Source: Phycisphaerae bacterium
Lineage (GTDB): Bacteria > Planctomycetota > Phycisphaerae > SM23-33
DNA length: 55,424 nucleotides
Direction of reading: 5' to 3'
Assembly (NCBI GenBank): GCA_011050235.1
Contig: DRGC01000030.1
Coordinates: 1 to 55,424, forward strand
The notes under the pieces: generated by a model
Seen by the model: only the letters and a program-made list of their open reading frames with translations
Database searches by the model: none
Told to the model about the DNA's origin: nothing
Part shown: piece by piece, positions 1-55,424 of the stretch
Position numbering within the stretch: position 1 is the first letter of the stretch
Layout of the letters: every line of letters begins with the position of its first letter
Made by a program: the position numbers and the translations under genes

Positions 1-1485
1 GGTGTAGGTCCGCGGCGTGCAGATCCCCTCGCCGGTCGCGCACGCGATCGAGTAGCCGCCGTAGCCCTCCCCGCCCGATCCGTTGCCGGCCAGGGACGGG
101 CCGTTCTTGACGAACAGCGTCGTGTCCATCGCCTTGCCCATGTAGGTCATGTGATCCACCAGCCGCGAATGGATGATCGACGTATGGCGGAACGCGTGCT
201 CGGCCGCCAGCGCGGCGGCCACGCAATCCTCGAACGTCTGGCAACGAACGATGGGCAGGCACGGCATCATCTGCTCGGCCATCACCCAGTCGTGCGTCGC
301 GTTCGTCTCGCCGTAGAGCATCCGACAGCCGGGCGGGATCGTGACGTTGATCTCGCGGGCCAGCACCTCGGGCTCGGCCCCGACGAACTTTCTGTTGGCG
401 TGCGGATGGCCGCCGTTGGCGCCCGGCTCGATGCAAATCCGCGCCAACGCGTCCATCTGCTGGCCGTTGAGGCGATACGCCCCGGCCCCGGCCATGGCGT
501 CCATGAAGGCATCGAAGATGACCGACTCGGCGAACACTTCCTTCTCGGCCAGGCAGAGCAGGTTGTTGTCGTAGCTGGCGCCCTCGATGACGCACCGCGC
601 GGCGTTGTCCAGGGCGGCTGAGGAATCGATCACCACCGGCGGATTGCCCGGCCCGGCGCAGATGGCGCGCTTGCCGCTTCGCAGGGCGGCGGCCACCACG
701 CCCGGCCCGCCGGTGACGCCCAGCAGGCCCACGTCGGGATGGGTGAAGATCGCGTTGGCCGTCTCGAGTGTGGGCTCGCAGATGACGCAGATGAGGTTGT
801 CGATCCCGACGGCATCGTAGATGGCCTGGTTGAAGATCTTCGCGCCGTGGGCGGCGATCGCCTTGCCGCCGGGGTGCGGGTTGATGACCAGGGCATTGCC
901 CGCGGCGATCATGTTGCAGGCATTGTCGGCCACCGTCGGCAGCGAGTGGGTCACGGGTGTGATCACGCCGATGACGCCCCACGCGCCGCACTCCTCCAGC
1001 GTGATCCCGTGGTCGCCGCTGAAGCCCCTGGGGCCAAGATCGGTGACGGTCAGCGGGTTCTCGCCGACGGCAATGAGCTTCTGCGCCTTGTGAGGCAGGT
1101 GGCCGATGCGGGTCTCTTCGTACTCCATCCGCCCGAGCGGCTCGGCCTGCTCGACGCAGATGCGGCGGATGATCTCGACGATCTGCCTGCGCTGGGCGAG
1201 CGATCTGACGATCAGGGCTCGTTGGGCGGTCTTGGCGGCTTCGACGGCAAGATTGACGTCGCTGAACTGGCCCAGCCGACCGGCCCCGCTCGCTGCCGGC
1301 GCGACCGGCGCAGCAACGCCCGGCCGCACGGGGGGCACGTATCCCCCGCCGGTCGAGACCGTCGCAATCGGCGGCGGCGCTCCCTTGCCGGCTGCGGGGG
1401 CCTGGCGAGAGCCCCACCCGGTCTGGACGTGTTGGAGGACCTGCTCGACCATTTGCTGGATCATTTGTTCGTTAGCTTGCGTCAT
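1..1485 (-). CDS. CoA-acylating aldehyde dehydrogenase of a microcompartment (partial)
   Basis: Oxidises a short-chain aldehyde to acyl-CoA with NAD+ inside a BMC; PduP/EutE-like family. The 3' end is beyond the left edge, leaving 495 codons. The catalytic cysteine is C311 in SYDNNLLCLAEKE, matching the family signature, and the Rossmann region ITPVTHSLPT and the VTGGPGVV segment are present. Residues 1-22 (MTQANEQMIQQMVEQVLQHV...) form a short amphipathic helix followed by a Gly/Pro/Ala linker to about residue 68, the usual layout of an encapsulation peptide. The ATG at 1485 has AGGAG 7 nt upstream. It is the last visible gene of the shell/enzyme operon and should supply PduL with acyl-CoA. 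The aldehyde (propionaldehyde or lactaldehyde, as in the Planctomycetes-Verrucomicrobia BMC) is inferred. Confidence 0.93.
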   Translation of the reverse strand, partial: MTQANEQMIQQMVEQVLQHVQTGWGSRQAPAAGKGAPPPIATVSTGGGYVPPVRPGVAAPVAPAASGAGRLGQFSDVNLAVEAAKTAQRALIVRSLAQRRQIVEIIRRICVEQAEPLGRMEYEETRIGHLPHKAQKLIAVGENPLTVTDLGPRGFSGDHGITLEECGAWGVIGVITPVTHSLPTVADNACNMIAAGNALVINPHPGGKAIAAHGAKIFNQAIYDAVGIDNLICVICEPTLETANAIFTHPDVGLLGVTGGPGVVAAALRSGKRAICAGPGNPPVVIDSSAALDNAARCVIEGASYDNNLLCLAEKEVFAESVIFDAFMDAMAGAGAYRLNGQQMDALARICIEPGANGGHPHANRKFVGAEPEVLAREINVTIPPGCRMLYGETNATHDWVMAEQMMPCLPIVRCQTFEDCVAAALAAEHAFRHTSIIHSRLVDHMTYMGKAMDTTLFVKNGPSLAGNGSGGEGYGGYSIACATGEGICTPRTYT

Positions 1486-1637
1486 GACGAACTCCTATCC
1501 ACTATTCTCAATTTTCGATTCTAGGTTTTGACAAGCCGCCAAAGGCCGGTGCGATCGATCGTGAATGCGTTCAAGCAGAGCACGCCAAATCGGTAATCGC
1601 ACGCCCACCTGCCGGCCGGCACGTCGCGAATCGAAAA

Positions 1638-1949
1638 TCATGTCGCTTCTTTGGAATACACCTGTTCACCCAGGGCGGTGATGGTGTCGATAATGCCGAT
1701 GATGACGCAATCCACAGGCGAGTCGGACGTGATTTCCGTCATCCTCGCGCTGGAGCCCTGCGTCACCAGCACCGTATCGTCCGTGCCGGCGCCGATGGAA
1801 TCGACCGCCACCAGGCATCGCCCGGTCGGCTTCATTTTCTTGGTCTTCTCGTCGACCTGCAGCGGTTCGACGATCAGCAGCTTCCGCCCGCTCATCGCCT
1901 GAATCTTCTGCGTGGCCACGACGTTGCCGTTGACTTTGGCAATAAACAT
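1638..1949 (-). CDS. EutN/CcmL-type BMC vertex protein (BMC-P)
   Basis: Pentameric shell protein that caps the vertices of an icosahedral microcompartment. The 103-residue product starts MFIAKVNGNVVATQK and carries the family core GRKLLIVEPL, followed by VAVDSIGAGTDDTVLVTQGSSAR and VDCVIIGIID; the length is normal for a single-domain pentamer. An AGGAG-like site precedes ATG 1949. It lies between a BMC-H gene and the aldehyde dehydrogenase in the same direction. It is the only BMC-P gene visible; PVM-type loci usually encode several, so others may lie past the left edge. Confidence 0.93.
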   Translation of the reverse strand: MFIAKVNGNVVATQKIQAMSGRKLLIVEPLQVDEKTKKMKPTGRCLVAVDSIGAGTDDTVLVTQGSSARMTEITSDSPVDCVIIGIIDTITALGEQVYSKEAT

Positions 1950-2015
1950 GCCCGTCTCCTCTCCGGGTCGCGCGGCGCATCGGCGCCTGCGTCCGGTCGC
2001 GGCGCTAAGCGCCGG

Positions 2016-2288
2016 TTACGATGACGGCATCAACTTTTCGATATCCGCATGCGGGCGCGGGATCACGTGAACACTGATCACCTCGCTGACCCGCCCGGCG
2101 GCGGCGGCGCCGGCGTCGACGGCTGCCTTGCAGGCGGCCACATCGCCGGAGACCATCGTGCTGACGTAGCCGCTGCCGACCTTGCGCATGCCCACGTACT
2201 TGACCTTGGCGGCCTTGAGCATGGCGTCGGTTGCCTCGATCACGCCCACCAACCCGCGCGTCTCAATCATGCCAATCGCGTTATCCAT
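2016..2288 (-). CDS. BMC-H hexameric shell protein 1
   Basis: Facet protein of the microcompartment, a single Pfam BMC domain of 90 residues. Seen: [22 protein letters not shown] at the N terminus, the pore-loop region KVGSGYVS near residues 37-44, then [18 protein letters not shown] and [11 protein letters not shown]. The predicted central pore motif is GSG. The gene lies 21 nt downstream of the kinase. It belongs to the same operon as the two other BMC-H genes but differs from both in the pore loop, so the three paralogues probably line pores of different chemistry. Confidence 0.95.
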
Positions 2289-2309
2289 GGTTGTTCTCCA
2301 GAGTCACTC

Positions 2310-3488
2310 TCAGCCGCTCAGCAAGCCCACAGCTTGACGGGCGACTATCAGTTCTTCGTTGGTTGCCAGCACCCACAAGGCCGTTTGCGAATCGGGTGCG
2401 TCGATTCGGCCTTCGGCGCTGGTTGTTTCGTTCTTGTCGGGGTCCATCATCACGCCGGCGAACTCCATGCCCGCCAGCGCGCCGGCCCGGACGGCCGGGC
2501 TTCCCTGGCCGATCCCGCCGGTAAACGCGATCGCGTCGGCCCCCCCCAGTTCGACCAGGTAGGCCCCGATGTAATCGCGGATCGCGGTGACGTACAGGTC
2601 GGTGGCCAGTTGGCAGCGCTCGTCGCCGTCGGCTGCGCCTTGCTCGATGTCGCGCATGTCGCCGCCGGTGCCGCTGACGGCCGCCATGCCCGCTTCGCTG
2701 CCGAGCTCGGTCAGCAGATCGTCCAGCCCGCGGCCGGTCTGGGCGGCCATCAGCTTGAGGCTGTAGGGGTCCAGGTCGCCGGTGCGGCTGCCCTGCGGCA
2801 GGCCCGACTGGGGCGACAGGCCCATGCTGGTCGCCTGCGACTGGCCGTCACGGATCGCGCAGATGCTGCTCGATCCACCCAGGTGACAACTGATGACGCA
2901 CTCGGCCTCTGGCATCAGTTCGGCCAGCCGTGTGGCGATGTAGCAATGGCTGGCCCCGTGGAAACCGTAGCGCTTCACGCCGTAGGTCTGGGCCCATTCG
3001 GGTGGGGTGGCGTAGATGCGGCGGCGCGGCGGCATGGTCTTATGAAAGCCCGGCTCAAAGGCCGCCACCAACGGCGTGTCGCCCAGCACATCGCGGAACA
3101 TCCGCATCGCCGCAATGTAGGGCGGGTTGTGGGCCGGCGCAACGGGGACGAAGTATTCCATTCTCTCCAGCACCGCATCATCCACGCGGACGACCGCATC
3201 GCAGTCGCCGCCCATGACGGCTTTGAAAGCGACGGCGTCCAGATCGCTCACCGCCGCCAGTGCTCCGCCGGCGACCAGGCCGTCCAGCACCGCGCGGATG
3301 CAGGCCCCGTGGTCGGCGAAATCGCACGACTGCTCGGTCTTGGCCTGCCCGATGGCGAGGGTCAGCGCGCCGCCGTCACTGCCGATACGGTCGGCGCCGC
3401 CGGAGGCAATCTCCCGCTCGCCGCCGGCCATATCAAACAGGCGGAACTTGAAGCTCGTCGAGCCGATGTTGGAAACCAGAACGTTCAT
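2310..3488 (-). CDS. ackA: acetate/propionate kinase-like enzyme of the BMC (divergent AckA)
   Basis: ASKHA-fold acyl kinase that would convert the acyl-phosphate made by PduL to carboxylate plus ATP. The 392-residue length is typical of AckA. Recognisable blocks: SNIGSTSFKFRLFD (residues 6-19), APAHNPPY (118-124), KRYGFHGASH (172-181, H177), CHLGGSSS (201-208), GSRTGDLDP (233-241) and TNEELIVAR near the C terminus. Two positions differ from the usual enzyme: the segment normally HRVVHGGE reads FKAVMGGD (K89 for the catalytic Arg), and FDTAFH reads FEPGFH (E145 for Asp). It sits between shell genes, which supports a role inside or at the shell. Family membership is clear; substrate and rate are not. 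Confidence 0.88.
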   Translation of the reverse strand: MNVLVSNIGSTSFKFRLFDMAGGEREIASGGADRIGSDGGALTLAIGQAKTEQSCDFADHGACIRAVLDGLVAGGALAAVSDLDAVAFKAVMGGDCDAVVRVDDAVLERMEYFVPVAPAHNPPYIAAMRMFRDVLGDTPLVAAFEPGFHKTMPPRRRIYATPPEWAQTYGVKRYGFHGASHCYIATRLAELMPEAECVISCHLGGSSSICAIRDGQSQATSMGLSPQSGLPQGSRTGDLDPYSLKLMAAQTGRGLDDLLTELGSEAGMAAVSGTGGDMRDIEQGAADGDERCQLATDLYVTAIRDYIGAYLVELGGADAIAFTGGIGQGSPAVRAGALAGMEFAGVMMDPDKNETTSAEGRIDAPDSQTALWVLATNEELIVARQAVGLLSG

Positions 3489-3503
3489 CGCGCCTCGGCC
3501 GGC

Positions 3504-3767
3504 CTAAAGGAATACGCTCTCGAGGTTCGCGTGCGGCGCCGGGATCACGTTGCAGCCGACCAGCTCGCCCACCCGCCCTGCTGCAGCAGCGCCGGCCTCG
3601 ACAGCCGCCCGCACCGATCCCACGTCGCCGCGGACCAGTGTGGTCACGTAGCCGCCGCCGATCTCGATCCGCTTGACGAGTTCGACGTTGGCCGCTTTGC
3701 ACATCGCGTCGGTCGCTTCGACAACGCCGACGTAGCCTTTTGTTTCGATCATGCCCAATGCGTCCAT
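3504..3767 (-). CDS. BMC-H hexameric shell protein 2
   Basis: Second facet shell protein, 87 residues and one BMC domain, starting MDALGMIETKGYVGVVEATD. The pore-loop region is IEIGGGYVT, with a GGG pore motif, followed by [21 protein letters not shown] and GCNVIPAPH. It lies 15 nt upstream of the kinase in transcription order and 27 nt downstream of the third BMC-H gene. The short product ends LESVFL with no extension. Confidence 0.95.
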   Translation of the reverse strand: MDALGMIETKGYVGVVEATDAMCKAANVELVKRIEIGGGYVTTLVRGDVGSVRAAVEAGAAAAGRVGELVGCNVIPAPHANLESVFL

Positions 3768-3794
3768 GGTCGTTTCTCCTGTGACAGCTTGGGA

Positions 3795-4106
3795 CTACTT
3801 CCTGCCGCCGCCGGTCTTGGCGGGGGCGGGCTTCTTGGCGGGGATCGCTTCATCGAGTTCGTCATGCGGCCGCGGGATCACGTGCACACTGACCACTTCG
3901 CCGATCTTGCCGGCTGCAGCGGCCCCGGCGTCGACGGCCGCTTTGACGGCCGCCACTTCGCCGCGAACGAACGCGGTCACCATCCCTGCACCTACGCGGT
4001 CCCAGCCGACCAGCTCGACGTTGGCCGCTTTGCACATCGCATCGCTCGCCTCGATCAGGGCCACCATCGCCCGGGTTTCAATCATGCCTAATGCTTGCAG
4101 TGCCAT
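3795..4106 (-). CDS. BMC-H hexameric shell protein 3 with Lys/Ala/Pro tail
   Basis: Third facet shell protein, 103 residues. The BMC domain (MALQALGMIETRAMVALIEASD, pore region RVGAGMVTAF, then [12 protein letters not shown]) occupies about residues 1-88. A basic, low-complexity tail follows (AIPAKKPAPAKTGGGRK). The pore motif GAG differs from the other two paralogues. BMC-H C termini usually lie at the outer or inner shell face, so the tail could bind cargo or nucleic acid; that is inference. It is the first shell gene after pduL, 24 nt downstream. Confidence 0.95.
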   Translation of the reverse strand: MALQALGMIETRAMVALIEASDAMCKAANVELVGWDRVGAGMVTAFVRGEVAAVKAAVDAGAAAAGKIGEVVSVHVIPRPHDELDEAIPAKKPAPAKTGGGRK

Positions 4107-4130
4107 GATTCTCTCCTCGCACCTGTTTCA

Positions 4131-4823
4131 TCACGCCTGCAACTCCACGCTCGTGGCGTTGACCAGGTCGCAGGCGTTGCCTTCGTCGGTATCCAGATGG
4201 ACCTCCAGCAGAAACCTGGGGTCCACCCGGCACAAAACGTTGTCGAATGTCATCGCACAGTCGCTGTTGATCTGCAGCCTGACGTATCGGCCGTCGACAA
4301 AGCCGTAGGCCTCGGCGTCGGCCGGCGACATGTGCACATGACGCTCCGCCCGGATCACACCGGACGGCATCTCAAGGACGCCCTTGGGCCCGATGATCAG
4401 GGCGCCGGGCGTGTTGTCGGTCTGGCCGGACGGGCGGACGGGGGCGTCGATGCCCAGGGCGATCGCATCGGTGGCGGCGATCTCGACCTGGGTGTAGCCC
4501 CTGACGGGCCCGAGAATACGTACGTTTTCGATGGTCCGCCCTCGCGGGCCCCGGATGGCCACGCGCTGCTCGGCGGCGAAATCGCCCGGCTGGTACAGCC
4601 AGCGATAGACGGTCAACTCCGCCCCGGGCCCAAAGAGCGTCGCCAGGTCCTCGGCCGCGATGTGCATGTGACGGGCCGAGATGTTCACCACGAGGTTCGG
4701 CTCGTAGGCAATCGCCATCTGCGGCTCACCCGCGGCCAGGCCTTCGGCATAGCGCTGACGGACGATCTGGCGAACGACCCGCTCCAACTGCTCGCGCGGC
4801 ATGGGGATGTTCAGGCGACTCAT
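4131..4823 (-). CDS. pduL: PduL-type phosphate acyltransferase
   Basis: Transfers the acyl group from CoA to phosphate inside the microcompartment, recycling CoA for the aldehyde dehydrogenase and feeding the kinase. The 230-residue product has the two PduL domains, each with its zinc-binding HxH motif: ISARHMHIAAEDL (H52, H54) and RAERHVHMSPADA (H162, H164), plus EVHLDTDEGNA near the C terminus. The N terminus RLNIPMPREQLERVVRQIVRQ is a likely amphipathic encapsulation helix. The start ATG 4823 overlaps the deoR stop by 4 nt (ATGA), indicating translational coupling; longer in-frame extensions upstream read through deoR and are unlikely. Confidence 0.94.
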   Translation of the reverse strand: MSRLNIPMPREQLERVVRQIVRQRYAEGLAAGEPQMAIAYEPNLVVNISARHMHIAAEDLATLFGPGAELTVYRWLYQPGDFAAEQRVAIRGPRGRTIENVRILGPVRGYTQVEIAATDAIALGIDAPVRPSGQTDNTPGALIIGPKGVLEMPSGVIRAERHVHMSPADAEAYGFVDGRYVRLQINSDCAMTFDNVLCRVDPRFLLEVHLDTDEGNACDLVNATSVELQA

Positions 4824-5611
4824 GGCGACTCCTCCGTCGTCGCGGCGATGATCAGTCTTGCCTCGAGCGATTCCAGCCATCGGCGCGTCGGCCCGTCGAC
4901 CCCGTCGTCGGTGACAATCACGTGCACCTCGCTGAGGTCGCACAGCCTGGCGACCGCGCGGCGCCCGAACTTGGTGTGGTCGACGGCCAGGATCACCTCG
5001 TCGGCGACGGCCATCATCTGCCGTTCCACGCCGACCATCATCTCGTTCTGGTTATACGCCCCGTCCTCGGCGACCCCCGCACAACTCAGCACCAACTGCG
5101 ACCCGTGCACGAGGGCCACCTGCTGCTCGGCCATGGACCCCAGCGCCACGCCCGTTCGCGGGTAGACATACCCACCGATCAGTGTCACCTCGGTGGACAT
5201 CCCGCCCGACAGCAGCGACGCAATCGGCAAGGCGTTGGTCACCACGCTAAGGTGTCGCCCCGCGATGGCCCGGGCGACCTGGTAACACGTCGTCCCGCCG
5301 TCCAGGAGCACGGCCTGGCCGTCGGAGATCAACTCGGCGACCGCTCGGCCGATGGCCTGCTTCTCATCGGCGGCTGTCGTCTCGCGGTCGGCAAAGGCAT
5401 ACGCCTGGCCGCCCGTGTCCTTGATGTACACGGCCCCACCATGCGTGCGGCGCACGAGCCCCTGCTGCTCCAGCGCCTCCAGATCCCGGCGTACGGTGCT
5501 CTCCGAGACGTCCAGGATGTCCACCAACTCAGCCAGAGACATAAACCCCTGCCTCGCCAGCAACTCGCCAGCCTTGATCCGCCGATCTTCAATGCCGCCT
5601 TCAGAAGGCAT
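4820..5611 (-). CDS. DeoR-family transcriptional regulator of the BMC operon
   Basis: DNA-binding repressor with a sugar-phosphate sensing domain. Residues about 8-60 form the DeoR winged helix (LLARQGFMSLAELVDILDVS, STVRRDLEALEQQGLVRRTHGG). The C-terminal effector domain has the LLDGGTTCYQVA and VVTNALPIA signatures. The length of 263 residues is normal. It is the first gene of the operon and overlaps pduL by 4 nt. DeoR regulators accompany the Planctomycetes-Verrucomicrobia BMC for fucose/rhamnose breakdown, so a phosphorylated deoxy-sugar intermediate is the likely effector (inference). An imperfect inverted repeat covers its start codon. Confidence 0.93.
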   Translation of the reverse strand: MPSEGGIEDRRIKAGELLARQGFMSLAELVDILDVSESTVRRDLEALEQQGLVRRTHGGAVYIKDTGGQAYAFADRETTAADEKQAIGRAVAELISDGQAVLLDGGTTCYQVARAIAGRHLSVVTNALPIASLLSGGMSTEVTLIGGYVYPRTGVALGSMAEQQVALVHGSQLVLSCAGVAEDGAYNQNEMMVGVERQMMAVADEVILAVDHTKFGRRAVARLCDLSEVHVIVTDDGVDGPTRRWLESLEARLIIAATTEESP

Positions 5612-5628
5612 GATAGATACCTGTCATG
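5609..5628. promoter_or_regulatory. imperfect inverted repeat over the deoR start (candidate operator)
   Basis: CATGATAG-ATAC-CTGTCATG matches its own complement at 7 of 8 arm positions and includes the deoR initiation codon. Autoregulatory DeoR sites are often near their own promoter. No other copy was searched for exhaustively, so this is a weak candidate. Confidence 0.25.
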
Positions 5629-5795
5629 AGATAACAGCTTCCTTCCATATAATCGTTCATGTTCCGCAAGAAAGCAAACACAATATGAATGATTTTTTCC
5701 TCGAAATCGGCCAATTCTGGCCTCAGAATGGATGGATTCGGGCGGCCCGTTCGCTGGCTTGGCGGGCCCGGGACTGGTCCGGGGACAAAGGGAGA

Positions 5796-5824
5796 TGGAA
5801 ATTTCGATGGGATCGGTATAGAAT
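5796..5824 (+). promoter_or_regulatory. sigma70-like promoter for the small membrane protein/clpX
   Basis: TGGAAA (5796-5801), 17-nt spacer, TAGAAT (5819-5824). The downstream ATG at 5836 is only 11 nt from the -10 box, so the transcript would have an almost absent leader. TAGAAT recurs ahead of several other genes in this window. Confidence 0.45.
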
Positions 5825-5835
5825 GTCCCAAGCAT

Positions 5836-6216
5836 ATGGAACCGCATGGGCAACTATTGTTGGGCCTAGGCGGGCCGTCCAAGACTATACTGATCTCAGG
5901 GGCGGCCCTGGCTGTAGTCATTGCCCTGTTTGGGTGGCTGGTGCTGTGGCTTCGCAGGAAGATGGCGTCGCCCTTGCCTGATGACACTTTCAAAGGCTTT
6001 TGCATAAATGACTTGGAAGCAATGCACCAGAGCGGTCAACTGAGCAGGGAGGAGTTTCAGCGTCTCAGGCGGGCTGCTTTCGGCCTTTCGGGCACGCCGC
6101 TCAGTCCCTCGCCCGGCGGAGGAGACGATGCGGATACGGAGGCAACCGACGAAAATGCTGACGGGGCCAATTGCACGTTAAGGCGCCCGCCAGAGCCGGA
6201 CGATAGTGGTAAGTAG
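5836..6216 (+). CDS. small membrane protein with SHOCT-like tail
   Basis: Product of 126 residues with no assigned function. One strong transmembrane segment (about residues 16-38, ILISGAALAVVIALFGWLVL) is followed by RRK on the predicted cytoplasmic side. Then comes a short helical segment, CINDLEAMHQSGQLSREEFQ, that resembles the SHOCT motif (short C-terminal domain, a putative oligomerisation element), and an acidic, disordered tail. ATG 5836 is chosen because it follows a -10 box by 11 nt and precedes the hydrophobic region; an in-frame extension upstream has no membrane or domain signal. It ends 50 nt before clpX and is probably cotranscribed with it. Confidence 0.6.
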   Translation: MEPHGQLLLGLGGPSKTILISGAALAVVIALFGWLVLWLRRKMASPLPDDTFKGFCINDLEAMHQSGQLSREEFQRLRRAAFGLSGTPLSPSPGGGDDADTEATDENADGANCTLRRPPEPDDSGK

Positions 6217-6266
6217 CAGCGCGCCCTGTGCGCTGGCCGAACGGTCTTTTTCTGTGAGGAGTAGGT

Positions 6267-7583
<1,317 letters not shown>

Positions 7584-7742
7584 CGGCCGGGCAGCGGGCG
7601 ACCGCTGGTCGGCGGGCTCGGGCCCGTCGATGTCCCCGGTGAGTAATCATATCGCTTTTCCGCCGCTTTGGTGCGCCGAGGGCGTATGCTGTCGTTGAGC
7701 CGACGCCCTTTGGTTTTCAGGCGACGATATCCGGACCGTATA

Positions 7743-9410
7743 ATGTCCGTGACCACAGGACATGGCCGAACCAAGTCGATCCGACTGACCAAGGATCGTG
7801 TGTTGACGACGATACGGGATTATTTCAACGACAAGGCCCTGCAACAGATGCAGGAGACGTTCTCGACCGCTATTGGGGCGCCGGTCAACATCTGCGCGCC
7901 CGACGGCAGCGTGCTCATCGGCGATCGGCCCGCCGACGGCTCGACCGGGCGGGCGAACATGACCGCCGCAATCCGTGTGGGCGATGAAATCATCGGCCAG
8001 TTGACGTTGCTGGAACCGTCCCCCAATCCCCGCGGCGATTACGAGCCGGTGGACCTGCAGGGCCGCCCGCAGGGCCGCCCGCCTGCCGCCGAGTGGGCGG
8101 CCAGTTTTTTGAAATTGATGGCGGCGATGCTGGCGAGCTTGTGCAGCCGGCAAAAGACACTGCGCCTGCGCGTCGAGGAGCTCTCGACCCTCTATCGCCT
8201 GACGGCTGAGTTCACCGGGCAGCGCGACTTGCAGAGCGTGTTGGACACCGTTACGGCGACCGTGGTCGAACTACTTCAGGCCAAGGCCTGCACAATCCGT
8301 CTGCTCAGCGACGACGGCCGGGAACTGCTGATCAAGTCGGCCAACAACGTCCAAGACCGGCACCTGGTCAAAGGCCCGATCCTGCTGGAAGACAGCAAGA
8401 TCGATTCCGAAGCGATCACGGGCGGCAAGATCGTCTATATCCCCGACGTGGAGAAGGATTCGCGGGTGCTGTTCCCCGAGGGCGCCCGAGCTGAGGGCCT
8501 GGTCAGCGCCCTGTGCGTCCCGCTGGTCTACAAGGGCCAATCGCTGGGCGTGATCCGCGTGTACAAGGCCGAGACATACCGGTTCGACCGGTTCGAACAC
8601 GCCCTGCTGTTCGCCGTAGCCGCTCAGGCGGCCGCGGCCATCGTCAACGCCCAGTTGCAGACCGAGGCGATCCAGGCCGCCAACATGAAGCGGCAGCTCC
8701 GCCTGGCGGGCGATGTCCAGGCCCGGATGTTCCCGCGCGAGAAGCCGGCCATTACGGGCATGGATATCGAGGCCGCCTACCAGCCGTGCTTTGAACTGGG
8801 CGGCGATTTCTACGACTTCATCCCTCTGGATAAAGGCCATCTGGGTATCGCCGCCTGCGACGTCGTGGGCAAAGGCATTCGGGCGTCGCTTCTGATGGCC
8901 TCGATCCGAGCGGCCCTGCGGGCCCACGCCGCCAATGTCTACGACATATCCGAAATTCTTCGGCGCGTTAATGTGGATCTGTGCGCGACGACCGAGTTGG
9001 CCGATTTCGCCACGCTGTTCTATGGTGTGATCGACAGCCAGACCCAGCGCTTCACCTACGTCAATGCCGGCCATCCCCCGCCGCTGCTGTTTCGCGACGG
9101 CCGGGCGTGCCCGCTGACCACGGGGGGCGGCATCTTGGGCATGAATCCGCAGGGAGTGTGGCAGCACGAGCATGTTACTTTTAACAGCGGCGATACGCTG
9201 GTGATCTACACCGACGGCGTGACCGAGGCGTTGAGCTTCCACGACGAGGCGTTCGGGGCCAAGCGTCTGGAGCAGGCCATCCACGAAGGCTTGCAGCAGG
9301 ACCTCGGCGCCAGCGACCTGGCCCAGCGCATTCTGTGGCACGTGCGAAACTTTGTGGGCCTGCAGCAACAGGCCGATGACTTGACAATCGTGGTGATAAA
9401 GGTTCAATAG
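7743..9410 (+). CDS. GAF-domain PP2C (SpoIIE/RsbU-type) serine phosphatase
   Basis: Signal-controlled protein phosphatase, probably acting on an anti-sigma-factor antagonist. Three parts in 555 residues: an N-terminal sensor (about 20-120) with QMQETFSTAIGAPVNICAPDGS resembling PocR-type domains; a GAF domain (about 150-300) with RLTAEFTGQRDLQSVLDTV and IRLLSDDGRELLIKSANN; and a C-terminal PP2C domain with metal motifs ELGGDFYDF, ACDVVGKGIRASLLMA, NAGHPPPLLF, YTDGVTEA and DDLTIVVIKV. No transmembrane segment was seen, so the input is probably cytoplasmic. ATG 7743 is the likely start; a longer in-frame extension is Arg-rich and unsupported. No partner kinase or STAS gene is adjacent. Confidence 0.9.
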   Translation: MSVTTGHGRTKSIRLTKDRVLTTIRDYFNDKALQQMQETFSTAIGAPVNICAPDGSVLIGDRPADGSTGRANMTAAIRVGDEIIGQLTLLEPSPNPRGDYEPVDLQGRPQGRPPAAEWAASFLKLMAAMLASLCSRQKTLRLRVEELSTLYRLTAEFTGQRDLQSVLDTVTATVVELLQAKACTIRLLSDDGRELLIKSANNVQDRHLVKGPILLEDSKIDSEAITGGKIVYIPDVEKDSRVLFPEGARAEGLVSALCVPLVYKGQSLGVIRVYKAETYRFDRFEHALLFAVAAQAAAAIVNAQLQTEAIQAANMKRQLRLAGDVQARMFPREKPAITGMDIEAAYQPCFELGGDFYDFIPLDKGHLGIAACDVVGKGIRASLLMASIRAALRAHAANVYDISEILRRVNVDLCATTELADFATLFYGVIDSQTQRFTYVNAGHPPPLLFRDGRACPLTTGGGILGMNPQGVWQHEHVTFNSGDTLVIYTDGVTEALSFHDEAFGAKRLEQAIHEGLQQDLGASDLAQRILWHVRNFVGLQQQADDLTIVVIKVQ

Positions 9411-9483
9411 GCGACATGCAACAGACCCATCGAGCCATCGAACCGACAAGGACGCCGCATTTGGCCGTGAGCGTGCCCTGCCT

Positions 9484-10542
9484 ATGAGTCATTTCTGCCT
9501 GCTCAACGACGCCGAGACCTACCGGGCCGAGTCGTGGGACCTGCTCGAAGACAACGCCGCCTGCCAGTACTGGCTGGACTTGTTCGACAGGCATTTCCAG
9601 GAAACGCTTGTCCACGCCGCCGGCCAGTACGGCCGAGCCGCGGACCGGCACATCGAAGACGCTCGCGAGCAGTTCGCCGAGATCATCCGGACACTCCGCG
9701 CCACCCCCGACGCTCTGGACGGGGCGCTGACCGTGATGGCCCTGTGTCGTCAGCGCGAGGCCGTCCTTCGCGCCAATCGCCTGCACGACCCGTTCGCCCG
9801 CATCAAGCAGCGCGAGAACGAATCGGCCATTCGCCTGTATCCGGACGTGGTCCGGCGGCTTCATGCGATGGCGCCCGACGACCGATGGCTGCACCTAGCC
9901 GAGTGCGTCTTTGCGGGCAATATCTTCGACCTGGGCTCGTCGGCAGCGATGAACACCGCCCAGACGTCGCCCGATTTCCTCGCCACCGTCGAGGCCACCA
10001 AGCCGCGCCCGTGGCTGGTGGACGATTACGACCGGCTGGCCGAAGATCTGCGACAGACATTCCCGGCCAGGTGGGGCAAGGCCGTCATCTTCGTCGACAA
10101 CGCCGGGTGCGATTTCATCCTGGGTATCATGCCGCTGGCGCGGGAACTGGCCTTGGCCGGCGTGCAGGTCGTCCTGGCCGCCAACGAGCTGCCCTCGCTC
10201 AATGACATCACCGCCGACGAGACGGTCGAGGTCATCGAACAGCTCGCCGACATCGACGCCGACCTGCCCGCCCTGCTGGACGCCCAGATGTTCGAGGTCG
10301 TCTCCACGGGCAATGATCTTCCACTGATCGACCTGTCGGACGTCAGCGACGAGCTGAACGCCGCCGCCGAGGACGCCGACCTGGTCATTCTCGAAGGCAT
10401 GGGCCGATCCGTCGAAAGCAACTTCGATGCGACCTTCAAGGTCGACTCGCTGCTGTTGGCGCTGCTAAAGGACCCGAAGGTCGCCGAGCGCGTCGGCGGC
10501 GACGTGTTCGACTGTGTCTGCAAGTATCAACCGGTGGACTAG
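9484..10542 (+). CDS. DUF89/ARMT1-like damage-control phosphatase family protein
   Basis: Metal-dependent phosphatase family whose members hydrolyse phosphorylated metabolites or damaged intermediates, related to the C-terminal domain of eukaryotic PANK4 and to Arabidopsis At2g17340. In 352 residues the diagnostic metal-site motif VIFVDNAGCDFILG is near residue 200, followed by VVLAANELPSLNDIT and, toward the C terminus, ADLVILEGMGRSVESN, also typical. The N-terminal third is helical (QYWLDLFDRHFQETLVHAAGQ). It follows the phosphatase gene by 73 nt and precedes the nitroreductase by 27 nt. The substrate cannot be read from sequence. Confidence 0.85.
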   Translation: MSHFCLLNDAETYRAESWDLLEDNAACQYWLDLFDRHFQETLVHAAGQYGRAADRHIEDAREQFAEIIRTLRATPDALDGALTVMALCRQREAVLRANRLHDPFARIKQRENESAIRLYPDVVRRLHAMAPDDRWLHLAECVFAGNIFDLGSSAAMNTAQTSPDFLATVEATKPRPWLVDDYDRLAEDLRQTFPARWGKAVIFVDNAGCDFILGIMPLARELALAGVQVVLAANELPSLNDITADETVEVIEQLADIDADLPALLDAQMFEVVSTGNDLPLIDLSDVSDELNAAAEDADLVILEGMGRSVESNFDATFKVDSLLLALLKDPKVAERVGGDVFDCVCKYQPVD

Positions 10543-10569
10543 GCGCCGGGAATCGGGAGCAACCTGCAC

Positions 10570-11073
10570 ATGGACCTCTACGACGCCATCAACGCTCGAC
10601 GCAGCGTTCGTTCTTACACATCCGACCCGGTCGACCGCGAGGCGCTCAAGCGGATCGTGCAGGCCGGGATCGAGGCGCCGACCGGCTGCAATATGCAGTT
10701 GCGGCAGTTCATCGTCGTCGACGACGCGGCGGTAATCGACCAGTTGGCGGAGTTGGACATGACCAAAGGCGCCTCCGCCGCGGTCGTGATTGTGATGGAC
10801 CCGCAGGGCACGCCCTATGGCGAGTTCTGGGTGCAGGACGCCTCGGCCACCATGGAGAACATGCTGCTGGCCGCCGTCGCCGAAGGGCTCGGCGCCTGCT
10901 GGGTCGAAGGCCAGGTCACCCCAAAAGAGCCCGAGCTTCGCAAGGTCCTCCACGTCCCCGAGAACCTGCGCGTCTGGTCCATCATGGCCGTCGGCCACCC
11001 CACGAAACATCCCTCCCGGCCGCCCAAGCCGGAGTTTGACAAGATCGTCCACTTCAACGTATTTGGGGGTTAG
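10570..11073 (+). CDS. nitroreductase-family FMN oxidoreductase
   Basis: Flavin-dependent NAD(P)H oxidoreductase. The 167-residue product starts MDLYDAINARRSVRSYTSDPVD, the usual FMN-binding opening (R-S-x-R), and continues with IVQAGIEAPTGCNMQLRQFIV, then QDASATMENMLLAAVAEGLGACWVEG and a C-terminal VWSIMAVGHPTKHPSRPPK block typical of the family. The stop codon abuts the composite inverted repeat that follows, which may serve as its transcript end. The physiological substrate is unknown. Confidence 0.9.
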   Translation: MDLYDAINARRSVRSYTSDPVDREALKRIVQAGIEAPTGCNMQLRQFIVVDDAAVIDQLAELDMTKGASAAVVIVMDPQGTPYGEFWVQDASATMENMLLAAVAEGLGACWVEGQVTPKEPELRKVLHVPENLRVWSIMAVGHPTKHPSRPPKPEFDKIVHFNVFGG

Positions 11074-11314
11074 GAACCGGGAAGCGGGAACCGGGAAACG
11101 GGAACCAGGAACCAGGAAGCGGGAGCCGGGAACTGGGAAACGGGACCGTGCAACAATCGGGTGCCACGCTTTTGCGTTGTGTGCAAAAGCGTGCAGAGAC
11201 CCGAACGGAAATGCACGCTTCTGCAAAGCAGAAGCGTGGCACCCGACAACTTCAGTTCCCGGCTCCTGTTCCCCGGTTCCCCGGTTCCCCAGTTCCCAGT
11301 TCCCGGCTCCCGGC
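11074..11314. repeat. composite inverted-repeat element between convergent genes
   Basis: The whole space between the nitroreductase and URO-D-like stop codons is one nested palindrome. The left arm (11074-11145) is about ten degenerate units of the type GGGAACC/GGGAAGC; the right arm (11253-11314) is the complementary set (GGTTCCC/GGCTCCC). Inside, CGGGTGCCACGCTT (11158-11171) pairs perfectly with 11232-11245. Nested within are two hairpins: ACGCTTTTGC/GCAAAAGCGT (11166-11175 with 11183-11192, 7-nt loop) and ACGCTTCTGC/GCAGAAGCGT (11215-11224 with 11228-11237, AAA loop). No ORF or transposase is present. It could act as a two-way terminator, a mobile palindromic element or a structured RNA. 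Confidence 0.85.
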
Positions 11315-12568
11315 TCATGCGTACTCGTCCGCCAACTGCATGGCCATGTCCGTCCACTGGTCGTAGCGCTCGGGCTCGCCGCAGCAGATGTGGGTGTCTT
11401 TCATGATGTACTCCGACACGCAGCCGTTGGCTTTGCAGGCGTCCAGCACGGCGATCATTTCCCTGCGGCAGATGTCCAGGTCGAACGTTCCGCTGGACAG
11501 GTAGGCGGGGTTGGGCTTGAACGAGAAGATCATGTCGCCGCCGATGGCCTCGGCGCCTTCGACCGGCTCGATCCACGGGCTCATCGACAGTCGCCGAATG
11601 TTGGGGATCTTGCGGACGATGGGCACCTTCTTGTGCAGCGGCTCGCAGCAGCCGTAGCAGTTGAGCCCGAACATCGACAGGAATTTGGCCTCGTATTGGA
11701 TCGCGAACTCATCGTGCATCGCCGGTGAGACTTCCGAGAAAATCTGCGCCGCCGCGTGGCCCCACAGGTCCTTCAGACGAACGTGCTCGCCGTCGAAATC
11801 GGGCTGAGGCAGCTCGTCGGTCGTGCCGATCCCGCCCGAGCCGACGTGGTTGGCGCCATTGTTGAGCCCCAAAACCCCAAGCGCCTCCATCTGCTTGGAG
11901 ACGGAGGTCTCGATCTCCAACAGTCGATTCATCGCCCGGTGGATCCACTCGGGCCGATCGATCAGGTCCAGCAGCATCTTGTCGGGCCCGCGCCACGCCA
12001 TGAACAGGTCCATCGGCGAGAACCATCCGCCACCGTAGCCGACCATCCGGACATCCAGGATGTCGCCGACGAGATCGCTCACGATCTCGTGCTCGCGGTG
12101 CGATGCGTCCCAGTCGACGGTGACGTGGCGATCCTGAAAGAGCGTCTCGACATCCGCGTCGTCTTCCAGCACCGTGTCGTAGTGGACGGCCCCGTGAACG
12201 CCCTTGGCCTCGGGGTTGGTCGTCTTGACCGCCACGCCGTAGCCGGTGACCTGAGTGTGGATCGTCGTGGGCAGCGTCGTCACAATCGGCTCGTCGTCGT
12301 GAAGATGGTCGACCTTGTACAGGCGCGTGCGAAGGGCGGCCTCGATTCCACGGCAGCGATCGTCCTGGCACTGCAGCGAATCGGCGGGCACGAACTCGTC
12401 CCACACACCCTCGGGCGCCTGGAGGACCATGGCCCGTCCGGGCTTGAGGCTGTTGTGGCGCTTCCACTCAGCCAGCTTCTTGTCCTGGCTCGGGTCCGCC
12501 GCCGCCTCGGCCACCTGCTTGGCCAGGTCTCGAAGAACCTGACGATCCGTATCGGGTACGCTCATCAT
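11315..12568 (-). CDS. uroporphyrinogen decarboxylase-superfamily (methyltransferase-like) protein
   Basis: URO-D fold protein of 417 residues, the fold shared by haem-pathway HemE and by corrinoid-dependent methyltransferases (MtaA/MtbA type). Supporting segments are VGYGGGWFSPMDLFMAWRGP, DRPEWIHRAMNRLLEIE and, in the C-terminal half, LNCYGCCEPLHKKVPIVRK and PNIRRLSMSPW. Cys and His residues in NCYGCCEP and HICCGEP could bind zinc as in the methyltransferase branch. True HemE is about 350 residues and lacks this extended N terminus, so haem synthesis is unlikely. Two consecutive ATG codons (12568, 12565) are possible starts. Confidence 0.8.
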   Translation of the reverse strand: MMSVPDTDRQVLRDLAKQVAEAAADPSQDKKLAEWKRHNSLKPGRAMVLQAPEGVWDEFVPADSLQCQDDRCRGIEAALRTRLYKVDHLHDDEPIVTTLPTTIHTQVTGYGVAVKTTNPEAKGVHGAVHYDTVLEDDADVETLFQDRHVTVDWDASHREHEIVSDLVGDILDVRMVGYGGGWFSPMDLFMAWRGPDKMLLDLIDRPEWIHRAMNRLLEIETSVSKQMEALGVLGLNNGANHVGSGGIGTTDELPQPDFDGEHVRLKDLWGHAAAQIFSEVSPAMHDEFAIQYEAKFLSMFGLNCYGCCEPLHKKVPIVRKIPNIRRLSMSPWIEPVEGAEAIGGDMIFSFKPNPAYLSSGTFDLDICRREMIAVLDACKANGCVSEYIMKDTHICCGEPERYDQWTDMAMQLADEYA

Positions 12569-12576
12569 TCATACTC

Positions 12577-13455
12577 CTAGGATCGCGCGCCGTCGCGGGC
12601 GCTGCTACTTGGCTCGGCCGCCGCCGACGGCGCGAACTCCAGCGGCAGCGAATCCGGGATGATGCCCGTCTCGCAACCGCGTCTGAGAAACTCCTCCGCA
12701 GCCGACTGGCCGCGGTCGCCAATATCCAGCGACAGATCGGTGATGTATCGGCCCAGAAAATCGTCGGCCAGGTCCGCTTCGAGCCCGCCAACGGTTCCGC
12801 GAACGGCCGTGACGACCTCCTGCCGATTGGCCAGGGCGTAGTGCACCGACTCGCTGACAGCCTTGTGCAACTGCCGCTGCACATCCTCGTCCAGGTCCCG
12901 CCGCACCACCACCGATCCCAACGGCAGCGGCAGGCCGTCTGTCTTGCCCGACCACCACTCGCCCAGGTCGTGCACGCAGACCAAGCCCGTCAGCTCCAGG
13001 GCCATCTCCTCTTCGTGGACCATCAGTCCGGCGTCGACCAGGCCCGTCTCCACCGCGGGCAGGACCTTATCGAACGGCAGCACCCGCGTGCGGGCCCGCG
13101 GGTTCCACAGCGTCATCGCCAGGTAGGCGCTGCTGGTGACGCCGCCAACAGCAATGCTGGCGGCGGCGAGCGTCTCCGCCGTCATGGCCTCGCGGGCAAC
13201 GATCATCGGGCCGCGCCCCTCGCCGAACGTCCAGCCCGACCGCAGCAGGCGGTAGTGCTTGCGGGCGTAGGCGTAGGCATGCACGCTCAGGGTCGTCGCC
13301 TCCAGCTCGCCGCGAGACGCCTTGTCGTTAAGCCCCTGAAAATCGAGCACGACCGGCTCGATCTGCAGATCGCCCGTGTCGACCTTGCCCGCCGTCAACG
13401 CGTGAAACAGAAATACGTCGTCGGCCTCGTGAGAATGTCCCAGTCGAATCGTCAC
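12577..13455 (-). CDS. mqnD: 1,4-dihydroxy-6-naphthoate synthase-like protein (futalosine pathway)
   Basis: Converts cyclic dehypoxanthinyl futalosine to 1,4-dihydroxy-6-naphthoate in menaquinone synthesis; periplasmic-binding-protein fold. The 292-residue product starts MTIRLGHSHEADDVFLFHAL, corresponding to the RLGFSPCPNDTFxFxAL opening of MqnD. It also has LDFQGLNDKASRGELEATTLS, VGGVTSSAYLAM, and VETGLVDAGLMVHEEE with the conserved LGLVVHE-like region. GTG 13455 is chosen because conserved sequence begins there; the nearer ATG is out of frame. The next gene downstream starts 9 nt after its stop. Other mqn genes are not in the window. Confidence 0.82.
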   Translation of the reverse strand: MTIRLGHSHEADDVFLFHALTAGKVDTGDLQIEPVVLDFQGLNDKASRGELEATTLSVHAYAYARKHYRLLRSGWTFGEGRGPMIVAREAMTAETLAAASIAVGGVTSSAYLAMTLWNPRARTRVLPFDKVLPAVETGLVDAGLMVHEEEMALELTGLVCVHDLGEWWSGKTDGLPLPLGSVVVRRDLDEDVQRQLHKAVSESVHYALANRQEVVTAVRGTVGGLEADLADDFLGRYITDLSLDIGDRGQSAAEEFLRRGCETGIIPDSLPLEFAPSAAAEPSSSARDGARS

Positions 13456-13589
13456 TGCCGGCCATGCTAGCGGGCGGAGCGGCAAAATCAAGCTTCGCCC
13501 CCTCCGGCTACAAGCCCTTGCATTCGCCCCCGCGGCGGCGTACATCTGCCGTCTTCAAACGGTCCCCGCAGTGGGAGATGGGCTGACGG

Positions 13590-13769
13590 ATGGACTATCA
13601 GTTTCTGGCATTGGACTGTGACGCAGCGCTGGCCGGACCCGACGGCGTGGTTGGACCCGACGTCGCCGGGGCCTGGCGTATCCCGGCGTCGAAGATCGTC
13701 CCCGCCGACATCGTCGCCACCGACGGCTTGGCGGTCTTTATCGACAATCTGCTCGCCGAGCGCGTCTAG
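13590..13769 (+). CDS. 59-residue hypothetical ORF
   Basis: Small open frame starting MDYQFLALDCDAALAGPDG and ending VFIDNLLAERV. It is acidic and has no transmembrane or Cys motif. A GGGAGAT sequence about 10 nt upstream of ATG 13590 may serve as ribosome site. It precedes the sirtuin gene by 61 nt in the same direction. Codon use resembles its neighbours (G/C third positions), which favours a real gene, but there is no recognised family. Confidence 0.45.
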   Translation: MDYQFLALDCDAALAGPDGVVGPDVAGAWRIPASKIVPADIVATDGLAVFIDNLLAERV

Positions 13770-13830
13770 CCGCTCAGCATTTGCGCCTTTTGTCCGGCCT
13801 GGAGCTGGGATATAAACCAAACGGTGGCCA

Positions 13831-14580
13831 ATGCCTGAACCCACATCCATTCATCGCGCCAAGGAGATAGTGCACGCGGCTGGCAGTGTGGCCGTCCTGA
13901 CCGGCGCGGGCGTCTCAGCCGAGAGCGGCGTGGCGACGTTTCGCGGCGAGGACGGCCTGTGGCGAGACCGCCGTGTCGAGGAGTTCGCCACACCCGAAGG
14001 CTTCGCCGCAGACCCCTGCGCGGTGTGGCAATGGTACAGCGAGCGCCGCCAGGAGGCGCTGGCTGCCCAACCCAATGCCGCCCACCAAGCGCTGGCCGCG
14101 CTGCAGCAACAGACCACACACGCCGGTGGGCGTTTCACGCTCATCACGCAGAATGTCGATTGCCTCCATCAGCACGCCGGCTCGACGGACGTTCTGGAAC
14201 TGCACGGCTCGATTCGTGACATGCGGTGCTGTCGCTGTGCGTATCGCCGTCCCATCGGGGACGATCCGGTCACGGGGGCGCCGCGGTGTCCGGCCTGCGA
14301 CCAGTTGCTTCGCCCGGACGTCGTGTGGTTCGGCGAGATGCTTCCCCAGGACATCCTGGCCGCCGCCATCGAGGCCGCCACGACATGCGACCTGTTCATG
14401 ACCATCGGCACCAGCGCGATCGTCTACCCCGCCGCCGGCCTGATCCGCCAGGCGATCCAAGCCGGCGCCAAGACCATCGAGATCAATCTCGATCCGACGC
14501 CCGCCAGCAGCCTGGTCGATATCGCCCTCCACGGCCCCGCCGGCGAGATCCTGCCGGCGCTGATCGGGCAACGCCCGTGA
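13831..14580 (+). CDS. cobB: NAD-dependent protein deacylase, sirtuin (CobB-like)
   Basis: Removes acyl groups from lysines using NAD+. The 249-residue product has GAGVSAESGVATFRG (residues 25-39), TQNVDCLHQHAG, the catalytic His in LELHGSI, and a zinc site made of the CCRC and CPAC pairs, then GTSAIVYPAAGL and EINLDP. Y69 and R72 in QWYSERRQ match the YxxR motif that class III sirtuins (SIRT5, E. coli CobB) use to bind succinyl or malonyl lysine, so desuccinylase activity is possible. Its stop overlaps the next gene's GTG start. Confidence 0.93.
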   Translation: MPEPTSIHRAKEIVHAAGSVAVLTGAGVSAESGVATFRGEDGLWRDRRVEEFATPEGFAADPCAVWQWYSERRQEALAAQPNAAHQALAALQQQTTHAGGRFTLITQNVDCLHQHAGSTDVLELHGSIRDMRCCRCAYRRPIGDDPVTGAPRCPACDQLLRPDVVWFGEMLPQDILAAAIEAATTCDLFMTIGTSAIVYPAAGLIRQAIQAGAKTIEINLDPTPASSLVDIALHGPAGEILPALIGQRP

Positions 14581-15062
14581 CGGCCTCCAAGGACAACGTC
14601 CCCAGGTTCTTCTGCGATGCGATGCTGGGTGGGCTGGCGCGCTGGCTGCGGGCGATCGGCTACGACGCCGCGTTCGAATACGGCATCGACGACGGCCGGC
14701 TGGTCGAACAGGCCCGCAGCGACGGGCGGACCATCCTCAGCAGCGACGGTGGGCTTTTCGAACGCAACGTCGTCAAGAATGGCGACGTCCGGGCCCTCTA
14801 TATCCCTCAGCAACTCAGCCGGCTGGAGCAACTTCGATTCGTCGTCACGCAACTCGGCCTCGAACGTCTGCCCGCCCGCTGCATGGCGTGCGGCGGCGAA
14901 CTGGCCGACGTGCCCAAACACACGGTCACCGACGAGGCGCCGCCGCTGGCGTTTCGACACTGTGACCAATTCTGGCGCTGCCAGGGGTGCCGCAAGCTCC
15001 TCTGGCACGGCACGCACTGGCAGAAGATTGAGCAGAAGCTGGCCGGCCTCTTCGGCCGCTAG
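14577..15062 (+). CDS. Mut7-C RNase-domain (PIN-like fold) protein with zinc ribbon
   Basis: DUF82/Mut7-C family: a PIN-like nuclease fold plus a C-terminal zinc ribbon. The 161-residue product has RFFCDAMLGGLARWLRAIGYD with the family acidic residue D, DDGRLVEQARSDGRTILSSDGG with the second acidic patch, and a ribbon of MACGG and RCQGC pairs followed by WHGTHWQKI. GTG 14577 overlaps the sirtuin stop (GTGA), so the two are translationally coupled. Nuclease activity is proposed for the family from fold and has not been shown for this protein. Confidence 0.88.
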   Translation: MTASKDNVPRFFCDAMLGGLARWLRAIGYDAAFEYGIDDGRLVEQARSDGRTILSSDGGLFERNVVKNGDVRALYIPQQLSRLEQLRFVVTQLGLERLPARCMACGGELADVPKHTVTDEAPPLAFRHCDQFWRCQGCRKLLWHGTHWQKIEQKLAGLFGR

Positions 15063-15098
15063 GATGGTGGGCGTGCCCCGGTCCCCGACTGCCGGTTC

Positions 15099-15734
15099 CT
15101 AATCCCGCAGTTCGACGTTCCAGTAGGCCGCGTCGAGGAACTGTTTCCAGGAGGCGTATTTCTCGCTGGTCAGGTGCACGGTGATCATCGGCGAGCGTTT
15201 GGGGCGGACGGGCTCGATGACGAGCTTCATGCGGGCCTGGTGGGGGGTCCGCCCACCCTTGCGGACGTTGCAGGTCACGCAGCAGCAGACCACGTTGGTC
15301 CAGGCCATCACCCCGCCCTGGCTGCGCGGCACGACGTGGTCGAGCGTCAGTTCGCTGGTGGAGAACCTGTTGCCGCAGTATTGGCAACGGCTGCGGTCGC
15401 GGGCGTAGATGTTGCGACGCGTCAGGCGGACGGGCGCGACGGGCAGCCGGTCGTACAGCAGCAGCCGCACGATCCGCGGAACCGCCAGATCGAACCGCAC
15501 GCACCGAATCCAGTCGTGGTGCTCGCGCTCGTACCTGGAGCGGACCTCGCTGACCTCGCGCCAGGACTGGAAATCATGCGACAGCCAGGACCCGTCGTCG
15601 ATGGAGACGATCTCGGCGATCTGTTTGAACAGCATGCACATCGCCCGCCGCGCGGTGACCACTCGGACCGCCGCGTAGTGCTTGTTGAGCACAAGCACGC
15701 TGTGATTCAAGGCGCTGGGAGCTATCGTCAGCAT
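15099..15734 (-). CDS. HNH endonuclease family protein
   Basis: Product of 211 residues. The HNH core is near residues 115-165: RDRSRCQYCGNRF, then LTLDHVVPRSQGG with the catalytic DH, then TNVVCCCVTCNVRKGGRTP with the Asn and the second CxxC that binds structural zinc. The N-terminal part (LNHSVLVLNKHYAAVRVVTARRA) is typical of a widespread housekeeping HNH family in planctomycetes and cyanobacteria rather than of restriction systems or introns. It stands alone and converges with the Mut7-C gene. The biological role of this subfamily is not established. Confidence 0.9.
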   Translation of the reverse strand: MLTIAPSALNHSVLVLNKHYAAVRVVTARRAMCMLFKQIAEIVSIDDGSWLSHDFQSWREVSEVRSRYEREHHDWIRCVRFDLAVPRIVRLLLYDRLPVAPVRLTRRNIYARDRSRCQYCGNRFSTSELTLDHVVPRSQGGVMAWTNVVCCCVTCNVRKGGRTPHQARMKLVIEPVRPKRSPMITVHLTSEKYASWKQFLDAAYWNVELRD

Positions 15735-16111
15735 ACCGACACCGTCCTATCCCATCGGCCCAGCCGCGGGCGCGCCTCCGTCGACAGTCAGCCGAACGCG
15801 GCCGAGGCCCGTGCAGGGCCGAGGTGATCGTCACACTATACTGCCCCTTGACGCCACGCACAAGGCAACTGTCGCGCGAAGGAATTAGGGCGGTGGGCAA
15901 AGGCAACCGGCCCTGCAGCGCTGCGTAGGCGCCTGCCCCCCCAACTTCAAGTGTCGGAGAAAGTTCTTGCCATTCGTGCGTATGAGGATAGAATACACGG
16001 TGGACACAGGGAATCGGCCTCGATGGGGCCCGCAGGTGACTGGGCTGATCGTGTTAAGCCGTTGGGGCCTTAACAAAAAGGGAAACACGCGACCGACCAG
16101 GGAGACTTATT
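15735..16111. other. intergenic region with leader of the PEP-CTERM gene
   Basis: A 377-nt gap between divergent genes. It holds a promoter at 15967-15994 and, in the transcribed leader at about 16050-16073, a dyad TGTTAAGCC...GGCCTTAACA followed by AAAAAG. The half nearer the HNH gene shows no coding signal or repeat that I can recognise. Confidence 0.5.
15967..15994 (+). promoter_or_regulatory. sigma70-like promoter for the PEP-CTERM protein gene
   Basis: TTGCCA (15967-15972), 16-nt spacer, TAGAAT (15989-15994). The leader to ATG 16112 would be about 110 nt and contains the TGTTAAG dyad. Confidence 0.5.
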
Positions 16112-17245
16112 ATGTTCACACGGAACAAGCTCTTTCTCGTGGCAATGTGCCTGTTGGCCGCCTCCGCCGTTGCCGGCGCGGAGACAACCATCTTCAGCGG
16201 CGACATCTACGATCTGGTGATGAGCGATCCGGTGGCTGTTGGCGCCGGAGCCGGTGGGGAGGACCTGGTGGCCTTTACAGTCACCGCCTTGAACACGACC
16301 GGCGTCAACGCCAATCCCGGGACGCCGGAAGAGACAGACACTTTCTATGATCCCACGGTCGTCGACAACGACTACTTCGGATACACGGGCATCACGGGAA
16401 AGCTGCACCAACACTACGCGCCGTCGCTGCCTAGCTATTCGCCCAAAGAGAGCGATGTCTATGCGACGGCCATCGACAGCTATTGGATGCACCCGGAGGG
16501 GCTAGTCGTCGCAGCGCCGAGTGAGACCTTTGGAGTCTGGCCCAGCGGCGAGCCAACCGATGCCCCCGACCCGCTGGACGAGTTCGCTGAAACGTCATTC
16601 GGCGATCGCATGGGCGGACTGTTCGGCAAGTGTATCGGGCTTGCTGATGTGACACCCGAGTGGATGTTCGCCCATCTTGTGAGCCAACCGGGGGAGGTCA
16701 TCAGTTTCAACTTCTTCGTCACCGGCACGTTGGGCGGCGAGCATATCGTCGCCAGCTACACCGTCGGCCAAGGCGCCGGCGCGCGGGCGGCGGCCGGGAC
16801 CAACAGCACCGGTGAGTTCGGCGGTGGCGACGAGGGCATCGGCGGGTTCAATTTCACATTTGACCAAGTGACCACCGAAGGCATCGTGACCAGCGACTAC
16901 ACGCTGGGCGCCATGCCGGGGCCCGTTGACTTCGACCTCGCCGGCGACGCTCAACTGTGGGAAATCGCTTTCACCGGCGAGTTCGACGGGCAGGTCGCCC
17001 TCACGTTCCGTTATTTCCACGAAACGCTTCCGAGCGGCATGGACGAGAACCTGCTCGGCATCTACCACCAACTCGACAGCGGCGAGTGGGAACTATTGCC
17101 CATCATCGCTCGCGACCCGGCCGCCTACACCATCACCGTCCTGACCGACAGTTTCTCACCCTTCGCACTGGGACAAGTTCCCGAGCCTGCAACGTTGACC
17201 CTTCTGGGCATCGGCAGCCTGGCGCTGCTGCGACGGAAGAGATAA
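16112..17245 (+). CDS. PEP-CTERM sorting-domain exported protein
   Basis: Exported 377-residue protein. A signal peptide (MFTRNKLFLVAMCLLAASAVAGA) is followed by a Gly/Asp/Thr-rich beta-type ectodomain (about 25-350). The C terminus carries the PEP-CTERM signal: VPEP, a hydrophobic stretch, and the basic end LLRRKR. PEP-CTERM proteins are processed by exosortase and often end up in extracellular matrix or on the outer surface; exosortase itself is not in this window. Low sequence complexity prevents a functional call for the ectodomain. Confidence 0.92.
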   Translation: MFTRNKLFLVAMCLLAASAVAGAETTIFSGDIYDLVMSDPVAVGAGAGGEDLVAFTVTALNTTGVNANPGTPEETDTFYDPTVVDNDYFGYTGITGKLHQHYAPSLPSYSPKESDVYATAIDSYWMHPEGLVVAAPSETFGVWPSGEPTDAPDPLDEFAETSFGDRMGGLFGKCIGLADVTPEWMFAHLVSQPGEVISFNFFVTGTLGGEHIVASYTVGQGAGARAAAGTNSTGEFGGGDEGIGGFNFTFDQVTTEGIVTSDYTLGAMPGPVDFDLAGDAQLWEIAFTGEFDGQVALTFRYFHETLPSGMDENLLGIYHQLDSGEWELLPIIARDPAAYTITVLTDSFSPFALGQVPEPATLTLLGIGSLALLRRKR

Positions 17246-17289
17246 ACAGGTAGGGCGGGATTCGGAAGTAATCGCGCCGCCATGACGTT

Positions 17290-19152
17290 CTATTTCGTGG
17301 GCTCTCTGCGCTGGGGATGACGGAACTCGTACGAGTTTGTCTTGATCATCTCGAACGTTTGTTCAATGGTCGGCCGGTCGCCCCAATATGTTCCGTAGTA
17401 TGCGGAACGGACGATTCCTTCGGGATCGACAATGATTGTTGCCGGGCGGTTGATCCATTCGTCGTGCACCACGAACTCCATCGGATCGACCCCATACATG
17501 GCCCCTACGGCCCCTGCGTTATCGACCAGATGCGGCCACCACATGTCGTGATCGCCGACCATCAGCTTCGACCGGTAACGGTCATGGCATTCGATCGTGA
17601 ATACCTGGATGTCCGATTGCTTGAACTGCTCCTGCATCGTTATCAGGTCCTGAAACTCGCGCTGACAGACCGGGCACCAGTCGGCGAATATCCATATGAG
17701 CACGACGGTCTTCTTGTTCTTGAAAGCGGACAGGCTCCAGGTGGTCCCGTTGGTGTCCTTCAGTTCAAAATCGGGCGCCGCCTTGCCGACTTCCAACTGA
17801 CGAAATGACGCCTCGTCGAGTTCGGTCCAGGCGGCCATCACCTCGGCGCTGGTTGTCTGCTTGTCCTTGAGTCGTCCAATGGCCAGATCGGCCCGATGTT
17901 GAACATGCTGGCTCTTGTCTTCCTTTGCGGCTGCAGCCAGGGCCGGTGCAGCTTTGTCATATCCAATTTGCCCCAGCGCCTGTGCCGACTGGCCGCGAAC
18001 GATCGGATCGGGATCGTCGCTCAGCAATTTGACCAATTCCTCCCCCGCAGCCTGGACACCCAATATCCCCAAGGCCGAAACGCATACGTGACGAACATGG
18101 CGATTGTCATCGCTCAGGCCCGCTCTCAGGGCCGGGCCCGCTTCGCGCCCCGACCGCACAAGGTCACGAATCGCCAACATACGGACCCGCCAAGCGTCAT
18201 CTGTCAGATCGCCCACACCTTCGTAGCCGCTATTAGCTTCAAAATCATGCTCTCGCACACGATCGAGGATTCGACGGACGTCCGCTTCAACGCCCGTGAC
18301 CTGTTGGAGGCCTGAACCGTCCGGCTGGATGAGATAGAGGCGTTCTGCGCCGGTCCGAGTCGAGGAAAACGCTATCGACTTGCCGTCATGCGACCATGCC
18401 GGCCACTGATCGCCGCCCGCGTTCTGGGTGAGGTTGCGAACGTTCTTGCCATCGATGTCCATGATGTACAGCTCGTTGTTGCCCTCGAAGTCCCCGACGA
18501 AACAGACGTTCTTGCCATCGGGGCTCACCGCGGCGACCCAGCAGTTCGAGCCCTTGATCTTAAGGTCCGTCAATTGCTTCAGGCCGCTGCCGTCGGTGGC
18601 GTTGAAGATGTAGACCTCAAAGAACCCCGTCCGATCGGACATGAACGTAATCTTCTTGCCGTCAGGCGTCCATGAAGGGCAGCGGTCGGAGCCGGGGTCG
18701 TTGGTGAGGTTGGTCACCCCCGTGCCATCGCTGGCCATCACGAAGATGTCCATGTCGCCGTTGGCCGTGCAAATGTAGGTGATGTGAGCGTCATCGGGCG
18801 AGAACGCGGGACACTTGTCTTGCTGATCGGGCTTGTCCGTCAGGCGGCGAACGTTCGTGCCGTCGACAGCCATCGCATACAGGTCCCGGTGCGGATCATC
18901 TCGCTGGGAGTCGAAGACAATGCTCTCCCCGTCATTCGACCAATGCGGGCACATGTCGCCTGTGGGGGAATTGGTCAGATTGCTGACCTTGCCGGTTTCG
19001 ATGTTGACGACCTTCACCTCGCCACCGGACATGTAAACCAAGCGTGAATCATCGGGGGAGAAATTCGAGTGGGCATCTCCCGCCTGCAGCCCACTGCTGA
19101 CAAGGGCCAACACGGCAAGGACAGCCAAGAGCTTTGGAGTTCCATCATTCAT
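17290..19152 (-). CDS. exported TolB-propeller / HEAT-repeat / thioredoxin-like fusion
   Basis: A 620-residue three-part fusion with a signal peptide (about 1-25). Part 1 (about 28-285) is a PD40/TolB beta-propeller with six repeats such as SNFSPDDSRLVYMSGG and CPAWSxDGKxIxF-type blades, each naming a 'DGTNV'-like turn. Part 2 (about 310-440) has HEAT-like helical repeats (VRHVCVSALGILGVQAAGEEL, VRGQSAQALGQIGYDKAAPAL). Part 3 (about 455-600) is a redoxin/TlpA domain: GKAAPDFELKDTNG and the redox motif WCPVC, with IVDPEGIVRSAYYG. It should act in the periplasm or cell surface as a disulphide or peroxide redox protein docked by the propeller. A disulphide-isomerase role is inference. Confidence 0.88.
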   Translation of the reverse strand: MNDGTPKLLAVLAVLALVSSGLQAGDAHSNFSPDDSRLVYMSGGEVKVVNIETGKVSNLTNSPTGDMCPHWSNDGESIVFDSQRDDPHRDLYAMAVDGTNVRRLTDKPDQQDKCPAFSPDDAHITYICTANGDMDIFVMASDGTGVTNLTNDPGSDRCPSWTPDGKKITFMSDRTGFFEVYIFNATDGSGLKQLTDLKIKGSNCWVAAVSPDGKNVCFVGDFEGNNELYIMDIDGKNVRNLTQNAGGDQWPAWSHDGKSIAFSSTRTGAERLYLIQPDGSGLQQVTGVEADVRRILDRVREHDFEANSGYEGVGDLTDDAWRVRMLAIRDLVRSGREAGPALRAGLSDDNRHVRHVCVSALGILGVQAAGEELVKLLSDDPDPIVRGQSAQALGQIGYDKAAPALAAAAKEDKSQHVQHRADLAIGRLKDKQTTSAEVMAAWTELDEASFRQLEVGKAAPDFELKDTNGTTWSLSAFKNKKTVVLIWIFADWCPVCQREFQDLITMQEQFKQSDIQVFTIECHDRYRSKLMVGDHDMWWPHLVDNAGAVGAMYGVDPMEFVVHDEWINRPATIIVDPEGIVRSAYYGTYWGDRPTIEQTFEMIKTNSYEFRHPQRREPTK

Positions 19153-19412
19153 CGCAGTGGCCCTTCAATCAGGATGTTCCAGACAGGTGTGGCCCACAAT
19201 CACCGCGGGCCGCTTCCGATGATTATATGTCGCCTTCAGCGCCCACCAAAGCCAGTTTCGCCGCCCCTTACCGAAGCTGCGGGAAACTGCGGACGTGATT
19301 GACAAGGACCGAAAACATGATAGCATTGTCGAAAAGGCCCACGGCGGCCGTGGGCCAGAGCCTATCCGGGGAATCTCGGCCAAGGTGGCGCAGGACGAAG
19401 CGGGACATTATC

Positions 19413-20315
19413 ATGCGCGGACAGACCTTGCTCATCATCGGCACGTTGATCATCGCCTCAGCCGTCGGCGGTTGCGCGTCGTCGCCTTATGAATCGGCCC
19501 AGCATCGCTATGACTTGGCCCACCGGCCCCGCGACTGGCCGGCTGAATGGGAGCCCATTCTCGAGAACGACGCTAAGGCCTTCATCCAAGCCGAACTCGT
19601 CGACAAGGTCAACGAACGCTTGGCCTCCTACTTTGGCGCCCCGCACGTGAAGGTCTACGAGTTCGAGCGGGTAGTATACTTTGAGCCCATTCCCGAGCCG
19701 ACCACGGGGCCGATCCCCATCCCCGATGTGAAGTACCAATCTGCCCCGTCGTCGCGGCGTACCGTCACCGACATACCCGAGGGCGTCATCGCCTCGGCCG
19801 AATGGACCGATCGGTTCGCCTTGGCCCAGGAAATGTCCTACCGCTGCGCGATCGTGCTGGCGGAGGTCAAAGAGATCGACCTCGACAGCCCCACCCCATT
19901 CACTGTCAACGTCTCCGTCAAGCTCAGCGGCCAGAAGCGCCATGCCGTCGCCAGCCAGGTCCACCCCCCTCCCCGTCCGCCAACCGGCTACCGGTACTGG
20001 ACGAGAAGTCCGCCCCCCGGCGGCTTCTTAGGCATGGGTGGCCATGCCATCTATGTGCCAAAGGAATTGCCTGGCCGGCCGCACGAGGTCGGCGCCGACA
20101 GTCTGGCCGACCAAGCCGCCGAAGCCCTCGCCGAAACAGTCGCCACCCCGACAGCCGTGACGGCCATCCTCGGCGTCTCCTACGACATCCAGACCGGCCA
20201 GTGGGGAATCGTCCATACGGATGAATCGAAAGCCGCTGCCCTCCCCGCCAAGACACTCTCCTGGGACTACGGCATCAACTCCGAGGGCCGGGAAAAGGTC
20301 TACGCGCCGAGATAA
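19413..20315 (+). CDS. lipoprotein of unknown function
   Basis: Signal peptide MRGQTLLIIGTLIIASA ends in the lipobox VGGC, with Cys18 the likely lipidated residue, so the mature protein should be membrane-anchored outside the cytoplasm. The rest of the 300-residue product is mixed alpha/beta with a Pro-rich region around 185-205 (PPPRPPTGYRYW). No known domain was recognised. ATG 19413 is chosen because it starts the lipoprotein signal and has AGGACGAAGCGGGA upstream; an in-frame start 38 codons earlier has no such signal. It converges on the heparinase-like gene. Confidence 0.75.
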   Translation: MRGQTLLIIGTLIIASAVGGCASSPYESAQHRYDLAHRPRDWPAEWEPILENDAKAFIQAELVDKVNERLASYFGAPHVKVYEFERVVYFEPIPEPTTGPIPIPDVKYQSAPSSRRTVTDIPEGVIASAEWTDRFALAQEMSYRCAIVLAEVKEIDLDSPTPFTVNVSVKLSGQKRHAVASQVHPPPRPPTGYRYWTRSPPPGGFLGMGGHAIYVPKELPGRPHEVGADSLADQAAEALAETVATPTAVTAILGVSYDIQTGQWGIVHTDESKAAALPAKTLSWDYGINSEGREKVYAPR

Positions 20316-20392
20316 CGATTCAGGGAAAGCAAGGGGACAGATGCCGCAACGATGCCTTTGGCGGTCGGTTCTTTGGTTTCGGGCGGCCTGGG

Positions 20393-22213
20393 CTAGCGGA
20401 CGCTGTCGAGTTGGAGGTGATATTTGCGGCGTTTGAAGGTTATGGCTGCGCCGGGGATCTGGATCCTTACCGTGTTGGTCGTCTGGCGGATCGCCGGGGC
20501 TCTGGAGAGTTTGTGACGGGAAAACACGCTGACAAACAGGCCCGATTCCATCTTGCCGGCCTTGACGCAGATCACGTGGCCATCGGATCCCCCCCGGCCG
20601 CTCGCCCGATGCGTCACATGCACGCGCTGCGTGGCGTTGAAGGCCACGTGCAGATCAGCCTGCGTGCCTTCTAGGATGCCGACGCCTGCCGAGTCGTCCA
20701 TCTGCAGCTTCACCGGCGTGTGCCAGAACATCTTCACTCCCTCGGCCGCGATGTTCTGAACTTCATCGAGCACGATGACAGCCTGCCCGCCCCCGCCGGC
20801 GGGGTCGACGACCATCACAATGTGTCGGACGAAATGCACGTTCGCCCCGCAGGCGTGCTGGGCGTCGCAGGCCACCCAACGGCAATTGGGCTCGTTGATG
20901 GCATCGACGATGCTTCCCTGGGCGTCGATCGCGTGATCGCGGTCACCGACGACAATGGTATTGTGGCGGCTGGCCACTATCTCCTGCCCATCGGGGTCGC
21001 TGGTCGCCAGGCCTGGATGGGTGGCGCCGCCGGCGGCCAGCATCATCTCGCCGTCGACCTGAAGTTGAATCGCGTTCATGTCGCGCTGGCTGTGACTGGC
21101 CGACAGATCGCCGGTCTTGGCGGCGACATACATCGTCGGGTGAGGCCAGTGATCGGCGACGGACGCCCAGCCGATTTCGTTGAAGACCTTCACACATTTG
21201 AGGTCCGGGTCGGTGGGCGTGTCCATCCCCTCGGGGCGAAACAGCAGCGACAGCCCCACCGCCGACCACCCGTCGGTGGCGATATCGTGGCCGAACGAAT
21301 ACGTGTCCAGCCACCACGCCACTTCCTTGAGGCCGAAGTGACGGACCAGAAGGTACAGCGCCCCGTGGGTGGGAACGGTGGCGGTGTCGCCAAACCCGGC
21401 CGCGTGGCCGTTGGGGGTGAAGTAGATCGGAAACAGGCCCGTCGTATCCATCCCCCGGCGGTGGAGCAATTGCTCATCGTCCAACACGCGGCCCGCCGCC
21501 TCGTTCAGCAGCAGCACATAGCGAAGGGCATAGCCCCAGTAGCCGACCCCCTCGTCCCAGCCGCCTTCCCGGCCTAGCCCGTCGAAGAACCGTTTCAGCC
21601 CCGTCTGGGCAAGTTCGTAGGCCTTTTCGGCCTTGGGCTCTTCGTCGCTCAGCGCCAGCGCCGCCAACCCGCAGCCGCTGTTGATCACGGCGTTCCAGTT
21701 CTGGTAGCTGTCGTACCACCAGGCCTTGTCCTTGACGCTCTGACAGTAGGGGATGACGGCCTTTTTGCGGATGGCCCCGAGCACGCGAAGCCGGTCCGCC
21801 TCGGTCAGGTCCTCCCACAGCCAGTCCAGCCCGACCACGGCGGCGACGGCGGCCTCGGCTGTGCAGATATCGGCCTTCAGATCGCCGTGCGACGGGTCCA
21901 CCCACGTCGACCACGAGATGAGGTTCTTGAGTTCCTCGATGGCGCGGTCGTGGTACGCGCGGTCGGGCTCGATATGGTGAGCCACCAGCAGATCGAGAAT
22001 CCGCCCCTGCGTAGCCCGGGCGGCGTTGACGGCCGCCCCGGGGTGGCCCTGAGCGGAGAGGCTCTGCCAGGAGTTCTCGGTAATCGGCGCCGCTTCGAGA
22101 ATCAGCGAACAACGCCGATGGAGTCGATCGTAGAATGCGTCGAAAGGTCTGTCGGCAATCCGCTCACGGAGCCCCGACAATTCATCGCGACTGGCAAGTA
22201 GTCCGCGTCTCAT
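20393..22213 (-). CDS. heparinase II/III family protein
   Basis: Polysaccharide lyase-like protein of 606 residues. The N-terminal half (about 1-330) is an alpha/alpha-toroid with typical segments (YQNWNAVINSGCGLAALALSD, WDEGVGYWGYALRYVLLLNEA). The C-terminal half is beta-sandwich (SQRDMNAIQLQVDGEMMLA, NIAAEGVKMFWHTPVKLQMD). No signal peptide is visible, so it may act on imported oligosaccharides. ATG 22213 is chosen because GTCAGGAGCG precedes it; 17 more in-frame codons upstream lack a ribosome site. Candidate substrates are uronate-containing glycans; PL12, PL15 and PL21 subfamilies cannot be told apart by eye. Confidence 0.83.
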   Translation of the reverse strand: MRRGLLASRDELSGLRERIADRPFDAFYDRLHRRCSLILEAAPITENSWQSLSAQGHPGAAVNAARATQGRILDLLVAHHIEPDRAYHDRAIEELKNLISWSTWVDPSHGDLKADICTAEAAVAAVVGLDWLWEDLTEADRLRVLGAIRKKAVIPYCQSVKDKAWWYDSYQNWNAVINSGCGLAALALSDEEPKAEKAYELAQTGLKRFFDGLGREGGWDEGVGYWGYALRYVLLLNEAAGRVLDDEQLLHRRGMDTTGLFPIYFTPNGHAAGFGDTATVPTHGALYLLVRHFGLKEVAWWLDTYSFGHDIATDGWSAVGLSLLFRPEGMDTPTDPDLKCVKVFNEIGWASVADHWPHPTMYVAAKTGDLSASHSQRDMNAIQLQVDGEMMLAAGGATHPGLATSDPDGQEIVASRHNTIVVGDRDHAIDAQGSIVDAINEPNCRWVACDAQHACGANVHFVRHIVMVVDPAGGGGQAVIVLDEVQNIAAEGVKMFWHTPVKLQMDDSAGVGILEGTQADLHVAFNATQRVHVTHRASGRGGSDGHVICVKAGKMESGLFVSVFSRHKLSRAPAIRQTTNTVRIQIPGAAITFKRRKYHLQLDSVR

Positions 22214-22393
22214 CGCTCCTGACCCACCTTCCGGGGGATGAAAAACAAACGCGCATGAAGACAAAAGATCTCTAACGAAAGGATAATCATCTGCGGGGAA
22301 GATTTCAAGGGCTGCACCGTCGCTGTCCTTTTTTCTCGACGGCGCCGAGCGGCGCCGAGCGGATTTGGGCCTCTACGATCCGCCAACAGCGAG

Positions 22394-22399
22394 TATAAT
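22394..22399 (+). promoter_or_regulatory. -10 box of the ECF sigma operon
   Basis: Perfect TATAAT ends 9 nt before the ATG at 22409, so the mRNA would be near leaderless. No convincing -35 hexamer lies at 16-18 nt. Confidence 0.35.
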
Positions 22400-22408
22400 C
22401 CCCTCACG

Positions 22409-23068
22409 ATGGCCCGGCGCAAACAGGAATCGCTCGACATCAACGACACCGGCAGTTCGGCCGGCGAGGTCACCGATGCGCAGTTGTTACAGCGCCACCT
22501 CCAGGGAGATTCGGCTGCCTTCGGCGCGCTGATCGAACGCTACCGCCAGGAACTGTACGCGTTCCTGGCCCGGTTCGTCGGCGACCGCCACCTGGCGGAG
22601 GATGTCTTTCAGGAAGCGTTCCTGCAGTTGCACATCTCGGCCGGGAGTTTCGACCTCACCAAGCGGCTGAAGCCTTGGCTGTTCACCATCGCCGCCAACA
22701 AGGCGCGAGATGCCCTGCGCAAGCGATCTCGCCGGCAGATGGCCCCGCTGGACGCATCCGTGGGCGGCGGCGACGAGGACGCCGCATCCTACGGCGACCT
22801 CATGCCTGCAGATATCCCTGCCCCGCAGGAAAGTCTTATGAACCTCGAACTGCGCCAGTCCGTAGAAAACATAGTTAGACAGATGCCCGACCATCTCCGG
22901 ATAGTGCTTGTTTTGGCATACTTTAGCGAGTTGCCCTACAAGGAAATCGCCGAGATCGTCGAGGCGCCGCTTGGGACGGTCAAATCTCGCCTGCACGCAG
23001 CCGTCAAAATGTTCGCAGAAAAATGGCAAGGCGCAGCAAAGCGATTGGGCTATGAACACGAATCATGA
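22409..23068 (+). CDS. RNA polymerase ECF sigma factor
   Basis: Extracytoplasmic-function sigma factor of 219 residues. Sigma region 2 spans about 20-100 (LIERYRQELYAFLARFVGDRH, AEDVFQEAFLQLH, KPWLFTIAANKARDALRKRSRR); sigma region 4 spans about 150-205 (MPDHLRIVLVLAYFSELPYKE, EIVEAPLGTVKSRLHAAVK). There is no C-terminal extension beyond region 4. Its last 17 nt overlap the start of the downstream membrane protein gene, the arrangement of sigma/anti-sigma pairs. The upstream -10 box sits very near the ATG. Target genes cannot be deduced. Confidence 0.95.
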   Translation: MARRKQESLDINDTGSSAGEVTDAQLLQRHLQGDSAAFGALIERYRQELYAFLARFVGDRHLAEDVFQEAFLQLHISAGSFDLTKRLKPWLFTIAANKARDALRKRSRRQMAPLDASVGGGDEDAASYGDLMPADIPAPQESLMNLELRQSVENIVRQMPDHLRIVLVLAYFSELPYKEIAEIVEAPLGTVKSRLHAAVKMFAEKWQGAAKRLGYEHES

Positions 23069-24065
23069 ACAGTCTTATCGGGATGAGCAACTCCTGATCG
23101 ACTTTCTACTGGGCAAGTGCGACCAGGCCCAGGCCGAGGAGGTCATTCGTCGCCTGCGAAGCGACGAGGCCTTCCACAAGCTTCACGACGATCTGGACCG
23201 CACCTTCGCCGCCTTCGGCGCCCTGTCGGAACCCGTTGCTGCAGATGATCTTACTGAACGTACCCTCCAAATGATCCGCCAGTCGGATTCGGACAACGCC
23301 CCTCTGGCCAGCCGACTGGGCGGCCGATCGGCGGCGCCGACGTTCAGCCTGCGAGAGCTCGCCGGCATCGCTGCGGCGGTGGTGCTGATGGCTGCGGTCT
23401 TCATCCCCTCGATGCGGTCCGCCCGGCGTCAGGAGCTTCAACGCCGCTGCGCCAGCCAGGTCGGACAGATGGGAGCAGCCCTGACGCGCCACGCCATCGC
23501 CAACGGCGGCGTGCTGCCCAACGCCGATCACCAGCGACGGCGATGGCTGCCGATCAACGGCAAGCCGATAGCCAGCACGTCGGCGGGCCTGTTCGAACTG
23601 GTGAAGGGCCAGTACGCCCCGGCGGCGGTCTTTGTCTGCCCGGCTACCGCCTCGCGGCCTGCGCGATATGTGATCCACCTGAAGATGACGGACTTTCCGT
23701 CGGACGCCTACATCAGCTATTCCTACCAGCATACGCTGGGCGGACGCCGCATCTCGCTGTACAACCCGCGGCTCAAGCCCGTCGCCGAGCAGATGGCCGT
23801 TCTCGCCGACAGCAGCCCCGTCTTTGTCGGCGGACAGTTCAACCCCGACCGCATCGCCAGCTCCAGCGACAACCACCACGGCAGGGGCCAGAATATCTGG
23901 TTCCTCGCCGGGCACGTCGCGTGGAGCCCCACCCCCGCCGCCGGCGTAGGCGGCAACAATATCTATCTCATCGAAGGGCTCGACAGCTACCGCGGCGACG
24001 AAACCCCCACCGATGAGACCGACACCTTCCTCCTGCCGGCCTATTCCATGGGCGCCAGCAGATAG
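23052..24065 (+). CDS. probable anti-sigma factor with pilin/DUF1559-like outer domain
   Basis: Product of 337 residues overlapping the ECF sigma gene by 17 nt. The N-terminal cytoplasmic part (1-110; LIDFLLGKCDQAQAEEVIRRL) resembles short helical anti-sigma domains without a zinc HxxxCxxC. One transmembrane segment follows at about 113-132 (LAGIAAAVVLMAAVFI). Just after it, ARRQELQRRCASQVGQMGAALTRHAIANGG resembles the segment after the pilin helix in DUF1559 pseudopilins, and the C terminus has FLAGHVAWSP like the DGHV/DGSV end of that family. Function as membrane-bound inhibitor with an outer sensing domain is inferred from gene order and architecture; a GspG-like structural role is the alternative. 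Confidence 0.72.
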   Translation: MNTNHEQSYRDEQLLIDFLLGKCDQAQAEEVIRRLRSDEAFHKLHDDLDRTFAAFGALSEPVAADDLTERTLQMIRQSDSDNAPLASRLGGRSAAPTFSLRELAGIAAAVVLMAAVFIPSMRSARRQELQRRCASQVGQMGAALTRHAIANGGVLPNADHQRRRWLPINGKPIASTSAGLFELVKGQYAPAAVFVCPATASRPARYVIHLKMTDFPSDAYISYSYQHTLGGRRISLYNPRLKPVAEQMAVLADSSPVFVGGQFNPDRIASSSDNHHGRGQNIWFLAGHVAWSPTPAAGVGGNNIYLIEGLDSYRGDETPTDETDTFLLPAYSMGASR

Positions 24066-24089
24066 CCCCCCCCCAGCCGCTTGGCGCCA

Positions 24090-24656
24090 TCAGCTTCCGG
24101 TCGTGAAGGCGGTCAGTTCCATCGTTGTCGTTGTCGACCCGTTGGGCCCGTCCATCCGGGAGACCATCTTCACCTGTCCGCCCGGGACCTGATCGCTCTG
24201 CCAGGTCTTGGTGACGACCGTCTGGCCACCCATGACCATCGTCATCTCGGTCCACTGACACTGCAGTGTCTTGCCCGCGATGGTCAGTTCTTCGCTGCCC
24301 TGGGTGACTTTCGGCTTGGCGGCGGGGTCGGCGGGCTCGGGAGGTCTGTCCATTTTCGCCGGGATCACGCGCGTCTGCGAGGGCGAGGTCATCGTCATGC
24401 CGCCGGCCTGCATCTCGGTGGAGGTCTCGACGGTCACCTCGGCGGCGGTCTTCGACGTGAGCTTCGTCGTCTGGAGCATCTCCGTTTTGCCGCCCTGAGA
24501 TTCAATGACGATCCGCATGGTTACGCTGGCCCCGGGCTCAAAGGCCGCCCACCGCTGGTACTCGGGATTGTCGATCTTGTCTTCGGCGATGCTGACCGAA
24601 ACCCACACCGCCAGCACAGCCGCCGATAACGCCAGTCTGGTTGCCAGAGTCTTCAT
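24090..24656 (-). CDS. exported protein of unknown function
   Basis: Product of 188 residues with a signal peptide (MKTLATRLALSAAVLAVWVSVSIA, cleavage about 24). The mature part is beta-rich with Thr/Met-rich stretches (VETSTEMQAGGMTMTSPSQTR, WTEMTMVMGGQTVVTKTW); one Cys is present in TLQCQW. ATG 24656 has AAAGGG upstream; an alternative ATG lies 15 nt further upstream. Repeated 'GGQ/GGK-V-KM' strands suggest a small beta-barrel, but I recognise no family. It converges on the sigma-factor operon and diverges from xseA. Confidence 0.7.
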   Translation of the reverse strand: MKTLATRLALSAAVLAVWVSVSIAEDKIDNPEYQRWAAFEPGASVTMRIVIESQGGKTEMLQTTKLTSKTAAEVTVETSTEMQAGGMTMTSPSQTRVIPAKMDRPPEPADPAAKPKVTQGSEELTIAGKTLQCQWTEMTMVMGGQTVVTKTWQSDQVPGGQVKMVSRMDGPNGSTTTTMELTAFTTGS

Positions 24657-24786
24657 CACATGCCCTTTCATTCTGGACTTGCCAAGCCGCATCCGCAGTG
24701 CGGCCTCGGATTTCAGCATACCCGCCGCCCGCCGCCCATGCAACGGCCAACGCGCCGGGGTGCATTTGGAAACGGACACTGTTAGA

Positions 24787-26376
24787 ATGCGCGCTGTGAA
24801 CGATTCCAGCAGGTTCCTGTTCGATCCAGACAAGGCCCGCCAGCCGCGCCGCGGGCCGGATGTCGGCGCCTCGCGCCCCGACAAGCGCGCCGCAGCCGGC
24901 ATGTCCGTCTCCGCCCTGGTTGCACGCATCAAGAACGCCCTGGCCGAGAGCTTCCCCAAGTCGATCACCGTCATCGGCGAATTGAGCAACTGCAGTCTGG
25001 CCGCATCCGGCCACTTCTACTTCACCCTCAAGGACGCCAACGCCGCCATCCCGGCCGTCATGTGGCGCCGCGGCGCATCCAAGCTGAGATTCCGCCCCGA
25101 GGACGGTATGGAGGTGGTTCTCACCGGCCGGGTCGACGTCTACGACGCCCAGGGCAAGCTCCAACTGTACGTCGATTCGATAACGCTCAAGGGCGCGGGC
25201 GAACTGGAACTGGCGTTTCGACAGCTCAAGGACAAGCTCCAGCGTGAGGGCCTGTTCGACCCGGCCCGCAAGAAGCCCCTCCCCCACATCCCCCGCGCGA
25301 TCGGCGTGGTCTCCAGCCCCACCGGGGCCGCCATCCGCGACATCGGCCGAACGCTCCGCCGCCGTTGGCCGGCTGCGACCGTCTATCTGCTGCCCGCCCC
25401 GGTCCAGGGCGAAGGCGCCGCCGAAAAGATCGCCGCCGCCATCGCCGCCATCGACCGCAACGCCCAGCGGCTTCAGATCGACGTCATCCTGGTCGCGCGC
25501 GGGGGCGGCAGCCTGGAAGACCTGTGGGCGTTCAACGAAGAGCCTGTCGCCCGCGCCATCGCCGCCGCCCGCACGCCCGTCATCACCGGCGTCGGCCACG
25601 AGGTGGACATCACCATCGCCGACCTGGCCGCCGACGTCCGCGCCGCCACCCCCACCGCCGCCGCCGAGCGCGCCGTGCCCGACCGCACGGAGATGGGCCA
25701 TCGCATCGGCCAACTCGCCGCCCGCCTGAGCGGGTTGGCGACCGCCCTGCTCGCCGGCGCCCGCCGCGACCTGCAGAGCGTCCAGAGGAGCGTGGTCTTT
25801 CGCGACCCCACCTGGCGCCTGCGCAGCGCCGCGCAGCGCCTGGACGAACTGGCCCTTCGCCTGCCGGGCGGGCTGAAGGATTGTCTCGCCCGCGTGCGGC
25901 GCCGGCTCGAGCCGGCCGGCAACCGGCTGGCCGCCCTGCACCCGGCCCGGCTGGCCGAGCGCGCCCGAAGTCGACTGGACCGTCTGACCAGCCGGCTGGC
26001 CTGGGTGCTGGGCGCCCGCAGCAAGCTCGCGGGCGACCGACTGGCCGACCTGTGCCGGCGCCTGGAGGCCCATCATCCGCGCCATCGCCTGGCCCTTGCC
26101 CGCCAGGCCGTCGCCGCCGCGCTGCGACAACTGCAGGGCCTGAGCTACCGCGCCACGCTCACAAGGGGCTTTAGCGTCACACGCAACGCCGACGGGAAGA
26201 TCCTGCGCTTAGCCGCCGAGGCCGCCGCCGGCGACCGAATCGCCACCGAACTGGTCGATGGGCGGATTGACAGCGTCGTCTCGGCCGGGCCCGACCGACC
26301 CGACCGCCAGAGACCAAAACGCCGCCAACGACAAGCCGGCGGGGCGACGTTGTTCGATGAAGACACCGCCCCCTGA
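24787..26376 (+). CDS. xseA: exodeoxyribonuclease VII large subunit
   Basis: Large subunit of exonuclease VII, which degrades single-stranded DNA. In 529 residues: the OB-fold (SVSALVARIKNAL, VIGELSNCSLAASGHFYFTLKD, VVLTGRVDVYDAQGKLQLYV) at about 38-130, the catalytic core GVVSSPTGAAIRDI, VILVARGGGSLEDLWAFNEE and ITGVGHEVDITIADLAAD, then a long helical arm and C-terminal YRATLTRGFSVTRN. E. coli XseA is 456 residues; the excess is an N-terminal leader and Arg-rich helices. ATG 24787 overlaps a TAGAAT box, so GTG 24796 or ATG 24901 are alternative starts. xseB follows 39 nt later. Confidence 0.94.
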   Translation: MRAVNDSSRFLFDPDKARQPRRGPDVGASRPDKRAAAGMSVSALVARIKNALAESFPKSITVIGELSNCSLAASGHFYFTLKDANAAIPAVMWRRGASKLRFRPEDGMEVVLTGRVDVYDAQGKLQLYVDSITLKGAGELELAFRQLKDKLQREGLFDPARKKPLPHIPRAIGVVSSPTGAAIRDIGRTLRRRWPAATVYLLPAPVQGEGAAEKIAAAIAAIDRNAQRLQIDVILVARGGGSLEDLWAFNEEPVARAIAAARTPVITGVGHEVDITIADLAADVRAATPTAAAERAVPDRTEMGHRIGQLAARLSGLATALLAGARRDLQSVQRSVVFRDPTWRLRSAAQRLDELALRLPGGLKDCLARVRRRLEPAGNRLAALHPARLAERARSRLDRLTSRLAWVLGARSKLAGDRLADLCRRLEAHHPRHRLALARQAVAAALRQLQGLSYRATLTRGFSVTRNADGKILRLAAEAAAGDRIATELVDGRIDSVVSAGPDRPDRQRPKRRQRQAGGATLFDEDTAP

Positions 26377-26415
26377 CCGACCGCACGCAATAGAGAGCAG
26401 ACCGACAGGAATACC

Positions 26416-26658
26416 ATGGCCAAACAGAAGCTGACATTTGAAGAAGCGATGACAACGCTCGAGCAGATCGTCACCGCGATTGAGGAAGGCGACGTCCCCC
26501 TGGAAGAGTCCATTGAGAAATACGCGGACGGCATCAAGCTCATCAAGCAGTGCCGCACCATCCTCGACGACGCCGAAAAGAAGATCCAACTGCTGGCCAA
26601 GGGGGCCGGTGACGGGCTTGTCGCCGAGGGCGAACTGGAGGGGGGCGAGGACGACTGA
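26416..26658 (+). CDS. xseB: exodeoxyribonuclease VII small subunit
   Basis: Binds and stabilises the helical arm of XseA. The 80-residue product has the family signature LTFEEAMTTLEQIVTAIEEG, VPLEESIEKYADGIKLIKQC, then an acidic C terminus (EGELEGGEDD). The length is typical. It is cotranscribed with xseA. Confidence 0.95.
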   Translation: MAKQKLTFEEAMTTLEQIVTAIEEGDVPLEESIEKYADGIKLIKQCRTILDDAEKKIQLLAKGAGDGLVAEGELEGGEDD

Positions 26659-26678
26659 CCGGGCGGGCGGCTTTTGCC

Positions 26679-26707
26679 TTGTCACCGCGGTCGCTGCGGC
26701 CAATAAT
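26679..26707 (+). promoter_or_regulatory. promoter for the coiled-coil membrane protein gene
   Basis: TTGTCA (26679-26684), 17-nt spacer, AATAAT (26702-26707). The ATG at 26738 is 30 nt downstream, with TAGGAG 6 nt before it. Confidence 0.45.
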
Positions 26708-26737
26708 GCTGCGATTCACGTGTGTTAGGAGTCTGCA

Positions 26738-28306
26738 ATGAGCATACTGCGATCGGCAGGAGTGCGGAGCACGGCGGCGTCGTTCGTCGAAGTGGCGCTG
26801 TTCTTCTGCCTGGTGACGCCCCTGTTCGCCATCCTTTGTTACGGAACGTTCCACGCGATCCACGGCCCGACCGTCCGGATGCGGAACGCCTCGGAACTGA
26901 CCGAGTTGATGACGGTAGCCGCCCAGGCCACCCAGCACATTTCAGAGATCGAGGAGGCCGCAACCACCATCGACCCCGAAAGCCGTCTGGGCGAGGAGCT
27001 CGTCAAGCTCGCCGCCGCGATCGGCCAAGCCCCCTCCGGCTCGCCGGCCCCGGCCCAATCGGCCCAGCGTATCGTGGAACTGGCCAAGCGAAAAACTCGC
27101 CAGGACGCCGAGGAGGTCAAAGCCGCCTTCACATACGCCGACGAGGCGGCCAAGACCGCAGCGTCGATGATGCTCGCCGACGCCCTCAAGAACGCCACGA
27201 CACTATCCACCACCGCCAGGCAGGTTGACTCGCACTTCCAGGTCCTTCGGAGGGTGGGCGAGGATGTCGTCGGCGACCATCACCCGGACCTGGCCGAGGC
27301 CCGAAAGGAAAGAGCCGACGCACTCGCTGAGATCGAGAAAGCTCAGAAACGCATCACCGATGCGCTGAAGAGCATTGAAAAGGCCGACGACCCCGACCAC
27401 CTGGCCGATCTCGAAGCCGAAAAGATTTCCGCCGAGACCGCCAAGGCCAACGCGCTGAAGAAAAAGGCCGACGCCAGCAGCAAGGTCGAGTCCCTGGACC
27501 CGTTGCCGCCGGCATTGGGGGATCTGATTCGCGCTATCGACGCGATTGAGCACGACGCCAACGCCCTGAACGATCAGGCCGCCAAGCTCAACGAACGCAT
27601 GCAGGAACTCAGCGTTGCAAAGACAAAATCGGCCTCCCAGGCCGTCAAGGATGCCCGCGACGCCCGCGACGAGATGATCCAGAGCCGCACCGACGCGGCA
27701 GACGACATCACCAAGACGTCGACCGATCTGGAGCAGTTGGCCACCGCGGCGGGCGAGCTGGCCCAGCAGGTCCACTCGCTGTGCGCCCCCGCGCGCGACG
27801 AGGCCAAGCGGATCGCCGGCGATGCCGACGACAACAACGACGCCGACAAGGATGACAAAGACGACCAGGCCGACCAGGCCGCATGGAACGTCAAGCGGAC
27901 CGAAGTCGCCGCCGCCAAGCTCGTGCGGCGCGCTGCGCGGGCCGCGGCCGCATGCCGGCAAGCCCGGCGCACGCCCGTCGATCCCGGCCAGGGCTTCCGG
28001 GCATCGTTGAGCCAGGGCCTCGGCGATATCCGCCTCAACGCCGTGCTGACCGGTCGATTCCCCTTCCTGAGTGTCAACGAACTGATCGGCACCGAACCGT
28101 GGTGGGTGTGGATCATCGAGGGCCTGCTGTACGTGCTGCTCATAACGATCTACTGGGCCCCGGGCCAGAGCGACCAGGACAAGTGCGAGCTTCGTGCGTT
28201 CGGCCTGTTCCTGCTCACGGTCGTCGTGGCCGCCGTCGTGGTATACTGGTCGCAGATCGCCGCGCAGGTTACCTTGTTCATCGATATGGTCAGCGGCCAG
28301 GCCTGA
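26738..28306 (+). CDS. coiled-coil membrane protein of unknown function
   Basis: Product of 522 residues. One N-terminal transmembrane segment (about 16-38, SFVEVALFFCLVTPLFAILCY) is followed by about 390 residues dominated by Ala/Glu/Lys/Asp heptad-like helix (for example EARKERADALAEIEKAQKRI and AEKISAETAKANALKKKADA). Two C-terminal transmembrane segments follow (about 455-477 and 488-515, EGLLYVLLITIYWAPG and FGLFLLTVVVAAVVVYWSQ). The coiled coil would lie outside the cytoplasm if the first segment is a signal anchor. A very acidic patch (DADDNNDADKDDKDDQADQA) falls near residue 370. I recognise no family; a methyl-accepting or septum-type scaffold is not supported. Confidence 0.75.
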   Translation: MSILRSAGVRSTAASFVEVALFFCLVTPLFAILCYGTFHAIHGPTVRMRNASELTELMTVAAQATQHISEIEEAATTIDPESRLGEELVKLAAAIGQAPSGSPAPAQSAQRIVELAKRKTRQDAEEVKAAFTYADEAAKTAASMMLADALKNATTLSTTARQVDSHFQVLRRVGEDVVGDHHPDLAEARKERADALAEIEKAQKRITDALKSIEKADDPDHLADLEAEKISAETAKANALKKKADASSKVESLDPLPPALGDLIRAIDAIEHDANALNDQAAKLNERMQELSVAKTKSASQAVKDARDARDEMIQSRTDAADDITKTSTDLEQLATAAGELAQQVHSLCAPARDEAKRIAGDADDNNDADKDDKDDQADQAAWNVKRTEVAAAKLVRRAARAAAACRQARRTPVDPGQGFRASLSQGLGDIRLNAVLTGRFPFLSVNELIGTEPWWVWIIEGLLYVLLITIYWAPGQSDQDKCELRAFGLFLLTVVVAAVVVYWSQIAAQVTLFIDMVSGQA

Positions 28307-28328
28307 TGACGGCCGTGGGAACATCCGC

Positions 28329-29216
28329 ATGATCGTCGACTGCCATACAAGCATCTGGGAATCGCCCGACCAGCTCGGCCTGGCCGAGTCGACCATTCGT
28401 CGGGCCATGGGCGACCGGGCCGGCCTGTCGGCCGACGCGGACGCCCACGCCGCCTCCGCCGCCTGCGTGACGCGGTCGCTGGTGATGGGTCTTCGCAGTG
28501 AGTTCCTTGGGGCCCACGTACCGAACGATCTGATCGCCGGCTATGTCGAGGCCAACAGCGACCGGCTGGTCGGCATCGCCGCCGTCGACCCCACCGCCGA
28601 CGACGCGGTCGACGAGGCGGCGCGCCGGCTCGACCAGGACGCCTTTCGCGGGCTCGTCATCGGCCCGTCCGACCAGAACTTCCACCCCGCCGACAGCCGA
28701 GCCATGAAGCTGTTCGAACTGGCCGACCAGCGCGGGGCGGTGGTGGTCTTTCGCCAGGGCATGCGGTTCCATGCGAAAAGCCACCTCGAATACGCCCGCC
28801 CGATCCTGCTGGACGAAATCGCACGGGAGTTCCCCAAGCTCACGATCGTCATCACGTCGCTGGGCTATCCGTGGGTGGACGAAGCTCTTGCCCTGCTCGA
28901 CAAGCACGAAAGGCTGTTCGCCGACACGGCCTCGCTGACCCGCCAGCCGTGGCTGGCCTACACCGCCCTGGCGACGGCCTATCAGTACCGGGTGATGGAC
29001 AAGGTGCTCTTTGCGAGCGGGTTCCCGATCATCACGCCCGCCGAGGCCATCGAGACCGTCTATCGCCTCAATGAAATGACCCAAGGCACAAATCTGCCGG
29101 CTGTGCCGCGGGAAGCGCTCCGCGGCGTGGTGGAGCGCGATTCGCTGGCGGCGCTGGGCATCGCGCGGGCCGGCGAACAGGCCACACCCGACGATGCGGT
29201 CGAAGAAGATTGGTGA
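28329..29216 (+). CDS. amidohydrolase-2-like protein with missing metal ligands
   Basis: TIM-barrel protein of 295 residues, PF04909-like in layout. The usual metal motif DxHxH reads DCHTSIW, keeping only the first His; the SHxG segment reads VITSLGYPW; and the FGSDxP segment reads FASGFP, lacking the Asp. The remainder follows the family: VGIAAVDPTADDAVDEAARRL, KLFELADQRGAVVVFRQG, LFADTASLTRQPW and a C-terminal helix. ATG 28329 begins the conserved strand. It may be a non-catalytic relative or use other residues. Next gene 59 nt downstream. Confidence 0.8.
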   Translation: MIVDCHTSIWESPDQLGLAESTIRRAMGDRAGLSADADAHAASAACVTRSLVMGLRSEFLGAHVPNDLIAGYVEANSDRLVGIAAVDPTADDAVDEAARRLDQDAFRGLVIGPSDQNFHPADSRAMKLFELADQRGAVVVFRQGMRFHAKSHLEYARPILLDEIAREFPKLTIVITSLGYPWVDEALALLDKHERLFADTASLTRQPWLAYTALATAYQYRVMDKVLFASGFPIITPAEAIETVYRLNEMTQGTNLPAVPREALRGVVERDSLAALGIARAGEQATPDDAVEEDW

Positions 29217-29275
29217 ACGTCTCCGGGCTCCGGTGCCGAAGCGATCCGGCCCGGAGCAAATCACGAAGAGGGATC

Positions 29276-29818
29276 ATGTCCGACTTGGTTAAGGCACGCA
29301 GCTCGAACGAGTTTCGCTACTACCTGCTGGTCACGGGCTGTGAGGTCTGCGGTGTTGGGCCGTGGGATCTGGTCTCGGTCGACGGCCAACCCACCCCCCA
29401 CCAGCCGCGCTGCGCGCAGGTAACGTGCCAGCACTGCAAGGCCAATCGTGAAATGAAGTTCGTCAGCGAGTTCGAGCCGCCCGACCCCGACAGCCCCTGC
29501 ATCAGCCCGATCGACCAGCCCAGCGAGATCATCGACGTCGACCTCTGGCTGGGATTGGCGTACTGGCTGATCGGCCAGGCCGATCGCGAAAGCGGCCCGG
29601 AATCGCACCAACATCAGATCCGGGCCTCCCTCTGCCTGGCCGAAGCCCTGAAGTTCTACAACGAGGACGACGAGGCGCCGCCGGCGGAAGCCTTTTTCAC
29701 CGAACTGACGACCCGGGCATTCACCGAGCATCCGCAAAGCTTCGCCCGCCAGCGCGTGCGAGATCTGGCCGCCAAGCTGCCGCCGCCGCCGCCCTGGCCC
29801 CCTGGGCCCGCCGACTAA
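29276..29818 (+). CDS. hypothetical zinc-ribbon-like protein
   Basis: Product of 180 residues. The N-terminal half (about 20-75) has two CxxC pairs, GCEVCGVG and TCQHCKAN, spaced as in a zinc ribbon. The C-terminal half is helical (DLWLGLAYWLIGQADRES, IRASLCLAEALKFYNEDDE) and ends in a Pro-rich tail. ATG 29276 is preceded by GAAGAGGGATC. No enzyme signature was seen. It sits between the amidohydrolase-like gene and the M20 peptidase, with 10 nt to the latter, so is probably cotranscribed. Confidence 0.7.
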   Translation: MSDLVKARSSNEFRYYLLVTGCEVCGVGPWDLVSVDGQPTPHQPRCAQVTCQHCKANREMKFVSEFEPPDPDSPCISPIDQPSEIIDVDLWLGLAYWLIGQADRESGPESHQHQIRASLCLAEALKFYNEDDEAPPAEAFFTELTTRAFTEHPQSFARQRVRDLAAKLPPPPPWPPGPAD

Positions 29819-29828
29819 AGGAAACATC

Positions 29829-31202
29829 GTGCTCGACACCAAGGTCCACGCCTACCTGAACGATCATCGCGACCGACATCTCTCCCAACTGGTCGAGCTG
29901 CTCCGGTTCGCCAGCATCGCCAATAACGACGACGATCAATGTCCGCTATGCGTCGCGTGGCTGGTCGAGTATCTCAGCGAGATCGGCCTGGCCGCCCGCA
30001 TCCTGCCGACCGACGGGAAGGACATGGTCTTCGGCGAATCGCCCCCCAAGCCGGGCCGGCCCACGCTGCTGATCTACGGCCACTACGACGTCCAGCCGCC
30101 CGACCCGCTGGACCAATGGACCACCGACCCGTTCGACCCGACCGTCCGCGACGGGAACATCTACGCCCGCGGCGCCAGCGACGACAAAGGACAGTTTCTC
30201 CTGCACCTCCAGGCCGTCGAGGCGTGGCTGCAGGCGACCGGCGACCTGCCCGTCAACGTTACCGTCCTGCTGGAAGGCGAAGAGGAGATCGGCTCGCCCT
30301 CGTTGGAGCCCTTCGTCCTGGCCCACAAGGACCTCCTGTCGGCCGACGCCGCCGTCATCAGCGACTCGGCGTTTTTCGCACCCGGCGCGCCCAGCATCCT
30401 GACGGCCCTGCGGGGCTTGGCCTACGTGGAGCTGACCCTCCACGGCCCCAAGGCCGACGTTCACAGCGGCCTTCACGGCGGGGTGGTGGCCAATCCGGTC
30501 AACGCGCTGGCCGCCATGATCGGCGCGATGCACGATGGAGACGGGCGCGTCGCCCTGCCCGGGTTCTATGACGATCTCGCCCCCCCCACCGAGGCCGAGC
30601 TGGCCGACTGGCAGGCCCTGCCATTCGATGAGGCCGACCTGGCCCGCTCGCTGGGTGTCGCAGCCCTGGGCGGCGGCGAGCGAGACCTGCCCCCGCTGGT
30701 GCGCGCGTGGGCGAGGCCAACGCTGGACGTCAACGGGATCATCGGCGGCTACACCGCCCCGGGGGCTAAGACCATCATCCCCAGCAGCGCGACGGCCAAG
30801 ATTTCGATGCGCCTGGTGGCCGACCAGGACCCGCAGACAATTACCGACGGCTTTCGGCAGTTCGTGCACAAGCACACCCCCGTCGGCATCCGGGCCGAGG
30901 TGGACATCCACTCGACCGCCCGCCCGGTGCTCGTCCCGACCGATGGGCCCGCCGTCCAGGCCGCCCAGGCCGCCATGACCGAGGCGTTCGGCCGCAAGGC
31001 CGTTTTTATTCGCTGCGGCGCGTCCGTGCCGGTGACCGAGGTCGTGCAGCGAATGCTCGGGCTGGATGCGGCGCTGATGGGGTTCGGCCTGCCGGACGAC
31101 AACCCGCACTCGCCCGACGAGAAATTCTCGCTGGAACACTTCCACAAAGGCGCGATCGCCTCGGCGGCGTTCCTGGGCGAGCTCGCCCAGCGTCTGCGTT
31201 AG
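29829..31202 (+). CDS. M20-family dipeptidase/deacylase
   Basis: Zinc-dependent di-metal hydrolase acting on dipeptides or acylated amino acids. The 457-residue product has all family motifs: LLIYGHYDVQPP (metal His/Asp), YARGASDDKGQF (second metal Asp), LLEGEEEIGSPSL (catalytic Glu pair), DSAFF, the dimerisation lid about 185-300 with VHSGLHGG and, near the C terminus, CGASVPVTEV and DDNPHSPDEKFSLEHFHKG with the last metal His. GTG 29829 is chosen because AAAGGAAACAT precedes it and the product begins at the family start. Confidence 0.93.
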   Translation: MLDTKVHAYLNDHRDRHLSQLVELLRFASIANNDDDQCPLCVAWLVEYLSEIGLAARILPTDGKDMVFGESPPKPGRPTLLIYGHYDVQPPDPLDQWTTDPFDPTVRDGNIYARGASDDKGQFLLHLQAVEAWLQATGDLPVNVTVLLEGEEEIGSPSLEPFVLAHKDLLSADAAVISDSAFFAPGAPSILTALRGLAYVELTLHGPKADVHSGLHGGVVANPVNALAAMIGAMHDGDGRVALPGFYDDLAPPTEAELADWQALPFDEADLARSLGVAALGGGERDLPPLVRAWARPTLDVNGIIGGYTAPGAKTIIPSSATAKISMRLVADQDPQTITDGFRQFVHKHTPVGIRAEVDIHSTARPVLVPTDGPAVQAAQAAMTEAFGRKAVFIRCGASVPVTEVVQRMLGLDAALMGFGLPDDNPHSPDEKFSLEHFHKGAIASAAFLGELAQRLR

Positions 31203-31223
31203 CGGCGGCCGCCGGCGGGGATG

Positions 31224-31251
31224 TTGAAACCGCCCCCGTCTTCGATAGAAT
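31224..31251 (+). promoter_or_regulatory. promoter of the GT-C/methyltransferase/GT2 operon
   Basis: TTGAAA (31224-31229), 16-nt spacer, TAGAAT (31246-31251). The leader to ATG 31333 is about 75 nt. Confidence 0.5.
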
Positions 31252-31332
31252 GCGGATGCAGGCCGGGCTGCAGGCGCCGCCGGCGGCGCCGTCGGCTCGC
31301 CGTTGTCCGTTTCGCCACCACAACGAGCCCTT

Positions 31333-33477
31333 ATGACCGGTCCAGACAGCGCCGAAAGCACGAACGCACTTCTATCGTCGCCGACGCTCCGTCGCTCGAT
31401 CGCGGTGGCCGTCCTCATCTCGGCCAGTGCGGTGGCCGCCATGCTGGCCGTTCGGCCCCTGTCGTCGGAAGACTTGGGCTATCACCTGCTCTACGGGGAA
31501 ACGTTCTGGCGAACCGGAGAGATCGTCGACCATAACACCTTCCTGTATACGCTGGCCCCCCCGGACGCGCCGCCAGAGCAGCGGGGCGAGCCGATGGCCG
31601 GCGCGTGGTACGACAACCAGGGCCACTACCGCTTTCCCAACGCCAACTGGCTGACGCAGATCATCTTCGCAGGCGTGTATCTGGTGGGCGGCTTCGGGGG
31701 GCTGAACGTGCTGCTGATCGCGTGCGTGCTTGGGCTGTTCGCGGGGGCGTACATTCTGATGCGGCGGCTGGAGATCGCCCGTCCGGTCGCGGTTTGCGCC
31801 GTCGTCCTGATCGGGCTGATTGCGTATCCGCGTTTCACTCTCCGCCCGGAGCTGTTGGGCTACGTGGCGCTGGCCGCCCTGGCGGCGATGCTGGCCCCGA
31901 CAAGTGGCAACGTCGATCGCCGGCTGATCGGCTGGCGCGTCATGGCTGGGCTGGTCGCGGTGCAATGGGCCCTGACAAATCTGCACAGCTATTTCTACAT
32001 CGGCCTGGGTCTCACCGGAGCCGTCCTGGCCGAGGCCGCTCTGCGATGGGTGTGGGTGGCGGCAGGCGGTGACCGGGACAATCCCTCAGCGGTGACGCTT
32101 CGCCGCAATACGTTTCGTCTGATCGGCCTGCTGGCGGCTCAGATCGTCCTGTGCTTCGCTAACCCGTGGACGTGGCGGCTGGTCGTCCTGCCGCTGCAAA
32201 CGGCCCTGTACCTCAGGCAGCACGACCTGACCTCTGCGGGTGGAGGCAGCCATCCGTGGCTGATGCTGCTGGAGACGCAGCGAACGTTCCTGAGTTGGGA
32301 GGCCGTGACCGAGGCGTGGGAATCGTTCCTGAGCCACGGGTTCCGCGGAGACGGCGTGCGGGCGCTGTTCACGGTGGCGGTGGGTGTCTCAGTCGTCGGC
32401 GGCGTGATGGCGCTGCTGCAGCGCCGATGGGCCCAAGTGCTGTGGCTGGCGGCGGGGCTGTACGTATCACTGATGATGTACCGAAATATGGCGATCGGCA
32501 CACTATTGATGCTATCCGTCGCCCTAGCGGCCTGGCGCCGCCCGGCGAGGTGGGCCATCGGCCGAATGAGTCAGCGCATCCGGAGGTCCCTGGCGGCCTT
32601 GTTGGGCCTTGGCGTGGTGGGCGCGTGCGTTGTGCTGGCGGTGTTGATGATCTCTGGGCGATTCTATCTGCGGCGGCATCAGGTCCTGCTGGGGCCGGGA
32701 CGATCGCGGGTGATTTTCCCGACCGGGCCGGCGGAGTGGTTCAACCAACACCCACTTCGCGGGCGGATCTGGACGGACTTCATCACGTCGTCCAACCTGT
32801 ACTTCCTTCTCGACCCTCGCCCCGAGTTCCCGCTGCTGACAAACGGATGGGCGTATCCGCCTTCGGTCATGCAGGAGGTGTTCGACGCCTATCGCAGCGA
32901 GGCGGGCCTGGCCAAGGCCGTCTCGAAATACAACATCTCCGCCCTGGTCGCTCGGCCCGATCGCATCGTCGCTGTCTTCAAACGCCTTGGCCGGGACCTC
33001 GATTGGACGCTGGTTTATCTCGACGGCGCCCATGCGATCTTTCTTCGCACCAACGGCCCCGATGCCGATATCGCCAAGCGGGAGGCCCTGACGCCTTACA
33101 CCTGGGATCGCCGGGAGTTCCTCGCACGAGCGATGGACCAGGAAATCTGGCCCGCCTACGCCATCACCGCCACCGGCTCGGCCCTGCTCGGACTTCGCTG
33201 GACCGCCCAGGCCGTCGAGGTCATGGACCAGGCCGTTGAGATCGACCCGACCTACGCCAAGGCCTGGCGCAACCTGGGCCTGGCGCTGGCCAACCGGGCT
33301 GTCGCCCGCAGCAATGCCGGCGACAAGCGATCCGCCGACGACTATGAGCGCGCCGCCGATGCCTTGCGCAGCAGCCTGGATCTGGAAGACAATCCGATGG
33401 TCCAGAGAGTACTGGAAGATATCGAGCGGCGACTGCGACAAGGGCGGCCCGACCCGATGACAGGGAGGCCGTGGTGA
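31333..33477 (+). CDS. GT-C-like polytopic membrane protein with C-terminal TPR
   Basis: Product of 714 residues with about 10 transmembrane segments (for example VAVLISASAVAAMLAV, LIGLIAYPRFTLRP, LGVVGACVVLAVLMISG). The first outer loop has SSEDLGYHLLYGETFWRTGE, and ANWLTQIIFAGVYLVGGFGG follows, an acidic-His arrangement resembling GT-C lipid-linked sugar transferases (PMT/ArnT/STT3-like). The C terminus (about 620-700) has tetratricopeptide-like helices (AVEVMDQAVEIDPTYAKAW, NLGLALANRAVARSNAG). Its stop overlaps the methyltransferase start. Transferase activity on a lipid-linked sugar is inferred from fold-level resemblance and from the GT2 and methyltransferase next to it. Confidence 0.72.
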   Translation: MTGPDSAESTNALLSSPTLRRSIAVAVLISASAVAAMLAVRPLSSEDLGYHLLYGETFWRTGEIVDHNTFLYTLAPPDAPPEQRGEPMAGAWYDNQGHYRFPNANWLTQIIFAGVYLVGGFGGLNVLLIACVLGLFAGAYILMRRLEIARPVAVCAVVLIGLIAYPRFTLRPELLGYVALAALAAMLAPTSGNVDRRLIGWRVMAGLVAVQWALTNLHSYFYIGLGLTGAVLAEAALRWVWVAAGGDRDNPSAVTLRRNTFRLIGLLAAQIVLCFANPWTWRLVVLPLQTALYLRQHDLTSAGGGSHPWLMLLETQRTFLSWEAVTEAWESFLSHGFRGDGVRALFTVAVGVSVVGGVMALLQRRWAQVLWLAAGLYVSLMMYRNMAIGTLLMLSVALAAWRRPARWAIGRMSQRIRRSLAALLGLGVVGACVVLAVLMISGRFYLRRHQVLLGPGRSRVIFPTGPAEWFNQHPLRGRIWTDFITSSNLYFLLDPRPEFPLLTNGWAYPPSVMQEVFDAYRSEAGLAKAVSKYNISALVARPDRIVAVFKRLGRDLDWTLVYLDGAHAIFLRTNGPDADIAKREALTPYTWDRREFLARAMDQEIWPAYAITATGSALLGLRWTAQAVEVMDQAVEIDPTYAKAWRNLGLALANRAVARSNAGDKRSADDYERAADALRSSLDLEDNPMVQRVLEDIERRLRQGRPDPMTGRPW

Positions 33478-34121
33478 CCAAACCCGATCGTCCAGTGGTC
33501 GACTGGATCACTCGCCGGCATCAGCGGTGGGTGTTTCCGCGGCGGGCGCGCCAGTTGACGACGGCGCTGGCCGAAATGTTGCCCGGACACGTCGAGACAC
33601 TGCTGGACGTCGGCTGCGGCGACGGCACGATCGCTCGCAGGCTGTTCGACCGCCGGCCGGGCCTGTCCGTAGCCGGAGTCGACGTTCTAGCCAGGCTCAA
33701 CGTCGCGATCCCCATGGACATTTTCGACGGGCGCCAGTTGCCGTTTGAGCGCGACAGCTTCGACGCCGTGATGCTGGTCGACGTGCTTCACCACTGCGAC
33801 GAGCCGGACGTTCTCCTGGCCGAGGTCGCCCGCGTCGCCCGCCAAGCGATCCTCATCAAGGATCACACCGTCGCCGGGCCCTTCGGCCGGTCCATCCTGC
33901 ATTTCATGGACTGGGTGGGCAACCGCGGCCACGGCGTCCGTTTGGTGTACAATTACTGGACCGCCCATCAGTGGGACGAGGCCTGGCAGCGCCATGGCCT
34001 GACCGTCGTCGAATGCCGAAGGCGTCTGAAACTTTACCCGGCGTGGTCGCGATGGGTGCTGGAAAGCGGCAAGCACTTTCTCATACACCTCGCGCCGCCG
34101 GAGAAGGAACCGTCCGCATGA
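33471..34121 (+). CDS. class I SAM-dependent methyltransferase
   Basis: Methyltransferase_11-like product of 216 residues with SAM-binding motif I LLDVGCGDGTIARRL (about 40-54), motif II around VDVLAR, and post-motif QLPFERDSFDAVMLVDVLHH with an acidic/His motif. The first 40 residues are basic. Start GTG 33471 (or GTG 33474) overlaps the upstream stop, and its own stop overlaps the GT2 start (ATGA), so three genes are coupled. The substrate may be a lipid or the polyprenyl-linked sugar; not shown by sequence. Confidence 0.87.
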   Translation: MVTKPDRPVVDWITRRHQRWVFPRRARQLTTALAEMLPGHVETLLDVGCGDGTIARRLFDRRPGLSVAGVDVLARLNVAIPMDIFDGRQLPFERDSFDAVMLVDVLHHCDEPDVLLAEVARVARQAILIKDHTVAGPFGRSILHFMDWVGNRGHGVRLVYNYWTAHQWDEAWQRHGLTVVECRRRLKLYPAWSRWVLESGKHFLIHLAPPEKEPSA

Positions 34122-35305
34122 CGTCAACCGACAGACCGATCGAACTGAGTGTCGTCCTTCCCTGCCTCAACGAGGCGGAGACGCTCGAAACCTGCATTCG
34201 CAAGGCCCAGGGCTTCCTGGCCGATAACGACGTCGCCGGCGAAGTGATCGTCGCCGACAATGGGTCGACCGACGGGTCGATCGACATCGCCTCGTCGCTG
34301 GGCGCGCGGGTCGTCCACGTGTCGAGCCGAGGGTATGGGTCGGCCTTGTATCACGGCTCGCGGGCGGCCGCCGGCAGATACATCGTCATGGCCGACGCGG
34401 ACGACAGCTACGATCTGTCCAATCTCATGCCTTTCCTCGAAAAACTCCGCGCCGGCTACGACCTAGTCATGGGCAACCGCTTCGCCGGGGGCATCGCACC
34501 CGGGGCCATGCCGGTGCTGAATCGCCTGCTCGGCAATCCCGTGCTGACGTGGGTGGGCCGATTGTTTTTCCGGTGCCCGGCCAAGGACTTTCACTGCGGT
34601 ATTCGAGGCTTTTCCGCCGAGGCCTTTGCCCGCATGGACCTGCGAACAACGGGCATGGAATACGCCAGCGAGATGGTCGTCAAGGCGACGCTGAATGGCA
34701 TGAGGATCTGCGAAGTGCCCACCACGCTCCGCCCCGACGGGCGATCGCGCCGCCCGCACCTTCGGCCGTGGCGTGACGGGTGGCGGCACCTGCGGTTCAT
34801 GTTGCTTTACAGCCCGCGGTGGCTGTTCCTGTACCCGGGCCTGATGCTGATGGCCCTTGGACTGATCCTGGGGGGTTGGCTGATGGCGACGCCCATCCGC
34901 GTCGGGCAGTTGGTTTTCGACATCCATAGCCTGATCTACACGGCCGCGATGGTCAGCATCGGTTTCCAGGCGGTGACGTTCGCGGCCCTGGCGGCGATTT
35001 ACGCCACGCAGGAGGGCCTGGCGCCGCCGGTAGCGTCTCTGGAGAAACTGTTCCGCTACCTCACGCTCGAGGGCGCATTGGCGGTCGGCGTGCTGCTGCT
35101 GGCCGGCGGCATTGCCGGGACGATCGCCGCCGTGTTGCAATGGCGAACACGGGGCTTTGGCCCCCTCGACGCCAGCCAGATCGGACGAATGGTCGTCCCG
35201 TCGGTGCTGGCGCTAATGCTGGGCTGTCAGGTCATTTTCAACGGCTTCTTCCTCAGTGTGCTGGGACTGGGCGTGCGGCGGGTCCGCGACGATAGCGGCG
35301 AATGA
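34118..35305 (+). CDS. GT2 glycosyltransferase (DPM/DPG-synthase-like) with membrane domain
   Basis: Makes a polyprenyl-phosphate-linked hexose in this family. Residues 1-230 are the GT2 domain: VVLPCLNEAETLETCI, VADNGSTDGS, the metal motif MADADDSYD (DxD-like ADADD), then GMEYASEMVVKATLNG and PTTLRPDGRSR. Residues about 230-395 hold four transmembrane segments (FLYPGLMLMALGLILGGW, LIYTAAMVSIGFQAVTF, ALAVGVLLLAGGIAGT, MVVPSVLALMLGCQVIF). ATG 34118 overlaps the methyltransferase stop by 4 nt. The GT-C-like protein upstream is a plausible user of the lipid-linked sugar (inference). Length 395 residues. Confidence 0.9.
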   Translation: MTSTDRPIELSVVLPCLNEAETLETCIRKAQGFLADNDVAGEVIVADNGSTDGSIDIASSLGARVVHVSSRGYGSALYHGSRAAAGRYIVMADADDSYDLSNLMPFLEKLRAGYDLVMGNRFAGGIAPGAMPVLNRLLGNPVLTWVGRLFFRCPAKDFHCGIRGFSAEAFARMDLRTTGMEYASEMVVKATLNGMRICEVPTTLRPDGRSRRPHLRPWRDGWRHLRFMLLYSPRWLFLYPGLMLMALGLILGGWLMATPIRVGQLVFDIHSLIYTAAMVSIGFQAVTFAALAAIYATQEGLAPPVASLEKLFRYLTLEGALAVGVLLLAGGIAGTIAAVLQWRTRGFGPLDASQIGRMVVPSVLALMLGCQVIFNGFFLSVLGLGVRRVRDDSGE

Positions 35306-35309
35306 CGGC

Positions 35310-35337
35310 TTGACAAACGGCGCGGGGTGGGCATAAT
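35310..35337 (+). promoter_or_regulatory. promoter of rplU
   Basis: TTGACA (35310-35315, perfect), 16-nt spacer, CATAAT (35332-35337). It lies just after the GT2 stop, so rplU has its own promoter. Confidence 0.6.
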
Positions 35338-35359
35338 ACGTCGTTTCCCCGAATCGTAC

Positions 35360-35364
35360 AGGAG
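35360..35364 (+). promoter_or_regulatory. ribosome binding site deciding the rplU start
   Basis: AGGAG lies 7 nt before GTG 35372 but only 1 nt before ATG 35366. The spacing favours GTG, giving a product that begins MYAVIEDSG as L21 usually does. Confidence 0.6.
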
Positions 35365-35371
35365 TATGAGC

Positions 35372-35689
35372 GTGTATGCAGTAATCGAAGATAGCGGCCA
35401 GCAGTTTCGCGTCAGCGAAGGCGACGTGTTGACCGTCGACCTGCGCCAGTTGGATGAAAAAGCCACCACCGTCGAGTTCGACCGCATTCTGCTCGTCAGC
35501 GGCGACGACGGCGTGAAGATTGGCACGCCCCTGGTCAAAGGCGCCAAGGTGAAGGCCGAGATCGTCAACAAGCGGCTGGCCGGAAAGAAGGTCTACATCT
35601 ATAAGCTTCGACGTCGAAAGGCGTCGCGCCGCAAGACGGGCCACCGCCAGAAGTACCTCCAGGTCCGCATCACCAAGATCGTCGCCTAG
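35372..35689 (+). CDS. rplU: 50S ribosomal protein L21
   Basis: Large-subunit protein binding 23S rRNA. The 105-residue product has YAVIEDSGQQFRVSEGD, RILLVSGDDGVKIGTPLVKGA, the basic C-terminal block YKLRRRKASRRKTGHRQKY and VRITKIVA, all family features. GTG is chosen from ribosome-site spacing. In most bacteria rpmA (L27) follows directly; here the next 177 nt hold no L27 and the following gene is a glycosyltransferase. The isolated position is unusual. Confidence 0.96.
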   Translation: MYAVIEDSGQQFRVSEGDVLTVDLRQLDEKATTVEFDRILLVSGDDGVKIGTPLVKGAKVKAEIVNKRLAGKKVYIYKLRRRKASRRKTGHRQKYLQVRITKIVA

Positions 35690-35802
35690 CGCGCACGACC
35701 CAGACCGCCCCCACAGGACCGTTTTGCCCTCGCGCCATCGGCCTGCGCCCAGGAGGACCTGCGGGGATCGCCTCGGAGATTTCGGCCGAGAGTGGTCGGA
35801 CC

Positions 35803-35831
35803 TTGAGGCGCAGCGACGGTGAGATTAGAAT
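35803..35831 (+). promoter_or_regulatory. promoter of the GT4-glycosidase fusion gene
   Basis: TTGAGG (35803-35808), 17-nt spacer, TAGAAT (35826-35831); the ATG is at 35867 with AGAAAGG before it. Confidence 0.5.
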
Positions 35832-35866
35832 GGGGCTGTCGTCCAACGGAATCAGAAAGGTTATCC

Positions 35867-38233
35867 ATGTCCGACCCCGATCATGCATTGACGAAACGGT
35901 CCATCGCCTTCGTCAGTGATTACGTTCCCCGCAAGTGCGGCATTGCCACCTTCACACGCGATCTGTGCGAGGCCGTCGCCGCCGAGGCGGGCCCCGACAG
36001 CGACGTATTCACCGTCGCCGTCAATGACGTTCCCGAAGGCTACCCTTACTCGCCGACCGTGCGGTTCGAGATCCGCCAGAACACCCAGGCCGACTATCGG
36101 CTGGCGGCGGACTTCCTGAACATCAGCCAGGTCTCAGCCGTCTGCCTGCAGCACGAGTTCGGCCTGTTCGGCGGCCCGGCCGGCTCGAACATTCTGACGC
36201 TCCTGCGGCGCGTTCGGCGGCCCCTGGTCGCATCGCTGCACACGGTCCTGAAGGACCCCAAGCCCGAGCAGCGCCGCGTGGTGGAAGAGCTCGGCCGAGT
36301 GGTCGACCGCGTGGTCGTCCTGAGCGATACGGCCACTGGGATCCTCCGCGAGGTCTACGACATCCCCGCCGAAAAGATCGTCATGATCCCGCACGGCATT
36401 CCCGACGTGCCGTTCGTCGATCCGAACTTCTACAAAGACCAGTTCGGCGCCGAGGGCAAGAAGGTTCTGCTGACGTTCGGCCTGCTGGGGCCGAGCAAGG
36501 GCATTGAATCGGCCATCGAGGCCCTGCCCGCCATCGTCGCCCGCCACCCGGATGTGCTCTACATCGTCCTGGGCGCGACGCATCCGACTATCAGGCGCGA
36601 CAGCGGCGAGGAATACCGCAACGGGCTGATCCGCCGCGCGCACGACCTGGGCGTTGCCGACAATATCAAGTTCGTCAACCGCTTCGTCGAGCTCGAGGAG
36701 CTGTGCGAGTTCCTCGGGGCAGCCGACGTCTATCTTACCCCGTATCTCAACGAGGCCCAGATCGTCTCGGGCACGCTGGCGTACGCCCTGGGGACCGGCA
36801 AGGCTACTGTGTCGACGCCCTACTGGTACGCCGTCGAGATGTTGGCCGAGGGGCGAGGACGACTCGTTCCCTTCAACGACCCCCCCGCCATGGCGGAGCA
36901 GGTAATCGACCTGCTGGACAACGAGACCGAGCGTCACGCGACGCGCAAACGGGCGTACAACTTCACGCGGAAGATGGTCTGGTCGCAGGTCGCCCGGGAT
37001 TATCTGGCCGTTTTCGATGAGGCCCGCGAAAACTGGGTGAAGCGGCGCCTCGTGACGCCCGTCGGCGCCGAGGCCGGCAGGACATCCGACGCCGCCGACG
37101 AATTGCCCGAAGTGGACCTGCGACACCTGCGAACGCTCACAGACGATGTGGGCATTTTTCAGCACGCGCTGTTCAGCACGCCAAACAGGGCGCACGGCTA
37201 CTGCACCGATGACAACGCCCGCGCGCTGATCTGCACGGCCATGCACTGGAACCAGAGCCGCGACCTGGAGGTCCTGCCGTTGATGCAGACCTACCTGTCC
37301 TTCATGGCCCACGCCCTGGACACGGACAGCGGGCGGTTCCGGAACATGATGAACTACGGGCGCCAGTGGCTCGATGACGTCGGCAGCGAAGATAGCCACG
37401 GGCGGGCGATGTGGGCGCTGGGCATGGGCGTGGCGATGTGCCCGCACGAGCCGATGATCGCCCTGGCGACGAATCTGTTCAAGACCGCCCTTCCGGCCAC
37501 CGAGCAGTTCACCTCGCCGCGAGCGTGGGCCTTTACGGTGATAGGCATCCACGCGTATCTGCGGCGCTTCGGCGGGGACAGCGACCTGCGACGCTGCCGG
37601 GCGGTATTGACCGAGCGCCTGGCCGATCTGTTTCAGCAGAACATGTCCGACGACTGGCCGTGGTGCGAGGACATCGTCAGCTACGCCAACGCCAGGCTGC
37701 CTCACGCGCTGCTGATGAGCGGCAAATGGCTCAACCACAGCGAGTGGATCGACCTCGGCAAACACTCCCTGTCCTGGCTGCTGAAGGTCCAGACCAATGA
37801 CGATGGCGCGCTGTCGGTGATCGGCTCGGACGGATGGATGCACCGCGACGGGCGGCGGACCCAGTTCGACCAGCAGGCCCTCGACGTGCACGCCCTGGTG
37901 GATGCCTGTATCGAGGCGTATCGCGTCACGCGCGAGCCCCACTGGGTCGGCGAGGCCCAAAAGGCGTTCAGCTGGTTCCTGGGCGCCAACGATCTCCGCG
38001 TGCCGGTGTGCGATTTCGCCACAGGCGGCTGCCACGACGGGCTTCAGGCCGATCGCATCAACGCCAATCAGGGCGCCGAGAGCACTCTGGCCTGGCTGAT
38101 GAGCCTGCTGCTGATGCACGATCTGCAAATGGAGCGAACATTAGCCGCCGGTCCTGCCGATAAGGAGCTACAGGAACGGCAGGCCGATGCCGCGGTAGAG
38201 TCTCTGGACGCTCACGAGGCCGCGGCGTCCTGA
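35867..38233 (+). CDS. GT4 glycosyltransferase fused to a six-hairpin-like domain
   Basis: Product of 788 residues in two parts. Residues 1-385 form a GT4 (GT-B fold) transferase: VPRKCGIATFTRDLCEAV, QHEFGLFGGPAGSNI, HTVLKDPKPEQRRVVEELG, LLTFGLLGPSKGIESAIEAL, NEAQIVSGTLAYALGTGKAT with the nucleotide-sugar E in the last motif. Residues about 410-788 are all-helical with TLTDDVGIFQHALFS, GYCTDDNARALICTA and MWALGMGVAMCP, resembling alpha/alpha glycosidase-like toroids often found with this GT. The next gene is a second GT, 28 nt away. The sugar product is unknown; a storage or surface glycan is the best guess. Confidence 0.85.
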   Translation: MSDPDHALTKRSIAFVSDYVPRKCGIATFTRDLCEAVAAEAGPDSDVFTVAVNDVPEGYPYSPTVRFEIRQNTQADYRLAADFLNISQVSAVCLQHEFGLFGGPAGSNILTLLRRVRRPLVASLHTVLKDPKPEQRRVVEELGRVVDRVVVLSDTATGILREVYDIPAEKIVMIPHGIPDVPFVDPNFYKDQFGAEGKKVLLTFGLLGPSKGIESAIEALPAIVARHPDVLYIVLGATHPTIRRDSGEEYRNGLIRRAHDLGVADNIKFVNRFVELEELCEFLGAADVYLTPYLNEAQIVSGTLAYALGTGKATVSTPYWYAVEMLAEGRGRLVPFNDPPAMAEQVIDLLDNETERHATRKRAYNFTRKMVWSQVARDYLAVFDEARENWVKRRLVTPVGAEAGRTSDAADELPEVDLRHLRTLTDDVGIFQHALFSTPNRAHGYCTDDNARALICTAMHWNQSRDLEVLPLMQTYLSFMAHALDTDSGRFRNMMNYGRQWLDDVGSEDSHGRAMWALGMGVAMCPHEPMIALATNLFKTALPATEQFTSPRAWAFTVIGIHAYLRRFGGDSDLRRCRAVLTERLADLFQQNMSDDWPWCEDIVSYANARLPHALLMSGKWLNHSEWIDLGKHSLSWLLKVQTNDDGALSVIGSDGWMHRDGRRTQFDQQALDVHALVDACIEAYRVTREPHWVGEAQKAFSWFLGANDLRVPVCDFATGGCHDGLQADRINANQGAESTLAWLMSLLLMHDLQMERTLAAGPADKELQERQADAAVESLDAHEAAAS

Positions 38234-38261
38234 CGTCCGGCACCAAGGACGGCTCCATATT

Positions 38262-39488
38262 ATGTCGCAACCGATTGTCATGGTCAGCAGCTACCCGCCT
38301 CGTCTGTGTGGGATCGGCACATTTTGTGAAGAGGCCCGCCAGTTCATCCAGAAACACAACCCCGGGCGCGAGGTCCTCGTCATCAGCCACACCGATGGCG
38401 AAGGCGAGGCCGTCTTTCCTCTCATGGACATATCTCGGCGGGACTGGTGGCGGCCCGTCGCCGACAAGATCCACGAGCTGAAGCCCTACTGCGTCCACGT
38501 CGAACACGAGTACGGCCTGTATGAGCACGTCGATGAGCGCGGTCAGGGCGACGGCAACCAGGGCCTACTGGACCTGCTCGACGCCATCGGCGATGTCCCC
38601 AAGATCATCGAGCCGCATACCGTCCATGGGCGGCTGACCGACCATGAGGCCGACTTCATCTTCCGCCTCTGCCAGCGCAGCGAGCTGGTCCTGTTCAAGT
38701 GCCACTACCAGAAGTGGCGCCTCGACTGGAACTTCGCCGGGCGAGGCTGGCCGACGCCGCTGAACATTATGGTCATCCCCCATGGGGCCATGCCTGACAT
38801 GGGCAACACGCTGGCCGAGGTCGTCGAGTTGCGAAAAGAGCTCGGCCTGGCCAAGATCGGCTACCTGTCCACGCACCTGGTGGGGCTGATCGGGTGGATC
38901 CAGTCCAACAAGCGGTGGGACATTCTCACGACCATGTGGGAAGAGATCGCCGCCGAAATCTATGAGCAGACGGGCCAGGAATGGGACCTCCTGGCCGCGG
39001 GCGCCATGCGCGATCCGAACCACCGCACCGATTACGAGAAGTACAAGGGCGACATCGATCTGCTGGAGCAGAAGGGCCTGGCCCACTACTACGAGTTCGT
39101 GCCGCGCGGCGACCTCTATTACAAAATGATGGCCGTCTGCGACTTTATCGTTCTGCCCACCACCGACGAGACCCAGTCGGGCACGCTGGCCCGCATTATC
39201 TCTCTGAACAAGCCCTACGTCACGACGGCCCCGATGGAGGGCCTGACGGCCCAGACGCTCGAAAGCGGCGGCGGGTTGCTGTTCACGACCAAGGAGATGC
39301 TCAAACGGCACGTGATCACGTTGGCCTGCAACGAGCCGCTGCGAATGGAACTGGGAAACCGGCTGAAGGAATACCTCGACAAGGTCGTCTCCTGGGACGT
39401 GGTGGCCGACCAGTACAACGAGGCCTACACCCTCGCCCGCCACGCCGCCGAGACCGGCGAACCCATCGAGCTACCCAAAGAGTTCTAA
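38262..39488 (+). CDS. GT4-family glycosyltransferase
   Basis: Product of 408 residues paired with the fusion gene 28 nt upstream. N-terminal motif MVSSYPPRLCGIGTFCEEA is like that of its neighbour; EHEYGLYEHV, IPHGAMPDMGNT, LVGLIGWIQSNKRWDIL and TTDETQSGTLARIISLNKPYV with the conserved E..SG region are seen. The two genes share motifs in the same order, suggesting duplicate transferases acting in one pathway. The gene is followed by a strong terminator at 39517. Donor and acceptor are unknown. Confidence 0.85.
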   Translation: MSQPIVMVSSYPPRLCGIGTFCEEARQFIQKHNPGREVLVISHTDGEGEAVFPLMDISRRDWWRPVADKIHELKPYCVHVEHEYGLYEHVDERGQGDGNQGLLDLLDAIGDVPKIIEPHTVHGRLTDHEADFIFRLCQRSELVLFKCHYQKWRLDWNFAGRGWPTPLNIMVIPHGAMPDMGNTLAEVVELRKELGLAKIGYLSTHLVGLIGWIQSNKRWDILTTMWEEIAAEIYEQTGQEWDLLAAGAMRDPNHRTDYEKYKGDIDLLEQKGLAHYYEFVPRGDLYYKMMAVCDFIVLPTTDETQSGTLARIISLNKPYVTTAPMEGLTAQTLESGGGLLFTTKEMLKRHVITLACNEPLRMELGNRLKEYLDKVVSWDVVADQYNEAYTLARHAAETGEPIELPKEF

Positions 39489-39516
39489 CCGGGCGAAACG
39501 CCACTGCGATCAACAA

Positions 39517-39545
39517 GGCCCGCCGAGCGAATCGGCGGGCCTTTT
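39517..39545 (+). terminator. Rho-independent terminator
   Basis: Stem GGCCCGCCGA (39517-39526) pairs perfectly with TCGGCGGGCC (39532-39541) over a GCGAA loop and is followed by TTTT. It ends the glycosyltransferase transcript and lies between convergent genes. Confidence 0.9.
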
Positions 39546-39576
39546 GTATGGTCACATCTTGTAGCGACGGATCCGT

Positions 39577-40116
39577 CTATTTCGCTGCGGCGGTGAGGAA
39601 TTCGAGGCCTCGTTCGAATGCCCGGGTGTTGATCTCGACGGCTTTGTCGCCTTTGCGTTTGGAGACGGCCTGGATGCCGGCGAGGGCGACGGCCTTGTCG
39701 ATGATGGGGACCTGGGAGAGAAACGTGCCAAAGATCGTCACGTTGGCCGCCCGGACATCACCCAGTTCCAGCGCGATGTCGGAGGCCGGCACGAGGACCA
39801 CGTTGTCCCCTTCGGCCGACGCCAGCGACGAATTAACGAACGCCATGCCCTCAGCGGGCAGTTGCGGCAGGAAGCGATCCACGCTGGGTTGATTCATCAG
39901 CACCATGGCCGAGGCATGCTCGACCACGGGCGAGGCGATGGGCGTGGCCGACAGGATGACCTGGCAGTTGCTGGTCCCGCCGCGGACCTCGGCGCCATAG
40001 CTGGGGAAGAACGTCACGTGCTCGTAGGCATCCAGCGCCAACTTGGCCAGGACCTTGCCGAGGAACATCAGCCCCTGGCCGCCTGAACCGGAAAAGATCA
40101 CTTCGTGGTGGCTCAT
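39577..40116 (-). CDS. vorC: 2-oxoacid:ferredoxin oxidoreductase gamma subunit
   Basis: Gamma subunit of a 2-oxoacid (2-oxoisovalerate type) oxidoreductase, part of the CoA-acylation machinery. The 179-residue product begins MSHHEVIFSGSGGQGLMFLG, with the family's GSGGQG loop, then SYGAEVRGGTSNCQVILS and a C-terminal NTRAFERGLEFL. ATG 40116 (or the adjacent ATG 40119) lies just after the beta-subunit stop at 40121, with CGGAG before it. It is the last gene of the ptb-buk-vor operon. Confidence 0.9.
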   Translation of the reverse strand: MSHHEVIFSGSGGQGLMFLGKVLAKLALDAYEHVTFFPSYGAEVRGGTSNCQVILSATPIASPVVEHASAMVLMNQPSVDRFLPQLPAEGMAFVNSSLASAEGDNVVLVPASDIALELGDVRAANVTIFGTFLSQVPIIDKAVALAGIQAVSKRKGDKAVEINTRAFERGLEFLTAAAK

Positions 40117-40120
40117 CATC

Positions 40121-40870
40121 TTACTCCGCTGTTCGGTCACGGAAGATTTTCACGGGGAAGTACTCGCTGACCTTGTCCTTGATGTGCTTCATCGCCTGGA
40201 TCGGGTCCATCCGCATGTAGGTCGGGCACGGTGAGAGGATCTCCACCACCGAAAACCCCTGGCCCGCCACCTGCGCCTCGAACGCCTTGCGGATGAGGGT
40301 CTTGGTCTTGCGGATTCCGCCGGGCGAGTCGAGCATCGTCCGGGCGATGAAGGACGGCGCCTCGAGCGTGTCGTATATTTCGCACATGCGGATGGGGTAG
40401 CCCATCGTGGCGACATCTCGCCCGGTGGGGCTGGTCGTGGTGACCTGGCCGGGCAGCGTGGTCGGGGCCATCTGCCCGCCCGTCATGCCATAGATCGTGT
40501 TGTTGATGAAGATCGTCGTGAAGTTCTCGCCGCGGTTGGCGGCGTAGATCGTTTCGGCAATGCCGATCGACGCCAGATCGCCGTCGCCCTGGTAGACCAA
40601 CACGAACGCGTCCGGACGGAACCGCTTGATGCCCGTCGCAACGGCGGGCGCCCGGCCGTGGGCGGCCTCGGTGCAGTCGACATCCCAGTATTCATACGCG
40701 ATCACCGAACAGCCCACCGGCGCCACGGCGACGGTCTTGTCGCGAAGATCCATTTCATCCATCAACTCGGCGATGAGCTTGTGAACGATGCCGTGCCCGC
40801 AGCCCGGGCAGTAATGCATCGACACGTCTTCAAGCGACTGCGGCCGAGTGTATAGTGCGATTTCACTCAT
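40121..40870 (-). CDS. vorA: 2-oxoacid:ferredoxin oxidoreductase beta subunit (TPP-binding)
   Basis: Carries the thiamine diphosphate site. The 249-residue product has MHYCPGCGHGIVHKLIAEL (Cys-rich N terminus), VGCSVIAYEYWDVD, AAHGRAPAVATGIK, and the TPP motif QGDGDLASIG with the NNTIYGMTGGQ stretch, followed by ILSPCPTYMRM. ATG 40870 overlaps the alpha-subunit stop by 4 nt (ATGA). Electrons go to the linked ferredoxin. Gene naming follows the 2-oxoisovalerate enzyme of methanogens; substrate preference is inferred from Ptb-Buk linkage. Confidence 0.92.
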   Translation of the reverse strand: MSEIALYTRPQSLEDVSMHYCPGCGHGIVHKLIAELMDEMDLRDKTVAVAPVGCSVIAYEYWDVDCTEAAHGRAPAVATGIKRFRPDAFVLVYQGDGDLASIGIAETIYAANRGENFTTIFINNTIYGMTGGQMAPTTLPGQVTTTSPTGRDVATMGYPIRMCEIYDTLEAPSFIARTMLDSPGGIRKTKTLIRKAFEAQVAGQGFSVVEILSPCPTYMRMDPIQAMKHIKDKVSEYFPVKIFRDRTAE

Positions 40871-41922
40871 GACTCGCTCCCTGTCGTCAACAAGCGTATT
40901 TGTTCGACAACATCGGCGACCGAAGGAACATCCCCGCCTATTGTGCCGTAAAAGCGGACGGGCGTGCGGCCCTCGACGGCCAGGCGCACATCCTCCACCA
41001 TCTGTCCGGCATTCATTTCCACCGTGAGCACGGTCTTGAGCTGATCGCAATAGCCGGCGATCGCTTCGTGCGGGAACGGCCAGACGGTTTGCGGTCGAAG
41101 CAGCCCGGCGCGAATGCCGTCGGCCCGGACGCAATCGACGGCCCCGCGACACAGGCGAGCGGCCGTGCCGAACGCCACTAGCATGATATCCGCATCGTCC
41201 ATCATGTACGTTTCGAAACGGACCTCGTTCTGTTCGATCTTCCTGAGCGTGGCCTGGATGCGGGCATTGTTCTCGGGGACGCGGCCGGCGTAGTAAGAAC
41301 GGATGGTCCGCTTGATGCGCTTGGCGGCTCCGGTCAGGGCCCAGGGCTTGGCCGGCGGGGCGGCCTCTTTGTCCCACAGCGTCAGGGGCTCCATCATCTG
41401 GCCCAGTCGCCCGTCGGTGAGGATCATCACCGGGTTGCGGTACCGGTCGGCGATATCGAACGCCTCGGCGGCGAAATCGTGCATCTCCTGGACCGTCGCG
41501 GGCGTCAGGACGACGGTTCGGTAGTCGCCGTGCCCGCCGCCGCGCGTGGCCTGGAAGTAATCGGCCTGGCTGGGCGTGATATCGCCCAGGCCCGGCCCGG
41601 CCCGCATGACGTTGACGATCAGCGCCGGCAGGCAGCATCCGGCCAGATAGCTCATGCCTTCCTGCTTGAGGCTCACGCCCGGGGAGGAACTGGACGTCAT
41701 AGACCTCGCGCCGGCCACCGACGCGCCGAACACCATGTTGATGGCCGCGATCTCGCTCTCGCTTTGGATGAACGTCCTGTCATGGTCGGGCATATGCCTG
41801 GCCATGTAGGCCGTCAGCTCGTTCTGCGGCGTAATCGGATAGCCAAAGTAGCAGTCGCACCCGCCTCGGATGGCGCCTTCGCCCAGGGCCTCGTTGCCCG
41901 TCATCAGCACGCGCTTAGCCAT
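40867..41922 (-). CDS. vorB: 2-oxoacid:ferredoxin oxidoreductase alpha subunit (VorB-type)
   Basis: Alpha subunit of the branched-chain 2-oxoacid ferredoxin oxidoreductase. The 351-residue product has GNEALGEGAIRGGCDCYFGY, ITPQNELTAYMARHMPD, ARSMTSSSSPGVSLKQEGMS, MRAGPGLGDITPSQADYFQA and DGRLGQMMEPL, characteristic of VorB. No gamma or delta domain is fused. Overlaps the ferredoxin gene by 8 nt upstream and the beta gene by 4 nt downstream. Confidence 0.93.
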   Translation of the reverse strand: MAKRVLMTGNEALGEGAIRGGCDCYFGYPITPQNELTAYMARHMPDHDRTFIQSESEIAAINMVFGASVAGARSMTSSSSPGVSLKQEGMSYLAGCCLPALIVNVMRAGPGLGDITPSQADYFQATRGGGHGDYRTVVLTPATVQEMHDFAAEAFDIADRYRNPVMILTDGRLGQMMEPLTLWDKEAAPPAKPWALTGAAKRIKRTIRSYYAGRVPENNARIQATLRKIEQNEVRFETYMMDDADIMLVAFGTAARLCRGAVDCVRADGIRAGLLRPQTVWPFPHEAIAGYCDQLKTVLTVEMNAGQMVEDVRLAVEGRTPVRFYGTIGGDVPSVADVVEQIRLLTTGSES

Positions 41923-42181
41923 CAGTGTCCTCGTCGGTTATCTCGAACAACTCGATCACCGCGTCCGGGCAGACCGTCGTGCACGCCCGACAGCCGACGC
42001 AATCGGCGGGGTGGACGCACTCGGTGAACGGCATGCCCTTGGCGTTGAGCCGATCCGTCGTCACCGCCAGGCAGTCTTTGGGGCAGTACTCAACGCAGAG
42101 CATACAGCCCTTGCAGAAGTCTTTGTGGATCTTGATCCGAAACGTCCGGGCTCTCGTTGAGTTCTTCGTCGCTTTAGCCAT
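41915..42181 (-). CDS. 2[4Fe-4S] ferredoxin/delta subunit of the oxidoreductase
   Basis: Electron-carrier subunit. Two CxxCxxCxxxCP clusters appear in 88 residues: CKGCMLCVEYCPKDCL and CVGCRACTTVCPDAV, with a basic N terminus (MAKATKNSTRARTFRIKI). It receives electrons from 2-oxoacid oxidation and passes them to soluble ferredoxin or a membrane complex. It starts 4 nt after the buk stop and overlaps the alpha subunit by 8 nt. Confidence 0.95.
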   Translation of the reverse strand: MAKATKNSTRARTFRIKIHKDFCKGCMLCVEYCPKDCLAVTTDRLNAKGMPFTECVHPADCVGCRACTTVCPDAVIELFEITDEDTDG

Positions 42182-42185
42182 TGTT

Positions 42186-43262
42186 CTAGTAGACCTTGGC
42201 CCGCTTTCGCCCGGTCAGCACCTCCAGTGCCGCCAGCGCCAGGGCCTCCATCTCCAAATTTTCAATGATAACATGAACCGGGGCGAGAAACCGAACCCTT
42301 CTACGCAGTTGCCGGCGAAGCATCGGCCCGCGGATCGCCCCGCCGGTGAGCACAATCGCATCCACCTTGCCCGCCAAAACGGTCGCCATCGCACCTATCC
42401 CCTTTGCTACCTGATAGATAAAGGCGTCATAGACGAGCTTGAACTTCCGATGCCCACTGGCGGCCTTCGCCTCTATCCGCCGACAATCGTTCGTGCCCAG
42501 ATGCGCCAGCAACCCGCCCTCGCGGGTGACCAGCCTGGCCGACTCGCTCGCCGAGAGCTTCTTGGCGGCAATGTACTTCAGAAACCCCAGCAAAGGCAAG
42601 GCGCCGGTCCGCTCGGGCGTCATCGGCCCGTCGCCCTCCAAGCCGTTGGTCACATCCACCACCTTGCCCCGGCAGTGAGCGCCGATCGTCACGCCCCCAC
42701 CGAGATGGGCGACGATCAAGTTGAGTTTCTCGTAGGGCTTTCCGAGCCGGGCCGCCACCTTGGCCGCAACGGCCTTTTGGCTGAGAGCGTGGAAGATGCT
42801 CTTTCGCGGGATGTCCGGATGCCCGGAGATGCGAGCGACGTCGGCCATCTCGTCGACCACGACCGGGTTGGCGATGTAGGCGCCCTTGCCCGTCGACTGG
42901 GCCCACGGCCAGATGATCAGCGCGCCGAGGTTCGAGGCGTGCTCGCCGTATTTGCAACTGCTCAGATCCCCCAGCATCCGCCGGTTGACCTTGAAGATTC
43001 CTCCCGGCACGGGCCGAAGCAGCCCGCCTCGACCCACAAAGGCATCGATGTCGGCCAGAGCGACCTTGTGCTCGGCCAGCGCATCGGCCGCCATCCGGCG
43101 GCGGAAGTCCGCCTGCGCGACGACGTTGTCGAATCGGGCGGTAGCGCGGCGGGAGTGCTTCAACTCCTCTTCGAACACGACCTTTGTGCCCGCAAACAGC
43201 GCGATCTTCGTGCTGGTGGACCCGGGATTGACAACGTAGATGTTCGGCCTCTTTCGGCTCAT
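42186..43262 (-). CDS. buk: butyrate kinase
   Basis: ASKHA-fold kinase making ATP from butyryl-, isobutyryl- or isovaleryl-phosphate. The 358-residue product starts NIYVVNPGSTSTKIALFAGT after a short leader, with FVGRGGLLRPVPGGI, GAYIANPVVVDEMAD, AHLGGGVTIGAHCRGKVVDV and IVLTGGAIRGPMLR. ATG 43262 overlaps the ptb stop by 4 nt. Linked to the vor genes, it conserves energy from branched-chain 2-oxoacid oxidation. This kinase is distinct from the BMC AckA-like enzyme at the left. Confidence 0.93.
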   Translation of the reverse strand: MSRKRPNIYVVNPGSTSTKIALFAGTKVVFEEELKHSRRATARFDNVVAQADFRRRMAADALAEHKVALADIDAFVGRGGLLRPVPGGIFKVNRRMLGDLSSCKYGEHASNLGALIIWPWAQSTGKGAYIANPVVVDEMADVARISGHPDIPRKSIFHALSQKAVAAKVAARLGKPYEKLNLIVAHLGGGVTIGAHCRGKVVDVTNGLEGDGPMTPERTGALPLLGFLKYIAAKKLSASESARLVTREGGLLAHLGTNDCRRIEAKAASGHRKFKLVYDAFIYQVAKGIGAMATVLAGKVDAIVLTGGAIRGPMLRRQLRRRVRFLAPVHVIIENLEMEALALAALEVLTGRKRAKVY

Positions 43263-44179
43263 ATCGCCTGCTCGTGCGGCTTGACCACGATCGCCAACGC
43301 AATGGAGTTGAGCTTCGTGATGACAGAATCAGCCCGGCTGGGCCCGACGATCGGGACCCGCGCCCCCATGATTACCGATGCGATCACCGGCTTGCACCAC
43401 AACATCAACGCCTTGTAAAGCACATTGCCCATGCCGATGTCGTGCATCACGATGATGTCGGCCCGACCGGCCACCTCGCCCCGGATGCCCTTGATCGCCG
43501 CCGCCTCAGGCGACAGCGCCACGTCCAGCGAATAAGGCCCTTCCACCACACAGCCGGTGATCGAGCCGCTTTGGTACATTTTCCTAAGCTGTTGGGCGTC
43601 GCTCTGTGATCGGATGCTCGGATCGGTCACGTCTTCCACGAATGACAGGATCGCCACTCGCGGCCGCTCAAAGCCTATAGCGTGGGCCACATCGACGGCA
43701 TTGAGCACGATGTCCCGCTTGCGAGTCAGGTCGGGGTGAATGTTCACGCCGGCGTCGGTAATGATGAGGACACGGTCCTCGGCCGGCACGTTGAACACGC
43801 CTACGTGCGACAGGAACCGATCGGTGCGAAACCCCAGCCGTTTGTCCAGGACGCCCTTCAAGATGGTTCGCGTCGTAGCGACCCCCTTGCACAGGATATC
43901 GGCCCGCCCGGACTGGATCGCCTCCAGCGCAGCATGGACGCTCTGGGAGGGATCGGCGCAGTGGACTTGTTCGAACGGCGACAGATCGACGGCCAGTTGC
44001 TCAGCCGAGGCGGCAATGGCTTGGGTATCGCCGAACAGGATGCTGTCGGCCAGTCCGCGCTCGTAAGAGGCCCGGATGACCTCCAGAACCGCCTGACTCC
44101 CGGCGCCGGCGACGGCCAGGCGCGGCTTGGGCTGACGCTGCTGGGCCAGCGTCAGGATTTCTTCAACATGCGCAATCAT
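43259..44179 (-). CDS. ptb: phosphate butyryltransferase
   Basis: Transfers the acyl group of butyryl- or branched-chain acyl-CoA to phosphate. The 306-residue product has LAVAGAGSQAVLEVIRASYERGL, IQSGRADILCKGVATTRTILKG, DRVLIITDAGVNIHPDL, PYSLDVALSPEAAAIKG and IVMHDIGMGNVLYKALM, all typical of the Ptb/Pta family. ATG 44179 is chosen since it begins the family region; an in-frame extension of 20 residues is Arg/Ser-rich. First gene of the operon, with a promoter at 44268-44297. Confidence 0.92.
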   Translation of the reverse strand: MIAHVEEILTLAQQRQPKPRLAVAGAGSQAVLEVIRASYERGLADSILFGDTQAIAASAEQLAVDLSPFEQVHCADPSQSVHAALEAIQSGRADILCKGVATTRTILKGVLDKRLGFRTDRFLSHVGVFNVPAEDRVLIITDAGVNIHPDLTRKRDIVLNAVDVAHAIGFERPRVAILSFVEDVTDPSIRSQSDAQQLRKMYQSGSITGCVVEGPYSLDVALSPEAAAIKGIRGEVAGRADIIVMHDIGMGNVLYKALMLWCKPVIASVIMGARVPIVGPSRADSVITKLNSIALAIVVKPHEQAI

Positions 44180-44267
44180 GGGCGATGTCCCGCCGCTGCC
44201 CCGGTCGTTTCGACTATCGGCCGGCCTCTTGTCGGCCAAGCCGGCAGCTGGCGAGCGACCGGGTGAG

Positions 44268-44297
44268 TATAGTCCTACTCCCGGCGCTTCTTCAACG
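44268..44297 (-). promoter_or_regulatory. promoter of the ptb-buk-vor operon
   Basis: Reading the minus strand: TTGAAG (44297-44292), 18-nt spacer, TATACT (44273-44268). The leader to ATG 44179 is about 80 nt. Confidence 0.45.
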
Positions 44298-44369
44298 GTC
44301 TTGCTACGTTGGCGTCGATCGGAGCCCGACAGCCCGCGCCCAAATGGCCATCATCGGGCCGGGTCACGG

Positions 44370-44399
44370 TTGACCTGGGCCCACCCGCTTGCGTAAGAT
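44370..44399 (+). promoter_or_regulatory. promoter of the pseudopilin-like gene
   Basis: TTGACC (44370-44375), 18-nt spacer, TAAGAT (44394-44399). The ATG at 44426 has AGAGGAG 7 nt upstream. Confidence 0.45.
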
Positions 44400-44425
44400 A
44401 AGGGTAGACGCCAGAGGAGCCTACG

Positions 44426-45265
44426 ATGACTCAACGCCCCGCCCCGAAGATCTTACCCCGTCGTCCGTTGCGTTCTCGCCGTAACGGCTGGACCATCCAG
44501 GAGATGATCGTGGTCTGTGCCGTGATCGCCGTGTTGACGGCCCTGGTCGTGCCGACCTACACGAACATCAAGGAAACTCAGCGCCGCGCGAAATGCCAAG
44601 CCAATGTCGGCGGATTCGCCAAGATGTGCCACATCTACGCGATGTCCAAGGGCGGCGCCGCCAACCGAGCCAATCGACTGGCCCTGCCGGTGGGCCGAAT
44701 CGACGATCCGACCGATGCAACGGACCAGGACAACTACCTCCAGATTCGCACGGAGACCTACACCGAGCTTCGCACGAACTACGGCCTGAGTGAGCAGTTG
44801 GCCAAATGCGAAAGCGTCAACCTGATCGACCATGACTGGATGTTCAACACGGGCGGAGAGACGATGTACATGGGCCTGATCTATTGGGGGGGGCGCGACG
44901 ACATCATGCCCGGCGCCCCCGGCGATCCGGAGTATTACACGCCCGCGTGGAAGGATATCCACAAGCGCGAGAACCCGCCGGAGTCGGGGATCTGGGAAGA
45001 ATACACGCCGACGACCAACACGCTTGTGACGTGCATGATGTACGACGTCAACGCCGCCGGCAACGCGGGCACCGATGCGCCCGAGGACGTCTCGATCATG
45101 CCGCACGTCGGCAGCCGCTGCAAGACGTTCCCCAGCACCGAGGAGCCTGAACTGGATTCCGTCGGTATAGCGGTGGGCTATCTGGATACGTCCGCCCGCT
45201 GGGTGCCGTTCGGTGAACTCAACCCGCTCGACCAGTTCCAGCGGATCTGGTACTCCCCCAACTAG
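44426..45265 (+). CDS. pseudopilin-like protein with prepilin cleavage site
   Basis: Product of 279 residues. A basic leader of about 21 residues is followed by GWTIQEMIVVCAVIAVLTAL: the Gly before the hydrophobic helix and Glu at +5 fit a type IV prepilin/type II secretion signal. After the helix, NIKETQRRAKCQANVGGFAKM is like the pilin-domain helix seen in planctomycete DUF1559/GspG-type proteins. The rest (about 75-279) is globular and unfamiliar. It may be exported by a type II or IV machine; those genes are not adjacent. Confidence 0.82.
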   Translation: MTQRPAPKILPRRPLRSRRNGWTIQEMIVVCAVIAVLTALVVPTYTNIKETQRRAKCQANVGGFAKMCHIYAMSKGGAANRANRLALPVGRIDDPTDATDQDNYLQIRTETYTELRTNYGLSEQLAKCESVNLIDHDWMFNTGGETMYMGLIYWGGRDDIMPGAPGDPEYYTPAWKDIHKRENPPESGIWEEYTPTTNTLVTCMMYDVNAAGNAGTDAPEDVSIMPHVGSRCKTFPSTEEPELDSVGIAVGYLDTSARWVPFGELNPLDQFQRIWYSPN

Positions 45266-45310
45266 CAACCGCCGCCAACAGCGGCCGCCCTCAACAGCGG
45301 CGGCCGGGCC

Positions 45311-45937
45311 TCAGTCGTTGGACTCGTCGACCCGCGCGAAGTAGGCGGCCTTTTCCAACGCGGTGGTCATGTCCATGTCCTCCACGTGGATGCCCTTCGG
45401 CACGCGCAACCTGACCGGCGCGAAGTTTAGCACGCTGCGCACGCCGGCGCGGACAAGCGCATCACAGGCCGCCTGGGCCTCCCGGGCAGGCACGGCCAGC
45501 ACGGCCACCGTGATCTCCTTCTCGGCGATCAGACGTGGCAGGTCCGCCAATGGATGGCACGGACAGCCGTGGATCGTCCGCCCCGTCTTGGACTCATCCG
45601 CATCGAAAGCCACCGAAAACGACAACTTCGGGCGCCGGCCTCGGAAGTATTCTAGGATCGCCTGCCCCAGGCGCCCCGACCCCACCATCGCAGCGCCCAT
45701 GCCCTGTGGCGCATCCAGAAAGTCCCCGATCGCCTCGATCAGGACCGGCACCTCATACCCCCGCGCCGGGCTGCCGTTGCAGCCGATGACCATCAGATCG
45801 CGGCGGACCTGGGCGGCCGTACTGCCCGCCAGCGAGCCCAGCTGGTGAGAGTAGATGTACGTCTCGCCGGTCTCAGCCAGGGTGTTCAACAAGCGCCGAT
45901 ACGCGCTGAGCCGTCCGATTGTTTTCTCTGAGATCAC
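45311..45937 (-). CDS. rex: redox-sensing transcriptional repressor Rex
   Basis: Represses fermentative and respiratory genes according to NADH/NAD+. The 208-residue product has an N-terminal winged helix (about 1-80; RRLLNTLAETGETYIYSHQL, VRRDLMVIG) and a Rossmann NAD(H)-binding domain with AMVGSGRLGQAILEY (GxGxxG), VAFDADESKTG and VRSVLNFAPV. It lies in the same direction as the aldo/keto reductases upstream in the window and is separated from them by 169 nt with its own promoter. The vor and BMC loci are natural candidate targets, but no Rex box was firmly identified. Confidence 0.95.
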   Translation of the reverse strand: MISEKTIGRLSAYRRLLNTLAETGETYIYSHQLGSLAGSTAAQVRRDLMVIGCNGSPARGYEVPVLIEAIGDFLDAPQGMGAAMVGSGRLGQAILEYFRGRRPKLSFSVAFDADESKTGRTIHGCPCHPLADLPRLIAEKEITVAVLAVPAREAQAACDALVRAGVRSVLNFAPVRLRVPKGIHVEDMDMTTALEKAAYFARVDESND

Positions 45938-46013
45938 TCCCGCTCCTTCAGCCGGCGGGCCTGGTCCAAGCCCTTGTGGGCGTGACGTGTTCTATGAAAC
46001 AGCCAGCCGCGAT

Positions 46014-46042
46014 ATCATACCATCCCCAGCCCCAGGACACAA
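46014..46042 (-). promoter_or_regulatory. promoter of rex
   Basis: Minus strand: TTGTGT (46042-46037), 17-nt spacer, TATGAT (46019-46014). A 14-nt dyad, TGTTCTATGAAACA on the plus strand, lies between the -10 box and the start codon at about 45989-46002 and could be an autoregulatory site. Confidence 0.45.
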
Positions 46043-46106
46043 ACAAAGCAGCGCGGTGGGCCGACGCTCACCACGCTGTCAGTTTCTGCGCCGCCGCTTT
46101 CGGCGA

Positions 46107-47078
46107 CTAGCGCGTTTCGCTCTGCAGGTCCAGCCAGGCAAGGTCGGCCGGTGTTAAATCGATCTCCAGACAGGATACGTTCTGGGCGATCTGGTCGCCG
46201 TCAGCGCCGCCGGTGAACGGGTGGGTCTTCATCGGCTGGGCCAGCACGAACGCCAGGGCGATCTGCGGCAGCGAGACACCCTTTTCGCCGGCTAGTTCCC
46301 ACGCGCGGTCCAGCCGCTTGAAGTTGTCCTCGCAGTACATCGCGTTGACGACGTCTTCTTCGAGGAGCGTCTTGGCTTGCTCGGCGCCGGCCCGCGTGAC
46401 CCGGCCGGACAGGAACCCGCGGCCCAACGACGACCACGAGAAGATAGCCACGTCGTTTTCGGCGTACCACGTTCGGTCGGCGGCATGGGCGGCCCCGCCC
46501 AGACCCACGCAGCCCGGCCAGATCGGCTGGACCATCTCGGCCAAGCTGTACTGCGGGCTCGAGACCGTCATCGGCCTGATGCCCTTGGCGGCGGCGTGGG
46601 CGTTGGCCTCTTTGAGACGCTCGACCGTCCAGTTCGACCCGCCGAACGCGCCGATCTTGCCGGCGTTGTGATACTCATTCAGCACGTCGACAATCTCGCC
46701 GGCCGGCGTCTGCGGATCGTCGCGGTGCAGGGCCAATATCTCGATGTGGTCGAACTGCAACCGATCGAGAGAGATATCAATCTCCTTGGCGATCAACTCC
46801 GGCGTGATCCGATCGTCATCCGTAATCGGGTGGGTCACCTTGTCGAACAGCACGACCTTGTCCCGAACGCCGCGGCTGTGGACCCAATTGGCGAAGGTCT
46901 TCTCGTTGTCGCCGTCAGCGCCGTAGATGTGGGCGCAGTCGAAGCAGTTAATCCCCTGCTCGAACGCCGCATCCAGAATCGCCAGCGACGTGTCCAACTG
47001 CTCGCTGCCGATCATGTCCGTGCCCTGACAGAGACGAGAGACATCCTTCTCCACCCCGGTGACCTTGCCGTACTTCAT
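46107..47078 (-). CDS. aldo/keto reductase 1
   Basis: NAD(P)H-dependent reductase with a TIM barrel, 323 residues. The catalytic tetrad is intact: D47 and Y52 in NCFDCAHIYG, K80 in FDKVTHP, H118 in LALHRDDP. Further family segments: FGGSNWTVERLKEAN, SSPQYSLAEMV, FSWSSLGRGFLSG and ALAFVLAQPMKTHPFTGG. Very close in layout and length to the gene at 47199-48170, so the two are a tandem duplication. Substrate is likely a sugar or sugar-derived aldehyde. Confidence 0.93.
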   Translation of the reverse strand: MKYGKVTGVEKDVSRLCQGTDMIGSEQLDTSLAILDAAFEQGINCFDCAHIYGADGDNEKTFANWVHSRGVRDKVVLFDKVTHPITDDDRITPELIAKEIDISLDRLQFDHIEILALHRDDPQTPAGEIVDVLNEYHNAGKIGAFGGSNWTVERLKEANAHAAAKGIRPMTVSSPQYSLAEMVQPIWPGCVGLGGAAHAADRTWYAENDVAIFSWSSLGRGFLSGRVTRAGAEQAKTLLEEDVVNAMYCEDNFKRLDRAWELAGEKGVSLPQIALAFVLAQPMKTHPFTGGADGDQIAQNVSCLEIDLTPADLAWLDLQSETR

Positions 47079-47102
47079 TTCCTACTCCTTCGCTTGGAAA
47101 AG

Positions 47103-47124
47103 CCCACGCATAGCTATGCGTGGG
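47103..47124. terminator. perfect 22-bp palindrome, likely bidirectional terminator
   Basis: Half-site CCCACGCATAG is repeated exactly in reverse complement with no spacer, and is flanked by AAAAG on the left and TTTTG on the right. It lies between the two aldo/keto reductase genes (minus strand), so would end the upstream transcript. Confidence 0.65.
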
Positions 47125-47198
47125 TTTTGATGCCCTATCGTCACCACTCGGCGCGTCGACCGTGGGGCAGCCTTTGTATCTTGTATCTTGCTCTTCTT

Positions 47199-48170
47199 CT
47201 AGATCGTGTCGCTGCGCAGTTCCAGGTACGCGATCTCCGCATCAGAGAGTTCGACCTCGAACACACGGGCGTTTTCGCGGATCTCGTTGACGGCCGTGCC
47301 GCCGGTGAACGGGAACATGTTCATCGGCTGGGCCAGCACGTAGGCCACCGCCAGCGTCGCCACCGGCACGTTCTTGGCCCCGGCCAACTCGAACGCCCGG
47401 TCCAGCCGGCGGAAGTTATCCTCACTGTACATGCTGCGGGACATGCACTCGTCCATGTCCTCTTTCATCTGCTCGGCGTTTTCGCGCGTGACCCGGCCGG
47501 AGAAGAACCCACGACCCAGGCTCGACCACGGGAACAGCGCCACGTCGTTTTCGGTGTACCATTTTCGGGCCTCGGCCGCTTCGGCGCTGGGCCCGCTGAT
47601 GCCGATGCACCCCCACCACATCGGATCGACCATCTCACCGAGGCTGAAGTGCGGGCTGGAGACCGCCATGGGGACCTTGCCATTCGCCTTGGCGTATTCA
47701 TTCGCCTCAGCCACGCGCTGGTGGGTCCAGTTCGACCCGCCGAAGGCGTTCACCCGCCCGGCGGCGATGTGCTCGTTGAACACGTCGACCAGTTCGCTGA
47801 CCGGCACGGTCACGTCGTCGCGGTGCATGGCCATGATGTCGATGGAGTCAAAGCCCAGAATGTCCAGCGAGTGGGCGATTTCCTCGTTGATCATCTTCGG
47901 CGTGATGTGGTCGTCCGGGCCCATCGGATGGGCGCACTTGCTGAACAGGACCACCTTGTCGCGGATGCCGCGGCCGTTGACCCACTTGCCGAACGTGCCC
48001 TGGTTGCCGTCGCTGTAGATCACGGCGCAGTCGTAGCACGTAATATCCGCCTCGAAAGCCGTGTCCATCAACTCCAGCGAATGGTCCAGCTTGTCCGGAT
48101 CGAGCATGATCGTGCCCTGACAGAGCTTCGAGACCTTCTTATCGACACCGACGATTTGTCCGTATTTCAC
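47199..48170 (-). CDS. aldo/keto reductase 2
   Basis: Tandem paralogue of the 46107-47078 gene, also 323 residues. The tetrad is D47 and Y52 (CYDCAVIYS), K78 (FSKCAHP) and H116 (AMHRDD). The NADP loop region FPWSSLGRGFFSGRV and VLAQPMNMFPFTGGTA match its neighbour. GTG 48170 is chosen because AAGGAG lies 7 nt upstream and the product then aligns with its paralogue from residue 1. The upstream inverted repeat (48191-48308) lies just before it. Confidence 0.93.
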   Translation of the reverse strand: MKYGQIVGVDKKVSKLCQGTIMLDPDKLDHSLELMDTAFEADITCYDCAVIYSDGNQGTFGKWVNGRGIRDKVVLFSKCAHPMGPDDHITPKMINEEIAHSLDILGFDSIDIMAMHRDDVTVPVSELVDVFNEHIAAGRVNAFGGSNWTHQRVAEANEYAKANGKVPMAVSSPHFSLGEMVDPMWWGCIGISGPSAEAAEARKWYTENDVALFPWSSLGRGFFSGRVTRENAEQMKEDMDECMSRSMYSEDNFRRLDRAFELAGAKNVPVATLAVAYVLAQPMNMFPFTGGTAVNEIRENARVFEVELSDAEIAYLELRSDTI

Positions 48171-48190
48171 AACAAGTCTCCTTCGGAGAT

Positions 48191-48308
48191 GTAAGTTCCA
48201 AGCTCCAAACACCAAGTTCCAAACAGATGCTGCTTTCGAGGCATCTTGCCCCAGTCGGGCTCTGCGTTCCTGTTTCTTGGAACTTGTAGATTGGAACTTG
48301 GAACTTCA
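48191..48308. repeat. AT-richer inverted repeat between minus-strand genes
   Basis: Left arm (48191-48226) has repeated AAGTTCCAA/AGCTCCAAA units; the right arm (48270-48308) has the complementary TTGGAACTT units. The middle has a small hairpin GATGC...GCATC (48226-48245). The layout (outer GGAAC/GTTCC unit arms, inner hairpin) is the same as at 11074-11314 but with different base composition. It contains no ORF and lies between the Gfo/Idh stop and the second aldo/keto reductase start. Confidence 0.75.
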
Positions 48309-48320
48309 CTCCAGTGTTTG

Positions 48321-49346
48321 TTACTTACGAGTCTTAGTCTTCTTGACAGCTTTCCTCTTGGTCTTCTTTTCCATCGGGTAAATCAACGGCCATTCGGCCC
48401 GGATGGCGTCGAGCGTCTTCATCACCGCCAGCGAGTCGTCAAGCGGCATGATGTCGGATTCACGCTTGCCGGCGGCCAGACACTTGCCGACCTCGACCGC
48501 CTGATAGTTGTAGCCGTTGCCGACGATCTTCGGGGCGTACTTCTTGACGCCCTTGTCGGTGTAGACCGTGATCGCACCGTTGCGCCACCAGGGCTGCTCC
48601 ATGCGGATGTACCCGTCCGTGCCGAGGATCGTCGCCTCGGCCGGGGTCGTCGTGCGAACGCCGGTGGCGATCATGGCCAGTTCACCGCCGCGATACTTCA
48701 TCACCGCAGCCGCCTGCCCGTCCACGCCCGTCTTGCACATCTCGGCCAGCGATGCGACCTTGACCGACTCGCCCAGGAACATATTCGCCAGCGATACCGC
48801 GTAGACGCCCACGTCCATCAGGCCGCCGCCGCCCATCGCCGGGTTGAACAGACGGCTCTTGGGGTCCACGCCCGCGCGAAAGCCGAAGTCGGCGATCACC
48901 ATCCGCAGATCGCCGATAGCGCCGCTGGCGACCACCTGCCGCGTCTTGATCACCGACGGCAGGAACCGCGACCACATGGCCTCCATCAGGAACACCTTCT
49001 TGCGCCGGGCGGTCTGGATCATCCGCTTGGCCTGGCCGGCGTTGATGGCGAAGGGCTTTTCGACCAGAACGCCCTTGCCCGCATTGAGGCACAGAATCGT
49101 GCTCTCGCAGTGCACGTGGTGCGGCGTGCCGATGTAGATCGCATCCACATCCGGGTCGGCCACGAGGGCCTCGTAGCTGGCGTGCCGGTGGGGAATGTCG
49201 AACCGATCGGCGTACGCATCGGCCGTGGTCTGCTTTCGCGAACCGACGGCCACCAACTTCGCGCTGCGAACGCTGGTCAGCCCTTCCGCAAAAGCGCCGC
49301 AAATACTGCCTGTGCCCAAGATACCCCATCGTGTCGTTTTGGCCAT
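48321..49346 (-). CDS. Gfo/Idh/MocA-family oxidoreductase
   Basis: NAD(P)-dependent sugar or sugar-acid dehydrogenase, 341 residues. The Rossmann domain holds TTRWGILGTGSICGAFAEGL and AVGSRKQTTADAYADRF, then IYIGTPHHVHCESTI and VLVEKPFAINAGQAKRMI with the conserved EKP lysine. The C-terminal domain has VDPKSRLFNPAMGGGGLMDVG. A Lys/Arg-rich tail (KKTKRKAVKKTKTRK) ends the protein. ATG 49346 has AAGGAGA upstream. It is in line with the aldo/keto reductases and may share a carbohydrate pathway. Confidence 0.9.
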   Translation of the reverse strand: MAKTTRWGILGTGSICGAFAEGLTSVRSAKLVAVGSRKQTTADAYADRFDIPHRHASYEALVADPDVDAIYIGTPHHVHCESTILCLNAGKGVLVEKPFAINAGQAKRMIQTARRKKVFLMEAMWSRFLPSVIKTRQVVASGAIGDLRMVIADFGFRAGVDPKSRLFNPAMGGGGLMDVGVYAVSLANMFLGESVKVASLAEMCKTGVDGQAAAVMKYRGGELAMIATGVRTTTPAEATILGTDGYIRMEQPWWRNGAITVYTDKGVKKYAPKIVGNGYNYQAVEVGKCLAAGKRESDIMPLDDSLAVMKTLDAIRAEWPLIYPMEKKTKRKAVKKTKTRK

Positions 49347-49524
49347 TGGGAGAGTCTCCTTCGCAAATTCGTCCAAATAGAAACGTGCAGGCTATCACGG
49401 CCGCCGCCGGAGTCAAGAGGGTTCGCAGGGCGGCTGGAAAGAATTGGTCAAAGGGGGGAACTTCCGGCCGGGGGGGGCGTCTAAGGTCGCAGGCGCAAGG
49501 CGAACGACAGTGGGAGAACCGATC

Positions 49525-51174
49525 ATGAACGACCGCGCATCGAGTGCAAACACATCACGAATGTCGATCACACGTTGGCTGGGCCGCCCGCGCGGCGTCA
49601 CTGCGATTGCAGTGGTGGCTGTGCTGCTGGTGGGCTTGGTGTGTGGGCCTGCGGCGGCGAAGGAAGCTGCCCGGGCCGATGACGAGACCAATCCTCACGT
49701 CTGGCGGCCAAAGACAACGTCGGTGGCTGTGTTTAAGAACGGGCTGGGCTTCTTCCTGCGCGAAGGAGAGGTCCGATTGCGCGACGGTTGGTGTGCGGCC
49801 GGGCAGGTGCCGCCCGCGGCCTTTGGGACACTGGCGATCTATTCGCTCGACGAGAAAGAAACGGTCGACATCGTCGGCTCGGGCCCCGGCGAGGTGGTCG
49901 AGTTCGACGGCGTCGACTCACCCAACGACACCAAGACCAAGCTCGCCCGCCTGAAGGCCGTCGAAAATCTGCGCGTCGAGTTGGTCTATGCCTACAAAGG
50001 CAACGACCGCACCGCAGCCGGTAAGGTCGTCGACATTGGCCCCGAGTACGTCGTCCTGGAGGACGGCGTCCACACCTTCGCCGTCCCCATCGCGCCGATC
50101 AAACGCATGGCGCTTCTGGAGCTTCCCCTGCGGGTGCACGTCTCGGCCGACAACCGAAAGACGCCGACGAAAGCCAAACTCGGCATGGCCTACCTTCGCA
50201 AGGGGATCACGTGGATACCCGAGTACACGCTGAAGGTCATCGACGAAGACACGGCCGAGCTGACTCTCCGCGGGACGCTGGTGAACGAGGCCGAGGACCT
50301 GATCCACTGCGACGTGAACTTCGTCGTCGGCGTGCCGCATTTCCTGCACACCGACTACCTGGCCCCCATTGCGGTCGGCCAGATCATCCGGACCATCGGC
50401 GCCGCGGTGGCCCCCAGGCAGGTGAGTACACAACTCATGAACCGCGCCGCCATCGCCACCCACCAAGGACGTTCCCCTGCGCGAGGCTCATCGGTCGTCG
50501 AACGCGCGGTCGACTATGCCCGCCGCAACGTCGGCAGCCTGGTCAACCTGCCCCAGATGGGCGGCGCAGCCACGACGGACTACACCGTCTACACGAAAAA
50601 AGACCTGACCGTCCGCCGCGGCGAAAAGGCCATCGTCACCCTCTTCAAGAAGCGCATCAAATACTCCCACATCTACAAGTGGAGTCCGCCGGGCGAGATT
50701 CAGCACTTCTTCGTGCTGCACAACGACACGGACACGGCCTGGACCACGGGCCCCTGCCTGGCCGTCGACGGCAAGCAGCCGTTGACCGAAGACCTGCTGA
50801 AATACACGGCCAAGGGCGGCACGGGCGAGCTGCCGGTCACCACGGCCGTCAATGTCTCCTCCAGCCAGAGCGAGGCGGAGATCGAGCGTAAGCTCAAGGC
50901 CCACTCCCCCAGTCGTAACGTCTACCTCGATCTGGTGACGCTGGAAGGAACGCTGATCGTGCAGAACTTCGAGGAGCGGACCATCGACGTTCGTATCCGC
51001 GCCGCTATGGCGGGCAAGCCCATCTCGGCCTCCGACGGGGGCAAGACGTGGACGAACCCGAAGAAGCTGATCCTGCGCGAGCGCGACGGAACGGTCACGT
51101 GGACGATCCGCCTCGAGCCCGGCCAGACACACACACTCACCTACCGCTACGAGCGATACGTGCGATCCAACTGA
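49525..51174 (+). CDS. exported DUF4139-like protein
   Basis: Product of 549 residues with a signal peptide (about 1-45; AIAVVAVLLVGLVCGPAAA). The C-terminal two thirds show repeated beta-strand motifs with DUF4139-type features (VAVFKNGLGFFLREGEVRL, PLRVHVSADNRKTPTKAKLGMAYLRKGI, WIPEYTLKVIDEDTAELTLRG, VPHFLHTDYLAPI, NDTDTAWTTGPCLAVDG, LEPGQTHTLTYRYERYV). DUF4139 proteins occur in mucoidy-inhibitor-like and surface proteins. A TGGGAGAA ribosome site precedes ATG 49525. Confidence 0.72.
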   Translation: MNDRASSANTSRMSITRWLGRPRGVTAIAVVAVLLVGLVCGPAAAKEAARADDETNPHVWRPKTTSVAVFKNGLGFFLREGEVRLRDGWCAAGQVPPAAFGTLAIYSLDEKETVDIVGSGPGEVVEFDGVDSPNDTKTKLARLKAVENLRVELVYAYKGNDRTAAGKVVDIGPEYVVLEDGVHTFAVPIAPIKRMALLELPLRVHVSADNRKTPTKAKLGMAYLRKGITWIPEYTLKVIDEDTAELTLRGTLVNEAEDLIHCDVNFVVGVPHFLHTDYLAPIAVGQIIRTIGAAVAPRQVSTQLMNRAAIATHQGRSPARGSSVVERAVDYARRNVGSLVNLPQMGGAATTDYTVYTKKDLTVRRGEKAIVTLFKKRIKYSHIYKWSPPGEIQHFFVLHNDTDTAWTTGPCLAVDGKQPLTEDLLKYTAKGGTGELPVTTAVNVSSSQSEAEIERKLKAHSPSRNVYLDLVTLEGTLIVQNFEERTIDVRIRAAMAGKPISASDGGKTWTNPKKLILRERDGTVTWTIRLEPGQTHTLTYRYERYVRSN

Positions 51175-51206
51175 CCCGCCCGGCCGGGCCTCGCGCGGCC
51201 GACGGA

Positions 51207-51611
51207 CTATTGCTCGAGATCGCTGTGCGGGGCGCGGGTGAACTGGATCACCTTACCCACGCGGACCAGCAATCGCCGCTCAACCTGAGGCGCCGGCGAG
51301 GTGGACTCCAAATCGGGATCGTAGCCGTCCAGAACGCCTACGTCCTCGATCTCGGTGACCTCGCCAAGGAGCTGGTACCCCTTGTCGGCGCCGGTATCCC
51401 AGACGACCAGGGACACACGCGGGTTGTCCCTCAGATTCGTGATACTGCCGGGGCAGAACCACTCGGTGACGAGGACCTGGTCGTCGGCCACGCCCGTCAG
51501 GGCCGATGCCGCCGCCAGATGCGGCAGGCCGTCGGCCCCGGAGGTGGCCACAAAGATGTGGCCCACGGCTGCGGCCAGGTCAATCGCTTCACGAAGCGCT
51601 TCGAAATCCAT
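51207..51611 (-). CDS. pyridoxamine 5'-phosphate oxidase-like flavin-binding protein
   Basis: Split-barrel flavoprotein fold, 134 residues. N-terminal MDFEALREAIDLAAAVGHIFVATSGADGLPHLA, then LVTEWFCPGSITNLRDNPRVSLVVWD and GYQLLGEVTEIED are typical of PNPOx-like FMN proteins; true PdxH motifs are absent. It sits downstream of the ferredoxin gene (48 nt between them) in the same direction, so is probably cotranscribed with the oxygen-defence genes. Confidence 0.82.
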   Translation of the reverse strand: MDFEALREAIDLAAAVGHIFVATSGADGLPHLAAASALTGVADDQVLVTEWFCPGSITNLRDNPRVSLVVWDTGADKGYQLLGEVTEIEDVGVLDGYDPDLESTSPAPQVERRLLVRVGKVIQFTRAPHSDLEQ

Positions 51612-51659
51612 CGCGCCAACCTCGTTTCGATCTGAACGGACCAGGGCTGAGTTGTCGGA

Positions 51660-51851
51660 CTATTCTTCGATGAGAATGGCTTCTACAGGGCACTCGTCGG
51701 CGGCCTGCTTGCAGGTGGCCTGCGCGTCCTCGGGCACGCTGTCGCCGATAACGACGGCCAGCTCGTCATCGTTCATCTTGAACACTGCCGGACACGTATC
51801 CACGCACACGGCACATCCGCTGCAAAGGTCTTCATCCACGCGTGCTTTCAT
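51660..51851 (-). CDS. small ferredoxin
   Basis: Electron carrier of 63 residues. The first cluster motif is CSGCAVCVDTCPAVF; toward the C terminus, CKQAADECPVEAI supplies the remaining ligand, fitting a single [4Fe-4S] or [3Fe-4S] type. ATG 51851 has AGAAGGAGA 7 nt upstream; a longer in-frame extension is Arg-rich and unlikely. It lies between the superoxide reductase and the flavin-binding-like gene and could supply electrons to the reductase. Confidence 0.92.
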   Translation of the reverse strand: MKARVDEDLCSGCAVCVDTCPAVFKMNDDELAVVIGDSVPEDAQATCKQAADECPVEAILIEE

Positions 51852-51912
51852 CGCAGGTTCTCCTTCTTCAAATCGGTTTGCCCGCCGCGTCACTCGGTCG
51901 ACACGGACAGGA

Positions 51913-52284
51913 TTATTCTTTGACGGCGATCGACATCGCCGAGACCCACACGCCGTGCAGGTTGCAGCGAGCGAACGCCCGTAACTGCTTGACGGCCCCG
52001 GGCAGCGATACGTTGAACCGGACCGACGGGCAGGTCGTCACGGCCGTCAGATCGGCCCGCGCGAGGTAGATGTCGTCGGCGTACAGCTCGACGAACTCGA
52101 TAAAATGCCCGTTCTCATTCGGGTGGGCCAGCAGTTTGCCGACCTCGACGACGACCTCAAAGCACGCACCGGCCTTGACGCTGTCAGGGGCGCACAGAAC
52201 GGGGAGGTGCTTCTTCTCCAGATCCGTGAGGTCCTTCGCATCGGCCGGCTTATTTACACCACCAAAGAGCTTATCCCAAGGCAT
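51913..52284 (-). CDS. superoxide reductase (neelaredoxin/class II)
   Basis: Reduces superoxide to hydrogen peroxide in anaerobes. The 123-residue product lacks the N-terminal desulforedoxin domain (class II). Iron ligands and active-site residues are visible: EKKHLPVL (Lys and His), HPNENGHFIEFVELY (two His), and CNLHGVW (Cys and His). It is first in an operon with ferredoxin and the flavin-binding-like protein, with a consensus promoter at 52534-52564. Confidence 0.93.
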   Translation of the reverse strand: MPWDKLFGGVNKPADAKDLTDLEKKHLPVLCAPDSVKAGACFEVVVEVGKLLAHPNENGHFIEFVELYADDIYLARADLTAVTTCPSVRFNVSLPGAVKQLRAFARCNLHGVWVSAMSIAVKE

Positions 52285-52686
52285 GATTCAGTCCTTTCCT
52301 GTGAGTCTCGTCTCCGCCCCGGCGACGATGCCGGCCCGGCCGGATATCCGAGACGCTCATCACGAAGAACGCATGATCTATTCTAGGCAGGCCCGAATCC
52401 GAACGGCCATTGGGCCCAGCCAAAAACTTTCGATCGGCCTGCCTTTGGAGGCCTATCCGCGGACCCAACGCGCCCGGGCCCGACATTCCCCGACGTGACT
52501 TGCACCCGGGACCGCCCCGGGCCGTTCGCAGGCATTATAGTGCCTCCCGCGCCGCCCCTGTCAAGATCGATAAGGAGTTTTGCCAGGCCCGGCAATGCCG
52601 CACCGTCACGGCCACGATGGAGAAAACCCAACGAAAACGACCCCCTGGCCGCTTATAATGATGCGCCTGGACGGAAGGATCGGACG
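52285..52686. other. intergenic region between divergent genes, with long leader
   Basis: A 402-nt gap. It holds a minus-strand promoter (52534-52564) whose leader to the superoxide reductase would be about 240 nt, and a plus-strand TATAAT (52654-52659) ahead of the Cys-rich protein gene. A CCCGGG-rich stretch (about 52478-52522) may fold in the leader. Short open frames here have poor codon support and no ribosome site that I could defend. Confidence 0.45.
52534..52564 (-). promoter_or_regulatory. consensus promoter of the superoxide reductase operon
   Basis: Minus strand: perfect TTGACA (52564-52559) and perfect TATAAT (52539-52534) with a 19-nt spacer, slightly long. The leader would be about 240 nt, long enough for regulatory structure. 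Confidence 0.55.
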
Positions 52687-52881
52687 ATGCCCGAGATTAT
52701 CGTCATCATCGTTGTCGTTGCACTGGCTGCCATAGCCGTGGCGTGGAAGTTGTACCGCACCACCACACGCGCCGGCCACTGCAACAGTTGCGGGGGCGAC
52801 AAGACCTGCGACGCCGACCAGGCCCCCTGCCCCGCTGTCCCCCCTGAGCTCCAACCGAAATCCGACAACGCGGACCAGTAG
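52687..52881 (+). CDS. Cys-rich FeoB-associated-like membrane protein
   Basis: Product of 64 residues with one N-terminal transmembrane segment (MPEIIVIIVVVALAAIAVAW) followed by a Cys-rich tail (GHCNSCGGDKTC and APCPAV), matching the layout of FeoB-associated Cys-rich proteins (PF12669). No feoA/feoB is adjacent, but a ZIP metal transporter gene follows 51 nt downstream, so a metal-related role is plausible. GGAAGG precedes ATG 52687. Confidence 0.7.
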   Translation: MPEIIVIIVVVALAAIAVAWKLYRTTTRAGHCNSCGGDKTCDADQAPCPAVPPELQPKSDNADQ

Positions 52882-52885
52882 CCGC

Positions 52886-52913
52886 TTGCACTCCGCCGAC
52901 CGGCGGCTATTCT
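52886..52913 (+). promoter_or_regulatory. promoter of the ZIP transporter gene with spacer dyad
   Basis: TTGCAC (52886-52891), 16-nt spacer, TATTCT (52908-52913). The spacer contains CCGCCG-AC-CGGCGG (52893-52906), which could be an operator or end the upstream transcript. Confidence 0.4.
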
Positions 52914-52932
52914 GTGGGCCAGGGAGCTCTCC

Positions 52933-53820
52933 ATGGACAACAATGTCTGGATTGCCTTCGGCCTGACGCTCGTGGCTGGGCTGGCGACCGGCATTGGCAG
53001 CGCCATCGCGTTTTTCGCCAAGCGGACCAACTATCGCTTCCTATCGCTGGCGACGGGTTTTTCCGCCGGCGTGATGATCTACGTGTCCTTCATCGAGATC
53101 ATCCCCAAGGCCCTGACGCAACTCACCGAGATCTACAATAAGTCCATCGGCAATTGGATCGTGGCGGCGTCGTTTTTCGGCGGGATCATCTTCATCGCCG
53201 TCATCGACCAGTTGATCCCCAAGGCCGAGAACCCCCACGAGGTCCGCACCGATGCCGCCGTCGAAGAGTTGCACGCCGGCGGCGGCCGCCCGCTTCATGT
53301 TGGGCACCAGCCCCACGCCGAAGCCCGCGCTGACATGACGGGCCACCCGCATACGGAGGGCCATCATCGCGCTCTGCTGCGGATGGGGCTTTTCACGGCC
53401 CTGGCGATCGCCATCCACAACTTCCCCGAAGGGATGGCAACCTTCCTGGCGGCCTTGCAGGATCCCAGCGTCGGTGTACCCATCGCGATCGCCATCGCCC
53501 TGCACAATATCCCCGAAGGCATCAGCGTCAGCGTGCCCATCTTCTACGCCACGGGCAACCGCCGAAAAGCGTTCATCTACTCGTTCCTGTCCGGCCTCGC
53601 CGAGCCCGTCGGCGCCGTGATCGGGTATCTTGTGCTGCGAACATTCATCACGCCGCAACTGATGGGCATTATGTTCGCCGGCGTGGCGGGCGTGATGGTC
53701 TTTATCTCGCTGGACGAACTCCTGCCCACCAGCCGCGCGTACGGCAAGGGCCACGATTCGCTCTTCGGCCTGCTGGCCGGTATGATCGTCATGGCGTTGA
53801 GCCTGTTACTCATGCAATAA
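52933..53820 (+). CDS. zupT: ZIP-family metal (zinc) transporter, ZupT-like
   Basis: Imports zinc or other divalent cations. The 295-residue product has eight predicted transmembrane segments; the metal-binding helices are seen as [19 protein letters not shown] (HNFPEG) and [19 protein letters not shown] (HNIPEG). The variable loop between segments 3 and 4 is His-rich ([20 protein letters not shown]), typical of ZIPs. The symbol is the closest family name; metal preference is inferred. Confidence 0.92.
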
Positions 53821-53870
53821 CACCGGCGCGCCGCAACGCGGCGGCCACTGGAAGACAAAGGAGATTCACA

Positions 53871-54896
53871 ATGGCCCCATTGCGTGCACTGATCATCGGT
53901 CCCGGCGGGGCCGGTACGGCCGTGATGGACAACATGAAAGCCGACGGCCGGGCCGAGCCGATCGCCTTCATCGAGACCCGCCCCCAGCGGCGAGAGGAAC
54001 TGGCCGCCCAATATCCCGGCAGCCTCATCGGCGACGGCGATGCGTTCGAAAAGGTCCTGGCCGAGTCCAAACCCGACATCGTCGTTGACGCCGGACCGGA
54101 CTATCTGCACTCCGAGCACACGGTCGCCGCCCTGCAGGCCGGCTGTCACGTGCTGATCGAAAAGCCCATGTGCACGTCGACGCCCGAGGCTGCGGCAATC
54201 CTCGATGCCGAGAAGAAATCGGGCAAGGTCGTCATGGTCGATTACACCATGCGGTACTCCCACCCCTGGGGCACGATGATGGCTGCCGCCCGCGCCGGCC
54301 GCATCGGCAAGGTGTTCTACCTCGGCGGGTTCTACATCCACGACATGTACGACTGGTTCGCCCCCGACGGCAAGAGTCGCACGCCCTGGCGGATGCACAA
54401 GGATCACCCGCAGAACGTGCTGTTCGGCGGCGGGTGTCACGGGCTGGACCTTATGCTGTGCATCATGGGCGACGACCCGATCGTCGAGGTCTGCTGCTAC
54501 GCCAACAAGATGTCCGACTCGGAGTATCCGGCCGAGGACTGCTTCGAGGTCGCCATGCAATTCGCCAGCGGCGTGGTGGGCAAGATCTTCGTCTCCACCG
54601 GCTGCAACCGCGGCGACTTCGGCCGGATGCTCGAAGTCTACGGCGCCGAAGGGACGCTGGTGGATGGCAAGCTGCTCCGCCGCGACCACGAGCCGGAAGA
54701 GCTCGCCCAGCCCACCGACAACGTTCAGGAAGGCCACGGCTGGAACCTGACGACCCGTGATTTCCTGGATGTCATCGACGGCAAGAAACCCAACGAAATG
54801 AACACCCTCTTCGGCGCCCGCAACACCGCCGTCTTCGACGCCGCGATGCAGAGCATGCGTGAAGGCGGCGCGAAGAAGGTGCAGTGGTTCGCGTAG
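53871..54896 (+). CDS. Gfo/Idh/MocA-family oxidoreductase, tandem copy 1
   Basis: NAD(P)-dependent oxidoreductase of 341 residues. Rossmann start LRALIIGPGGAGTAVMDNM, then DAGPDYLHSEHTVAALQAG, HVLIEKPMCTSTPEAAAIL (EKP), VVMVDYTMRYSHPWGTMM and the C-terminal catalytic domain with NVLFGGGCHGLDLMLCIMGD (GGCHGLD signature). An AAAGGAGA ribosome site precedes ATG 53871. The next gene is its close paralogue. Likely substrate: a sugar or inositol derivative. Confidence 0.92.
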   Translation: MAPLRALIIGPGGAGTAVMDNMKADGRAEPIAFIETRPQRREELAAQYPGSLIGDGDAFEKVLAESKPDIVVDAGPDYLHSEHTVAALQAGCHVLIEKPMCTSTPEAAAILDAEKKSGKVVMVDYTMRYSHPWGTMMAAARAGRIGKVFYLGGFYIHDMYDWFAPDGKSRTPWRMHKDHPQNVLFGGGCHGLDLMLCIMGDDPIVEVCCYANKMSDSEYPAEDCFEVAMQFASGVVGKIFVSTGCNRGDFGRMLEVYGAEGTLVDGKLLRRDHEPEELAQPTDNVQEGHGWNLTTRDFLDVIDGKKPNEMNTLFGARNTAVFDAAMQSMREGGAKKVQWFA

Positions 54897-54935
54897 CTTG
54901 AAAACGAAACTGAGAACAATCAAAGGAGACTCACG

Positions 54936-55424
54936 ATGTCGAAACTTCGAGCGCTCATCATCGGCCCCGGCGGGGCTGGGACGGCTGTGGCCGACGGTTT
55001 CAAAGAGGACGGGCGAGCCGAATGCGTCGGTTTCGTCGAGGCCCGCGCCGAGCGGCGCGAGCAGTTGGCCGGTGAATACCCCGATGCTGTCATCGGCGAC
55101 AATACCGAGTACCTGAAGGTGCTGGCCGAGTGCTCTCCCGATATCGTCGTCGATGCGGGCCCCGACCACCTGCACGGCCCCAACAGCGTGGCCGCTCTGG
55201 AGGCCGGCTGTCACGTGCTGATCGAAAAGCCGATGGCCACCAAGATCGAGCACGCCCAGGCCATCCTTGCCGCCGAGAAGAAATCGGGCAAGGTCGTCAT
55301 GGTCGACTACACGCTGCGGTACAGCCACCCCTGGGCCACCATGATGCAGGCCGCCAAAGCCGGCGACGTGGGCCCGATCTTCTACATCGGCGGTTTCTAC
55401 ATCCACGACATGTGGGACTACTAC
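54936..55424 (+). CDS. Gfo/Idh/MocA-family oxidoreductase, tandem copy 2 (partial)
   Basis: Cut by the right edge after 163 codons. It matches copy 1 closely from the start (LRALIIGPGGAGTAVADGF, HVLIEKPMATKIEHAQAIL, VVMVDYTLRYSHPWATMM), so is a tandem duplicate. AAAGGAGA precedes ATG 54936, 39 nt after the copy 1 stop. The catalytic half is not in the window. Confidence 0.92.
   Translation, partial: MSKLRALIIGPGGAGTAVADGFKEDGRAECVGFVEARAERREQLAGEYPDAVIGDNTEYLKVLAECSPDIVVDAGPDHLHGPNSVAALEAGCHVLIEKPMATKIEHAQAILAAEKKSGKVVMVDYTLRYSHPWATMMQAAKAGDVGPIFYIGGFYIHDMWDYY

Follow-up and report, generated by a model that had tools for sequence, protein, structure and literature searches.

Anti-sigma factors are known to carry many kinds of sensor domain. 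Among the closest described systems are the pairs RsiW/SigW and RseA/RpoE and the anti-sigma factors ChrR and RskA, with which the gene pair described here shares the gene order, the overlap of the two genes and an N-terminal helical anti-sigma domain; like RsiW, RseA and RskA, the partner protein has a single transmembrane helix. Unlike class I transmembrane anti-sigma factors, its outer part is predicted to be a pilin module, and the protein lacks a zinc-ligand motif. Pilins already have a place in gene regulation in Pseudomonas, where they serve as signals, within the membrane or in the envelope, that reach gene expression: PilA communicates with PilS through contact inside the membrane, according to the citation of this work in PMC6058289 (Kilmury and Burrows 2016), and a truncated PilA triggers the AlgW-dependent loss of the anti-sigma factor MucA (PMC3684759). 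In those systems the pilin is the signal, whereas here it would be part of the regulator. The portions of open-access papers covered by our search hold no published description of an anti-sigma factor with a pilin outer domain, in agreement with the initial annotation, which had held that an anti-sigma factor with a pseudopilin-like domain as its sensor would be new.

The pair lies in a window of 55,424 nucleotides, that is, the whole stretch of Phycisphaerae (Planctomycetota) DNA that was analyzed, and comprises the following features:

22394 to 22399, + strand: TATAAT, a possible housekeeping -10 element just before the sigma gene, with a weak -35 (putative site)
22409 to 23068, + strand: ECF-type sigma-70 family RNA polymerase sigma factor with regions 2 and 4, 219 aa (Pfam and orthologue E values)
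23052 to 24065, + strand: anti-sigma-like membrane protein with a predicted pilin-type outer module, 337 aa, ATG at 23052 (translation and upstream sigma gene)
23052 to 23068, + strand: 17-nt overlap of the sigma and partner coding regions (sequence; overlap common in orthologues)
23058 to 23315, + strand: predicted anti-sigma domain, residues 3-88, with helices 3-19, 25-37, 39-57 and 67-88 and no zinc-ligand motif (AlphaFold2, structure alignment, profiles)
23343 to 23501, + strand: pilin-type alpha-1, residues 98-150, FSLREL..IPS, a transmembrane segment with an amphipathic extension (AlphaFold2, structure and profile register, residue table)
23502 to 24041, + strand: pilin-type globular domain, residues 151-330 (hmmsearch against prepilins; shared Cys)
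23871 to 23924, + strand: H-X9-DG-like motif NHHGRGQNIWFLAGHVAW, residues 274-291 (N274, H275, G279, Q280, N281 and W291 common with pilins)

The upstream ORF scored above the cut-offs for Sigma70_r2 (E 9.5e-18; 64.2 bits against a Pfam cut-off of 24), Sigma70_r4_2 (E 5.9e-13; 48.7 bits against 25.7) and TIGR02937 sigma70-ECF (100 bits against 42.9), with SigW/RpoE-like models among its best matches, and thus belongs to the ECF sigma factors, as first annotated; the 17-nt overlap reported at the same time, at 23052-23068, is also correct. The partner protein, P0001, had no Pfam match and an NCBIfam anti-sigma match over residues 14-154 that was sub-threshold, so that no curated family of either collection was reached above its cut-off. 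The segment that had drawn attention to it, RRQELQRRCASQVGQMGAAL, indeed follows the single transmembrane segment. The other landmark, GQNIWFLAGHVAWSP, had been placed near the end of the protein; it lies near the C terminus and not at it, as about 45 residues follow, including a conserved tail, YxGxExP...DTFLLP.

The remaining genes of the window provided some side observations. The divergent neighbor of the sigma gene (20393-22264, - strand) matches DUF4962 just over the cut-off and has a sub-threshold heparinase II/III-like C-terminal domain, and a 620-aa protein (17290-19152, - strand) combines PD40 beta-propeller repeats, HEAT repeats and an AhpC/TSA-type thioredoxin-like domain. The listed ORFs at 24090-24989 (- strand) and 24505-26376 (+ strand) overlap on opposite strands; since homology to xseA begins only at residue 133 of the latter and the former has an internal signal-peptide-like start, their true starts probably do not overlap. 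A 279-aa prepilin-like protein (44426-45265, + strand) has an unusual class III signal, NG/WTIQEM, with Trp at +1.

We modeled the partner protein with AlphaFold2 on the orthologue alignment (mean pLDDT 87). The model shows four N-terminal helices, a weak linker around residues 90-93, one 50-residue helix (100-150) and a domain with four strands. The best structural matches of the N-terminal part are anti-sigma domains: in VIA-align, residues 7-77 superimposed on RsiW (Z 6.2, rmsd 3.5, 70 aligned), and the N-terminal part also on RseA (Z 4.5) and ChrR (Z 3.7), moderate values in a range that can reflect a common arrangement of helices. The anti-sigma profile NF052375 was found in 28/28 orthologues, its score in the window protein being below the cut-off, and anti-sigmaE PRK13920 in 18/28; a PDB sequence-profile search placed RskA on profile positions 13-70 (E 0.62). 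The protein thus carries the N-terminal helical domain of class I transmembrane anti-sigma factors. The H-x3-C-x2-C motif of zinc-binding anti-sigma (ZAS) proteins is absent from the window protein and from the alignment of the 28 orthologues (A1), placing the protein outside that subgroup. Because no curated family is reached above its cut-off and binding of the sigma factor by the partner is itself a prediction, one could suppose that a pilin-like protein has come to lie behind the sigma gene by chance and is no anti-sigma factor. We give very little credence to this idea, given the superposition of the N-terminal domain on RsiW, RseA and ChrR and the profile match in every orthologue; the distribution and the variants of the pair, described below, also speak against it.

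For the outer part, structure prediction, solved structures and sequence homology agree on a pilin- or pseudopilin-like module, as the initial annotation had proposed, and the fold unrelated to pilins that would have spoken against its proposal did not appear. The best structural matches of this part are pilins, at Z values that are moderate in both cases: VIA-align superimposed residues 95-305 on PilA4 of Thermus (Z 6.0) and the stretch 98-306 on residues 1-138 of gonococcal pilin (Z 4.2). The predicted fold, a long alpha-1 followed by a beta domain, is that of type IV pilins and pseudopilins. Foldseek alone gave no significant match, its best being a type IVb pilus at E 0.45. In a PDB profile search, geopilin (E 0.0027), PilA (0.02), other pilins and GspG were matched, each weakly on its own, and the register agreed, most matches aligning mature residue 1 with position 96 of the profile; by both sequence and structure, F98 corresponds to residue 1 of mature pilins. 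A long alpha-1 running from the equivalent of F1, with E5 and P22, the beta domain, the Cys pair and the NH..GQN motif are shared with type IV pilins and type II secretion pseudopilins (Thermus PilA4, GspG and the H-X9-DG prepilins of Phycisphaerae).

The module is also related to prepilins outside the transmembrane helix. Of all other proteins encoded in its own genome, the partner resembles most closely a true prepilin, L002 (GFTLIELLVVIGIITTLMSILIP; E 2.8e-10, covering residues 61-332). L002 clears the cut-offs of PF07963 and TIGR02532, both prepilin models, and matches the orthologue profile at E 9.7e-30. With a profile of the globular part lacking the transmembrane helix, hmmsearch recovered L002 at E 1e-23 and other prepilins of the class at values down to 8e-31 and gave 0/1300 matches to shuffled sequences, which argues that the resemblance to pilins is not due to chance. 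(These are single-sequence hmmsearch values, used rather than hhalign, whose pilin set included L074, a copy of the anti-sigma protein without its anti-sigma domain.) Residues common to the anti-sigma proteins and the pilins are C133, C196, D253, N274-H275, G279-Q280-N281 and W291. Cys196 and Cys133, the latter at the end of alpha-1, probably form a pair; each is replaced by Ser in six of the sigma-adjacent sequences, as would suit such a disulfide. The motif NHHGRGQNIWFLAGHVAW resembles NH-x10-DG, with one residue more than H-X9-DG, and has A-G in the window in place of D-G. The likeness to DUF1559 claimed at first holds in a loose sense, through related prepilins: H-X9-DG-type prepilins of the class and phylum provide the link, some of them passing the PF07596 cut-off over the alpha-1 region. 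The formal DUF1559 family (PF07596) has no match in P0001 and reached 3/28 orthologues below threshold (best E 0.021), and H-X9-DG-CTERM (TIGR04294) likewise has none in P0001 and a sub-threshold match in 1/28 (E 0.012). Altogether, model and sequence comparisons support the reading of the partner as a fusion of an anti-sigma domain with an outer module of pilin type.

We then assessed how widely the pair is kept. Scanning genome contigs with P0001 alone gave no relative. In 35 genomes of the same family the partner was matched in 32, a few of these at the level of prepilins only. A search with the A1 profile found near full-length relatives throughout the class Phycisphaerae, and a search of genome contigs with a second alignment, A2, gave 9 loci. 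The sigma gene lies directly upstream of the partner in 31/31 order-level loci with enough upstream sequence, excluding L017, which is truncated at the edge of its contig, and L034, an extra copy that lacks the anti-sigma domain; at the level of the class it does so in 19/19 such loci, the 20th locus checked being L074, the same extra copy. At these loci the partner gene has the position of class I anti-sigma factors, directly downstream of their sigma genes. The two genes overlap by 4-34 nt in most orthologues or are separated by a gap of a few nt, and orthologues of the sigma factor (E 1e-68 to 1e-87) are sharply separated from its paralogues (1e-38 or worse). The pairing spans about 20 families, and divergent partner members also adjoin a sigma gene in families f5, f6, f15, f19, f22 and f24; a chance neighbor would hardly be kept class-wide. 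In families f3 and f12 the genomes tested hold no orthologue of the sigma factor, and the best A1 matches there are ordinary prepilins. The named relatives of the gene pair are mostly Phycisphaerae MAGs, and among the phylum genomes drawn there was no full-length relative outside the class, save for one partial match (G369, family f57), with a second partial match (G327) in the same group. No conserved neighbors accompany the pair, the next largest clusters being antisense ORFs of the pair itself. In genome G012, the extra copy of the pilin module (L034/L074) has neither an anti-sigma domain nor a nearby sigma gene, and a diverged full pair (L075) lies on another contig. Retention of the pair across almost the whole class is thus close to universal.

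Two variants of the pair show how its parts can be separated or exchanged. In family f8, what follows the sigma orthologue is a soluble protein, about 100 aa long, that matches the anti-sigma domain only (L161, L162; in L163 this protein is assigned by position and resemblance) and has no transmembrane or pilin part; the membrane helix and the pilin module appear to have been lost there. In f57, outside the class, the protein at L146:2550-3377 has a zf-HC2 domain (27.5 bits, cut-off 22.2), a transmembrane helix and a pilin-like end, whose C-terminal part matches GspG below threshold, and the one at L159:1507-2304 has a visible zinc motif, a transmembrane helix and a pilin-like end; a sigma gene lies upstream in both. 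(An AlphaFold2 model of the L146 variant, run without an alignment, had a pLDDT of 48 and was unusable.) The anti-sigma-domain-only protein of f8 and the zinc-type domain joined to a pilin-like end in f57 indicate that the parts are modular, and the latter suggests that pilin-type anti-sigma factors reach beyond Phycisphaerae. Both also count against a chance neighbor, as the anti-sigma domain persists alone beside the sigma factor in one group and is replaced by another anti-sigma domain in the other. The two genes at our locus are therefore probably an ECF sigma/transmembrane anti-sigma pair, with predicted binding of the sigma factor.

The prepilin signal at the start of alpha-1 is degenerate in the window protein: F1, E5 and P22 are kept, the Gly at -1 that marks the prepilin peptidase site is Thr, and +4 is Arg. 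The same holds more widely, in counts that are approximate, as is the alignment of the most divergent rows, and in which the 35 pilin rows include two, L017 and L034, that are in fact relatives of the anti-sigma proteins. At -1, Gly occurs in 8/79 sigma-adjacent proteins (Thr in 26, Arg in 17) versus 29/35 pilins; +4 is R/K in 46/79, versus I/V/L in most pilins; and +5 is E/D in 58/79, versus Glu in 35/35. By these residues, the prepilin-peptidase site is lost and much of the remaining signal is kept. In contrast to pilins, which have a short leader, the protein has an anti-sigma domain in this place, and the loss of Gly-1 together with R/K at +4 indicates that it probably escapes cleavage and does not enter pili as an ordinary subunit. 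Within the window's order the class III signal retains F1, E5 and P22, which would suit a mechanism in which prepilin peptidase cuts before F98 and frees the anti-sigma domain, or its complex with the sigma factor, from the membrane; with T or R at -1 in 43/79 proteins, Gly there in so few, and R/K frequent at +4, we consider such a release highly improbable. In a maximum-likelihood tree of 114 modules, one branch splits the anti-sigma from the pilin modules (support 93/93) and the anti-sigma proteins largely group by host family, which fits one fusion followed by vertical descent. We infer the direction, from pilin to anti-sigma factor, from the far wider occurrence of pilins.

Upstream of the orthologues in the window's order, sigma70-type sites were found in 60% of cases versus 14% in controls; a shared ECF motif was sought in this order and none was found. 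When 50 upstream regions, nearly all from outside the order, were scanned de novo, GAAC followed 17 or 18 bases on by CGT or GTA occurred in 17-18 of them; in shuffled controls no such pair occurred in more than 11. These ECF-type sites, [TC]GAAC[CT]-N15/16-CGTA with variable first bases, are present in about eleven families and lie at or just before the sigma start in L070, L071, L072, L073, L078, L079, L080, L083, L086, L088, L090 and L096, mostly just before a possible start codon, so that their transcripts may be nearly leaderless. Compared with the SigW promoter consensus, the sites in these families, which are related to that of the window, are SigW-like, and their position before the sigma gene resembles the autoregulation of SigW. 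A genome-wide scan of five f4 genomes recovered the sigma gene's own site and gave counts similar to those of a reversed-pattern control, except in G071 (33 versus 19); as the pattern is not enriched in four of the five, a regulon cannot be named from it.

Based on these results, we propose a model in which the four-helix domain (residues 3-88) would lie in the cytoplasm and tether the sigma factor to the membrane. The remainder would be a type IV pilin, with an uncleavable N-terminal helix as transmembrane anchor and the beta domain outside. The leader peptide of a prepilin would have turned into a sigma-binding domain as its peptidase site decayed, and the pilin may stay in the membrane as a monomer-like sensor. 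There it could contact the products or the machinery of type IV pili or type II-secretion-like systems through pilin-like helix-helix or domain contacts, and unassembled pilins or blocked assembly would lead to release of the sigma factor by regulated proteolysis or a conformational change. Taken whole, from an uncleaved-pilin anti-sigma factor that meets pilus or type II secretion products or machinery to the freeing of sigma, this is our best explanation, and our confidence in it is evenly divided. Somewhat more tentatively, we suggest that the captured, uncleavable pilin serves as a pilin mimic, whose alpha-1 monitors the state of pilins or the assembly machine and thereby controls an ECF sigma factor class-wide.

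We favor contact with pilins or with the assembly platform because the module keeps pilin features in its membrane helix. T2SSF is present in 297/298 genomes of the class, so assembly machinery is near universal and its co-occurrence with the pair carries no signal. About one in four sigma-adjacent proteins lacks E/D5, implying that pilin-pilin contact is not strictly required. Nearly as likely as such contact is a protein of the same anatomy in which the pilin fold is a general extracytoplasmic sensor, of a ligand, envelope stress or the cell wall, with no part for pili or secretion. The decay of E5 and F1 in several families would fit a sensor of this kind, as would the finding that no pilus or secretion genes are conserved beside the pair and the conserved globular residues, including the C-terminal tail YxGxE..DxFLxP, which most of the pilins compared lack; yet many families keep the whole pilin module with its long helix and, mostly, F1, E5 and P22, which exceeds what a ligand pocket would need.

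Whichever signal is sensed, a pair so nearly universal in a large and little-studied class is probably a basic regulator there, and the fusion shows that a regulatory domain can take the place of a prepilin leader. It also opens to testing the question of how bacteria with many encoded prepilins keep track of the assembly of pili or secretion systems. If the model of the captured pilin is true, such a mimic would provide a direct transcriptional read-out of pilus or pseudopilus assembly.
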